Part shown: piece after piece, positions 1 to 64,000 of the stretch
Layout: every line of letters begins with the position of its first letter
How positions within the stretch are numbered: position 1 is the stretch's first letter
Source of the DNA: Hexactinellida sp. DTS-2022
Taxonomy: Eukaryota; Porifera; Hexactinellida
DNA length: 64,000 nucleotides
Assembly (NCBI GenBank): GCA_028753945.1
Contig: JAPNXP010000003.1
Coordinates: 186,001-250,000, forward strand
Reading direction: 5' to 3'
Notes under the pieces: model-generated
What the model saw: only the letters and a program-made list of their open reading frames with translations
The model's database searches: none
Told to the model about the DNA's origin: nothing
Program-made: the position numbers and the translations under genes

Positions 1-1700
1 GGATATATTAGACATATTCTTTAATCTTACAAGTATAAAACATACACGTAGACCCATTGAAAATTATATTTCCATAGGGAGTTTTTCTAAATAATATTGG
101 TGATTTATATATGTACCTGTATACAATTATGCCCGTCCAACATAATGATTTTCTGCCACCATAGCAGTGGCGCAAACATGGGGGTGCGCTGGGGGGCGTA
201 CGCCCCCCCCCCCCTTAAAATTGGAGGGGCCAACATTATTGGTGCTAGTGATACAGAGCCCTCTGAACAAAAAATAAATTTATAATATCATTTAGGACAG
301 TAAATATACGTATTATTCATCAAAACAAATCGATATCTGGATATCTCGCATTCCATTTTTTATGGGGTGCTTGGCCCCAGATTCCCCAAAGGTCGCTCGA
401 AACACTCGCTCCCGCTCCCCCAACTTTAACCTCATACTTGTAAAACTTTGCGTCCATGCACTATAGGAATCGTTTTTGACTTTTCACATTTAAATGTAAA
501 GTTACACCCTCCCTGGCGCTGGAGAGTTTCGGCGCCTATGCCCACATGTACCGTTTTCCATAATTTCCAACATGGTACAAGATGGGCATAAGTGGCATAT
601 GGTAACACTGGAAGATTATTTTCTACCTAATCGATGGGTAATAGAGTTGAACGCTTCTACAATGGCTAATTCGAAGCTTAGAATATTAAACTTGAATCCT
701 AAAGCAATGATGTGATGTATTTTGAATACATCATCCTGCAATATTAGACCTACTAAAGTCTATTTTCATGTAAATTTTGGGTGTAGGAATACTTCTGTCT
801 GGGTAGTATATATATGCATATCTAATATATTTGATCACGAAAACCTGGTTCAAATTTCCATTTATTATAAACAGAGTAAATATTATTAATTAAACTCACT
901 CCAAAGCGCTTTGTCATTTCTTCCTAAAAGGAAAGATTAATCAAATTCCTTAACCAACTCCAGCTTTCTTGGGCTTATAGATTTTATAAATTGACAAAGG
1001 ATACCAAAAGATTGTGTCATACTCGACACTGATACTCTTCTGTCGATATTTTAAATCCATAGCAAATCCATTAATTGTATTCGGTACGGAAGTGAACATA
1101 TGAAACTTTCAGAAAAATATAACTAGTGTGTGTATGGTAAGTAAAGAGTGTAGCAGAATGATATGTCCACCTATTATGTATTCATGTGTTTGAGGGACAT
1201 ACACTTGTCTACTGTTTGCTATAGTCAAACTAATGAATTCAGAGGTAATTCGGGTTCTAAAGGATAAAGCCAACACCCTATACATTATTTGATGCAAAAT
1301 GTATCTACAAGTGATTTCGATAGAGGTTTAATAAACAGTTTCAGATTATAACTTCCTACGCCTTGATTGGCAGATGTTTTTCCCACTTTTGTCACCTGTT
1401 TATTCCCGCATTCAAACACTGGGTTCACAATTATATTTTCACTATCAAGAATCTAAGCTTTATATTCGAAAGTTTCTCTCGATCGCTATTATTCTAATAT
1501 ATATCTTATACGACATATGACAGACATTTCAAGAAAAGAAAATAGGTGGGCCAAACTGAATTGCAAAGTCTGAGGTCTTTTAAATAGAATAAATCATAAT
1601 ATCCGAGAGTTTCTCTCAAATGGGGAAGGGCCAATAATTTAGTATGTTTGTTGTAGTTTACCATCCTATGTTTAGTATAAATGAGAGATGACCTAGTACT
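1..1700. other. No gene recognised; old GC-rich hAT-like remnant at about 170-440
   Basis: AT-rich sequence with no coding segment I can support. Around 170-440 there is a C/G-homopolymer-rich patch (CAGTGGCGCAAACATG followed by G and C runs). It resembles the termini of the hAT element at 6017 and of other small elements here, but I could not pair its two ends or find a duplication. Confidence 0.4.
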
Positions 1701-1722
1701 CTCATGTTGTATTAGCTACCTC

Positions 1723-2006
1723 CAGGGCCGTGCCACTAATACAAACTGACCAGGTCAAACCTGGGCAGAATTTTTCCAGACCAGGTTCTGACCAGGTTCG
1801 TACTAACTTACTGAGTTTCAAAACAATTAATAAGATAATATTTTTAAAGTTTAAACTAGTATAATTTTCTAGCGAAAACTCAAATAAATGAAACCATGAT
1901 ATCAAGATTTTAAGAAGTTAATAATATAATTTTTTTTCAATGGGTAGTCTAGCTTAGACTAGTTAAGTTTGACCTGGGCAGGTATCAATAGGCTCGCACG
2001 GCCCTG
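1723..2006. mobile_element. hAT-like MITE, 284 bp
   Basis: Terminal inverted repeats (CAGGGCCGTGC on the left, GCACGGCCCTG on the right) enclose a non-coding interior. The inner parts also match in inverted orientation (GACCAGGTC/GACCTGGGC). The flanks share tacctc (1717-1722 and 2007-2012), a 6-bp rather than the usual 8-bp hAT duplication, so superfamily assignment rests on the CAGGG terminus. Confidence 0.65.
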
Positions 2007-2449
2007 TACCTCTATACCCCAAAACAACATTTAGCTACTGCTGATTGACTCACTTCGAATTCTTTGTCTTCGATATACGAAATCTAGAAGATATATTGTA
2101 AAAATACTTTAAATTAGTTAAATTGATTATTCACAAATCTTATCATCATTATACTACCATAAAGTTGTGACATTTTAACTTCAATATTATTTAGTGTTTC
2201 TATTGTTCATGTACTTCTTCTAGAATCTAGGTACAACATGCTTAAGTCTATTGCAACAATTTCCAATCGATTTTAAGTATATTGGAACAATTCTATCGAT
2301 TTAAGTCTATCAATACGATTATCTACCTACTAGAACAAATATATTGTGATAAAATGTAATATTCTCGAAAATTCATAAAAACTTTTGGTCCCAAAATGGC
2401 AAAAAAAAACAATAATCGCCTACGCTACTATTAGACTATATACGATATA

Positions 2450-2766
2450 CAGGCTGCCCTCACCGTTCGCGGGAGTTACGTTCCTGAAAATTGTACGAAC
2501 TACAAATTCCCGAAAATTTCAAGATTTGTAAAAGTAAATATGCAATAGAAACAAGGAATGATAGTGCAAGGTTAAGGTGTTATAACGATATAGTATTATA
2601 GTCAAGATAAATAGTGTGAATATTTATCAATCAAGCTGATGTAATTTGAAACGATATCGCGAAAAGTTGAGGGAATATTCGGCGAACGGCAAAACGAAAC
2701 TCAAAATATTTCCCGCGAATAGTCGAAACCGCAAAAAGTAAGCTCGCGAACGGCGAGGGTTACCTG
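2450..2766. mobile_element. pogo/Tc1-like MITE, 317 bp
   Basis: Ends are CAGGCTGCCCTCACCGTTCG and its near-perfect inverse (CGAACGGCGAGGGTTACCTG), each bordered by TA (2448-2449 and 2767-2768), the duplication typical of Tc1/mariner/pogo elements. The interior has no open frame. Confidence 0.75.
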
Positions 2767-3323
2767 TATTCGCACTTATATACATACTATTAGTGTTTCA
2801 AAATTATAAATAAAGTTGAAATCGTGAATTTTGGTCTATTGATTACACTACCTAGGCGACAAAAAATCCGATGATACAAAGAACCCGGTCTGAAAACCCG
2901 ATTTCGTAACAGATTTATTTGAAGAAACTACAAAATCCATATTGCAAAATTTTGTATTTTGGTTTGGCTCGGACTTGATCAAGTTTTATGAAAAATCCAG
3001 AAGATAATATTTTTGTGTTTTGTGTGTCTTATCAACAGTATACATACTGAAGTTGCCAAAAACAATGGAATTATACTCCAGTTATCAACCAAAGTGTTTT
3101 AATAGTATAATACATATGCTATCTTCACGGATCCGGCGCTTATTCAAGCCCCGGCGCTTATTCGAGGAAATACGGTACTTGAAATATGGCCGCGATGGGA
3201 AATATCACATCTAGAACAAGTTTAAATATCTAAAGAAAATATTTAAATTTTCCCTCTTAAAAGTATTTGTATAAAAATATGAACAAATTTCAAATATTTT
3301 TTCTGTTCTATAAAGAATAGTTA

Positions 3324-3563
3324 CCGTATTTCTCCGAATAAGCGCCCCGGCGCTTTTTGTTTTCGTGGTCCAAATTTACCCTCAAAGTTTTTTGAAAATT
3401 CCAGAAAATAATATTTAGATGGATTCTAATGGTTCTCAGCGATAGTAAACATACCGTAATTTCCTAAATCACTACAATTACATTTCAGTTATCAATTAAT
3501 GGGTATAAATTTTATCTTACAGATGCCATTTTACAGACCCGGCGCTTATTTTGGAAAATACGG
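3324..3563. mobile_element. Small TA-flanked MITE (CCGTATTT family), copy 1
   Basis: Inverted ends CCGTATTTCTCCGAATAAGC and GCTTATTTTGGAAAATACGG lie between TA dinucleotides. A related end is seen at 3133-3177, and the left 220 bp of another copy lies at 52764-52983, where a Ginger-like element cuts it off. Non-coding. Confidence 0.65.
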
Positions 3564-4067
3564 TATTAATTGATTGGGGCATATTAGGAGCGAAATAGGA
3601 TAAGCGTGCTTTTATAAAATAAATAAACAACTTTATCTTCATCATCCGAGTCTGTCGCTCTCTAAAATAAATAAAAATGAATTGAAACAGCAAATTTAAT
3701 CCACACAGTAAAAACAACATTTCCCTCAGCTTGCTAAACACTCTTTATATTATATAATTATATACAAATTTCTTAAATATCTTCTGTTATGTAAACAAAT
3801 GTTTTTAATTGATTGGATATATTAGGAACCCGAAGGTTGCATTGTGCGGACACTTTATGTCCGCAGCCACAAATTGCAAGCGAGGGGAGTGAACGGTTTT
3901 ACGTACAAGTATGGGGGAAGAGCGAATTAATGGACTGTTGCTTCTTCACATTTATAATGACATGAAGAAAGATATAGAAAGCATAGTCTAAGAGTTTGCA
4001 AGACGCCATTCAAGAAGACTAATGCTTATTGTCATAATAAATGATACCATTTAGATGGATTTTAATA

Positions 4068-4614
4068 TATATGTTATGTCGATTTTGTCAAATAGTCGAT
4101 TTTACAAAATCAACATCCAAAATGTCGATTTTGTAAAATCAACATACAAACTTAAGTTTAATTTGTAAAATAGTTGATTTTATAAAATCGACATTTTTCA
4201 TTTGTTGATTTTGTAAAATCGACATTTCAGAATGTAGATTTTATAAAATCAACATTTTTAATTAATTGATTTTGTAAAATCGACATTTCAGAATGTTGAT
4301 TTTATAAAATCAACATTTTTTATTAGTTGATTTTATAAAATCGACATATTCTATTCGTTTATTTTGCAAAATCACCCTGGAATATTTTTTCATTCTAGTA
4401 AAAAAAATTCATTTTGGTAAAATTTTTCTTCATACAAGTCGGTATATACTTGTATGAAGCGAATTCTGAACAAAACGCAATAAAACCGAGGCCTATCCGA
4501 GTAATATAGCCAAAGTTGAACACTTGTTTTAGTTCCGTTGATTCATGTTGATTTTGTAAAATCGACATGTTGATTTTGTAAAATAAACATTTGACAAAAT
4601 CGACATAACATATA
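4068..4614. mobile_element. MITE made of self-complementary GTCGATTTTGTAAAATCAAC-type units, copy 1
   Basis: Ends are TATATGTTATGTCGATTTTG and its inverse. The left half is an array of about 30-bp units, each nearly its own reverse complement (TCGATTTTGTAAAATCGACA), so the array could extrude as multiple hairpins. The right half is unique sequence shared with the copies at 19437 and 20008. No coding capacity. A TA target is suggested by the second copy. Confidence 0.7.
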
Positions 4615-6008
4615 CATACCATTGAATGCCAATTGATTAAGATATTTGAGATGGATTTGTTACTCTACTGGATCCAAGAATGGTTACAAATCGATGTCTG
4701 GGAAAATAAAAATCAATTTATTTCGGGGAAGCTTGCCCCCAGACTCCCCTTACGGTTGCTCGTTTCACTCGCTTCGTGAACCCCCACATAGAGATACCCT
4801 GCATCCGCTCCTGCGTATATTGATATTACTATTGTTCTGCAAACAATGCTTACGATCACTCCAGTTATATCGAGTTCCAAGGGACACTCTTTATTAATTA
4901 CTTCGATTTAAGGATAATAAAATTCATTGCTTTATTGTAAGGGGATAAAAATTACTTTGATATAAGCGGATTTTTCAAAATAACAGTTCTTTATATTATA
5001 AATGGGAATTTACTGCATATCATATTGTCTGTTCTATAATTAATTAACTATTCTGTTACTGTTATTTTCCTCATTTATGGAAATTTTCTCTAATTTTCCA
5101 CCTTACGCTTATGAAGGTACTTGTGATTTATCTCGGTTCCTACAATACAAATCAACTGGGTATAATTACCTATATTTAACTACAGGCGGTCTTATTTGAA
5201 TTTAATTAATTGATAATTGTATAGAGAACTTGAAAATACCCAGCCCCCTGAGGTAAAGTCTATATCCATCACTGCTATCTATATCATTAAGAAAGCCTGG
5301 TACGTCCATCCGTCCTCCCCTGTAACTCTTTCCGATCATGGTGATGCACATATCAATCGAATGCTCTTTGAAGGAAGACCTCGGGAAACATAAGGAGTTT
5401 CAAAAAAGTGTTAGTTCCAGAATTATACAGCATTTTGTGAATACCTACTAAATATGCATAGCTACTGCCAACTGGGATACTAATCCGATTAGTTACTGCC
5501 AACTGGGATACTAATCCGATCCGATTGGTTACTGCCAGCTGGATTTTTATTAGCCCTATTGGTTACCAACAGGGTTGTCTACCAATACAACAATTTGCCC
5601 ATTTTAACTTAAATCTCTACATCATGCAAATGAATCGAGAGTCAGACGAGTCACAGTTCCCTTTCGCACACCGTTTCCCGGTTGATCATTCGTGTCTCCG
5701 AAATCAATCTGAAGAAAAGCAGCTAAATTCTGCGAGTAGGCAGCAGCGCAGGTTGGCTATGTGCCTAATACAACACTCGCTATCCGAGAAGAAAACGCTC
5801 AGCTGCACCGTCATTCGCGAGCCGCACAGGGCGAGCGTAACCTTAGATGCGCGTCACGCTAATCTTAATAACTTCGTGGAGACTTCGTACAAATTCGTCA
5901 CTCCTACGGTCAATTTTAAAAATGCTGTGGCCACTGTGGTGCCTTTATGGATAGGAGAGTGTGTTCGGGAAAGCCTACTCTCTGTCAGGCTCAATTTCCG
6001 ATTGCATA
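4615..6008. other. No gene recognised; diverged repeat shared with 10210-10560
   Basis: Around 4700-4810 there is a GC-rich patch resembling the one near 370-430. From about 5460 to 6008 the sequence (tandem 'ccaactgggatactaatccg' units and what follows) matches 10210-10560 at lower identity. An open frame of 182 codons starts here but runs into the terminal repeat of the hAT element at 6017 and shows no domain, so I do not call it a gene. Confidence 0.45.
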
Positions 6009-6294
6009 CCCGGAAGCATAGGCGGCGATCTTGGGGGGGCAGGGGGGGCGATTGCCCCCCCAATAATATCTAAAGGGAGCGAAGGTATCTTTTCGCCCCC
6101 CCCAATAATATCTCCCATTAAATATTTATCATCGACATCAACTAAGTGAAATAGTGTTGAATATTGCACACTGCTATTACAAAATTGATGTTTACCATAA
6201 ACATTTATTATATGGTTTCAAGAATTTTGTGTACTCCTATAAAAGAACGAATGCGAGAATCCATATTCACATTTCGTATTTTTGATTTTCTTAG

Positions 6295-8465
6295 ATGGCA
6301 CATTCAACTTCAAATTATTCGCTTGAAGATCATATTATAGCAAAGAAGCAGAAACTTGAAATCCAGCAAGTACCAAACCAACCTAAACAAATTAGTTTTC
6401 CCCTTGACGAAAAGAACAATAGAAAATTTCTTCCCATATGGTTTAAAAGTTTCCCTTGGCTTGAATGGGATGATAAAGTAAGTGCAGCTTTTTGTCATCC
6501 ATGTCGGCAAATCTTTTTAGTTGATTCAGCTAGGTGCAGCAACAGCAAGAGTTAAGATACTTTTATTTCATCAGGTTTCAAAAATTGGAAGAAAGCCGTG
6601 GAAAAATTTAAAAAGCACGAATCTTGTCATGCGCATCATTTAAGCGTTGACAAATTTAGCAATATGTTAAGAGGTCAAAATATTGCTGTAATGTTAAGTG
6701 ACCAATTTGCTACAGAGAGAAAGGATGCTACTGAGTGTCTTTAACGCATCTTCACAACTATTCGTTATTTAGCAAGACAAGGCCTACCAATTCGCGGCCA
6801 TTCAGACTCTGATTCAAACTTCAGACAGCTTTTATATTTACGTACAAGTGACTCGAAAGATCTACAATTGTGGCTACAAAGGAAGACAACATGGACTTCA
6901 AAAGATATACAGGAAGAGATAATTGACTTAATGTATTGTGATGTAGTGCGTAATTTCGCAAAACAAATCCGTTACCGAAAGTATTTTGGGATAATAGCAG
7001 ATGAAACAGCAGACATTTCTCAGGTTGAACAACTCAGCATCTGCTTACGGACAGTAGATAATGAGTTAAATCCAGAAGAACAGGTATTTGGGTTCTATGC
7101 TCTGGACAAATGTGATGGCGAGCCTATTTTTAAAGCAATCGAAGATGTTCTATTGCGTCTTGATATAAATATAAAGAATTGTTTCGGAATGACATTTGAT
7201 GGAGCTTCTTCCTTTAATAACAATTCAGTTGGTGGTGCACGCATTAACGACTTAGTACCATCAGCAATCAGAACTCATTGTCACATGCATTGTGTGAATT
7301 TGGCTGTCCAAGATATTGTAAAAATGTAAGCATGATGCGTGATTTCCTCCATTTTGCAAATGATCTCATTGTTTTCCTTCGTAACTCTCCTAAACGATGT
7401 ACAATTATACGAAATACCGCAATTCTACTTGAAAACCCACAAACTCACATCAGACCCCTCTGCCCAACACGCTTCACTATGAAGTGCACGCTTTAAATGG
7501 ACTTAGTAAACAGTTGGACATAATAATTGAATCTTTGTCTATTATAGAAACGCAATCGTTTGACATCAAAATAAAAGCAAAGGCAAGTGGCTTCCTTCGA
7601 CGTTTGGGAGACTTTGATATATATTTTGCACTCTTAATTTCTTTGCAAGTTTTTGAATTGACTGACAGACTTAGCAAAGAACTACAAGGAAGAGAAGTCT
7701 CTGTTGGAAGAGGAGTTAAGCTTGTTTCGTATGCTATAGTTGAACTAGAAAAAATGCATTCTACAGAAAGATTTGTCCAGCTTTGGAAAGAAGCTGACGA
7801 ACTTCGTAGGCAGCATGGGGGCAGATCCTCCAAAGTTATTCCGACAGATAAAACCACCACATCGCTTCCAAATTGACGAACCTCACATATATAATGAACC
7901 TCGAGACTATTATCTTGAAAAGTACCACGAAATAATTGCCTTTTCCTCTGCGAAACTAAAAACACGGATTAGTGACAAGGCATTACCAGTGTTGGGAGCA
8001 GTGGAATTACTACTAATTTCAGGCTGGAATGGGAATTCAATCGAGAAGAAAAACATGCAGATTGTTTGTAAGCATTATGGTTACGATAAACTCGACTCTA
8101 GGCGCCTAGAAGCTGAACTCATCAGTTTACAGAATTTGAATGAAAATACTGGCATAACCAGCGTACATGAAATAATAAAGCATATTGGACAGAGTGAAAT
8201 GAAAAATATGCTTCCTATGGTGTTAACAATGATAAAATATTATTTATTTTGTCCTGCTTCAACTGCTAATGCAGAACGATCATTTAGTCATCTTCGACGG
8301 CTGAAGACTTATCTTCGTAGCACCATGACTCAAACAAGGCTAAATTCGCTTTTGATTTTGTCAACTTATAAAGAAGAACTTGATCTTCTTGATATGAAGA
8401 AAATATTGAAAGAATTTACCAGTCGAAATGAAGTGAGACAAAATATATTTGAAACTTCATTATAA
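6295..8465 (+). pseudogene. hAT transposase relic (TTF zinc finger, DUF4371, hAT dimerisation)
   Basis: Reading through several frames, the order of domains is that of the ZMYM1/P52rIPK-like branch of hAT transposases. An N-terminal TTF-type zinc finger comes first (FPLDEKNNRKFLPIWF ... FCHPCRQ, about 6395-6520). A DUF4371-type catalytic half follows (6868-7329, with FGIIADETADIS and MTFDGASSFNNN). The C-terminal hAT dimerisation segment is last (8200-8460, CPASTANAERSFSHLRRLK). These proteins cut and join hAT ends in the nucleus. The frame is broken by a stop at 6553, a stop near 6743, a shift or stop near 7328, and another shift near 7860. The copy therefore cannot make a full protein. The ATG at 6295 follows a short leader after the terminal repeat and is the likely original start. 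Confidence 0.88.
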
Positions 8466-8547
8466 AGCTAAAATATTTAAGATGTAGATCCTTGATAAAT
8501 TTCTATTTACCATTATACATTAATAAACTCATATGTTACTTGATATA

Positions 8548-8722
8548 CAGTAAAATATCGTTATATCTAAGTATTTTGGACCTGTGAATTCCTTCGTTAT
8601 ATCCGGATATTCATTATTGTAAGTCGATAATAATTAAAATGCATTTAGTGCTCTGGGAAAATCCTCATTTAGTTATAAGCGGGATTTCGTTATATCCGAC
8701 TTCTTAACAATGGGAGTTCAAT
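8548..8722. mobile_element. pogo-like MITE nested in the hAT element
   Basis: Starts CAGTAAAATATCGTTATATC after a TA and ends in sequence inverse to CATTGAACTCCCATTG. The right end resembles the left end of the MITE at 47473 (CAGTGAACTCCCGTTATG). The interior has the same 'atttagtgctctgggaaaatcc' core in inverted form at 47473-47640, so these are members of one family. Confidence 0.6.
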
Positions 8723-8940
8723 GAACTATAATAATAGTGAATAAATCTCTGATGATTAAAAGAAAATATCGCCTCCCCAATAATTTCCAGGAATCGCCGC
8801 CAATTCCCGGAAGTACAATTCCGCAATGGCCATGGCTACCATGGGAGCTACAGAGCCAGTGATTTTCGGAGCTGGGATACAATCATATCGAGTTCATGGT
8901 ACTGTTTTCCGGCTTCTTCTTAACCTCATAGAAGTGTATA

Positions 8941-9027
8941 TAGTTAAATACGGGTTTTTTTGCGTATCGGGTTTTTTTGCCTCTTTTTCCATGCATTTAG
9001 GAAGGCAAAAAAACCCAGTTTCGACTG
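8941..9027. mobile_element. Very short pogo-like MITE, 87 bp
   Basis: Inverted ends TAGTTAAATACGGG(T)nGC and GGC(A)nCCCAGTTTCGACTG are flanked by TA on both sides. A related terminus (TTTCGACTGTA) closes a short hairpin at about 21010-21095. Non-coding. Confidence 0.5.
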
Positions 9028-11539
9028 TATAAAATTGGTCATTGTCCAGCACATTCCCATTTGTGCCACTTGTACCACAAGGTCAAACGAAATGCAAAAA
9101 TAACTTACCGATTCAAAAGTATCATCAAGCCCAGACGGCTCTGCATTCAATTGATGCGGAGTCTAAAAAGTAAAGTAAGAATAAATTGGGGCGGCACATC
9201 CGGTGCGTTAGGTACGGTGAGCGCCGTACCACTTTCCAAAGTAGTCCGGCGTCTCGCACCACACAAAAAAAAATAATATTTCGATTGATCTACTCTGATG
9301 TTTTTTGAAGAAATCACCTAGTGTAGATCAGCAGTTAACTAAATTGTCATAACATACAAATAAGAACTAGAACGTGCATTAATGTGTGTGTTATATGAAT
9401 ATTTTGTATATAGCATATGTAATGTTTTCCAATTGAATTTTATAACCGGGGAATGGGGGGCAATTGAAATTTTCCCCGTCCCATGCTCCCCCACTTATAG
9501 AGGTTCCACTGTATTTGATTTTCTTTTATGACGTCGGGATTCTGACGTCATAAATGCATACTTTTAGTTTTTCTCCGATTCGCCCACAATTTTAGATGAC
9601 AACACACCATAAAATGAGACACATATAAATGATTTTTTTGGATTATGACGTCACGTAGGAACTAATTTGGATTCAGCTCTTACGATTTTGATTTAGTAGA
9701 CAAAAATCTTTGTCATGGTATAGAACAGGGACCGGCAACCTTTTGAATGATGTGTGCCAGTTTACCCATAATGTCAACATATTTATGACCTTGCGTTCCA
9801 AACATAATTTATCTTTAGAGAAAACATAATATGGTCACCACAGAAATGTTTGATAAATCACTTAGCGTGCCATGGAAAACTCTAGAGTCATTACCCAAAC
9901 AGAAACTATGCGAAAACCTTTACTCAGCTTGTCGGTGCAAACATTTGTAAAACCTGCAGGTGTCCATGCAAAAGGAAGGATGGAGTTAGAACCTGTAAAT
10001 ATCACAAGGGCAGGGATTATTTAAACTATTATATTGCTACTACAACTGCTAACTACTAGTATACTTCTAAGCATTCCTAAATTTGGAAGCAATTATAATG
10101 TTTCGTTGTCATAGATCATACATATAATACCACGTAGTCATATATATAAACCTTTATAACTTTATTTACATCTTAAAAACCACGTTTAATATTATTTTTC
10201 TAGGGATATATGCTGTCAACACAACTGGGATACTAATTTTGTTGGTTTCTGCCAACTGGGTTGCCTAACCTAAAATAGAACAAATTGTTCAATTTTACTT
10301 AAATCATTTACTACATCATGCAACGTCATCCAGAGTCAGAGAGTTGACAATCTCCACCCGCACACGGTCGCCGGATTGATAATAACCTTAAGTCTTGCGA
10401 CTCCAGCAATTTAATAAGTCCCCTTTAATAAGTCCCAAAGCATCACGAATGCAATGCCAAAACACGTGGTCGCCCCGCCAGGCGTTACAAATAGAGACGA
10501 CTACCCATTCACACTCAAAACGCGCCAGTTGCCTGTGCTCCGTCTTTCTGTATGACGGCAAACAATAGTCAGGGGCAGAACTTCAAATCCGAGCGGACGT
10601 ATATCTCCCAAAGCCGATCTTCAGTCACGGACAGTTGTACATGCTCCATCTCGCGTTTGTGACCCGAGAGCAATCCGGTTCGACATAAACCAGGAGCCGT
10701 ACAAAAGACCGCTGATGGCAGAAGCAGGAAGGAAGGAAGGGTTGTGCAGAGAAGAGTACCTTACAGCTGGCACGAAATCTTGGGAATGGCTCTATACGAC
10801 TAATATTGTTTATCGGGAAGTTTTTAACAGCTGAGCTGCAAACCGTAGCATAATAAAAATGAACACCTTTGCTTTCGCTTTTCAAAGAGGCTATAATTGG
10901 GGATCGCATCCCTCCCCTTTTCGACATATTCGAATGAACAATGTTTATGGCGACGGGTCATAAGCTAGTTTAATTCATAATAGTACAGCGATCTTAGGCG
11001 TCGCAGCCCACCCGGTGCCCGGAAATGTCCGGCTGGTGCAGACTGGTCTATAGTACACTTGCATAGTGGTGAGGCGAACTACGCCCCTCAATCAGTTGAA
11101 ACTGCCTAAAGGGCCGACCCTCGTATTTACAACTCTTTTAATAGCTGTGAAATACACGTTGGGAAACTTAGCACTTGTAGAAAATATATTTTGGGATTAT
11201 ATACATTACGTAAATCGAAACAACTTTGTCTTATTAACGGAAGGTCACTAACTAATTAAGTAATCTCAAATATGGGAAAATTAACCACCACTGAGGTTCT
11301 GTCTAACTCCGTGAATTCATAAACGTATTTTCCGCTAGTGAAATCCTTAACTTTGCCGCAGGTTTGGAACCACTGTTATAGAGATTGGTAATTATTCGAT
11401 GACAGATGAACACGATGTAAAGAAATGTTATAAATTCGTGGGTAGGCTGATGGAATGCAATTAATTCTGTGGATGTAGTGATTTACTTACGACTAAATAC
11501 ACTACACTACACTACAGTGTAAGAAAGTATTATTTAATG
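9028..11539. other. No gene recognised; scattered repeat fragments
   Basis: Contains the second copy of the 5460-6008 repeat (10210-10560). It also has a short inverted 'gacgtc' cluster at 9530-9660 and a possible isolated hAT terminus CAGGGACCGGCAACC at 9726 for which I found no partner end. Open frames here are short and featureless. Confidence 0.35.
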
Positions 11540-11813
11540 CATAGGCGCAAAGTTTGGGGTTCTGGGGGGGGGGAGATCCCCCGAGGTCTGCAACTGAGAG
11601 TAGCTTGCAAACCTTCAGGTTAATAAATTTGACTACAAGCTACTGTATATGTAAGATGTATTATACGTTCCTAGTATTTAATGTTGTATACTATTATGCA
11701 ATGTTTCTGGTGAATAGTCGAAGTAAGACAAGAAGTATTAATGATTTTGAAAATGACACCCGCCCCCCCCCCCCCCTATCTTTTGAATAAATACAGAATA
11801 CATGGCGCCTAAG
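11540..11813. mobile_element. hAT-like MITE, 274 bp
   Basis: Left end CATAGGCGCAAAG with a G run, right end a C run then CATGGCGCCTAAG. The flanking octamers are atttaatg (11532-11539) and ctttaatg (11814-11821), 7 of 8 identical. The ends belong to the same C/G-run type as the hAT element at 6017, so this is probably a non-autonomous relative. Confidence 0.65.
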
Positions 11814-12195
11814 CTTTAATGCATACTTAACGACTGATAGAGACACTTAAATGTCTTCTAATCCATACATAGACTACACTAGAATATTATTTGTCAATCA
11901 ATTTGTCACCTTGTGTCAAGGAAGATGCGAATAGCTTTCTTCTTAAACACAGTATTTCCCGCACCTGCCAAATATCAAATCTCTAGCTCTTGCAGTTCCT
12001 AATCAGTTCTGAGCTAGCATTCAATACTATGATTTGATTTTAGTGTATCTATCAGTTGCTAAGTGTGCATTATAGAATTTCCCACTGCCATTTAATTAGA
12101 TGAAGATCAATTAAGTGAATTCAGTCAGCCTAACTATGGACTCTATAAAATATAAATAAATTTCAAATTTAACTTCTTTTCTCAAAAGATCAGTG
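11814..12195. other. No gene; fragment related to repeat family A
   Basis: About 11930-12030 ('gccaaatatcaaatctctagctcttgcagttcc...') is a diverged piece of the repeat described at 25440 and 60594. Nothing else recognised. Confidence 0.35.
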
Positions 12196-13720
12196 ATTAT
12201 TTAATGTAAGGAGCCAGAAGGGTGTTTTCTGCGGAAATGAAGTTTCCGCAGCCGAGCAACGCAAGCAAACGAAGCGGGAAGGTATAAGATAAATAAACAA
12301 CCTGGTCTAATGCCATTGGTGAATAGCTGCATCCCAGTTCTCCAGCTGAAATGCTTAATTGCATTGTCTAAAAGATAATTACAATGAATTGAATTCAGAG
12401 AATTTACATCATACAGTGACACAAATCAATATTTACTTAACCAAAGTATGCCCCATTAGAAGTAACCCTTATAATATGGCCTCTTGAGATAGTTTCTCTA
12501 TAGCTAATCTGTAAAGGGAGTTCTTTTTGCGTGTTAATTTCATAAGCTGTGAAGAATTCAGACGCTATATGATTCATTTTCAAATATTGCATGTGATATT
12601 ACAAATTATACAGTGATATATTGAGACGTTCTAACAGATTGAGACACTACTATACAATATTCATATTTTTACAATTTAAACATCAACTTTTGTCGCATAT
12701 GAAAGTAAATACAGTAGATGTCGGATATAAGCACACTGGTTATAAGAACATATCGGATATAAGCACACTATGTTGGAAAACGGTTGCCATATACCCTGTA
12801 TAATTTCTGTCGGTTATAAGAACATGCCGGTTATAAGCACCTTAAGTGCAGTTCCCGATGATATGCTTATAACCGGCATCCAAAGTAATTGACTTTCTAT
12901 TACAAATTATACATTGATATGTTGAAATGATAGTAATTGGTAGTAACACCGAAGTTCTAATAATTCTCTACATTTATCATAACAATCATTCAATTTTAAT
13001 CTGATTTTAACTGAATCCTAGAGAATATCAATAAGAGTTTCTTCTAGAACAAATATTCCAGAGAAAACACAAAATACAACTACAAAGAAAATTATCCTCC
13101 TTACTTTTTGGGAGAATCTATAGACTTTCCAAAGTTTTTATTATAATTTAAACGAGCCATTTCGGCTCGATCGAGTCGAGACAGATTACTCAATCACTTC
13201 GCCTTTCCTATTGAAACTTATGCTACCTGGCGTGGCATCGCTATTCGAAAATAAATGTATCTTAGGTAAATTTCATTTATCTGTTGTATTACTTATCTAT
13301 ATTTCAACAATATTAATGAGTTTTATACCACGAGCCCTTTGGTATCAATGACTTCACGGCGAATTACACTGCCCTTCGAGCGGGGTTGCTTATTCAATTA
13401 TAAACAAAAAATTAACATATTTAGAAATGTATAATAGCCAGTTTCGATATCAGCATTTCCAATTAGCTATTGCGTCCGTTTGAAGCTATCGGTATCCTAT
13501 CGAATCATTTTGAATATTGATCAATTGGTTACTAATTTTGTAAAGAGCAACAACATTTAATATTGATATTAAAATTTCAAATATAGCAAATTCCGTATCA
13601 GCATAATTGTTTCCCAATAATTCCCGTTGAAAGCTAGCTTCTAGGTTCATTTGAAATCTCATTAATTTGTTTACCACTTTTTGGTAAACAACAACAATAA
13701 ATATTCATATAGGAAATATT
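12196..13720. repeat. Long repeat B, copy 1 (direct repeat of 21131-22870)
   Basis: From the start ('cagccgagcaacgcaagcaaacgaagcgg' type sequence) through 'gagccatttcggctcg' near 13152 to the 'ggtaaacaacaacaata' motif, this copy matches 21131-22870 in the same orientation at high identity. It carries a MITE at 12712-12885 absent from the other copy and lacks the MITE present there at 22237. No coding frame is conserved between the copies. A shorter related head occurs near 3830-3900. Confidence 0.8.
12712..12885. mobile_element. pogo-like MITE (CAGTAGATGTCGG family), copy 1
   Basis: Ends CAGTAGATGTCGGATATAAG and CTTATAACCGGCATCCAAAG between TA dinucleotides at 12710-12711 and 12886-12887. 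The equivalent point of the second copy of repeat B (about 21630) has a single TA and no insertion, which proves the limits. A second copy of this MITE is at 52292-52487. Confidence 0.82.
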
Positions 13721-15356
13721 TAATTGCGAAATTCAAACAGCATACCTTTTTGCACTATAATAATATTTGTAAGTTAGTTTCGATCTCAATTATTAGTGCG
13801 GTTTCTATTCCCCCATCACTTTAATACAATCTGGGGAAAAAACAAACAAACCATCAATCAAACACACACACACACAGTCACACACACACACCACACACAA
13901 AAACAGCATTTATAATTGCGATAGAAACTAACTTCCAAATGTTATGATAGGTGAACAAGCTTGCAGATTTAGAATTTCGCATTTATGAATTTCTATAATA
14001 AATATTACTGTTGTTGTTTGCCAAAAATAGGTAACAAATTACTAAAATTCAAATGAATACAAAAGCTATCTCACAAAGGGTATTATAGGTAAACAAGTAT
14101 GCTGATTTCTGATTTCTTAATAACATTTTTGTTTATGAATATTTTTGTCTAATACTTTTAAATGACGTCATAATTACCTAAAGGCGATAAGACTCAGCTG
14201 GAAGGAATTTCGGACGGAAAGATCATCTGATCAGGTGAAAATTCATGGAACATATTGTAAATTGAAGATTTACTTCAACTTTGTATCACTTTCAAAAGAA
14301 ATATGCTAGCACATCGTGATGATGAAATAGAACATTTTCAAAAACTCACCTTAGAAGACACTAAACAATAACTTTTATGATCCGTTGGAAGTTTATGCAA
14401 ATTGTCTACCATCTCTGAGATTTTTAACATTTATAAATTTACTTAAAATTAGGATGTAATATCGAATGCCTTTAACACAGTCATCTATATATGTTGCAGT
14501 GTACTTATATGCACTTTGGATGTACCAGTGTACATGGGTGTACCAGTGTACATGCATGTACAGTGCACACTGATGTACTATATGCACTTAGACAACTAAC
14601 TTGAACACAAGTGTTTATACACCAGTGTATACGCACGAGAATTTCTAAATAATTCGAAGGGGCCCTCAAAAAATAATTTGTACAACGAAAATTAATTATC
14701 AAATCTGAAATGTATCTAATCAGGTTGCTAATATGTAGATAATCCCAGAATAATTATTAAACGTGTTGCTTGTGTGTGAATCCAAATTTTATTATTTACT
14801 TACTTAACTATTCCGATTTAATCCTAAATTGTAAAGCAATTTGTACATGCTGATGTGTTTCGTCAAAAGAAAAAGTTATTATTTGATATCGTCTTTACCT
14901 GATTTGCAATATTCAGATAGAGTAAACAATGAGATTGTGATAGGCAAATATTATCTCCCAAGTCATTGAATTAAATCACGTTTACTTTCTAGAAAATAAT
15001 CTAGTCACTGTGGATAACTTGAACTCATTATTCCATTAAGACAAGAAACTTATTTGATTTGCTAAAACCATTTATATCATGTCTCTTCTATTCATATTAT
15101 TGACCTTGTTAATACACCTCCCCAGTTTACCTCTAAACTACCACACAAGTTTACCTCTAAACTATCCAACACGTTTATCTCTAAACTATCCCACACGTTT
15201 ATCTCTAATCTGCCACTTGAATAATTGTTTTTTTTTAATTCACTATTTGTGATACCCGCAGCTACTCTGGATGTATCCAAATAATTTCAACACAGAAAAC
15301 ATGTTGTCAGGTTCCAGAAATCTATATGTTCATTGTAACACCAAACTATATTATTA
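13721..15356. other. No gene recognised; CA microsatellite and palindromic patch
   Basis: 13721-13950 belongs to the 'gtttacctattataac' repeat group also seen at 17185-18540, 20640-20960 and 22790-22930, with an (AC)n run at 13861-13900. At about 14490-14600 a cluster of GTGTACATG/GTACAGTGCAC palindromic steps occurs. No coding sequence seen. Confidence 0.4.
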
Positions 15357-15530
15357 CAGTAGAACCTGCCTAATACGACACTCGTTGGGAAAGTAAATGT
15401 GTCGAATCACGGAGAATTCCGGGGCATAGAGTGAAATTTCCATCATACCACGCTCTTCGAGATAGTAATTTCGTTTCGGATTAGGACGAATTCCGATTTA
15501 TAAGGGATCGCATTATGCAAGTTTCAACTG
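15357..15530. mobile_element. pogo-like MITE, 174 bp
   Basis: Begins CAGTAGAACCTGCCTAATAC and ends CATTATGCAAGTTTCAACTG, with TA on both sides (15355-15356, 15531-15532). The two ends are partly complementary over about 20 bp. Non-coding. Confidence 0.65.
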
Positions 15531-16089
15531 TATAGATGTAGAAAGATTCCAAAATCAAAACGTTCTGCCCAAAGCTACCACTTGATGTACAACTATTATT
15601 ATTACTTGGCAAAGTTACTAACTTTATCTGGAGATGTTGAATTAAACCCATGCTCTACACGCTATGAAGAGTTTACATTAGTTTACATAAGAGTTTACAT
15701 CGACAGTACATAGCAAATAGAATCGACTCATTACTTAGTCCGAAAGCAATGGAAACCAAAAGAGGTTGGTTGCAAAGTGGATGACAGATCAAAGGACTTA
15801 CATATTCATATCTTATCAGGGAACCCATATTCTCTTCAAAAAAGAGAAAGGGACTGTTCCAGCCAAGCGAGTCGTCGCCGTAGAGGATAGAGGATAAAGG
15901 AAATATTCATTTTGTTAGAACAGATTCATCAATTCACAGAGCAAACACTATGGAAGAACTAAGTTGTATACGAGTGTTCAACAACTACACTATGGTATTA
16001 CTGGGGAGAATATGGCCTATATGTAAGTACCTGCACGAAATACCACCTCAAAAAAGCTAAAAATCTATCAAATCTATCGGTTTCAAGCC
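15531..16089. other. Degenerate sequence upstream of the integrase relic
   Basis: Probably the decayed 5' part of the element whose integrase lies at 16090-16513, but no domain can be followed here. Nothing else recognised. Confidence 0.3.
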
Positions 16090-16513
16090 TATTACATCAT
16101 GTCGCTATCTAGCGAGAGGTCAAGTGGATATAATTGACTTAGTGATATGAACTTACAAGAAAATATGTCCCCCGATCTTGTGGCGCCTTACAAGTATTAA
16201 TGCTGTATATTGATCATTAAAAAAACTCAGTTGGTCTCCTTTGAAACAAAAGCGTGCTAGTGAAGTTGATGAAAGTCTATTGGATATACTTTGTGAACAG
16301 AGCTCCCATCACATACTACATTCCGATAATGGGGCTGAATTCAGCAATCATTTAACCTTCTCTACATTAGCGAAAGAATGGCCCAGTATGGCCCAAAATA
16401 ATACATGCATACATGACAAACCCCGTCATTCACAATGCCAAAGTGCTGTAGAGAGGATGGAACGAGAAGTGAAGGATGCATTATATGCAATGATGTTAGA
16501 TAACAATGAATAA
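16090..16513 (+). pseudogene. Integrase core relic, KRBA2/Ginger-type
   Basis: Reading across frames, the segment begins with a CRYLARGQVDIIDL-like stretch, where the first catalytic aspartate region of integrases of this type lies. It continues with KRASEVDESLLDIL, then HILHSDNGAEFSN (second aspartate), then KPRHSQCQSAVERMEREVKDALYAMM (catalytic glutamate in VERM). This order and wording match the retroviral-type DDE integrase of KRBA2-like and Ginger DNA transposons, which insert DNA into chromosomes. Only the 16241-16513 part is in one open frame; upstream has stops (for example TGA near 16147). No terminal repeats could be paired, so it is called an isolated decayed fragment. A Gypsy origin is less likely because of the HSDNGAEF/VERMEREVKDAL wording. 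Confidence 0.75.
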
Positions 16514-16784
16514 TGTTATGTAAAATATTTAATGTGGGTGAAATTAAATATAACACAAACTATCATACAACATTTAAGACCTATCCAAACCAAACAGCAT
16601 TTGGAAAGGAGCCCTCTTTTGGTTTGTAGTATTTTTCTATTCCAAGCGAATTTTGGGAAATATCAGCAGTGATGAAGAGCTTTTCAATTTCATATCATAG
16701 GTCAGCATTTTGATGCAAATATATTGTGAAGGAATCTTTCCAACACTTAATCATTTTAACATATCTATATTATTAAGGGGCGCA

Positions 16785-16930
16785 TGCTTTTGTCCGAATT
16801 TCTAGTATGCATTTGTCCGAAATTTTGGAGTATGCATTTGTCCGAATTTGTTGTATGCATTTGTCCGACTGGAGTATGCATTTGTCCGAATTTTGTTGTA
16901 TGCATTTGTCCGACAGAAGTAAGCATTTGT
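16785..16930. repeat. Minisatellite of GTATGCATTTGTCCGA units
   Basis: Six to seven head-to-tail copies of (A/G)TATGCATTTGTCCGA separated by 4-9 variable bases. Spacers are too short and degenerate for a CRISPR and the context is eukaryotic. Confidence 0.8.
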
Positions 16931-17184
16931 CATTGAGTTTTTATGGATCATTGATAAAACACTCGCATTTCTAAGTGTGATTTTATGGTTTATTGTTAAA
17001 ACGCACGCATTTCCAAGTGCGTATATATGATTTCGGGGGAAAGCGCGCCCTTTCTAAGCGTGTGGGTATGGTGCCCTGGTGGTCTCGATTGTCTCGATTG
17101 TTGTGTGTGTGTGTGTGTTTGTGTTTGTTTGTCCGGATTGTATTAAAGTTACGGGGGGATAGAAACCGCATTAATATATGAGAT

Positions 17185-17690
17185 ATTCACTTACTTTCAA
17201 ATGTTATAATATGTAAACAAGTATGCTGAACACGAATTTCGCATTTATAAATTTATAATATGAATATTTGTTGTTGTTGTTTACACAAAATAGGTAAACA
17301 AATTAATGAAAATTCAAAATCAACCTAGAAGTTAGCTTCCAACGGGTATTATAGGTAAACAAGTATGCCGAACACGAATTTCGCGTTTATAAATTCTCAT
17401 ATTAATATTTGTTGTTGTTGTTTACACAAAATAGGTAAACAAATTAATGAAAATTCAAAATCAACTAGAAGTTAGCTTCCAACGGGTATTATGAGTAAAC
17501 AAGTGTGCTAAACACGAATTTCGCGTTTATAAATTTCTAATATGAATAATTGTTGTTGTTGTTTACAGAAAATAGGTAAACAAATTGATTAAAATTAAGA
17601 ATCAACCTAGAAGTTAGCTTTCAACAGGTATTATAGGTAAACAAGTATGCTGAACAAGAATTTCGCATTTAGAAATTTAGAATATTAAAA
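17185..17690. repeat. Tandem array of about 140-bp units
   Basis: The motif 'ggtaaacaagtatgctgaac' recurs near 17214, 17353, 17493 and 17635 (period about 140 bp). It is separated each time by 'ttgttgttgtttac' and 'gaagttagcttccaac'. Inverted relatives lie at 18180-18540, so the array forms the left arm of a larger inverted repeat around 17940. Confidence 0.75.
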
Positions 17691-17759
17691 AACAAGTTAA
17701 AACTATGGAAATTTTCTAAAGGGATGTATATAAGTCCCTTTCTGCCATTTTCCATGAAA

Positions 17760-18180
17760 AAAGGGTGAGGAGTAAGGCCGCATAGCGGCTGTTAACTTGA
17801 GGTGCGTAGCACCGATCCGTCGCAAAGCGACCGAGACCGAAGGGCTCGTTTACATTATATTTGCACTATGTTGTGAAATGGCGAGAAAACTACATCACAG
17901 TAAATACATTTATTTTGAATTGATTAATTTAGTGTTCCGGAACCTTTTTGAATCTCTAGGCCAATTTTCTATAGCCCACAACTGTGCCGGCCACAATACA
18001 AATTGGCAAAATTTTTCTTTTTGTGTCATTAATTTTGGAGATTTATGTACTTTTATAGTATACTAACCGAGTTCCTCGGTCTCGGTCGTTTTGGGACGGA
18101 TCGGTGCAACGTACTTCAAGTTAACATCCGATTTTCAGGCCTTAATTCTCACCATTTCTGCAATTTTTCATAATATTAAT
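17760..18180. repeat. Inverted repeat with 'ggtctcggtcg' arms
   Basis: The left arm (about 17780-17850: ttgaggtgcgtagcaccg, aaagcgaccgagaccgaag) is complementary to the right arm (about 18065-18125: ctcggtctcggtcg, gacggatcggtgcaac). A 210-bp AT-rich loop separates them. The same arm sequence recurs at 25540, 29597, 34875, 60360 and 60975, so it is a family signature rather than a one-off. The open frame across it is a by-product of the repeat. Confidence 0.7.
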
Positions 18181-18540
18181 TTGTTTACCATTAATTATAT
18201 TATAATTTCCTTTGAAAGCTAACTTATAAGTTGATTTTGAAATTTCATTAATTAGTTTACAAATTTGTGTAACCACAAGAACAACAATATATATTAATAT
18301 TAAAAATGTCAAATGCGAAATTGGTGTTCAGCATCATTGTTTACCAATAATACCGGTTGAAAGCTAAGTTATAGTTTAATTTTGATCATCATTCATATGA
18401 GAATATGAAAATGGGAATTTCGCCAACAGCATAATTGTCTACCTATTATAAGATTTTTCAAATGTTATATATAAATGCGATTTCTATTCCAGCATCACTT
18501 AAACAAAATCTGGCCAAACGTACACATAAACAAACTAACA

Positions 18541-19436
18541 ACAATAGAATAGATGTGTGTTTATAATAGAGGTACCATTTCCCACCAAAATCGATGGACT
18601 AGGCTCTGAAGAGTGACGAAAATATTTAATATAAATTTAAAGGACTACAATAAACTTCAAATCCAAAAGAGATTCTGTAAAACAATTATCAGGGCGGCAT
18701 ACCCGATACGGCTGATCTTTGCTGTACCACCAATATCTTTGATAATTTAATGACTTTTTAGTCCTCTATAATGTAGACAGGTTGTAAGCATAAATTCCCG
18801 CCTAACCACTTTCAACTTGCGCGGAATCGCCAATTAACATTAGAATAATATTCCAAAATTAGACCCATCCCACTTTTCGGAAGAAGATGCCGCGCCTGGT
18901 TATATTCTTTGAATAAATTCTTTCGGCCGCAAAAGTAATCTGCCGGACGCATGCGGCCGGAAAATGATGGGTTGCGGACAACTGGATTAGTTTATGATAA
19001 GTTATGCACTGGGAATATTCAAATAATTGAAATTTAGGCATTTATATTAAAGTTAATATAGCATTTTAATGTTAGATCAACACACCAGATATACCGTACA
19101 AGCAAATTATCAAGTCCAAGTGATTTGCAAGATTACCATTCATCTAAGTTTCCACCGCCTCAGCTTGTCGATGATTATGAAAGTCAAAGTTAAATTCCTC
19201 CACCCCTTGGCACAATAATAGTGGATCATAATGCCTTAACCGCGTATAAAGATTATTTTTTCTCTAAATGTATCCCAGTCATTATACCGTATACTGCAAT
19301 ATATATTCACGATATTACATTTTAACTTCAAGAATTAATTATACCTTCCACTGCACCGCAATCATCAACTGTACTTAGCATTAATTGTACTTCCTGGAAT
19401 TAATGTACCAGGCGAGCCAAGACATGTCCATGGTGT
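18541..19436. other. No gene or repeat recognised
   Basis: AT-rich sequence without convincing coding, RNA or terminal-repeat structure. The open frames are under 61 codons. Confidence 0.35.
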
Positions 19437-19970
19437 TATGTATATGTTATGTCGATTTTTTCAAATGTTGATTTTGCAAATTCAACATGTCGATTTTACA
19501 AAATCAACATGAATCAACGGAACTAAAACAAGTGTTCTACTTTGGCTATATTACTCTGATAGGCCTTAGTTTTATTGCTTTTTGCTCAGAAATCGCTTCA
19601 TCCAAGTGTATACCGACTAGTATGAAGAAAAAAATTTACGAAAATGAAATTCTTTTACTAGAATGAAAAATATTCCAGGGTGATTTTGAAAAATCTACGA
19701 ATAAAATATGTCGATTTTATAAAATCAACATTTTTTATTAGTTGATTTTGTAAATCAACATTTCTAATTAGTTGATTTTGTAAAATCGACATTCTGATAT
19801 GTCGATTTACAAAATCAACATTTCAGAATGTCGATTTTATAAAATCAACACATTTAATTAGTTGATTTTGTAAAATCGACATTTAAGAATGTCGATTTTA
19901 CAAAATCAACTAATTAAATGTGTTGATTTTATAAAATCGACATTCTGAAATGTCTATTTTTTCCATAGTT
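19437..19970. mobile_element. Self-complementary-array MITE, copy 2 (inverted orientation)
   Basis: Begins TATGTTATGTCGATTTTTTC and carries, in reverse order, the unique half of the element at 4068-4614 followed by the TCGATTTTGTAAAATCGACA array. Its far end is lost where 'ttttttccc' sequence starts near 19960. It lies 40 bp from the next copy, facing the opposite way. Confidence 0.65.
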
Positions 19971-20007
19971 TTTTTTCCCATTGTTTTAACTTGTTTACCT
20001 ATTTGTG

Positions 20008-20621
20008 TATATGTTATGTCGATTTTGTCAAATAGTCGATTTTAGAAAATCAACATCAAAAATGTCGATTTTGTAAAATCAACATACAAACTTAAGTTTA
20101 ATTTGTGAAATAGTTGATTTTATAAAATCGACATTTTAAATTAGTTGATTTTGTAAAATCGACATTTCAAAATGTCGATTTTACAAAATCAACATATTTT
20201 ATTGGTTGATTTTGTAAAATCGACATTCTGAAATGTCGATTTTACAAAATCAACATTTCAGAATGTCGATTTTACAAAATCAACTAATTAGAAACGTCGA
20301 TTTTACAAAATCAACTAATTAAAAATGTCGATTTTACAAAATCAACTAGTAAAAATGTCGATTTTATAAAATCGACATATTTTATTCGTTGATTTTGCAA
20401 AATCATCCTGGAATATTTTTTCATTCTAGTAAAAATTTCATTTTTGGTAATATTTTCTTCATACAAGTCGATATATACTTGGATGAAGCGAATTCTGAAC
20501 AAAATGCAATAAAACTAAGGCTTATCCGAGTAATATAGCCAAAGTCGAACACTAGTTTTAGTTCCGTTGATTCATGTTGATTTTGTAAAATCAACATTTG
20601 ACAAAATCGACATAACATATA
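20008..20621. mobile_element. Self-complementary-array MITE, copy 3
   Basis: Same ends and internal layout as 4068-4614. The flanks 'atttgtg' and 'acaacaacaacaaatattc' join to give the uninterrupted 'atttgtgtaaacaacaacaac' seen near 20755. The insertion therefore went into a TA within that repeat, giving an empty-site check. Confidence 0.72.
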
Positions 20622-21130
20622 CAACAACAACAACAAATATTCATATTATAAATTTGTAAATACGAAATTTCGAAATCAGCATACATATTTACCTATAATA
20701 CCCGTTGAAAGCTAACTTCTAGCTTGATTTTGAATTTATTTAATTTGTTTACCCATTTGTGTAAACAACAACAACAAATATTCATATTGGAAATTTATAA
20801 ATGCGAAATTCGGGTTCAGCATAATTGTTTACCTATTATAACATTTGTTTACCAATTATAACATTTGAAAGTTAGTGTATATCTCATATATTAATGAGGT
20901 TTCTATTTCCCCATCACTTTAATACAATCCGGACAAACAAACACACAAACATACACACACACAACAATCGAGATTTAATAAAATAGATATACCTTTTGCA
21001 TTCATATCCCACCGGGTTTATTTGTCTTATCGGATTATTTTGTCGAATTATCCATGAAAAGAATTAGACAAAATAATCCGATTTCGACTGTACATCTTCT
21101 CTTCTAAAAAGAACACTCATTATTTATTTT

Positions 21131-22870
21131 GCAAATCTAAGGCCCCCGAAGGGTGCTTTTTGCGGACCTGAAGTATCCGCAGCCGAGCAACGCAAGCAAA
21201 CGAAGCGGAAAGGAATGATATAAATAAACAACCTGGTCTAATTCTGGCACCTCCGAAATCCTCATGAGGCCGGGTGGCGTATTCAGGCTCTAAAATATAA
21301 TTACAATGAATTGAACTCAGAGAATTTACATCATACAGTGACACAAATCAATATTTACTTAACCAAAGTATGCCCCATTAGAAGTAACCCTTATATTATG
21401 GCCTCTTGAGATAGTTTATCTATAGCTAATATGTAAAGGGAGTTCTTTTTGTGCGTTAATTTCATAAGCTGTGAAGAATTCAGACGCTATATGATTCATT
21501 TACAAATATTGCATGTGATATTACAAATTATACAGTGATATATTGAGACGTTCTAACAGATTGAGACACTACTATACAATATTCTTATTTTACAATTTAA
21601 ACATCAACTTTTGTCGCATATAAAAGTCAATAATTGACTTGCTATTACCAATTATACATTGGTATGTTGAAATGATAGTATTTGGTAGTATCACCGATGT
21701 TCTAATAATTCTCTACATTTATCACAACAATCATTCAATTATAATCTGATTTTAACTGAATCCTAGAGAATATCAAGTAAGAGTTTCTTCTGGAACAAAT
21801 ATTCCAGAGAAAACACAAAATAAAACTACAAAGAAAATTATCCTCCTTACTTTTTGGGAGAATCTATAGACTTTCCAAAGTTTTTATTATAATTTAAACG
21901 AGCCATTTCGGCTCGGTCGAGTCGAGACAGATTACTCATTCACTTCGCCTTTTCTATTGAAAGTTATACTACCTGGCGTGGCATCGCTATTCGAAAATAA
22001 ATGTATCTTAGGTAAATTTCATTTATCTGTTGTATTACTTATCTATATTTCAACAATATTAATGAGTTTTATACCACGAGCCCTTCGGTATCTATGACTT
22101 CAAGGCGAATTACACTGCCCTACGAGCGGGGTTGCTTATTCAATTCTAAACAAAAATTAACATATTTAGAAATGTTTAATAGCCAGTTTCGATATCAGCA
22201 TATCCAATTAGCTATTGCGTCCGTTTGAAGCTATCCAATACTGCCAACCGTACAGGGTTTCCCTGTATATATAGTACAGGGATTTTGACCATTTTGGCTC
22301 ACGGTACAGGGATTTTTAAATTTATACTGGGATTTTTAGCTAGGGAAAAATTATTGATTGTGAGTCTATTAACAATACCTAAACATGTCTACACCACCTA
22401 AATATAGCTTTCGTTTTGTGTAAATACTCTGTTCCTATTCGAGCATACAGGGATTCCCTGTACAGTATATATAAACTAATGTTTTCACCTTTACAAGAAA
22501 GATTCTTTGGGGTGTACACTGTACAGGGATTATGGCCAATGTACAGGGGGAAATAGGAGCCTCGTACAGGGATATGTCTCAAATATGTTGGCAGGGATGC
22601 TATCCTATCGAATCATTTTGAATATTGATCAATTTGTTACTAATTTTGTAAAGAACAACAACATTTAATATTGATATTAAAATTTCAAATATAGCAAATT
22701 CCGTATCAGCATAATTGTTTCCCAATAATTCCCGTTGAAAGCTAGCTTCTAGGTTCATTTTGAAATCTCATTAATTTGTTTACCTCTTTTTGGTAAACAA
22801 CAACAATAAATATTAATATGAGAAATTTATAAACGCGAAATTCGTGTTCAGCATACTTGTTTACCTATTA
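21131..22870. repeat. Long repeat B, copy 2
   Basis: Direct-repeat partner of 12196-13720. It is interrupted by a MITE at 22237-22598 and lacks the MITE that copy 1 carries. The region up to about 22930 continues into the 'gtttacctattataacatttgg' repeat group. Confidence 0.8.
22237..22598. mobile_element. MITE rich in 'gtacagggat', 362 bp
   Basis: Ends AATACTGCCAACCGTACAGG and GTTGGCAGGGA are inverse over about 10 bp. The flanks share gctatcc (22230-22236 and 22599-22605). Copy 1 of repeat B (near 13490) has no insertion at this point. The interior has several GTACAGGGAT units in both orientations. The CTGCCAAC terminus suggests hAT, but the duplication is 7-8 bp and not exact. Confidence 0.72.
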
Positions 22871-22929
22871 TAACATTTGGAAGTTAGTTTCTATTTCATA
22901 TATAAATGCGGTTTCTATTCCCCCATCAC

Positions 22930-24037
22930 TTTAATACTTTGAATTTGGAATCGTCCTAAACAAACATTCGTAGCAACTCTGAATGATGGAGCCTCTATTT
23001 TGGTCAAGTATGGCAAGTTAATTGAGCAACAACAACAATAGCTTTGTTATGCTCACGAAATTACTTGGCTGTTTGTGATTTTATATTCCAAAGCCCCAAG
23101 CTGTTCTGAAGGGATGTATCTTAATAAAGAGTACTATTTTACTGATGCTGAAACACATGATAATTATATTATCACCGAGTTTAATGGAGAAATATCAAAA
23201 GGCATGTTAGTAAAGCATTAATTGATATTTCATCAACAGAGAGAATTGACTCAATTGATTAGAAATTCTTGGGGACATTTGTGCATGCCTTAAACCAATA
23301 GGAATGGAAGTCTCTGCATTAAGTCATCGAGAGCTACGTTACTCTCTGCTGACTGAATTTATCAATTTTTGATGGATACTTTGAAAAGATTTCCTAATTT
23401 CATTTTCTCATGAGTTGAAATCGGCTGTGGAATAAGAGTCCATTTATTATGAAGAGTTAGGGGAAGTCCGCTGGGGGTTCACAATATGCGACCCTGACTA
23501 GTAATATAATAGTATATACCAGCAACAACAGTTTGGCATCAACGCCATTGGGTCCCTCCAAATGCAAATACTATGTGAAACCATGTAATTAAGTTGATGT
23601 AAAAGAAAGAAATTTCAAAGTAGATAAATAAGATAAATACAAGATACTCGAGTTATTCTAAAATATGGGGAGACTTCTCCAAAAAGTGAGTTACTGTGGA
23701 TATATTTGCAGTGGTGGGGACTCCCCAAATATGGGAGAGAAATCTCCTCAAAGTGATTTAGTGTGAATATTTTGGGGGACTCTCCCAAATTTGGAGAGGC
23801 CCCCCCCAATTACATATTCAGTTGTATAAAATGGGAAGATCCCCAAAGATGGGGGAGTTGCCCCCAAACATGTTTCAAATTTTACAGATTTTGCTGGAGT
23901 CTCCCCAAAATGAAACCCTACAGAGCCTACAAAATTCCCTATTTCCCGTTTTTTTCAATCTTCCATAAGTCTTACATGCACGCTTTTACGCGTTTTAGTT
24001 CTACCATACCAGCTAATTATTAAAAGGGTTTATACCA
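22930..24037. other. No gene recognised; short gapped palindromes at 23640-23900
   Basis: 23640-23900 has recurring GGGGAG.CTCCCC steps spaced about 50-70 bp (for example 'gtggggactccccaaat', 'ggaagatccccaaag'), possibly a decayed tandem repeat. 23040-23400 reads as a few degenerate peptide stretches without a recognisable family. Confidence 0.35.
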
Positions 24038-24045
24038 GTATAATA

Positions 24046-25157
24046 GGGGGCTGACTGAATAGTGGAATCTAGTGGAATCCAGTGGAACCTAGTGGAATCT
24101 AGTGGAATCTAGGGTGACTGAATGGTGGAATCCAGTGGAATCTAGTGGAATCTAGTGTAATTACTAAATTTTAGTGGAATTGACTGAACGGTGGAATCGA
24201 GTGGATTTCTAAAACCGACTGAACAGTGGAATCGAGTGGAATATTTGACTGAATAGTGGAATCGAGTGGAATCTAGTGGAATTTGACTGAATAGTGGAAT
24301 CGAGTGGATTTTGATTAAATTGTTAAACGCTACGTAGTGCTATAAGCTACGTGTGACAGGGTTGTATCAACTCATTTTGAGTTGGCAGAATCAACTCATT
24401 TTCTTGAACGAGTTGAATGAGTTGGTGAAGGAAATTCGCATGAGTTGGCAGACAAAAAATGAGTTGTTTGCCAACTCAAAATGAGTTGATATAACCCTGA
24501 CGTGTGTATCATATTACGTTAATTTTCGCCCTTGTAAAATTGTTTTCAACGATTAAACTAGTGTTGTGCATGAAGTGGCACAATGTGATACTATATATAT
24601 TAGTTTCTTACTAATCATCTCTATTGAACTGCCCAATGAATACCAACTGGATTTGATAAGGATTGTTGATAAATAATGTTAATAAGATGTGTCTAAATAA
24701 CATGGTAACAAAGCATTACTAATAAATTCTATTGTGTCACTTCATGCACAACACTAATTCAATCATTTCAAACATTTTACATGGGCGAAAATTAACGTAA
24801 TATGATACACACTTAGCTTATAGAGTATACATAGTGTTTAACAATTTAATCAAATTCCACTCGATTCCACTATTCAGTCAAATTCCACTAGATTCCACTC
24901 GATTCCACTATTCAGTCAAAGATTTCACTCGATTCCACTGTTCAGTCGGTTTTAGAAATCCACTCGATTCCACCGTTCAGTCAATTCCACTAAAATTTAG
25001 TAATTCCACTAGATTCCACTAGATTCCACTAGATTCCACTGGATTCCACCATTCAGTCACCATAGACTCCACTAGATTCCACTGGATTCCACTAGATTCC
25101 ACTAGATTCCACTTGATTCCACTCGATTCCACTCGATTCCACTATTCAGTCAGCCCC
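24046..25157. mobile_element. Foldback element with 10-bp minisatellite ends, 1.1 kb
   Basis: Each arm starts GGGGCTGACTGAATAGTGG and continues as a tandem array of GTGGAATCTA/GTGGAATCGA units (24060-24310, and inverted at 24845-25150). Inside the arrays the arms stay complementary ('ttaacgtaatatgatacac', 'agtgttgtgcatgaagt') down to a loop of about 150 bp near 24590-24730. Flanking octamers are gtataata and gtataatt. The left arm is interrupted by the hAT MITE at 24357-24499, which the right arm lacks. No coding capacity. Confidence 0.82.
24357..24499. mobile_element. hAT-like MITE nested in the foldback, 143 bp
   Basis: CAGGGTTGTATCAACTCATT ... AATGAGTTGATATAACCCTG, flanked by acgtgtga (24349-24356) and acgtgtgt (24500-24507). 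The opposite arm of the foldback reads through the site uninterrupted, confirming the limits. Confidence 0.82.
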
Positions 25158-25439
25158 GTATAATTGTACTATCGATTAGCTATTAAATAATATTGAGTAC
25201 TTCCTTCATCTAAATATATCTTTTCATCTATTCTACTTCCAATTTGAACTGTTTGATACTAGTCAATGTATAACTTGCAACTAGAAAATGTTATATTCTT
25301 CTAATTTCAAATTCTATATTTCCAAAGTAAAATGTAAATATGACGCTGACAATAATCAGCAAATTAACGCACAACAAAAGTGGCGAGCAAACAGAGCAGG
25401 CGATATGTAGTAACAAGCAAGAAAAAGGAAAATTGAGAT

Positions 25440-25773
25440 TAAATTAAAACACTCACCGAAGGTTGAGGGCATGTATTTGCCCTTTGGAGACTCTAAAATA
25501 ATATATTAAATATTAAATACATATAAATATATATACGAATTCCTTAGTCTCGGTCGCGTAGCGACTGGTTACTCAAAAATTTGTAATCTCTATTTTTAAA
25601 TTGTAAATAACGACAATAATTATCTACGAGCGCGCTTCGAGCGCCTCGTGTTTCCAAATCAACTAATAAAAGTTGTGTATAAGAGAGAAGATACATGAGG
25701 TTTTTGAATGAGTTTCTATCACATTGGCAAATAAATGATTGGTTAGATGAATTTATTTCACTCAATGAAATTG
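25440..25773. repeat. Repeat family A, left part, split by the Transib element
   Basis: Together with 29314-29720 this is one copy of a non-coding family also present at 60594-61030 and, partly, at 61831-61900, 42060-42310 and 11930-12030. The piece up to 25773 ends 'gatgaatttatttcactcaatgaa' plus ATTG, and the continuation resumes at 29314 with AATTG then 'cagcctcag'. The family carries the 'ggtctcggtcg' palindromes and an AC-rich run. Confidence 0.75.
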
Positions 25774-25804
25774 CACAGTGTGGCAAAATGGCCATCTAGG
25801 CATA
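25774..25804 (+). promoter_or_regulatory. Left transposon end: CACAGTG heptamer, 16-bp spacer, conserved block
   Basis: 25774-25780 is CACAGTG. After 16 bp (25781-25796) comes TAGGCATA, where a hAT MITE has split the block; ATAGGTA resumes at 26332-26338. Joined at the duplication, the block TAGGCATAATAGGTA equals that of the right end. This is the presumed transposase recognition site. Confidence 0.8.
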
Positions 25805-26323
25805 CAGTGTTCCCTCTAAGAATCCGTGACGGATCCTTTGGATCCGTGAAGTTAATTTAAATTCCGTGAAGACACTTCCTGTGGGAGAAAAATTCAGTGC
25901 TCAGATTTCATGTTCTACCGTACTCGGGAAAAAGTACAAGGGGCGTGACTAGAACTACCACGTTGACTTCCCTTCAGTGAAGCGAGAAAGCGCTGGACAA
26001 CCTGTACATCTCCAACCTAACGAAGACTACTTCGCAGACTCTGATTTCGAACCGGATTCTGAGGAAAGCGATGAGGATGATTACGATTACGAAGTGGTAC
26101 AAAAGAGTGGCTTTCTGGTAGAGGAATTCTGAAGTGAGAATGATTAGACTTTTCGCCACACTATCTTTGCATACATCAATAATAATGTTAACAATATAAT
26201 AATCCTTATAATCCTATAAATGAAATTTAAGGGTCCGAAATCCGTAAAATTTCCGTATTTGCCTTTGGCAAAAACAAGCAAATTTCCGTACGGAAATTTT
26301 TTAGTGCATTAGAGGGAACAATG
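25805..26323. mobile_element. hAT MITE inside the Transib left end, 8-bp TSD TAGGCATA
   Basis: Ends CAGTGTTCCCTCTAA and TTAGAGGGAACAATG match inversely at 14 of 15 positions. TAGGCATA is duplicated exactly (25797-25804 and 26324-26331), and removing one copy restores the Transib terminal block found intact at the other end. The interior is non-coding with short inverted segments (aaatttccgtacggaaattt near 26280). Confidence 0.92.
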
Positions 26324-26471
26324 TAGGCATAATAGGTATTTGCGTCCTAGATATGTCTTACAAACATATTATTTACATATAGGAAACCGACCCTTTAGAT
26401 TCCAAAAATGCAATCAAATTTAGTTTAACACATCATGATAGGTGACAATGATACAACACTTCTAAAATATA

Positions 26472-28648
26472 CTAATTAGGAAAAATTAAACTGTTAAAAA
26501 GGTTGTCTTGGTAGCTATTACTAGAATGAAGACTCAACTTCGATTTCTTCTTAAAGTGATAATTAGCTAGAAGTGGGTCACTACAGCACAATAAGCGAGT
26601 TTGAATATCACGGACATTATCTGAGAAAGAAATTTTTCGAGATAGATTATCCCGATATCGCCTAACGTATTTGTTGCAAGATTCTAAACATTCCTCCGAA
26701 ATATTGCTCAAACTATAACCGTTGTTATAAGATTGAATTACTTGGTATGAATGAGAAAGCAATTTATGTAAGGAAGGTGTTATATTGACCCATGAGAAAG
26801 TCACTAGAATAAATTCATACGTTTCCTTACACAGTTCCTCTACCTTGAGTGTGTTGATATTTCTTTGCTGTTGATTAAACGTAGAACTACTGAAAGATTC
26901 TTTTGGATAACTTCCAAATAATTTTTATGATTTGAATCAATTGATGACGTTGCCCACTTGAGGAAGTCTCTCTTATTCATGAAGCAATCGCGAGCCACAT
27001 TACCCGTTGTGGAAGTTCCACCATGAGGAGAAGGAATATCTACTCTAATATTACACTTTTCTTCAATAATAGATCGAACTCGTCTCATTGATGCTTGGAC
27101 CTTACTGTTAGTTGGCGACCATACTTTGTGTCCAGCATCCAAATGGTATATGAGCAACATAAACCACCTGAAAACGCATAGGTATGCATGCAAAGGGGAT
27201 GCTGATACAATGTTGATATCAGATGTTGGTTGATGAGTTATCCCAGTTCTTTGTTTAGATGGAAGTTTCAAAGATTCTTCCTGATCAACTTCTTCAAAAA
27301 TCAATTTAGCATCTGAGATAAATCTATTAATGGGGAATCCAGCTCTGACCCAATCAATACTCATAATCTGAGAATCAGTTGCAGTACAGAGATGGCATGA
27401 AGCTCCTCCAGCTCCATCTAGAAGACCGGCCATTTTAGTATCGAAAAGTGAGCGAATAATCTTAACATTGACATGAACTGGAGGTAGTGTAAAACCATTT
27501 TCCACAATACACTTAGTATCTGGATTAATTAGAGACTCCATGATAAACTTTACATTATCGTAATCCTCTTTTAGGGCAACTAATGCCACAGGTCTAAATG
27601 AGAAGGGAGAATTTGGGAAACTATTGGTGAAGATATTGTTGCACGAATTATCTAGAATATTTACCACTTTAAAGTCAAATAGAATAAAGCTCTTGGTACT
27701 CAGGTCAGGATGGATATTGACTTGATTGTAAATACGATGTGAGCCGGATCCATCTAGACCATCTGCTATTGTTGCGTTAAGAGGAAACTGAGATTCGATA
27801 AGTGGATCAGAAATTAATAAAATACGTTCAATTGTATGTTGAATAAGTATGTGGTATGGTAAACATGTTCCAACTGGAAAATCTTGAGGGCTTCTGACAA
27901 TATTTATTTGCTCTGCTAAACTAATTTCCCTACGCAATTGGGAAACTAATTTATAAGATGGTAGTTTTACACCTTCACTCTTAAGGATTCTTTTAAGTTC
28001 GGAATATTTTGTCGCGCCAATTTCCAAGCTATCAATTAAATAGGAAGATTTCGTCAACGAAACTCGATGTAGTACATCACTATAACAACCTTTATCAACG
28101 ATTTCTTTGGAAACGTTGGAAGTGTTTCGATCATGTGTTTCGTTAGAAACAAGTTGTAGAGAAAGAGCAACGAGTTGTTTGGGTGTGATATTTTCTCTTT
28201 CGGCAAGGAAATGAATGTGCTCAAGAAGGACGGCGAGCCGGAACCTCGAAGTGGTTAGGTTACATTCTAATATAGGTTTCCTTGAACCAACAGTTACATC
28301 TTCAGAGAAATAACGTTCATCAGGAAGAGTTAGCAAAGAGATTGATAATACTTCTGATTCACTAGAAATTCGTTTCTTTTTAGAATGTGGAAGAGAGACT
28401 GAGTGAAAAATAAGTTTATCCCAATTTACTAAATCATTCCGCTTGCGGAAGCTTTCCCGGGTAGCTACAAGGGATTTATATCTATAATGTAGCATATCAG
28501 TATCTTCTTCTGGGACTAATGGATCAAGAACAAGAAGACTTCGGACAGCGTTAGTAGCACTCCGACTTTTTGATACAAAAACAGAATATGCTTCTTGGTT
28601 TGTGATCATTTTGCAAAATAATTGAAATTCAACACTAATATTTAGCAA
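26472..28648 (-). pseudogene. Transib/RAG1-like DDE transposase with one frameshift
   Basis: Two minus-strand frames (28648-26840 and the adjoining 26860-26472) form one protein of about 725 residues, the usual Transib length and without a RAG1-type RING region. Residues are numbered from the ATG at 28648. DGLDGSGSH places an aspartate at 296, where RAG1 has D600. LFDTKMAGLLDGAGGASCHLC gives an aspartate at 403 (RAG1 D708) and a CxxC at 418-421 (RAG1 zinc pair). TTGNVARDCF matches RAG1 NGNFAR. After the break come VEELCKETYEF, SLHKLLSH (HxxxxH zinc histidines) and EECLESCNKYVRRYR, whose ESCNK carries the RAG1 E962 equivalent. All three catalytic acids and the zinc ligands are thus present. 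The break is a 1- or 2-base shift near 26843-26865. The product would act in the nucleus, nicking beside CACAGTG and joining ends to target DNA. A more distant Chapaev-like assignment is possible, but the DD(x)n-CxxC-HxxxxH-E layout favours Transib/RAG1. Confidence 0.87.
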
Positions 28649-29284
28649 AAATATGCCATTAATATATACATTATATATTATATATGAGTATTTCTCTAAT
28701 TAAATGCCTCCTAATTACAATTTTGGAAAATTTGATATAATCAAGAAAAAAAATATTGTCCGATTTTTTTCACTGCCAGATTTAAATTTGCATAAAATTT
28801 GTTTGGGCGGCCTTGGGCGGGTCTAGAAACAAATTAAAACCAAATTAGAAAAATATAAATGGAGTCCACAATAAGCAGTTTTTTGTCAAATTGTGTCAAC
28901 CAAAAGATGCAGCACTTATCACCCCGAAAAAAATCAGATATTCCAAATTCAAAAATTCGAAGAATATTTCTTTGAAAATTGTTTTCAAAATCAATCTATA
29001 CTAAATGTAATCCTTGTAATTTCACAGTCTATAGCCTAATAAAGCATACAAACTAATTCAAACTAGACAAAAGACCCAAAGGAATGTAGAACAGCAATTT
29101 GAATTCACACATTTATTTGTGGTTTTTCAACTATTTAATTTATATCCAAAAATAGACTTACTTGAAATAAATTTATTTAGGCAACAGATATGAATTCAAA
29201 GGATTAGAATAGCATTTATTAATCTATTTATATTAGAGAGTAATAAGGAATAAATGAATTGACTAAATATCGTTGTCAAATTTT

Positions 29285-29313
29285 TACCTATTATGCCTAA
29301 TTTCCACACTGTG
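29285..29313 (-). promoter_or_regulatory. Right transposon end: CACAGTG heptamer, 7-bp spacer, conserved block
   Basis: Read on the minus strand: CACAGTG (29313-29307), seven bases (29306-29300), then TAGGCATAATAGGTA (29299-29285). Same heptamer and block as the left end but 9 bp closer together. Confidence 0.82.
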
Positions 29314-29720
29314 AATTGCAGCCTCAGAAACGCTTTCTATTATGCAGTCTATTTACACTAATTGAATGAAGTCAAGCTAATCCATTTTAAACAAACACTC
29401 GAATTTAATTAGCTACATATTTTGTCAACTTTTGGTGAAAATGCGAATATTTCTCATCAAAAACCAATAGATCGTCCTCGCAGTGCAAAATTACCCCTGG
29501 ATACAAATTTTAGCTTTCTGGGACTCGTAGTCTAACCAATTAATTCTGGGCAAACAAACACACACACATACAAAGAACAATTGTGTTTTTAATATACGAG
29601 CCCTTCGGTCTCGGTCGTTTCGCGACGGATCACTCTCTCACAAAGGTCGCTTCGCGAACTTTGTTGGTTCGTGTTAGACACTACGTAACACAATTAACGG
29701 CCGCTTTGCGGCCTTACCCT
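29314..29720. repeat. Repeat family A, right part
   Basis: Continues the repeat interrupted at 25773: 'attgcagcctcag', 'ctttctgggactcgta', an AC-rich run at 29550-29575, then 'gagcccttcggtctcggtcg' with complementary palindromic steps (gtcgctt/gcgaac). It aligns with 60640-61030. Confidence 0.75.
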
Positions 29721-29859
29721 CCTCAAAATACCATTTATGATTAATCTGTTAAATCTATGACATGTAAATTACACGTACTCAATTCCGTCAATTCCAAGTA
29801 TGTCAACTAATTAATTAATACTGCTATTTACTAACCCAGGATTTAAGTTCCTGTATAAT

Positions 29860-29985
29860 GCAACTGTTCCGACGCATGTTCCTTTGGAGGCATTATCTTT
29901 TGGTGGCTACTGATTTGTTAACTGAAAGTGCTTCCAAAGGAACATGTTGTCGGCACAGCTGCAATTTTGGATTTTTTCGCCATTA
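29860..29985. repeat. Short palindromic element, copy 1
   Basis: The arms 'catgttcctttggaggca' and 'tgcttccaaaggaacatg' are inverse and enclose about 45 bp; 'gtcggcacagctgcaa' follows. A second copy with the same arms and following bases lies at 39055-39155. Non-coding MITE-like. Confidence 0.6.
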
Positions 29986-30064
29986 TGAACTCCTCAGGGT
30001 GATTAGACCTGTTGCATGATATTTTGAGACGCGTGAGATTCTGAGACGCCTATGTGATATACTC

Positions 30065-30475
30065 TATACACCATGGATGTGCTATTAGAATTTATACAGT
30101 GATATGTGATATTTTGAGACGCTATAAAAGGAATTTTTGGCTTATTTAATTTTTATTATTAATTTAATTCAAGAATGAGACGCGTGAGATTTTGAGACAT
30201 TGTATTAGCAAACTATGGATGTGCTATTAGAATTTATACAGTGATATTTTGAGACGCTATAAAAGGAATTTTTGGCTTATTTAATTTTTATTATTAATTT
30301 AATTCAAGAATGAGACGCGTGAGATTTTGAGACATTGTATTAGCAAACTATGGATGTGCTATTAGAATTTATACAGTGATATTTTGAGACGCTATAAAAG
30401 GAATTTTTGGCTTATTTTTACTTTTTATTATTAATTTAATTCAAGAATACTATGATTTTGAGATATAAGAAACTT
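30065..30475. repeat. Three tandem 130-bp subterminal repeats in the Ginger-like element
   Basis: The unit containing 'atggatgtgctattagaatt', 'gatattttgagacgctataa' and 'gaatgagacgcgtgagattt' occurs three times with near identity (units starting near 30072, 30219 and 30349). A single inverted counterpart lies at 34635-34704. Such repeats often hold transposase binding sites, but that is inference. Confidence 0.8.
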
Positions 30476-30489
30476 AAAATATGCATTAA

Positions 30490-32205
30490 TTGTCTTATTC
30501 ATTACAACAAATAAACAATCAAATCCTTTCTTATTTTGAAATGAATCCAAATGAATATGACGAAATCATTCACTTTATTCGCGAAGAAAAATATCCTGAG
30601 GCATCTCAAGCTTCACGTCAGACAAAATGGAACTACAAAAGAGGATTGTCTTCCTATTTTATTGGAGATACCAACAGACTTTTCTAGGTAATATTGACTT
30701 CCTTATTCCCCTAGACCATTTTTAAATATCCCAAGGGTAATTGAATTCTCCCTTTAGAGAGTAAAAGTGGAAGCACAAAGATAGATTTGTAAGTTCCATT
30801 GCAGTCTGAGTTGGACAACATCTATGAGAAGTTCCATGACGAAGTTGGACATCCCGAAATAAATACGACCCTACAATCAGTTTAGCAAAGATACACATGG
30901 GCAGGCGTTTCCCAAGACGTTAAAGAATATGTGAGTTTAATCATTAGGTGTACTTTCCTAGGTAGCACGTAGTTCGGTCATGGCCGGACCACTTGCCATT
31001 TACAGTGACATTATTATAAAGGATAGTCCATCTTTGTCCGGACTACTTCTGTATTTTGTTCATACTTTATAAAAATTAACTACCTATCTCGTTTCAGTTG
31101 AACATTCTAACAACTGAAGTTTTATTCCTGTATTACAATATACTTCTAGTTTGCGTAATAAAGCCTGCTGGATTAAACTACTCTCAAATGACTTTATCTT
31201 CTAATAAAATTATAAATATCATAACATTATGATTTTAAGTCATGTTTATACAATATCCATGAAGTGGCATCTGTGTCTATGTCACGTGCTACTTGTGGGC
31301 AAAAGTTGTGGGACAAGTGGCAAATAAGGAAATGTGGCTGTATGCCTGTATCTCAGTGGAAAATAATAGTCGAAGCGCACAACAAGATTCTGAAACAGTT
31401 AGTATTTTGTAATATAATTTTAAGACCCATTTACGAATTATTAATATAGAAAACTGATTAAAATGGAGAGTCAGATAGGGGATAATTGGTCCAAACTGCT
31501 CAAACAGGCTGTGCTTGCAATGAACTCCTGTAAAGAAAAGATCCATCGGACAAACTCCATTCAAGGTTATGTGGGGAAGAGAGTCCCGACATCAATATCT
31601 CTTGTCCACCATTAACGACCTGCATACCAACGATGAGGAAGACTTTGATTTGAAAGAATCGATTTTCTCTGAGCTCACAGATCCACTAGATGATATCGAA
31701 GGTATCAACGACATATTTTGCCCACCTCCTGATAATCCCCTCGAAGCACTTAGCAACATCGATGAATCTCGAACTTCTACACAGCAATCAGCTATGGACT
31801 GCATCAATTTTGAACAACTCAAGCAGAAAATACAATATGATAAGAAAGTTAACACTAGTCGGTTAGTTGAACTGATGACGACATTTAATTCATACATAAC
31901 ACACCGTCTATCTTGTTACTAAAGTTCGAATCATTCTTTCGATTATAATTATTTTCATAATTATTCTCTCTGTAATTAGTGCCCCTCTAAAGAATGATGA
32001 TAAGATAATCTATACCAACATGCCCAAACTAAAACACATGCCCAAAACAAAGAAGCAAACGAAACATCTCGGGCCTTACACGGTGTCGAAAGCAACAGAA
32101 AGCCATGTTACAATTTCTAAACAGACTTAGGAACGAAGAAGTACAAAAAGATTCCAATCCATATCACAAGTCTTTAGTTCGAAAGATCCTCTAGTCCCAA
32201 GAATA
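30490..32205 (+). pseudogene. Ginger-type integrase relic
   Basis: Pieces in order: an N-terminal segment (about 30541-30687, YDEIIHFIREEKYPEASQAS) matching the N-terminus of the intact-looking homologue at 53942; then an H2C2 integrase zinc-binding part (about 30812-30932, YEKFHDEVGHPEINTTLQSV ... RYTWAGVSQDVKEYV). Next come the end of the catalytic core (about 31370-31420, VEAHNKILKQL, with the catalytic glutamate) and its continuation (DNWSKLLKQAVLAMNS ... QTPFKVMWGRESRHQ, 31485-31605). An acidic linker (31606-31850) and a C-terminal GPY-type module (KHLGPYTVSKATESHVTI, about 32060-32120) follow. The first two catalytic aspartate segments are not recognisable and at least three frameshifts or stops occur. 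Several GT-AG introns are plausible. The protein would have integrated this transposon; it is now dead. Confidence 0.75.
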
Positions 32206-32537
32206 CTAAGAATAAAGTAAGCCTCGATACTAGCATAGGAATCAACACCTCACAGGTAAATTCATTGTGATTGAGTTGTTATTTAGAAGATAAAATAGTG
32301 ATAATAGTAAATATCCCTTTTTAGATGTACCAGAATCTTTTCGTATTTCTACGGAACCTATATTTCAACACCTTAATAACTTAAAAGAAAGCTTCCGTTT
32401 TCACATCTATTGTCTAATTCATTGAGTGTAATCTTTATTGACACTCATTTATATTTTCGCCTTCACCTTCAATTGACGTCAATCCAGAATATTTGTAACA
32501 TTCCGTAATATTTTTCTTACAATGTTGTCATTTGTAG

Positions 32538-33113
32538 GAAATCCTAAAGCAGAATATACGTGGGCAGACCTTCATGACTCCTCTACATGAAGAGCTGCAC
32601 AACTTGTTATACAAAGCACACGACTACACTCCCAACACGATGTTATTCGAGTATTTGGATGGTGGAAAAGAAGAGGAAGTTGTAAGTTAACTTAGATTCA
32701 CACGATAACTACAAATTATTATTTTACCCATTTATTGTAGAAGAGAGATATTATGGAGATTATACTCGGATGGACAACAGATCTCTACCCCAGCTATACA
32801 GATACCCAACGTGCTAGATACAAACATAAAGTAGTGTATTTCGTGGTAAGTTAAAATAATCTAACAATACACTCATACAACTCAATGCAATTAAAATTAG
32901 TATGTTTGTTTAGTATATCAAAGCAGGTTATGACATCAAAATCATTCTTCTATTAATTAAATTATAAACAAATTAATATTTTAGGGAATGCAATATCTAA
33001 ACACAATGCGATGCTCATTCTGTTATGTCGTTACACACATACGAACGAAGGCTAATTTAATTAAAAATTGGGGCCGATGGAATGGATATAGATGTGCGGT
33101 TTCCACTGTATGA
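32538..33113 (+). CDS. Unidentified three-exon open reading frame inside the Ginger-like element
   Basis: Three segments read in one phase with canonical borders. Exon 32538-32681 follows TTTGTAG and ends before GTAAGT. Exon 32741-32845 follows TTATTGTAG and ends before GTAAGT. Exon 32985-33113 follows ATTTTAG and ends at TGA. All introns fall between codons. Peptide markers are RGQTFMTPLHEELHNLLY, MEIILGWTTDLYPSYTDTQ and VYFVGMQYLNTMRCSFCYVV. Together they give about 125 residues, mildly acidic, without a family I recognise. It lies downstream of the integrase on the same strand, so it may be the C-terminal part of the transposase polyprotein or an accessory protein. Upstream small exons near 32200-32260 are possible but not fixed. 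Confidence 0.45.
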
Positions 33114-34704
33114 ATGGAGAGGATAGGGCGGCTGTGTGGGGAAAAGGAGGAGGCCCCCCAAAGTAATTGGTTAATACAATCAAAACTGATTGAAAAAATA
33201 GTTACCTTTTATATTTCTTATAAATATATGTATATCTCTTTCTAGACATTCTCCTCGTTTAAGTATGATACATTTAGAAAGAAGTTAATCGTTGTGATTA
33301 TTTCTTTAACCAATTAAATTGTTAGGATAGTAACCATAAGTCGTAAGAAATCAAGGAATATATTATTGAAATTCAGGAGAAATAAATGGTTTAAATGTTA
33401 CAGTTTATGGAATGTGCCTGGTGTACCCGCGTGCACACCAGGACTTTCCATAAACTGCAACATAAACATTTAAGAAAAAATCATTTTATTTCTCAACAAC
33501 AAATTTTGTTTCTATTATTTGTTAATCGTAATCAGATAAGGTAGTGTTGGCTATTGACGTAAATGACACTGTGTATTATAATTACGTATGTTGCTATCAA
33601 AGTTAATAACCATAACTTCTTTAAGTAATAGCAGGGACTTCTTTAATATAGGGACTGTAAACTTCGTTTTACGGTAAAATTAGCGTAGGCCTAAAACAGT
33701 ATTGTTACTTATTGATATCCCGTATTCCGCTAATGTTAGACACAGGAAATGTATTATTGTCGCACAGGAAGTCATATTTTGGGAGTCCAACGGTCATATT
33801 GGTTTATCGAAAATATTTGTAGATTGTAAGTTATGCGATTTTCACACCTTTCCATATATGGTAATATTGTTAAAATCTCGAGATTAGTTAGTTTTATACA
33901 TATGAAAATTATTATTGGCGAATGGGAAATGGGAATTCATATTTAGGGACTCAGTAGATCACATTGATTAACCTAAGGCGTTCCCCTTAGCCTATATTAT
34001 TATTTGGCACTCTCCACAGGAGGATTGCCCCGACCCTGTTTTGTAGTTTAGCTAATTCTTACCTATCAGATATCTGTTATTATGTTCTTTATTAAAAAAC
34101 AGATATCTGATAGGTAAGAAGTAGGAGCAGTAGGAGCAGTAGGAGCAGGAGGAAGATTTTATATTAATTTTTTGTATATTGAGTTTTATATTTAGTTTAT
34201 CTATTTAGTATTATGTTTCATTTAAATTAATTTAGAATATTTATTCTATTTGTTTGTAATAGTTGTTTTGTTTATAGTTAATTTAAGTTGTGTCCCTGCA
34301 ATTGTTAGTATTATAACCATTTGCTGAATTGGGAAATTATTAGATTAGGAAAAAGTAGTCAAATCAGATATACACTGGAAATTGGGTTACTGGTATAACT
34401 TGCCTTAATTATCAGTAATTAATTTAATTAATTAAAAAGGGATAAATATTGCGGATAGAATATAAAATAGAGTGAAAAACGTTCAAAACAGGTAATCAAG
34501 TCAGAAATTGTTATATATCGCGTCTCAAAACAATATATTAGCACATCTATGTCTCTATGGTTTATCTATACTATAGTCTCAAATAGTAAGAATCTTAAAT
34601 TCATGATAAAAAGTGATTTAAGTAGAAAATTACTTTTATAGTAGTGTCTCAAAATCTCACGCGTCTCAAAATATCACTGTATAAATTCTAATAGCACATC
34701 CATG

Positions 34705-36199
34705 CAGTGCCGGATTTAGGGTGTTGTGGGCCTAGGGCTGTTATTTTTATTGGGCCTATTTTTATATCTTTTATTTTTCCAATGATAGTCCCTACTTTAC
34801 ATATTTAAGCAGAAACAATGAAATAACATATTTTCTTCCATAATTACTATTAATTATTTGATATTAATATAAACCAGTTCTTCGGTCTATGTCGCACCGT
34901 GTACTTTTTTCGTTGGTGTTAGAATATAAAACACAATTAACGGACGCTTCGCGACCTTACCAACCTCAAGAAATCACTCATAATAAAATAAGTTAAGCCT
35001 GTGAATTGTTAATTACACGTATATTATTTTATTCAGATTAGTTTGTCACAATTTGGGAGTCAAGGCAATTCAACTTATAAATTAAAATGCTATTTAACAT
35101 CAAGATTCCAGACAATAAATTGTTGGATCAATATGTCATTTACAATGCAGAAGATATATGCGGGTAAATCGTTGAACATCTTTGATAGTAATATCATGCA
35201 TAATTATGTGATTGACGTAGCAAAAGTAAATCACCAATAGAAGTAATTGATGTAATCCAAACTGGATTAATCAAAGTATGCAATCTCGGAAAAATGTAGG
35301 GGAAGATTAAATCTACAAAACACAATTTGAGCCATGAGGAAGCAGTTGGAGGTGCGTTTTTGATAATATCTGCGCAGATTAAAAGTTAAAATTGTTAAAT
35401 TTTGAAGAGAAATACAATACAATATATATTATAATGTGACAAATTTGTGTCGTCTGAATCAAAATACTAGGAGTCAATCCAAATTAGTTCCTACGTGAGG
35501 CAATAATCCCATAATTCGTACGTGTGCTTCATTTATCCTGCCTTGTCATCTAAAATTGTGGCGATTCGGACAAAAACTAATTAGTTATTCCTAAATACAC
35601 TAAACTTCCTATATCCGGGCACTTTTAACGAAGGGCGCCCGTAACTGGGAATTTACCCGCATTTCAGAAAGTGTATTGTCCATATTTTTATCATTAAACG
35701 TGATTATAGTAATAAGTACTTGTTTAGTTTGAGTATCATCAATAAGGGTGCCCGTTTGGAAGGTTGATGTTATGCGCTTTTAAGACTTCAGAATGCCGAT
35801 ATTTTGTTTGGAAGACGTTAAGATCAATTCATCGTTGTGAACGTCTAAAATTACCCTTGCATGCCAATTTGTATTTTCTAGAGCATATTGTCTTCCCTAA
35901 CAATTCTAGACTAACACACACAAAAGCAGACAACAATTGTGCTTTTAATATATGGATAGATAACTTTTATTGCTAAAAATGTCACGAAGTACTTATGTAC
36001 TTGGTGTTGCTAAAATTTTATTGAAACATCGGGTTTAGCTCATGCAAACTATTCATTATATTTTGAAATTTCTTCGGCGTAAACTAGTTTCTACTCCCAA
36101 ATCAATCCCATTTCCTGGCCAAGTTGACCTAAACTGGGCCGAAGAATGAAGTGGGCCTAGGGCTTTAGCCCGAGCAGCCCTATGGTAAATCCGCTACTG
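34705..36199. mobile_element. hAT-like non-autonomous element, 1.5 kb, TSD CATCCATG
   Basis: Left end CAGTGCCGGATTTAGGG, right end TAAATCCGCTACTG, inverse over the first 14 bp. GGGCCTAGGGC and its inverse lie just inside. CATCCATG is duplicated exactly (34697-34704 and 36200-36207). Removing the element restores the Ginger right subterminal repeat. The interior holds family-A-like fragments (34870-34990, 35860-35960) but no transposase. Confidence 0.88.
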
Positions 36200-36580
36200 C
36201 ATCCATGGTTTGCTAATAGAATGTCTCAGAATCTCACGCGTCTGGAAATATCATGCAACAGACCCATTTATCAAGTTGTTACCGGAGAAAGGAACGATTG
36301 ATAAATTTGAAGTTTGTTTCTATCTTAATCCATTTGAGTTCAATGCCATTCATTAATTGTGTATAGATAATACATTATATATATAGTTAATTATTTTAGC
36401 AATGTTATCCACGGTGAGTTGAGTTAAGTCACAAATTCCTTATATTATTTTATTTTATTTAAACCATTGTATAGTAATATACTACAATTAGTACAATATA
36501 TAGAAGCCAGCTCGAATTCACAAGTTAAACCAATATTATTATCGCAAGTTGAAACAATAGAGTAAGATTTAACAAGTTAA

Positions 36581-38624
36581 GGGTGCTCTGTACTGATATT
36601 TTGACACCCGACGACCTAATGTTTTTATTGCGTTTTTGGATAGTACTAATATATCTAAGATATCCCTGAAAATATTAGAGTTCTACTATGTATATATCCT
36701 TAGTTATGAACTAGACAATGTCAATATAGGCCTAATCCATACTAGCCAAATATTTACAAAAATTTTTTATGTTAGTTTTTAGCGCGAAACATGTCAATTA
36801 TAAAATATACCTGAGTCAATACTCAATGTTTTAAATCGAACCGAAATATGCTTTTTCTTTAATCTACTCTATGTTATTGTCATTTTTGTGAAATTGGTCA
36901 AAAAAAAACCACTATTTTTCATTAAAAGTATACTAATTCAATTTTTTTGTATTATATTGCCAAAACTGCCCGCTTTTAAAACATGCGCCTACATATACTG
37001 AGCATTTTAAAAAAAAGTTTGACTTTCTAGAATAAAAATTCTCTTTTTTACATCCATATGCCCAAATGGTCTTTTTTTACACCTTCATAATTAGCATTTA
37101 ATTAATTTGTGTCGAAGTGGCTGAGTCCAGAATATGAAAGTGCGAGGAAAAGGAGTTCCTAAACTGCATAAAATGGATAATGTCATTTGAAATTGAATTA
37201 GACTATTTTTAGAAATTTAGAGCTAAGCTCTATCTCATTTGGATCAGAAGTTGGATTTTTGTCAGCTTTTTAACATATTGCCACTTTGACACCACCATAT
37301 TTGGGCATTTGAAATCAGAACACATCATTCGAATTATAATATAATCCCAAAAGTTTATCCAATGAGTAAGAAATAGTATCATGATGTGACTAGAATTTTA
37401 GAGCTAGTCTCTGCTGTCCAGAGATCAAGAGTTACAAAATTTGCTTCGTCATCAAAATTGGGCACATCAAATTACCATATATGGTCATGTTAAAAAGTGT
37501 GACACCTAGAGTCCTAAAATGTATTATAAACGTATAGAAAGTCAGGTATTTACAGTATTTTCTAATGCCTATGATCATTTTATCTCAAAGCGTTTCTGAA
37601 ATATCAACAGGTGTGAAATGTCAGATTTTTTGCCCCCTTCTGTGGCCCAAAAGTCCATAACTTATCGAATAATGATTGGATCGTGTTGTTCAACGTCTCA
37701 TTTTGTGCGCAAATGCTATTTCCATATTTGTATTACCAAATTGGTGTTTTATATAATACTTTATTGTATATTTGAGGGCCTTGAGGTGTGAAAATATGAC
37801 AAAACAGACAAAACCATAGTCATAAATTGGTCATAACTCATGATATATTATTGTAAAAGTGTTGAAAACAAATGCTACGCATAGATAAGAAGCTGGCGCA
37901 TTTTTATGAAGAATAACAGAATTATTCTGCTGTCCAATTTCCCACAGTAATATATGATCACCGGGTACTTGCATACCCTTCATATTCTTTTATGCCCCTA
38001 ATTTCCTAATTTTTGACATATTCCTGAACTTTTTGACGTGAACCTGTATATTTTGACCTGTAGATTCCGAAATTTTTAATTTTGGGAACAATATATGGCA
38101 GTGTAGAATTTTATCACATCTTTTGATGTTGAAATTCGGAAAAATTCGTGGGCCGCAGCCTTAGAATGCTTATAAAACCAAAAATAATAATCAGAAAGTC
38201 AAAAAATTTCTCTGGGGTAACACATGATGCATCCTCAGACCCTTGAACTAGAATTGAAAAATTTTTCTTCTAACATTTTATAACGATAGTTTAGTGCACG
38301 AATGCGTTTTATGATTATTTTGAAAAAATGCCCTTTAGCATCGTTTCTTCTGCAAAAATAAATAAAATAAAAATTATTACTGAGAGGAAATAGTCTCATA
38401 ATAATATTTTCAAAAATTCAAAAAGATTCAACAATTTTTGAAAAAATGTCATGCCCATATAAGGAAGTCGACGTCTTATTTTATTAAAAAACACCATCTT
38501 GATTGAAAATTAAGAAAAAAAAAATCATAGAAGTCAATCTCTATCTCATCTAGAGTATTCCTAGTAGTAAATTATGCAATTCTGAGATTCACCGTGAACG
38601 CCCGAATATCAATACAGATTACCC
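36581..38624. mobile_element. TTAA-flanked non-coding element, 2.0 kb
   Basis: TTAA occurs at 36577-36580 and 38625-38628. The ends just inside are GGGTGCTCTGTACTGATATT and, inversely, GGGTAATCTGTATTGATATT (17 of 20 identical). TTAA duplication is the hallmark of piggyBac elements, though the GGGT terminus is not the usual CCC. The interior has no open frame of note, so this would be a large non-autonomous derivative. Confidence 0.7.
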
Positions 38625-38629
38625 TTAAA

Positions 38630-39852
38630 TCAATAAATTTATTCCAAGTTGAAACAATAGAATTAGGTTTAAAAGTTTACTTATTCTGAAGTGTTAGGAA
38701 ATAGAGGAGATTGGCATCCCAATTATAGCATAAATCTATGCTAAATTGAACATTTGTGATTTGCCAAAAGGTGTAGAATTTAATTATCTATCCAAATATG
38801 TATAAGCTCTCTATTAATTATTCCATGTTATGATCCATAAATAGCTTAAGTGTGTGTCAAAATTCTTTTATCAAAAATCGTAACCCCAGGTGCAAATAAA
38901 ATGGTAACCCAGCACCTGCATGCCAAGTTTCAGTCCTCATTTGATAAGGGTGTGCCCAGGGCACCGTATACGGATAAATAAATAAATAAAGGCAGTGAGA
39001 TTAGAACTGGGCCACTTAGACTATACTATAGATAGTCGGCGCAGTAAAAATCCACAATCGCATTTCCCTTTGGTGGCACTATTTTTTGGTGGATACTTGT
39101 TGCGAAATTGATAGTGCCTCCAAAGGAAAATGATGTCGGCACAGCTGCAAATTTTGATTTTTTTGACATATCATTAATATGATGGTGTTAAACCATTTCA
39201 GAAAGGTGTTTCGGAAGGAAACGACCATTAGTGAGTTGGAAATTTCGTTTCAGCTTACTTCATTTTTGAGTTATTCAAGTTTCAATTTATTGTAATAGGT
39301 GACCAGTTAGAATTTCTTTTGTGCACTTTGGGTCTTCACTCAACACCAACCAACCCATTCGAATTATATAATCACAAAATTGTAATAACACTTTTTTAAC
39401 GATGTCATCATCATGCATCACCTCAAGGTGTCAAGACCCACTTGTATTGGTGGCACGTGGCATAAGGACCAATTGATAAATAGTAAGTTTGTTTCTATCT
39501 TAAATTCTTTCTGAGATTAATGAAATTTAGCTAATTACTAATTAGTATAAATATTTAATTAATTCATTGATAATTTAACACCATTATTATGTACAGCAAA
39601 ATAAATTGAGTTCAATTATTTGCAATAATTATTAATCTAAATTGAATTTCACTATCATATTTGAATTCAGCGCACTCGATAATTCCAATAATCTAACTCT
39701 ATAAGTAAACACAGAGCGAATTTATTATGTCAGTGTATCCATTGTGCAAGAATATTCACGTAAAGTAAATATAATCACATAATCTGTTGTTGTTATAGAA
39801 TGTAAAATCTTAGTTTTCAATTAGAAAATAGAAGCCTATATATAGTCCAGCA
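38630..39852. other. No gene; second copy of the short palindromic element at 39055-39155
   Basis: 'Caagttgaaacaatagaatt' near 38642 repeats the sequence at 36553, so the TTAA element sits in a local direct repeat. 39055-39155 matches 29860-29985. 39450-39540 repeats 36265-36345 ('ttgataaat...gtttgtttctatctt'). No coding sequence. Confidence 0.5.
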
Positions 39853-40030
39853 CATAGCCTACTCTATATATGGCCTGACAGTAACCTAGAAAATGTGGAC
39901 CAAGGATGAAGGAGAAGATGGTAATATTTATCCAACCACAATATTTAATTTCAAAAATAATAATCATAATCAACCACATTAATTAGAACTATTCTTGAAA
40001 TATATACAATTATTGATCAGATTTTATTTA

Positions 40031-41162
40031 AGGCCTCTGACCTTCTGGAATAGGCTACTGAACCCCTAAATTTTTATATTAAGATCAACTAGATTATTCT
40101 ATTAGCTATATATTCATATGAAAGTTTGACTCTCTAGCTCATATAGTTTCCAAGTTACAGCAAGGTATGTAAATATGGAACTAAATGACGAATCATTGTA
40201 TTTAACATTAATTGAGAATTTTCTATTCACTTTGATTTCCAGGAAAATTGGGTAGTTATCAATGCGACGTTAGTGCCAATATAGTTAGTACTAACTAGCT
40301 AGCTATACATAACAGAGCGTTTTAATTGATATCGTGTGTACTTTCAACACTGTCGGAATGATAAGTGTGAGTTTCTCACCTTTGAAAAGAATTCCAGAAA
40401 GTCATTGGTGTAGTATTGAAAGTAAACAAGATATCAATTAAAACGCTCTGTTATGTATAGCTAGCTAGTTAGTACTAACTATATTGGCACTAACATCAAA
40501 TTGATAACTACTCAATTTTTCAGGAAATGTAAGTGAATAGAAAATTCTCAAATAATGTTAAATACAATGATTCGTCATTTAGTTCCATATTCACATACCT
40601 TGCTGTAACTTGGAAACCCCTTGTGAGCTAGAGAGTCAAACTTTCATATGAATATATAGCTAATAGAATAACCTAGTAGATTTTAATATAAAAATTTAGG
40701 TGTTCAGTAGCCTATTTCCAGAAGGTCAGAGGCAGGGTTGTTTGATTTAAATCAAGTGAATTAAATCATTGATTTAAATCATGATTTAAATCAATGATTT
40801 TTATTAATAAAAATCATGATTTAAATCAAAAATCTGATTTTAATCAAAGAAGTCTGATTTAAATCAAAAAGTCGGACTTTTTTGATTTAAATCAAGACTT
40901 TTTTGATTTAAATCAGATTTTTTATGTCTATTGTTTTTTGCGAAAAGAAAAGAAATACATTGATAATGAGTCAAATTACATTGATAATGAGTATTAATCT
41001 ATTAGCCAAAGAATATACGCCAGTGTGATATAGATTGCAAAAAAAAACAATTAAAATCAAAATTCTGATTTAAATCAAAAAAATCTGATTTAAATCAAAA
41101 AAATCGGATTTTTTTGATTTTTTTAAAAAAATCATGATTTTTATCAACCCTGGTCAGAGGCC
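40031..41162. repeat. Long hairpin (foldback) with about 310-bp arms, split by a MITE
   Basis: The left arm from 'aggcctctgaccttctggaa' at 40031 to about 40345 is complementary to 40400-40732 plus 41153-41162 ('cagaaggtcagagg' then 'cct'). A central loop of about 60-80 bp lies near 40350-40410. The arms include GCTAGCTAGTTAGTACTAAC and TATTGGCACTAAC. A related single arm lies at 50461-50570. Confidence 0.82.
40733..41152. mobile_element. hAT-like MITE of 'tgatttaaatca' units, 8-bp TSD GTCAGAGG
   Basis: CAGGGTTGTTTGATTTAAAT ... ATGATTTTTATCAACCCTG between exact duplications GTCAGAGG (40725-40732 and 41153-41160). The interior is built from repeated palindromic TGATTTAAATCA. The insertion splits the right arm of the foldback. 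Confidence 0.9.
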
Positions 41163-42327
41163 TCAAGACTCTTCTATTGACGTAAAATTTCATCCTTTTA
41201 ATTTCGCTTTGGTATTTTATTCATACAAGCTGCTCGTCCGCGCTACGCGCGTTCTTACAACTTGCACTCGGGCCTGCGGCCCTCGCTTGTATTTATGGCA
41301 AATTATGCCTGTTGTATTTAGATACTGTGGAGTGTAACGGAAATTTAACGAAAATTATACATCCCTTTCCTTACGTCACGTTTTTTGTCATTTTGGACTA
41401 AAAAGTACGATCTGTGACATTCGTAATCCTTCTCCCTCTCGAAAGCGTTACGTAACGTTCGAAGGCCTCATACGTAGGTTGGTTATATTATGGGAAATCA
41501 TTTAGGAATTATAATAGCTGTCCGCTAGCCTATGTACAAATGACCGTGTATAGAGTACAGAGTAACCTTTAGCAGATTCTATTTTATAGTATGTAGTGGC
41601 CGCCTAAGCAGTATATCTAAGCTGACCGACCGCGCTACGCGGCTACGCGCGTTCTCACAACTTATTCTCGCCCTCGCGTGAATTTACAACAATTTTGATT
41701 CCTTAATTAGAATAGACAAATTTGTTATTTCAGAAAGAAAGACTTTTAGACTAAATTATAATAATATATGCTCATGATCCTCGGTAAATTAATACATTAA
41801 TTCATGCTAAAAAAGTCATTGATACGAAATTTATTCCAAACTAACAAATTTATCTTTTCTCGGGATTATGAGTAGCAATCTGAAATCTAATTGATTAATT
41901 AATCAAAAGTTTGGAAATGAAGAGTTTATAAGGTTGAATGAAAGGTTTTAGTTTAACTTTTACTAAATAGACTATTTATGCGATTAATAGGGCTATTGAA
42001 GTACTAACTTATAGGGTAAAATTTATTGGTCAAATGTATTGACCCAGAATTATTTGTATTTATTTTTTCAGCCAATTAAATTGCAGTCTCTGTTAGGCTT
42101 TCTATAATGCATAATTAACAGCTAATAGTTTTGACACCTTTTGAGAGGGAAGATATGAATATTTTTCTTAGATATTAGAACTTGTTCCTAGAAACAATAT
42201 TTCCTATCCCTCTGCCAAATTTCAAGTCTGTAGCTCTTACCAGTTCCTCAATCAATTCTGAACAAACAAACAAACAAAAACAAAAAACTAATCATTGTGA
42301 TTTAATATATAAGATTAGCTTCTATTC
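41163..42327. other. No gene; palindrome-rich and family-A-like segments
   Basis: 41230-41300 and 41630-41690 carry 'cgcgctacgcgcg' and 'ggcctgcggcc' palindromes. 42060-42310 is a diverged family-A repeat ending in (CAAA)n. No coding sequence recognised. Confidence 0.45.
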
Positions 42328-44155
42328 ATGCCTAACTCGTGTTCTGTCCCCGGAGTAAGAGCAACTACAACCCAGATATCCATGTTCCTGTGTTCAGGAT
42401 ACCTCAAAATCCACCAACCCTGAATCATGCCTGGACATGCGCTCTTCGTCGAGGATTCGGTGACCACAGGGTGGTCTATATATGTATCGACCATTTTCAG
42501 AAAGAAGACATAGACTACACTTTCCAAGTCCCAGAAGGAGATGGTACTTTTACTGAAGTCCCGCGGGCAAAGCCAAAGCTGAAGGAAGGCGCTGTACCAA
42601 GTTTACTAACTCGCTGCCCAGCGTATTACTCATCCAAACCTAACAAACGGAATCGCTTCTCATACGATGCGAAAGAGGAAGACTTGATGAACCAAACACT
42701 ACAACTCAGCTTGAGATCCGAGAGTCAAGAGAAAGAGAAGTTTGTGGTTTACTCTACAGGACTTGAAAGATAAGTTAACCTTGATTTGAATCTGTTTTGC
42801 AGGAACTTGCTTTAAAATACAACTCGAGTTCTTATTGTGATTATCCCCTTAAGTTCGGTTGTGCATCCTTTGAAGATGTACGTAATTATATAATTCGGAA
42901 AGAACAAGTTTATCCAAGTTAGCTCCTCATTTGACTATGGAGTCATGTTTTCCGTCTAGCATAGAGCGTCAAAATGTAAAACTGGTTTTGAAAGTCGTTA
43001 ACCAATTAACAATATCTGCGCTAACTATCCAGAATATAGATTTGTTGATACACTTCTTACTGTTTGGAAATTATTCAACGTTAACACACCATTTAAAGGA
43101 ATACATTTGAACGATAATTTCACTAGACCTTTGACTTTTAATGACGAGCGATTTCTATATTTGACTCGTGTAGTTTTTGTTAGATGCTTGGCAAACTTTA
43201 CCAGAAAAAATTGGCAAACTGAGTAAACAAACATACACCAGTTTTAGACATGCTTGTATTGCCTTACCACAAATTACCAACCATTTGACTCAAACTGTGG
43301 CTTTAAATATGTGTTATCCTCCTTTCTACAGACGGATCCCTTGGAACACCATTTCGGTCTATACCGTATGATGTCGGGTTCTAATTATCACATCTATCTT
43401 CAAATCCTTGAACCGTGCATCCACTTGAACTTTCTAGCATATTAAACATATTTACTGACAAACAAGACACTTCCTTTCAATCTATTCTGTCATTTGTTAA
43501 GTCATTTTCTTGTCCGCATTCCACTACTGATGGTGAATTCAATTTGGAGCCATTTCTTGATGAGATTCATGACCTATCAACAATTGATTGTGGTTCACAG
43601 TTGCTTCAATCATTAGCCTTTATTGTAGGCTATACTGTCCATCAGTACCTGAACGAACAAAACTGTGTCATGTCTATCTACATATGCTAACACTTGATAA
43701 AGAATTTGTCCTTTATTTGAACTTGGACTCTCAGTATAAACTTCTGGAGCTAACGGACCGTGGCGGACTTAAATATCCATCTGAGCCAGTTTTGGAATCC
43801 ATTCTTGTTTTATGGAAGACCTTTAGTGCCATCGAAAACAATATAGACTGTAATAGAGCTGTTGGCGAAACTTGTAAGTGGACCTTCTAGAAAAATACTA
43901 GTTGAACTTTCGTTGATGTGGTATTTGGAAGTCTACTTGTATTAGCGGTGTGTTTAGTTGGAACATCTTATCGAAGCTAGTCTACCGCAGCGAATTGCTT
44001 TCTTGCAAACAAAGTTAATAATTATAACTCGCTGGTTCCTTTCAAAAAGTATAGAGAAGCGGAAATTAAAGAATTCTCTTAATTATGTGTCTACTTATTT
44101 GTATTTACCATGGTTTGTATTACTCTGTTTATTCTTCTTTCTATTATGTAGTTAA
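42328..44155 (+). pseudogene. THAP-domain P-element-like transposase relic
   Basis: The ATG at 42328 opens MPNSCSVPG, the start of a THAP zinc finger. One base is missing at about 42354-42355 in the codon of the second zinc cysteine, after which the finger continues in another frame (KSNYNPDIHVPVFRIPQNPP, W at HAWTCALRR, CIDHF as the C-x2-H pair, AVPSLL as the AVPTIF motif). Downstream blocks match THAP9/P-element transposases: KLAPHLTMESCFPSSIERQN (about 42917-42980), YPEYRFVDTLLTVWKLFN (about 43028-43080), LDAWQTLPEKIGKLSKQTY, and QTDPLEHHFGLYRMMSGSNY (about 43330-43390). The remaining C-terminus reaches about 44155. At least four frame changes make it non-functional. The original protein bound element ends through the THAP finger and cut DNA in the nucleus. 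Confidence 0.82.
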
Positions 44156-44529
44156 GTGTGACGTGTGTCACTGCTAGAGCCAGAGAGAGGAGGAGAGGAA
44201 AGAAAGCAAATAATTGTGTAGTATTTACTGTATATTAATATTAGAAATTGTACGGATTGTGTTTATTATTACTATTAAATTATGAAAATCTAATCACCGT
44301 TCTCATTACAGCTGATATTAATTACGGGCTAGCAGGGCTGAGTTATGTTTAGGACCTAGAGACCCATAAAGAACTTAGTAGTTCAATATAGAAAACATTA
44401 AAAAATTAAAATTTCCCATCTTCTTGTGCATCCCTGGTATATCAACTGTCAGGCCATATATAGAGTAGGCTATGCTCCAATAGATTATATTAGCAAATTA
44501 TTTGTATGCTACAAGCTAACCAAAAAATA

Positions 44530-44711
44530 GCAACCATAATGGACACACCAGCAGACACCCTCGACTCGAGGAACAACTTTCTGTTTGTAAACAAAAACTT
44601 GAATCTCTCAAGCGTGAGAATGAAGAATTGCGTACCAAAAGCCATATGTTAGAAGGTGGGAAGAATGAACCTAGCATCGGTATATCGCCAAAGGAATGCG
44701 TTGGAATATTG
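44530..44711 (+). CDS. Possible coiled-coil exon
   Basis: One frame reads HPRLEEQLSVCKQKLESLKR then ENEELRTKSHMLEGG and ISPKECVGIL, with heptad-spaced leucines, and stops at a GTAAGC donor-like site at about 44712. It may belong with the terminal exon at 46964 on the same strand. A competing frame from an ATG at 44528 is also open for about 40 codons. No family recognised; low certainty. Confidence 0.35.
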
Positions 44712-44994
44712 TAAGCGGAGGTGAATTGTGATATACAATGTATTTGACACACTTTTAGAGAATATATTTACAATTTCATAATTAGGTGACCATAGTAGCA
44801 CAAACGAATAATTACAATATCAATGTGAAATAGAATTTCGGAACTTCCGACTCTAAATTTTGTCATATTTCCTACTAATTCGAATTATAACTAAGCAATT
44901 ACCTGCTAATTGACTTTTCTTTCTCTTCTTGCCACCCTCCACCTCCTCCATCCTCCTAACAGCCCACCACCACCGCCCGCCATCCTCCTATCCC

Positions 44995-45086
44995 TTGAAG
45001 GGGGTGCTTACCAGCGCCTTCTTATTCGGAGCGATATTCCTCCGAATAAGAGGCCGGCGTGTAAATACACCACCCCCTTCAAGATG
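44995..45086. repeat. GC-rich hairpin, copy 1
   Basis: 'cttgaagggggtg...tcttattcggagcga' is followed by its inverse 'cctccgaataaga...caccacccccttcaag'. The same design, with different arm sequence, recurs at 48418-48512 ('ggaaggggtgggcgg ... ccgcccacccctt' with 'ctcttcggagc/gcgaagaag'). Confidence 0.7.
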
Positions 45087-46016
45087 GCCGTCACGAAATA
45101 GTTTTGAGCTACAGGATATGCAAATAAAATCTTGTGTCAAACGAAGCTACATACTATCTCCACTCACTTACATTCTAGCCCTCGTACTTTATCTCGGAGG
45201 GCTTGGTTCTTCTGTTGGAGCTCCCAACACGCCAGGCACCTCCTATGTTGTCCAATGAACATATTCATTTTGCTAATAAGTAATCGTTAAAAAAATAAAA
45301 TAGTAATAAAACGATGCAAAGGTGGATTGAAACAAAATTATCCAGAATTTCTAATGCTAGAAATCTTCTCAGAGACCTGGAACCAAATTAAGTGCCAACC
45401 CAGAACCTAAATGGAATCACATTGCAAGCATTTTTGCACCTCAACCGATGCCTGGCTGGCACCTATATAAACCCCTTCCAATATTTATCCAGATTGTAAT
45501 TAATCTAAATAATCAAGACTTTGTTGATCCAAAAGTATATTTCAGGAACCTGTTATATATACAAATTTCAGATCTAAATTTATACATTGAATTATTTCTT
45601 ATCTTCTATCTCATCTATGTTTGTTTCTCATCTCCAACCTTATCGAATTCAAAATATATTTTCCAAAATATGTTGTTTGTAAATATGAAATGACGTAGTT
45701 CCAAAATAGGGACACTCCCGTCCAGCTTCTCCTTGTCTCCGTCGTTCGGAGCGTTTTTCCAGTCATACTTTCATTCCTGTCTAAACTTCTAACAACTCAT
45801 TCAAGAAACCTAACTCTAAAACATGCTATCCTTATCCCAGTACACCCACTGATCCTGCTAAGCGGGCTCAGTCTGTTAATAAGATACTCTAACATACTAA
45901 CTGAAGATATGGAAACAATTGTTACATTAGTTGAATACCTGTGTGAAATCAACAGATCGAAATTATTCACAAAAGAGGATATCGAGCTGTTATCACACTT
46001 GGACACCAGGGAATGA

Positions 46017-46562
46017 AAGGTTCACGAACGGACAGAATTGACGCAATTCAGTTCATCTTAAATTGACCCACGTTCAGTTAGTTCAAGTTCAACTCCTAAC
46101 TTCAGCTCCGCCAGCGTTCGTTCAGTTCGTTCACGGGCTAACGCGCGTTCGTTCAATCCGTTCAATCCGTTCAATTCGTTTAGTTCAGTTCGTTCAGTGT
46201 ACAGTGAGTGGGTCGAACTATTCCGTTTATGATAGACTGTTCGATCCTCCAAACTGTTATTGAAGTTCAGGGTAAGAAGCTAGAATCTAAGCTAAGAGAC
46301 ATGAGTCCACTAGGGAGTCCGGAATCAGCACTTTTGCAGTTACCTATTATATTTAATGGGTCTATATTTATAATATATCTTTATTCAGTTTAGTTCGTTC
46401 AGTACAGTTCGTTCAATCCGTTCAATTCGTTCAATTCGTTCAATTGCCGTTCGGAAACCGTTGGCGTTCGTTCAGTCGTTCACCGTGAATTCCTTAAAAG
46501 CCCTGCGTTCAGTTAGTTCAGTTCAAGTTCAATAAGTTCGTTCGTGAACCTTTCATTCCCTG
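46017..46562. mobile_element. hAT MITE with GTTCGTTCAA-type repeats, 8-bp TSD TTGGACAC
   Basis: CAGGGAATGAAAGGTTCACG ... CGTGAACCTTTCATTCCCTG are perfect 20-bp inverted ends. TTGGACAC is duplicated exactly (46009-46016 and 46563-46570). The interior has arrays of GTTCA(A/G)TTCGTT units on both sides of a unique core (46200-46390). Non-coding. Confidence 0.92.
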
Positions 46563-46963
46563 TTGGACACCCTTGTGGGGTCAGAAACTACGCTACCTCA
46601 AGCCTGATACCGCGGTATTAGTGAGAAACTTAGTTATCAATTTAGTAAGAAATTTTATTTGGGATTTCTCCAATCTAAACAAAAGTCAGGGTGTGTCCAA
46701 AAGTTGTAAACGGATATTCCTTCGTTTCAATCTAATATTCGTTCAAACGAATATTCGTTTAGAAACGAAGGAAAATTCGTTCAGTCATTTCGAACGAATA
46801 TTCGGTATATTCGGTATATTCGTTTCAGCCCTAAAGGTGCTATATGATCTTAGAATAGTCTATTTTCGGAAGATACATTGAGCATTGAGTTAAGCATATT
46901 TGGCACAGGACAAACAAGTAAGAGAAAATTTAGGACAATTTATATAGTTGAACGTTATTTCAG

Positions 46964-47083
46964 TAATGGAAAAGCGATGTGCGATGATCGAAGAGCTCCA
47001 AATTAGGGTAAATAATTCGAAGAGTGAAGTTACCTCACTTCGAAACAACATAGATGGATTTGAACGTCGTTTTTATCCAATGT
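46964..47083 (+). CDS. Possible terminal exon of a small coiled-coil protein, with poly(A) signal
   Basis: After an ATTTCAG acceptor-like site, the frame MEKRCAMIEELQIRVNNSKS / EVTSLRNNIDGFERRFYPM runs to TAA at 47081-47083. AATAAA follows at 47121-47126 on the same strand. The peptide is charged with heptad hydrophobics and fits the upstream coiled-coil exon at 44530. If real, this is one of the few host-like genes here, with a 2.2-kb intron that holds the MITE at 46017. It could equally be the 3' end of another mobile element gene. Confidence 0.4.
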
Positions 47084-47472
47084 AAACATTTATGTGTTTA
47101 TATTTGTAGCTTTGATTCTAAATAAACTTGATTCTGTCTACAAGTTATAATTAGAATTGGGTAGCTATCTGCAATATAGTCAATTTGACTGTGATCATGG
47201 GCAGGTCAGTGAAGCGTATATGCAAAAAAAGTTGACTTGAGTCAGATACTCCCACTAACTTCACTTTTAAACAAACACTATTGTATGCTTCGGTGTGACA
47301 TATACGGATTGTCGGGTTCTACTTCTATGTGACTTTCGAGGTACCACTGTTATTTAGAACTATTTACCTAGTGGCCTAATATTATGTTCTCGACTGTATA
47401 CCATTTCACTGCCCGTTCCTACACAGCCCAGTGCAGTGTATTAGGGAAAGTACAAACTGGGACTAAAGCGTA

Positions 47473-47640
47473 CAGTGAACTCCCGTTATGTCGGTCAAGT
47501 CGGATATAACGAAACAATCGCTTATAACGAAATGGAGAATCCCCCCAGAGCACTAAATGCATTAATAAATATCCGCTTATAACGAAGGGATTTACAGGTC
47601 CCAAGCACTTCGTTATAACGAGGGTTTAGAATATAAACTG
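47473..47640. mobile_element. pogo-like MITE, 168 bp
   Basis: Begins CAGTGAACTCCCGTTATGTC and ends AGAATATAAACTG with TA on both sides (47471-47472, 47641-47642). The interior 'gcttataacgaa' and 'cagagcactaaatgcatt' are shared, inverted, with 8548-8722. Confidence 0.72.
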
Positions 47641-47663
47641 TATTTCAGTAAGTGGCTCAAATG

Positions 47664-47850
47664 CAGGGCCGCCGAGAGGATTACCAGAGGCTTTGCGGGC
47701 CCCGGGGCAAAACAATAATGATGGGCCCCTCTGGAACCTTTCCCAAACCCAAATGTTCATTTTTACACGATTTCCTTATTTTCACGGGCCCCTCAGATCC
47801 ACGGGCCCCGGGGCAACTGCCCCCCCTACCCCCCCCTCTTGGCGCCCCTG
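47664..47850. mobile_element. hAT-like MITE, 187 bp, TSD CTCAAATG
   Basis: CAGGGCCGCCGAGAG ... CTCTTGGCGCCCCTG with exact duplications CTCAAATG (47656-47663 and 47851-47858). Interior of GGGCCCC-type runs. It lies 23 bp from the pogo-like MITE. Confidence 0.9.
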
Positions 47851-47932
47851 CTCAAATGTAAAACATTATTAATTAAGGATAACAAAAATCGTTAGTTCAA
47901 AATCTCTAAAAAGGAAGTTGGCTGTTTGCAAT

Positions 47933-48358
47933 CTACGGCCCAGACTCCAGCATGGTCTGAGAGGAACTGCAGGTAGCTTTCCCGGGATCTGGCTCGACGT
48001 TTAGGCTGGTGATTACGCCATCTTCTACTATCATTGAATAGCGCTTGGAGCGGGTGCCTCCTAGTATTCCAGTTGCATCAAAATCCATGCCTAAAGCCTT
48101 TGTAAAGAGCGCGTCAGTGTCTGAGAGCATGCGCACCTTCCCACCAACCCGATGCTCCTGTCCCATGCTGACATTACAAACACGTCGTTAACTGATACAC
48201 ATACAATCGGGTCGAATCCTTAACTTTCCATTTTTCCGAGTCTTCAACAAAGCCTGGTAAATGGATTTTTGAGCAAGTTGGCGTATATGCTCCGGGACAG
48301 CGAATAATATATATGATTTGATATTCCCTTCTTGCCGGTAAACATTTCTTTAACATTT
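47933..48358 (-). pseudogene. PRDX5: Peroxiredoxin-5-like retro-pseudogene fragment
   Basis: Minus strand, from about 48358 down to the TAG at 47933-47935. The pieces match peroxiredoxin 5, a thiol peroxidase, in order. VNVKEMFTGKKG comes first, then CPGAYTPTCSKIHLPGF with the peroxidatic cysteine in PTCSK, then GFDPIVCVSVNDVFVMSAW. GKVRMLSDTDALFTKALGMD, LGGTRSKRYSMIVEDGV and LNVEPDPGKATCSSSQ, with the resolving-type cysteine, follow. They lie in different frames, with single-base losses near the KVK/GFD and AW/GQ joints and another before PGAY. There are no introns where animal genes have several, and the first 50 or so residues are missing. The simplest reading is a 5'-truncated processed copy. 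Assembly errors in G runs are an alternative for two of the shifts. Confidence 0.8.
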
Positions 48359-49080
48359 ACTATGTTTGCCTCCTCCGCCACCGCCTCCTCCTAGCCAGCT
48401 CCTCCTCCTCCGCCTTCACTGGAAGGGGTGGGCGGTTACCTCCTCCCTCTTCGGAGCAGAATTGTTGCGAAGAAGAGGCCGGTAGCCATAGCCGCCCACC
48501 CCTTCACAAGGGAGCGGGCGCGCCAATTCTCAGCTAAGGTTTTGCAAATAATATATAGCGTACATTTCTAATCAAACCAAAGTTTATAGCGTCTACAACT
48601 CTCTTACCTTCCAATTCTCGACACCTCGCTTGGAGGCCTTGTTCTTCTTTTCAAGTTGAACGCAGGTAAGAAACCCACTACATTACTCCAGGAACATATT
48701 AATCATTCTAATTAGTGAATGTTGAAGGGATAAATTACTAAAGCGATCAAGCTATATAAATAAGGTTATTTCGAAAGGAATAAATTAAGTTCCAGCATGG
48801 CCATGGTTCGAGTAAATTGTAAACGTATTTGATAAAATTATTCGATATTTAAGGTCACGGCAAATCTCGAATAATTATATCAAATCACGCTTTAGAGGAT
48901 CGGTATGTGTATAATTATACTCAGGTAGCAGAATGGAGTCGAAAGAGGGGCCATAGATTGGGCAAGGACACAATTTGGGAATAAATTGCTGACGCATTCC
49001 AGCGTTGCTATGGAAAAATTCGTCCAAACATGCTCATGTGATATATCAAATTTTACACCAAATAAAAGACGATGTATGAC
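48359..49080. other. GC-rich hairpin at 48418-48512; otherwise nothing recognised
   Basis: The hairpin has arms AAGGGGTGGGCGG and CCGCCCACCCCTT, similar in design to 44995-45086. The rest shows no coding or repeat structure that I can support. Confidence 0.45.
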
Positions 49081-49364
49081 TTAATTTGAACAAGTTTTTA
49101 TTGAGGGCAAGTCCGGCGAACAGTATCGGAAGTGGTCCGGCGAACAGTATCGGAACTATGGCGAGCTGTCATGGCCGATATAGGCACTCTTTCATTTGCC
49201 TCAATATCCAAAAATGTTCGCACTACATCAAAGTACATGTGTACAAGTTTAGGTGCTTTTTATCGAAAGATTAACTATAAATAGGCATATAATGTACCGG
49301 CGGAGAGCCTGGATGTCGCCCGGCTTGTTAGTCTCCTCCGCCTGCTCCTCTGCATAGGGGGCGT

Positions 49365-49985
49365 CTACATGTGGGATATGGCGAGCGATCGCTCACCCAC
49401 GAGAGCGGCAGGGAGACGGACAGATTTGTGTCCAGGCACTGTCCGGATAGACTTGAGCAGTACACGCCGCAGGTAGTCCGTGTTGAGCAGCTGGGCGTCC
49501 CGAGGCAGCTCTATCAGGTAATGGGGACTCGCCTCGCTCTCGGACACCAGGGAATCCATTTTCGATTAGATTAGGTCCTGCAACTGCTCGAAAATCGGGG
49601 AATACAGCGGCCTCGCGTCTGAGCGCGAGCCAGCAGCTGACGTCTCGCTCACCAAGGAGGGCGGCAGGGGGCCGTACAGATTTAATCCAGGTATTGGGTG
49701 CAGAGATGACCAATACCTATGAATGGGGAGTCTACGCGCTCCAGGATGCCTGGCGGGCGGAGAAGGCCTCGGGCACAGCCGGTCAGAGTTCCGGAAGTCT
49801 TCAATAAACCGCTTGAGGGAGCTGAGAACAGGCTGCCGCAGGCAGTCCGTGTGGAGCTGCTGGGCGGAGCGCAGCAGCTCTATCAGGTAGTAGGAGCAAG
49901 CCTCGTTCCTCGAGACCAGAGAGACCACATACGCGCAGATGAGCTTCCTCAGGTCATAGGAGAACGGGGAATCCTGCGGTCCTCC
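49365..49985 (-). pseudogene. Tandemly duplicated coding-like fragment, GC-rich, unidentified
   Basis: Minus strand. One unit reads DSPFSYDLRKLICAYVVSLV then SRNEACSYYLIELLRSAQQL and HTDCLRQPVLSSLKRFIEDF (about 49980-49800). A second, lower unit reads SPIFEQLQDLI, a stop, then SLVSESEASPHYLIELPRDA and QLLNTDYLRRVLLKSI (about 49590-49440). The two are clearly related, so a segment of about 400 bp was duplicated; the second copy has a stop and weaker conservation. Base composition is much richer in GC than its surroundings. I do not recognise the protein family. It may be an exon of a host gene or an old retrocopy. Confidence 0.45.
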
Positions 49986-50159
49986 GTATGAGCGCGAACC
50001 GACAGCTGGCCGCTGCGCCGCAGAGACAGCAAGCGGCTCTCCGGGGGAGTCTGCTCGCAGCCGGGAGGCGGGGCGGGCAGCAGCTGATCCTCCGGAGCCG
50101 AATCCGCCCTGGTTGGCAATTTGTGGAGAGAGAACATCTGAAGGTAGGTCTCCTTGGAA

Positions 50160-50901
50160 ACTGACCTGTTGAGGGGTGTGACGTTCTGATTAGATAGTGA
50201 AAATTAGGCCCACTCAGTTCGTATCTGATGGGTGAGGCCTGGGGCGTAGGAAGATTGTCAAGATGCTCTGGACGCAGTACAGCTTTTTTTTTGGTTCTTG
50301 AATAGTACTTTCTGATCAGTAAAGATATACTGAAGATTGTGAACGATTCCACTCAATTCTAAGTTCTTTTTGGAGAGATGTGATATGATATCATCTTTCT
50401 CTTTCAAGGCCTGGGATCTCCTGGCTCAGAAAAGTCACATTCTCTAGCTAGTTTATTCCATAATACCCTTACATGTTAGCTATTATTAAAGAGAAAGTTT
50501 GACTCTCTAGCTCAAATTCTTTCCAAGTTACAGTCAATTATTTGAATATGGAACTTAACGACCTGCTATTATTATGTAATTACGGACATACCTAATTTCC
50601 GGAACGGAACGGTATGGAACGGTACCATTCCTGAAAATCAAAGTACCTAAATTACGGAACGGTACCATTCCGGGAAATCTAAGTACCTAAATTACGGAAC
50701 GGGATAGCCCCCCCGCCCCCCCCCCAAGGTATTGGTTATTATAGACTTTAGAAACATTTGGTCTTGCATCCTGACATACTATTTGTACTAAATGTGCTAA
50801 ATTATGAAGAAAAATTGAAACAAACTGGCGTAAGCGCGTTTAGGGACCCAGGGGCCGAAATAGCTAACCTATTGTGTTATTGTGGTGCCCTAAATCACTA
50901 G
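50160..50901. other. No gene; fragments of repeats
   Basis: 50461-50570 matches one arm of the foldback at 40031. 50595-50700 has three spaced 'acggaacggtaccattcc' units, similar to 52205-52265. A C run lies at 50708-50725. No coding sequence. Confidence 0.45.
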
Positions 50902-51078
50902 TGTGGTGAGCCGGGAACGCAAGTGACTAAAGAAGTTTATTGCTATGCTTGAAGAATAAGAGAATTAAGAAATGCCTACAATAACCTAATAGAAAACTAA
51001 CAAATAAATACTAACTACGGCTACTGATATCTTAGTGGGTGGTCGCCTCCGCTTAGGAACTATGGATATCTTACATCA
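50902..51078 (-). repeat. Gypsy 3' LTR
   Basis: Read on the minus strand it begins TGATGTAAGATATCC at 51078 and ends CCCGGCTCACCACA at 50902, giving TG...CA borders and 177 bp. It contains AATAAA (gcAATAAActtctttag) near its end. Immediately upstream on the minus strand is GACGCGAAGGGGAAG, a purine-rich priming tract. The integrase gene lies just beyond. Confidence 0.75.
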
Positions 51079-51232
51079 CTTCCCCTTCGCGTCGGCCATA
51101 CAATTAGTGTGTCCCGGTAGCGGAGGGGCTTCTGGATAACCCGACCGTGTTGGGTGACTGTGGGTGATCCCGCGGGATCTGAGCTCGGCATGGGCAGGTC
51201 CTGAATTTGCTCCTGGCTTATGTCGGCTGTAT

Positions 51233-51994
51233 TCATTTCATCGGTTTCGTTAGGTTCAATAGAGGTGCACCTAGATGCTCTTGTTGGATGCCATCCGAGA
51301 TTACTGTCCGGTAAGGTGAGTTATTATCCCGTGAGGTTACCTTACAGCGGTTCAGATGGACGGTTCTCCTCCTTCCGTCGCCCATGTCTACTGTGACGTT
51401 CGGGGGATCGGCTTTCACTACGAGGAAGGGCCCATTGTACCGTGGATCGAGGCTGTCAGACTTTGCATCGTTGCGAAGGTACCAATAGTCTCCGTTCGTA
51501 ACTGTTGTTTCCTTCCGATCCTTATCGAAAGTCCGCTTCATAGTGTCCTGGTAGTTTTGTAAGTTCGTGCGTGCTGATTCAACTGAGCGTTCCACCCCAT
51601 GTGAGGCTTCTTCAAACCAGCTGTCGGGCGTCATTCGCGGCTGCCCTTCGCTTGTATGGAGTCGCAGGTTGGGGATAGGTTCGGAACCATGCATGACATG
51701 GAAAGGCGTGAGTTTTGTGCCAGAGTTTGGAAGAGTGTTGATTGTGTATGCCACTTCCTGTAGCAGTTCGGGCCAGCACTCCTTAGTCAACTCAAGTTGC
51801 GATATAATACAGCGTAGAGTCTGTTTGACCGTTTGTATATTGCGCTCGGCCTGACCGTCCCCTTGAGGGTGGTATGGCGAAGAAAGTACCTTTTTCACCC
51901 CTAGCGAGTCTAAGGACCGGCGAATCTCTGCGCCATCAACGTTTGGGCCCTGATCGCTTAAAACTGTTTCGGGTAGGCCATGCCGGTGTAGCAT
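51233..51994 (-). pseudogene. Gypsy integrase, C-terminal part of pol, truncated
   Basis: An open minus-strand frame of 253 codons begins inside the integrase core at HGLPETVLSDQGPNVDG (second catalytic aspartate). It continues with SSPYHPQGDGQAERNIQTVK (catalytic glutamate in QAERN), then the NTLPNSGTKLTPFHVMHG segment and a C-terminal YNGPFLVVKADPPNVTVDMG module of the GPY/F type. This is the end of Gypsy pol. The 5' remainder, including the first aspartate, reverse transcriptase and gag, is absent. Homology stops at about 51994, where the 'tatacccggg' array starts. The methionine at the start is internal to the domain, not a real start. Stop at 51233, then about 150 bp to the priming tract and LTR. 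Confidence 0.87.
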
Positions 51995-51997
51995 TCC

Positions 51998-52190
51998 AGA
52001 TTAACCTCCATCAGTATATACCCGGGTATAATCTGTCCTAGGCCAGAATATACCCGGGAGTATATTCTGTCCTAGGCTAGATTATACCCGGGTATGAAGT
52101 GGGCTAGCCCAAAATATACCCCTCTAGCCCAGATTATACCCCCTTGTGGATGTATAATCTGGGCTAGGACAAAATATATCCCTCTCTTAT
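51998..52190. repeat. Array of 'tatacccgggtataatctg' units, left member of an inverted pair
   Basis: Degenerate units built from TATACCCGGGTATA and TCTGTCCTAGG(C) steps. The stretch 'gggtatgaagtgggctagcc' is matched inversely at about 58425-58450 within the array at 58330-58560. The two arrays face each other across the Ginger-like element. Confidence 0.75.
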
Positions 52191-52291
52191 TGTGTATGCC
52201 TAATTTTCGGAACGGGACGGGACAGTCCCGGAAAATCTAGATACCCAATTTTCGGGACGGGACAGTAGTAGTAGGTTACCAAATATGTAGT

Positions 52292-52487
52292 CAGTAGATG
52301 TCGACTAAAAGCAAGCCGGTTATAAGAACATATCGGATATAAGAACACAATGTTGGAAAAACGGTTGCCAAACTTGCCATATACCGGTTATTATACTCTA
52401 TATAAATTATGTCGGTTATAAGAACATGCAGGTTATAAGCACATCAAGTGTAGTTCCCGACGATGTGCTTATAACCAGCATCCACTG
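52292..52487. mobile_element. pogo-like MITE (CAGTAGATGTCGG family), copy 2
   Basis: CAGTAGATGTCGACTAAAAG ... TTATAACCAGCATCCACTG, with TA at 52488-52489. The left flank is gt instead of ta. Internal sequence matches 12712-12885. Confidence 0.68.
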
Positions 52488-52763
52488 TATTTCGAATGAC
52501 GATTGAACAAAAAACCCAACACAAGTTTATACGTATTAGGTATGTGGTTCTAATTTTATAACTAAATACGTACTAATTCATTGAAAAAAATGACAAATAA
52601 TTGTGAATAGATTATAAACTATTCTTTTTGCCGAATAATCCATTATTGATTGTTAAAACTACGAAGAGAACAAATATTTGATCAAATTCAACTTCTCTTC
52701 GGGTAAACTTCGCAAATAAACTATCCATATTGCGAATACCCAAAATTTTCCAAAAAGTTAATA

Positions 52764-52983
52764 CCGTATTTCCCCGAATAAGCGCCCCGGCGCTTATTGT
52801 TTTCGTGGGCCAAAATTATCCTGAAATTTTTGTGAAAAATCCAGAATATAATATTTAGGTCGGTTCTAACGGTTTTCACCAACAGTCTACCTACCGAAGT
52901 TGCCAAAATCAATGGAATTACATTACAGTGATCAACTAATGTGTATAAATTTCATCATACCAATGTCATTTTTATTGACCCGG
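52764..52983. mobile_element. CCGTATTT-family MITE, copy 2, cut by the Ginger-like element
   Basis: Matches 3324-3563 from the left end to 'gacccgg', where the element at 52984 begins. The expected continuation 'cgcttatt...atacggta' is not found right after 58212, so the right flank has been lost or rearranged. Confidence 0.62.
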
Positions 52984-53700
52984 TGTCGGAGTGCCAGCGG
53001 TCCCCCGTGTCAGATGTCCCCCCGGACATGTAGCCCTAGGGCCAGATGTCCCCCCTCAGGGTCAGATGTCCCCCACTCGGACTCCTCACCCTAGGGTCAT
53101 ATGTCCCCCCGGACGAGTGGCCCTAGGATCAGATGTCCCCCCGGACAAGTGGTCCTAGGATCATATGTCCCCCTGGACCAGTGGTCCTAGGGTCAGATGT
53201 CAACCCAAACCTGTGGCCCTAGGGCCAGATGTCCCCCCTCAGGGTCAGATGTCCCCCACTCGGACTCCTCACCCTAGGGTCATATGTCCCCCCGGACGAG
53301 TGGCCCTAGGATCAGATGTCCCCCCGGACAAGTGGTCCTAGGATCATATGTCCCCCTGGACCAGTGGCCCTAGGGTCAGATGTCAACCCAAACCTGTGGC
53401 CCTAGGGCCAGATGTCCCCCCTCAGGGTCAGATGTCCCCCACTCGGACTCCTCACCCTAGGGTCAGATGTCCCCCCGGACCAGTGGCCCTAGGGTTATAT
53501 GTCCCCCCGGACCTGTGGCCCCTATGGTCAGATGTCCCCCCGGACCTGTGGCCCCTATGGTCAGATGTCCCCCCGGACCTGTGGTCCTAGGGTCAGATGT
53601 CCCCCCGGACCTGTGGCCCTAGGGTCAGATGCCCCCCCGGACCTGTGACCCTAGGATCAGATGCCCCCCCGGACCTGTGGCCCTAGGGTCAGATGTCTTC
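52984..53700. repeat. Left terminal array of about 30-bp GC-rich units
   Basis: About 22 units of CAGATGTCCCCCCGGACCTG followed by TGGCCCTAGGGT, with a higher-order unit of about 185 bp repeated near 53040, 53225 and 53405. An open frame across it is composed only of the repeat and is not a gene. Confidence 0.88.
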
Positions 53701-54639
53701 CCTCAGAAACCTCACAATAGGGCCCCAGAATACTAAATTTCACAATGCACGTCACTATGTTTCATATTCTACATTTAAGCTACATATATTCCCAATATAG
53801 ATTTCTATCACTAGTTAGTAACAATATCCTATTGACTAGCATATGCATTTTTCGATTACAACAATTACGATGACATTTAACAATAATATATAATTGTGAA
53901 TTTGTGAGGTACGTATATTGTATTTTGTTATTGTAATCCAGATGTTGGAAAATGTTTATGATGAACTTTATGAATATGCAGCTTTTACCCGCTACCCAAT
54001 AACTTCATCTAAGAACGAACGCCGCATTATACGTCGCAAATGTTTTGAGCACTATTATGCAGCTGATGGCTTGTTGTACTACTCCAGCGTTGGCACTAGC
54101 AAAGCGTTGAAATTATCTAGTTTACTTGAAAGAAAATGGAGGATGGTGGCACGTTCACTTGAAGAAGGAAAAAGAATAATTGATTCAAGCCATTCCAGCC
54201 CTTTTGGTAAGTACATAGACTATGATATGATTACCGTATTAATTATTAATGATTATACTGTCTAGTTGCTTCCTATTCTTTGTTTTCTACAGCTATCTTA
54301 TTCTTCAAATTCCTATAGGTGGACACTTTGGAAGAGATAAGACATACGAGAAGATTGCATCCCGTTTTTACTGGCCTAATATGTATTTCGAAGTAAGTGA
54401 GTACATTACAGCTTGTGACATTTTCCAAAGAATTAATGAATGCGGTAAATTTGTGAAGGCAAGAGCTCCCCTTCACCCAATAAAAGTGGAATCAGAAGTG
54501 TGGAAGATGGTACGTGTTCCGTGTTCCTATTGAGTTATATAGTCATTACTTTTCTCAAATACATTGTACCATCACTGATGGTAGAAATCATTTAACTTCC
54601 TCCGCCTGCATCAAATTGCATGGATAAATTGTGCTACAG

Positions 54640-55390
54640 AAAAATATTTATCCATGCGTGACCTTCGATATATAAGGCCTGAGTGCTGGTTTGAACCATG
54701 GATTACTTAAAGTGCATTGAAAAATGGAGAATTGTTCTTTATCCCAATAATTAGCAATGATAGAGCTGAAAAGTGTATTATAACTATATAGGAATATGGT
54801 ACCCAGGTATACATAGCACTCTCCAGAATTGTGATATGTCATCATCTGATGACGTAATGGTAATTTTGGTTGCGAATTATCTTGTTTTTCTAGCATACTT
54901 TTAACATAGTTAAACGCGTTATAAATGTTCAAAATTGGAACATGGTTATACCCATAACTAGTTGAAAAAAATATATCGAAATTATAAATGGAATGTTGAC
55001 ACATTCCTCGGTTGCCATGGAAATGTATATTTCCTAAATGTGTCATAACTCAAAAACTATGAATGTTATGTAAACTAGGCTGGTACTGATCTGTCCGGAA
55101 TAGGTAACTTCCTATTCATTGATAATACATTTTATATGCCTAACTTCAACAACTTTTGAGATCATGACATAATTAACACTTAATTCATTATTAGGTAATG
55201 ACTCACTATCTCAAAGATGATTGAAGTAATAATACATAATACACTTTTCAGCTCTATCATTGCTAATTATTGGGATAAAGAACAATTCTCCATTTTTCAA
55301 TGCACTTTAAGTAATCCATGGTACACAAATTTTCGCTTAGCACTCAGGCCTTATATATCGAAGGTCACGATCCATGCAATATTTATAATT
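54640..55390. repeat. Foldback MITE in the third intron-borne segment
   Basis: 54645-54785 ('tatttatccatgcgtgacc', 'gcctgagtgctggt', 'agaattgttctttatccca') is inverse to 55230-55382, with a central unique part of about 440 bp. It lies wholly inside the intron between exons 2 and 3, which explains that intron's length (1.1 kb, against 69-152 bp for the others). Non-coding. Confidence 0.78.
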
Positions 55391-55399
55391 AAGTATACA

Positions 55400-55524
55400 T
55401 AGTGTAACCTCGATTATCCGAATATGTTGCGACAAGTCAAAACGTTAAGGGTAGCGGGACCATACGTAGCGTAGATACATGTGGGACTACCATTATTTGT
55501 GTTCGGATAATCGAAATTGCACTG
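55400..55524. mobile_element. Short MITE with 'cgattatccgaa' ends
   Basis: TAGTGTAACCTCGATTATCC and its inverse GGATAATCGAAATTGCACTG close a 125-bp segment in the same intron. The CAGTG terminus and small size suggest a pogo-like MITE; the duplication is unclear. Confidence 0.55.
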
Positions 55525-57734
55525 ACTGTGAATACTTTTGATCGAATGAAAATCAGACGAACAAATCCTTGTTTCAAATATCTTCTACTTGTTTTCTTCG
55601 ATATATAGGTTGGAGTTGATCTAATTGGGCCTTTACCGGTGACACTTAGAGGTAATAAATACATAATAACCTTGGTGGATTACTTCTCGAAGTGGCCTGA
55701 GGCAGAGGCACTACCAAATAAGACTTCGAAAGGTGTTGCCCTCTTCTTTTACAAGACTATGTGCAGATTTGGATGCACCAAAATCATTATCAGCGACCAG
55801 GGACGAGAATTCGTCAACCGTGTGAACCAGGAAATGTTTGAATTGACTAAAACAAATCACAAGGTTTCTACAGCCTACCATCCTCAAACAAATGGTTTGG
55901 TTGTGAGATTTAACCAGACACTTCAACGTGCTCTCGCAAAGCTCGTAAAAAATGAACAGAACGATTGGGATCTGTACATTGATGGTGTTCTATTCGGTTA
56001 CAGGACAGCAATACAGAAGTCAACGGAGAAAACACCTTTCGAAATAATGTACCTCCGGTAAGTTTTGCGAATTAAAACATACTAGTAATAAATACAATGT
56101 GAGAAAGAACGAACTGTTATAATACTAACTAATTTATAGTCAAGCTATACTACCAATTGAGATGGAGATTTTGCATGAGGAACTAAACATGACTGTTGAC
56201 CCTGATCTAGACACCTTCATTGATAACATGAATAACATGAAGAAGAATTTATATGGAAAAGTTGATGAGAACATTCAGAAGTCACAAAAGAAACAGAAAA
56301 AGGATTATGACCAAAAGCATAAGCATTCAACAGTAATAATAAAATTTAAGAAATTTTAATTTCGTTATATTTACTTATCATCTTCTTTACTATTTATATA
56401 GAAATTGAAACCAGGTACACTTGTTCTCCTTCGGAATAGTGCTATGGATGGAAGGAAGGGGAATAAATTTCGAATGAGGTATCAAGGACCATTAGAAATT
56501 TTTAAAGATTTGGGGAAGGGAATTTTCAAGCTTCGCAATTCTAAAACAGGTCTTATCCTTAAGAAGACTCAGAATGCTAGCCGTCTAAAGCTTTACCGAA
56601 AGAAGGATCACAAACAGTCACCTCCACCTAGCTCAGGCTATCGACGTGGAAAGCGCTGTGAGAAACGATCTAGAGTTATAGACTCTGATAGCGAAACATG
56701 CAGCAATAAGTCGGGAGGAACCCTTTAGATCTCATCTCTATCTGAATCGGAATCTGACGGTAGAGAAAAGAGTAGTAAAGACTCTATCAAACCACTTATA
56801 ATACCATCGAATCAAGATATACATCAGTTGAAAGCAAATGAGGGGACCAAGGTCAGTAAAAGCATTAAATGCTGTCTAATATTGCATTTAATATCGAATA
56901 CGTACAAACAATATTCAGATGAGATTTTGATATTAACCATGTACATTATTCCATTAACTATTGGTTTTACCAACCATAAAACAAGACTTATACTTTATTT
57001 TAGGAATCCATAAGCTGGACAATTTCATCGAGTCCTCCTTCGCCTTCTCCATTCTGGGTCCATAGTCTGGAACTTAGTCCAAGGGATGAGTTGGAATTGC
57101 TGAACGGATTTTGGCTGACAGATAAACACATTGTTGCAGCTCAAAAACTGCTGAAAATACAGCACTCAATTATAAATGGTCTCGACGATCCCCTCTTACT
57201 AGCAGAAAGGTTTCAGTATAAGTCAACTGCAAACTCGTTTGTTCAGATCATCAACCTAGGTAGGACACACTGGGTTTGTACTTCAAGCATAAATTGTACA
57301 TCTGGAGTAGTTTATGTTTATGATAGTATCCCAGCATGTTCCTTCGGATCATCATCTCTCAAGAGACAAGTTGCAGCGATATTACAGACAAGTGAGCTTA
57401 CCTTTGAATTACATTTTGTTGAAACCCAAAGACAATCAGGCGGATCGGAAAGTGGACTCTTTTCAATTGCATTTGCTACAGCACTGTGCCAAGGTATTGA
57501 CCCACATAACTGTTCATTTAATCAGACCCAAATGAGGGTACACCTTCACCACTGTTTGGAACAAAGAATTATCACTATGTTTCCGCCATCAAAAAAGTCA
57601 AGGCGAATGGGCTTAAAGAGATGGAATCGAATGATGTTAGTAAAATAGATGTTAGTAATACATGTAGTAGCAATTCATTAGTTTTCAACATGTATCTGTG
57701 TCAGATTATGGGTTATATAATTGCTTACGGGAGG

Positions 57735-58212
57735 ACAGCTGGCACTAGGCTGAGTAGTCCGAGTGGGGGACATCTAACACTGAGTGGGGATAGCTGGCAC
57801 TAGGGCCACAGTTCCGGGGGGACATCTGACCCTAGGGTGAGTAGTCCGAGTGGGGGACATCTAAACATAAGGGGGGACAGCTGGCACTAGGGCCACAGGT
57901 CCGGGGGGACATCTGACCCTAGGGCCACAGGTCCGGGGGGACAGCTGACACTAGGGCCACAGGTCCGGGGGGACATCTGATCCTAGGGCCACAGGTCTGG
58001 GGGGACATCTGACCCTAGGGCCACAGGTCCTGGGGGACATCTGACCCTAGGGCCACAGGTCCGGGGGGACATCTGACCCTAGGGCCACAGGTCCGGGAGA
58101 ACATCTGACCTTAGGGCCACTGGTCCGGGGGGACATATGATCCTAGGGTGAGGAGTCCAAGGGGGGGACATCTGACCCTGAGGGGGGACAGCTGGCACTA
58201 GAGCCACAGGTC
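57735..58212. repeat. Right terminal array, inverted relative to 52984-53700
   Basis: About 15 units of ACAGGTCCGGGGGGACATCT followed by GACCCTAGGGCC, the reverse complement of the left array, including the variants 'gagtccaagggggggacatc' and 'gacagctggcactag'. It starts 87 bp after the transposase stop codon. Confidence 0.88.
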
Positions 58213-58329
58213 TTTTCATTCAAAATTGTTGCACCTTTTATGTTACAATGTTGCATGCAACATTTATGCATACATATATAAGTTATCACACCACACGCAC
58301 CACATTTTCGCACATGACATAATGAGGCC

Positions 58330-58560
58330 AGGGAGTATATTCTGTCCTAGCCCAGATTATACCCAGGTATACTCTGTCAAAGCCCAGATTATACCCGGTA
58401 TATTCTGTCCTAGGGGGTATATTTTGGGCTAGCGCCACTTCATACTCGGGGGTATAATCTGTCCTAGGACAGAATAATCCCGGGAATAATCTGGGCAAGG
58501 ACAGATTATACCCGGGGTTATTCGAGGACGGGGGTATAATCTGGGCTGTTACACCGGATT
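58330..58560. repeat. Array of 'tatacccgg' units, right member of an inverted pair
   Basis: Inverse counterpart of 51998-52190 (see there): steps such as CAGATTATACCC and TCTGTCCTAGG. It begins about 120 bp outside the right end of the Ginger-like element. Confidence 0.72.
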
Positions 58561-58562
58561 AA

Positions 58563-60593
58563 GGCACGTTCAGAATGTTCAGATGAACCGGGCCGCACTC
58601 AACCAGAGTGGGACCGCCATGCCATAATGAATTGGTCTCAATGCATATTTTCTTGAGTTATAGAAGAGCTTATTGACATCATAGTATTTAAGTATCTTAT
58701 GAAGACGTATTTAGTAATTGTTTGTCAATAAGCGTGTCATCTAATTTGTTGCTAAATGCGTTCAATGGTCAATGTTTATTTGATATTGATTTCATTTACA
58801 GTGTTGTGCTTGTTATTCTACGCATGAACACTTAAATTTACTTGAATATACAGTTTCTTTTATAATAAATAAATAAATTATGTACAAATTAATTTTGCTA
58901 TGCAATAAACAAAACAAGAGGGGGCCGGTCACCAGGTTATTTCGGCAGAGCCGCTGAGAGCATCTAAGGGGCCCCGGAGATATATAATGTTTTCGGGGCC
59001 CACTGCTCGAAAATTGATTCCATAATTCCATAATTTACTGACATCAGGGTTGCCAACCACTGAAAACAAAAAATCGGGAGATTTTGCCAATTTTGACGGG
59101 AGTTTTACCAAAAAGCGGGAGGTCGAAGATGAAAAAGCGGGAGAAAAGCGGGAGAAAAGCGGGAGAATCAATATATATGCTATTTTTAAAAATCTATCAT
59201 GAATAGAACGATATAATATGATTATTTAGTATTTTTTGATATCTACAATTAGGAAAAAAACTTGGTACTCGAAAAAAAACTGAAAATTAAAAACTACAAC
59301 TAAAAAAACTTGAAAAAAACTAAAACTAAAAAACTTGATGCTCGTGGGTTGACTAATTACTTGAATAATTTAAACAAATCCCGTTATAGTACTAAATTAT
59401 CATAAAATCTAAATATATAAACAATTTCCAAAAATCGGGAGTTTTAAAAGTTTGGCGGGAGGTAGGGAGGATGAGAGGAAAAAAGGCAAAAAAGCGGGTG
59501 TGACATCCAAAATTAATTATTCACTATCACATTCAATTCTCTCAAAACATAGTGATGTACAGAATACTCTGTTTAATGAGGTCAAAACTTACAAGATTTA
59601 TTGACAGAATTCTTGTTTCGGGTAATTGATTTCTCCGCTTATTCGGGTAAAATTCTCCGGAACAAAGCTGACCCTTTCAGTCACTGGAAAAATTTGTCCC
59701 CGAAAAAATTCGTCCTGGGGGCTAAAATTTCATGGAATATTTTCCTCGGAGGATTTTCCACGGAATATTAGTCCCCCCCAGACCAATTTTCTAAGGTGAC
59801 CAAAATATCCGTGAAAACCCTATTAAGCGGAGTTGAAATGGGATCATATTAGTAGCTATTAGTAGAGTAGTGTTTAGATTTGTATACTAGTGTTTCGATG
59901 TCTTATCAAATTTTACTTATATGACTACGATAATTACATCGGCATAATGAATTTTTGTCAACTGTGTGTGGGGGACCCCAGTGGTGTTTTGCCAAAAAAG
60001 GAAGTGGAGGGGGCGCTCCCTTTTCAAATTTAGCATTTTCTTAGAAAATATAGGTGAAAACGGTCCCAATGATGAATTCTATGGATAACTGATAGGAAGG
60101 AGCGGCCCCCCTGTGATATAAGCGCCCTTCTAGCGAAATAAGAAGGAGGGGGGGCGCCCCCCCGAGCCCCCCCCTAAAACATCACTGGGCCCCCCTATCA
60201 GCGCCACTGTATTTCGGCCCTGATTAGGAGTAGTATACGCCTCAATAGAGTTGATTGTCCTTGTTTCACGAAAATGTGTGCTATTTAAAATTATTGTCTT
60301 GCTTTTTGGCTTGACAAATAGATTTATGGCTTGTACGAAATAATTTGAATTCTATTAATACGAGCCCTTCGGTCTCGGTCGCTTTGCGACTGATCACTCT
60401 CTCACAAAAGTCGCTTCGCGACTTTTGTTCGATCGTGTTATGCACTACGCATTACAATTAACGGCCGCTTCGCGGCCTTTCTCCCCCCAAAAGCAATCAC
60501 ATTAATAATGAGTTTTAATAGCTCAATAAATTTCAGTTGCACGATAATAAAGCTCGAATCAAAATAATACTAAAATAAAAACAGGCAATAGAA
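58563..60593. other. No gene; low-complexity and degraded hAT-like segments
   Basis: 59045-59498 starts CAGGGTTGCCAACCACTG and is built of 'gcgggaga(a)' units in direct and spaced copies, ending before 'tgacat', which also precedes the start (a probable hAT MITE with a damaged right end). 58940-59010 (CAGAGCCGCTGAGAG) and 59960-60215 (CAGTGGTGTTTTG with G/C runs, closing GCGCCACTG) look like further decayed hAT termini. 60355-60490 carries the family-A palindromes ('gtctcggtcgctt', 'aagtcgcttcgcgactt'). Nothing coding. Confidence 0.45.
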
Positions 60594-61030
60594 TAGACAA
60601 ATGATTGATTGGTTAAATGAATTAATTTTCAATCAATCAAATTGGAGCCTCAGGAAATATTTCTATTATGCACAGGCTATTTATACTAATTGATGAAATC
60701 TGCTAATCCATACTAACAAACCCTCGAATTTAATTGGCTAACATATTTTGTCACCTTCAAATGTGAATATTTCTCTTCAAAAACCAACAGATCATTGTCG
60801 CAGTACATAATTACCCCTGTATACAAATTTTCAGCTTTCTGGGACTCGTAATCTTTCCAATTAATTCTGGACAAACAAACAAACAAAAACACAAACACAC
60901 AAACACACAAACACACAAACACACAAACACACAAACACACAAACAAACACACAACAATTCCTCTTTTTATATACGAGCCCTTCGGTCTCGGTCGCTTCGC
61001 GACGGTTCTGCACTTTACGCCTCAATTGAC
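60594..61030. repeat. Repeat family A, copy with an empty Transib target site
   Basis: Matches 25735-25773 joined to 29314-29640, with a single AATTG at 60640-60644. It contains a (CAAACA)n/(AC)n run at 60880-60950 and ends in the 'gagcccttcggtctcggtcg' palindromic block. Cysteine-rich open frames on the minus strand derive only from the AC run. Confidence 0.8.
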
Positions 61031-61377
61031 GCCTGAAACAAATCATTTAAAATTATACATCTCTGTGGTGTATTAAATATATTCCTCATGAAGTCCCCCT
61101 AATAAAAATGCTATACAATATAATTTGTTTTTGAAATTCAATTCCTCCCTATCCTCCCCATTCCCCATGAGGCATAATTATTTAGAATTATACATCTCTG
61201 TAGTGTATTAAGTATGTTATTTACTAACCGTTATTTATAATAAATTGTAGAAATAGTCTTTATTATTAATTTATAAATTAAGAATGGTGAGTATATAATA
61301 TGATAGTATAATTAGTATAATAATAGAATTATTGTGATTACAGTATATTATATTCTAATTTAAATTAACAACGTACT
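61031..61377. other. No gene; 'aattatacatctctgt' occurs twice
   Basis: 'aaaattatacatctctg...gtgtatta' occurs at about 61050 and 61185. Otherwise AT-rich with nothing recognised. Confidence 0.35.
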
Positions 61378-61429
61378 CTAAAATTCCCATAACCCTAGCC
61401 CTCCAGGCTTGGGCCCTCCTCTCCTCCCT

Positions 61430-61740
61430 CCCTCTGCGAGTCCACCGCGGTCCCAAGACTCCCCACTGTCCCCGCTGTCCACGCTGTCCTCCCCGCTGTC
61501 CACGCTGTCCTCCCCACTGTCCCCGCTGTCCCCACTGTCCTCCCCGCTGTCCTCCTCGCTGTCCTCCCCGCCGCTGAGGACCTTCCTCGCGGCCGTCCTC
61601 CCGGTCCTCCCGCTACTCCCGCTCCTCACGGTCCTCCCGCTCCTCGCGGTCCTCCCGCTCCTCGCAGTCCTCCCGATCCCGGTCCTCTTCGCGGTCGTCC
61701 TCCTGGTCCCGGTCCTCCTCGCGGTCGTCCTCGTTATAAT
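61430..61740. repeat. GC-rich minisatellite (CTGTCCTCCCCG and CGGTCCTCCCGCTCCT units)
   Basis: Two adjoining arrays with periods of about 9-18 bp. Both strands are open through it because stop codons are rare in such repeats. The predicted Ser/Pro- or Asp/Glu-rich peptides carry no domain, so I do not call a gene. Confidence 0.8.
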
Positions 61741-61830
61741 TTATCAAATCCATTATATTCAGATTAGTAAAAAAAGTTTTTATAGTTAGGCGTACTAAAG
61801 GAAAAACATTCAATGTAAAACGTGCACAAA

Positions 61831-61910
61831 TCATTGGTTAGATGAATTTATTTTCAATCAATCAGATTGCAGCCTCAGGAATATTGTATATTATGTATTC
61901 AAATAATTAT
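61831..61910. repeat. Repeat family A fragment
   Basis: 'tcattggttagatgaattta' to 'gattgcagcctcagg' gives a second uninterrupted version of the Transib target (near 61864). Confidence 0.65.
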
Positions 61911-62369
61911 AGGTTCGTTCCCTCAGGGCTATTCTATATTAGAACGGACACACTTGGGACATGTCCTGTACCTTTCCCCGAGCCTACGCCTGAGCGCTAA
62001 TTTGATCCGTCGTCTCGGGGGGCAGAAACAATAAATATTGATATTGCTTTCTGCACTTCTTAGTAGCTCAATTAATGAAGTAACACTGGGATGAGTGAAT
62101 CCTCTCACAATATACCTGTATACATATACTGTAATCATCACTATGCTGGGATAGCTTACATTGAAGGAAGCAAAGCTTCTGGCTGTCAATAAATACATAT
62201 TGGACAGCTGCTCACCAATAGAGAATCACTCTTGGCATGATATGGGTATCATTTGCCAAAAGTGTTCCATCCCTCAGCGGAATCACGCTTCATTCAGTAA
62301 GCAGTAAACTTCTTCTGTTGACTAAGGTTATGTTGAATACAGTTAGTCATGCCATTTGAATACAGTTAG
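61911..62369. other. Presumed 3' part of the Helitron, non-coding
   Basis: Downstream of the helicase-OTU stop on the minus strand. 'gtcatgccatttgaatacagttagtcatgcca' near 62348-62380 contains a direct repeat of 'gaatacagttagtcatgcca'. A short arginine-rich open frame at 61929-62198 has no family. No clear terminal hairpin seen. Confidence 0.3.
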
Positions 62370-64000
62370 TCATGCCACGCCATTTTGAATAGCAGGGGGG
62401 ATTTCGACGCTGTTGTTACTTAATTGAGCTACTAAGTAAAAGGGATCAAAGCGTTCAGAACCTACATGGTGGTCTATGCAATGATACACTATTCCCAAAA
62501 TTTGACCATTGTAGATTGGATCACATACCATTGGACTTGTTAGTAGACCATGGATATACACATGGTCTAGTCTCCACTTATTGCAATCACTATCGGTTGC
62601 AATAATGGAGACGACGTATATGCCAGCTAAAGCTCCTAGCATCCTTAATTCTACGTCAGTACCCCATGCATGAGGAGCGAAAATGCGTTGTACGTGCTCT
62701 TGCAATTCCTCCTCAGAGTACAAACCTGATTTCTCCATAACATTAGGAAAGTGTTGTGGGCTCGACATGAATCTACCAATCAGATTCTGCTTTAGCATTT
62801 CAAATTTCGATTCAGTACCAAATATAATATGGGATAATGCTCGATACAAACAATTACCATCGGCAAATACTGGTACTAAAGAAATATTCATGTGAAATGT
62901 ATTTGTCAATCTATTTTCCAGTGAACAGTAGTATTGCTTGTAATTATTAATAAGAGGGCGAAGTAATGGTTCTCTAGTCATTAAAATTGGTTCGACATCT
63001 AACCCAATACTACTGGCAGTCCTCCTTTGCATAAGGGGAGTCAAGTTATTTATGGAACAATTGAGCAAATTAATATCCATAGTATGTACCGGGCCTGTGA
63101 TAATACCATCAAACATCAAATCAGGCAAATCAGTACTCATGGGAGATTGAGTAGATTGGGAATCCAGGAATGGACTGTGGATATTATCACTGAATTCAGT
63201 TAGCTTAGGTTTCTTACTGAGTGGCTCAGAATCACCTGGTACAGATACCCTTTTCGCAGGACTAAAGACCGGGTCTTCGGAATCAGACTGCGAAAGGGGA
63301 GAGGATGGAAGAGACACATCCATGGTACATGTATCCTGAGTGGAGTGCACTACATTACCCAAATGATTCTGGAATACCTCACGATATACTACATTCTTAA
63401 CCAAGGCTCCGCCGGATGAGGAGGGGGTGCCGCCACAAACCATAATTTTTAAGCCTGCAGGGTTTTGAACTCGGCTCAATGCAACATATAGTTGGCCATG
63501 GCTGAAAATAGCATTCGGAGATGGTAGGAATATGCCCACATTTTCTAAACTCTGTCCTTGCCCTTTGTTAATGGTAATACAAAAGGCAGGACGAATAGGG
63601 AACTGCCTCCTTCTGAGCACAAACGGAAAGTCTGAGTCAGATGGAGTCATGGGAATTCGGGGAATAAAAACCCGTTTACCCTTATGAACACCTGTAGAAA
63701 TTTCGGCGTCAATCATGCGATTCAGGAATGCTTTTACAGTTAACCGAGTGCCGTTACACATTCCTTGAGTCGGGTCAAGACTACGCAATAAAATTATAGA
63801 AGCGTGAAGTCGATGAGGAGGCAAACCATTTGGTGTAATAGAATTTAGGAACTCAGTGGGGTATATACCTGCCTGCTCCTCACCGACCGTGTCTGCGCTT
63901 AATAACGTGCTCGCTTCCCCAGGTATCAGGTCCATAACGTATTGATTTATAAACTCAGTGGTGTCATTCTTAGGACACATCAAACTACGGCGAGAAATAT
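62370..64000 (-). CDS. Helitron RepHel C-terminus: PIF1-like helicase plus OTU protease (partial)
   Basis: A minus-strand frame is open from the right edge of the window to the TGA at 62370, so the N-terminal Rep part lies outside. The first 190 residues are the end of a PIF1-type helicase: NQYVMDLIPGEASTLLSADT, then GLPPHRLHASIILLR ... MCNGTRLTV, then the last motifs ITINKGQGQSLENVGI and HGQLYVALSRVQNPAGLKI. This is the wording of Helitron helicases, which unwind DNA during rolling-circle transposition. After a serine/proline-rich linker (SSPLSQSDSEDPVFSPAKR) an OTU cysteine protease fold follows: VFADGNCLYRALSHIIFG with the DGNC nucleophile, and YHCIDHHVGSERFDPF with the C-terminal histidine. 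OTU domains are known on Helitron proteins of several animals. The frame is intact over more than 530 codons, so this copy may be comparatively young. The element's 3' end should lie between about 61900 and 62370, but I could not identify its hairpin and CTRR terminus. Confidence 0.87.
   Translation of the reverse strand, partial: ISRRSLMCPKNDTTEFINQYVMDLIPGEASTLLSADTVGEEQAGIYPTEFLNSITPNGLPPHRLHASIILLRSLDPTQGMCNGTRLTVKAFLNRMIDAEISTGVHKGKRVFIPRIPMTPSDSDFPFVLRRRQFPIRPAFCITINKGQGQSLENVGIFLPSPNAIFSHGQLYVALSRVQNPAGLKIMVCGGTPSSSGGALVKNVVYREVFQNHLGNVVHSTQDTCTMDVSLPSSPLSQSDSEDPVFSPAKRVSVPGDSEPLSKKPKLTEFSDNIHSPFLDSQSTQSPMSTDLPDLMFDGIITGPVHTMDINLLNCSINNLTPLMQRRTASSIGLDVEPILMTREPLLRPLINNYKQYYCSLENRLTNTFHMNISLVPVFADGNCLYRALSHIIFGTESKFEMLKQNLIGRFMSSPQHFPNVMEKSGLYSEEELQEHVQRIFAPHAWGTDVELRMLGALAGIYVVSIIATDSDCNKWRLDHVYIHGLLTSPMVCDPIYNGQILGIVYHCIDHHVGSERFDPFYLVAQLSNNSVEIPPAIQNGVA

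Follow-up and report, generated by a model that had tools for sequence, protein, structure and literature searches.

A broken Transib-type transposon with unequal 14/23 ends in a glass-sponge genome

We analysed a window of 64,000 nucleotides (G000:C12:186001-250000) of a glass-sponge genome, which was itself searched over 112.4 Mb in 18 contigs. By its sequence, the feature at 25774-29313 belongs to the Transib superfamily of cut-and-paste DNA transposons and is a dead copy. Its parts, together with two related repeats elsewhere in the window, are as follows.

25769..25773, no strand: left copy of the target-site duplication AATTG, adjoining the left end on its outer side
25774..25804, plus: the 31 outermost bp of the long end, which lies downstream of the gene, with heptamer CACAGTG at 25774-25780 and a 23-bp spacer; uninterrupted in the related copy L051
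25805..26323, no strand: nested MITE-like insert of 519 bp with short inverted ends, CAGTGTTCCCTCTAA / CATTGTTCCCTCTAA
26331..26340, plus: inner box AATAGGTATT of the long end, parted from its heptamer by the insert
26472..26924, minus: C-terminal piece of the transposase, 150 aa, with HxxxxH and the catalytic Glu (SEECLESCNK)
26840..28699, minus: main piece of the transposase, an open frame of 619 aa (first ATG at residue 31) with an NBD-like region, the first two catalytic Asp and CxxC
28720..29277, minus: non-coding part upstream of the gene, within the repeat query 28720-29313
29278..29292, minus: inner box AATAGGTAAAAATTT of the short end
29293..29313, minus: short end (upstream of the gene), with heptamer CACAGTG at 29307-29313 and a 14-bp spacer
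29314..29318, no strand: right copy of the target-site duplication AATTG, adjoining the right end on its outer side
60598..60895, plus: paralogous repeat in which the target site is uninterrupted
61828..61895, plus: second paralogous repeat, target site likewise uninterrupted

The inverted CACAGTG ends (25774-25780 on the plus strand, 29307-29313 on the minus strand) and the AATTG outside both of them agree with a preliminary description of this DNA. The heptamer was not considered remarkable by itself, as CACAGTG occurs six times in the window against 4.1 expected. What makes the ends credible is the combination of these heptamers with empty sites, an extended inverted repeat and a duplication of 5 bp. 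When both flanks were joined with a single AATTG, the joined sequence aligned with no break at the join to 60598-60895 (83%, 307 columns) and to 61828-61895 (84% over 68 columns), which bears out the empty sites proposed earlier at 60640 and 61864.

The copy is broken twice, by a frameshift and by the 519-bp insert. The latter is flanked by a hAT-like 8-bp duplication, TAGGCATA, at 25797-25804 and 26324-26331, and lies 31 bp inside the left end, where it splits the heptamer from the inner AATAGG box. The preliminary description mentioned neither this insert nor the inequality of the ends, and its view of a near-intact element with one small frameshift has to be given up, since the insert also splits the left end and the genome contains copies in a much better state. 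Another of the loci, L004, holds 98 bp of a relative of the insert (93%).

The two frames, 28699-26840 and 26924-26472, together carry the two Asp, CxxC, HxxxxH and the final Glu when aligned with their relatives, as had been claimed. The predicted transposase has the plan of RAG1: a nonamer-binding-type N-terminal domain (NBD), an RNase H-like D-D-E core and a CxxC...HxxxxH site. The 619-aa piece had no Pfam match, and those of the 150-aa piece stayed below threshold (DUF3907, 0.0061; RAG1, 0.013). A profile of the NBD-like region (66 columns from residues 95-160 of P0001, 12 sequences) found 17 matches among 177,635 PDB sequences, of which the first 16 were RAG1, headed by the NBD-DNA entry 3gna (3.7e-5), and the remaining one had an E value of 0.37. 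Searched singly against Pfam, the 12 members gave at most weak and mixed matches (RAG1 in 2 of the 12, best 0.047), so the NBD link is drawn from profile and fold. The region is also present in the transposase of the window.

Kinship within the RAG1/Transib group was examined with profiles, fold alignments and a tree. The profile scored higher with HzTransib of Helicoverpa zea (186 bits; PDB 6pqn-6pr5) than with RAG1L (82 bits). Identity to HzTransib in the fold alignment is 22%. Columns 428-475, which follow CxxC and are present in the window copy, align to RAG1 and RAG1L, whereas HzTransib lacks them and has 12 residues there. We read these columns as the probable equivalent of the RAG1 alpha11-alpha12 region. 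Fold matches to the P element, Hermes and ISCth4 were taken as general DDE kinship and not as specific relationship. In the tree (32 rows, LG+C20 PMSF), 23 rows of the window's kind, from its own genome, O. minuta and others, group together (99/99) against HzTransib, P0036, the P0035 group and RAG1 with RAG1L; the window copy is sister to P0001, and L025 to P0040 (100/100 each). Because the outer branches (HzTransib, P0036, RAG) are long, the deeper branching order is unsure. All 13 distinct named relatives of the transposase are from Oopsacas minuta (3 of 36 rows and 11 of 32 rows, one in common), where relatives are already labelled 'V(D)J recombination-activating protein' in a public database. 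These relatives fit a glass-sponge host, one other than O. minuta. A second RAG1/Transib-like family of 775-795 aa (P0035, P0057, P0058, P0060, P0062) was found on contigs of 3-5 kb, and P0035 matches PF12940 (1.3e-8). Relatives were also sought in prokaryote and viral contigs, where none of the 25 GTDB and 22 IMG/VR pattern matches was confirmed.

The NBD and the region after CxxC might point to a RAGL (RAG1L-RAG2L) transposon that has lost RAG2L. We consider this origin improbable. The profile scores favour HzTransib over RAG1L, and the same post-CxxC region is also ascribed to Subgroup I Transibs by Tao et al. (2022; PMC9435367), who describe NBD equivalents in both Transib subgroups. The window element contains no further open frame of at least 120 aa and thus no second gene and no RAG2L, so that it has one gene only, as expected for Transib and not for RAGL. 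RAG2 families had no match in the genome, which also speaks against this origin, though the control genomes gave no match either.

The 619-aa piece has at least 76 matches in the genome, counting that of the window itself; 71 of 850 candidates were scored. Fifty loci were taken, with the window's own as L001; the end-finding script, which required CAC and allowed at most two further mismatches to CACAGTG, recognised a pair of ends in 26 and none in the other 24, which were dropped. We grouped the 26 loci by end sequence into 17 families. With the script demanding CAC and at most two further mismatches, CACAGTG was present at 33 of the 34 family ends and CACATTG at one. Target duplications are 5 bp long, exact in 24 of the 26 loci and with four of five letters agreeing in the other two. 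In these other copies with both ends, which the preliminary description had proposed as its check, neither different termini nor another duplication length is the rule. Among the 24 exact duplications, position 2 is A in 13 and position 4 is T in 15. Their G+C content averages 42.5%, compared with 36.4% for the window and 34.6% for the fetched loci; the AT-rich target at the window locus, earlier noted as unusual, is a single draw.

Loci L003 and L017 share 99.9% identity across 3.7 kb and are flanked by different duplications; within five other families, identity between members is 98.0-99.4%. Of the 26 loci, 11 hold open frames of 708-743 aa. On this sequence evidence the genome holds at least 17 divergent Transib families that are in part recently active. 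The window's own family is older, as its 5' part (28720-29313) has 34 genomic matches besides itself, of which the best two are at 94% and 96% and the other 32 at 74-83%. One member of this family, L051 (contig C13, G000:C13:1773120-1774720), is an internally deleted, non-autonomous copy of 1429 bp with CACAGTG at both ends, the duplication TAAGT/TAAGT and 94-96% identity to the window copy where compared. Its long end is uninterrupted: CACAGTGTGGCAAAATGGCCATCTAGGCATAATAGGTATTT. Two other members of the family are incomplete: L028 keeps a short end with CACAGTG while its long end was not found, and in a decayed copy on contig C2 (L052, L053) the long end reads CACAATG and the short end shows no recognisable heptamer.

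In these families CACAGTG and an inner box are common to both ends, with the box lying deeper at one of them. By sequence, the 14-bp end is upstream of the gene and the 23-bp end downstream; the long end was downstream in 25 of the 26 loci, as read by eye from the end listing. The Transib copy at L045 (1341-5118) carries its gene segment in inverted orientation with respect to the long end, for which reason it was rejected as an exception to the fixed orientation and turned for the spacing tests. With leave-one-out matrices and 45 free offsets, 16 of 17 upstream ends had the box 14±1 bp behind the heptamer, and 16 of 17 downstream ends had it 23±1 bp behind. Neither end of L020 has the box at the common position, so the place of this family depends on a tied +9 offset alone. 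Applied to the short ends, the core matrix of the long ends had its peak no more than 1 bp from the matching place in 13 of 17 families; among 850 shuffles, 7.3% did so.

Plain end-to-end comparison of the 17 family representatives gave a weaker result, +9/+10 being the best or tied offset in 13, with ties in L014 (with +16), L019 (with -12) and L020 (with +6). The offset was -9 in the inverted L045, +9/+10 was second best in L025 and L035, and it was not seen in L029. For L010, which belongs to the family of L008, the offset was +14. Family by family, no more than 10 of 200 shuffles equalled the best match in 11 of the 17 (L025 among them, at another offset), whereas 63-112 of 200 did so in L019, L020, L029 and L035.

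The spacing was also examined throughout the genome, with the gap left free between 4 and 34 bp. The pattern CACAGTGG..ATAGGYATTT occurred at 169 places (reversed control, 0); among the 100 places listed, the gap was 23 bp in 82, 24 in 11, 22 in six and 21 in one. For the short end, CACAGTGG..ATAGGNAAAAA occurred at 30 places (control, 1), with 14 bp in 28, 13 in one and 24 in one. Many of these places are copies of one another, so the counts show the sharpness of the spacing and not independent origins. Inward-facing pairs within 7 kb among the listed places were long-short in seven cases, long-long in one (between two different families) and short-short in none.

An ordinary symmetric Transib whose ends differ by drift would accord with the description of most Transib families as symmetric-ended (PMC8289069). 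This is very improbable and already contradicted by the spacing, since the same box positions recur in 16 of 17 families, between which the DNA that can still be aligned differs by at least 28%. Another superfamily (Chapaev, hAT, P or CACTA), named in part by the preliminary description as what would overturn its assignment, is hardly conceivable: the 5-bp duplication in 24 of 26 loci and the RAG1/Transib matches by sequence and fold contradict it. Transib identity, kinship to RAG1, the 5-bp duplication and the match of the heptamer to the RSS consensus all hold, as first described.

A further alternative is that the long end holds an additional binding site for a factor or for the transposase (an AATGGC motif), in which case spacing would not be read and there would be no pairing rule. 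At positions 9-12 of the long spacer, 12, 13, 14 and 12 of 17 families have T, G, G and C, respectively, and the pattern CACAGTGGNNNNAAATGGCNAT occurs 21 times against none for its reversed control. As this TGGC-containing motif is conserved in most families, the additional bases at the long end may serve as a binding site instead of a spacer. On the other hand, by our count 84 of the 100 long ends listed lack ATGGC, for example those of type CTGTAGTT or type ACAGGTAC, yet their distance to the box stays at 21-24 bp, which suggests that length is held better than the motif, although these are many copies of few families. We regard a binding site without a pairing rule as rather unlikely.

Taken as a whole, the data are probably best explained by a dead copy of a Subgroup I-like Transib, with a transposase of the RAG1 plan and a synapsis of one short and one long end without RAG2. 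The likeness to Subgroup I would follow from the unequal ends and the region of columns 428-475, in addition to the general Transib features of a RAG1-core-like D-D-E transposase nearest to known Transib, a 5-bp duplication and CAC-initial inverted ends. According to Tao et al. (2022; PMC9435367), all Subgroup I Transibs have asymmetric ends, the alpha11-alpha12 region and CTT1, whereas Subgroup II has lost that region and has asymmetric or symmetric ends; of the two features observed here, asymmetric ends and a putative alpha11-alpha12-equivalent region, the former is thus not exclusive to Subgroup I. The elements share with Subgroup I, as described there, unequal ends, 5-bp duplication, NBD, a putative alpha11-alpha12 region and, as far as examined, a single transposase gene, and differ in their glass-sponge host and in ends of CACAGTG with 14/23 spacing. 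The alignment also showed no C-terminal CCHC-like knuckle in the window piece or in O. minuta P0001, while several sister families have one: P0002, P0005 and P0013 (Pfam zf-CCHC 0.01-0.03, below cut-off) and, by eye, P0014 and P0037. The knuckle of these sister families may be CTT1.

By analogy with RAG and ProtoRAG, one transposase dimer could bind both ends, its cores holding the CACAGTG heptamers and its paired N-terminal domains, which would be able to tilt, the inner AATAGG boxes. The box would lie about one helical turn deeper at the long end, and the 9-bp offset, being near one turn, would keep much the same face of the DNA, so that a short and a long end could fit one tilted dimer. The productive synapse would then consist of a short and a long end, like that of a 12-RSS and a 23-RSS for RAG, here without RAG2. 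Cleavage of the paired ends would take place at the heptamers, and their insertion would follow with a stagger of 5 bp. We infer this pairing rule from conservation alone.

The V(D)J signals and RAG1/RAG2 share with these elements the heptamer CACAGTG (consensus according to PMC8289069), one 23-bp spacer, and a homologous NBD and core. They differ in that the short spacer is 14 bp here and not 12, the inner box is AATAGG and not the nonamer ACAAAAACC, no RAG2 was found here and the ends belong to a transposon. A parallel in spacing is AanRAGL of the alga Aureococcus, which has two conserved elements and spacers that also differ by 9 bp (4/13 compared with 14/23), but carries RAG2L and has CACACCCAAACCT as its first element (Tao et al., 2022; PMC9435367). 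ProtoRAG of amphioxus (PDB 6b40) has 27/31 spacers and RAG2L, and favours its asymmetric end pair, while HzTransib ends are said to be symmetric (PMC8289069).

Unequal Transib ends as such are already in print (Tao et al., 2022; PMC9435367), including a few insect Transibs after Kapitonov and Jurka (2005) as cited in PMC8355894, a review that ties recognition of the 12/23 asymmetry to RAG2. What is new here are glass-sponge Transib families with unusually clean spacing data. A word search of the literature consulted did not find Transib and hexactinellid together, and papers mentioning Transib and sponge do not treat sponge Transibs, judging by titles and the beginnings of abstracts. The passages of PMC13337447 that name Porifera concern other matters; by word search, sponge and Porifera are absent from the main text of Tao et al. 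(2022; PMC9435367), and Transib and RAG1 from the main text of both glass-sponge genome papers.

At least 17 families, with a RAG1-like protein only as far as examined, an NBD and the RSS-consensus heptamer, have 14/23 ends in one orientation. It is possible, and we propose it tentatively, that short-plus-long pairing independent of RAG2, an RSS-identical heptamer and a 23-bp spacer are intrinsic and long-conserved in NBD-bearing glass-sponge Transibs. If so, the logic of the 12/23 rule would predate both the role of RAG2 and the vertebrates. With these families it can be examined directly whether a RAG1-like protein suffices to enforce short-plus-long pairing. The suggested use as an outgroup for RAG evolution stands for the whole set of families and their unequal ends, not for the window copy itself.

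Other mobile elements are present in the window. A broken hAT transposase lies at 6745-8465 on the plus strand, its DUF4371 (2.4e-12) and hAT dimerisation region (2.9e-8) falling into different open frames. At 53002-58212, a sub-threshold match to an Ulp1-like protease and an integrase core (rve, 9.1e-11) lie between two large inverted arrays made up of 32-bp tandem units (arms up to 235 bp, 86%); the whole is possibly one large integrase-type DNA transposon. A weak, retrotransposon-like integrase remnant is found at 51233-52000 on the minus strand (rve 0.0034 and MLVIN_C 0.0046, neither reaching the cut-off). At 4090-4594 and 19460-20405, 15 kb apart, there are related arrays built from the palindromic unit GATTTTNTAAAATC, whose periods are about 30, 61 and 90 bp, and a THAP domain at 42336-42773 fits an animal host.
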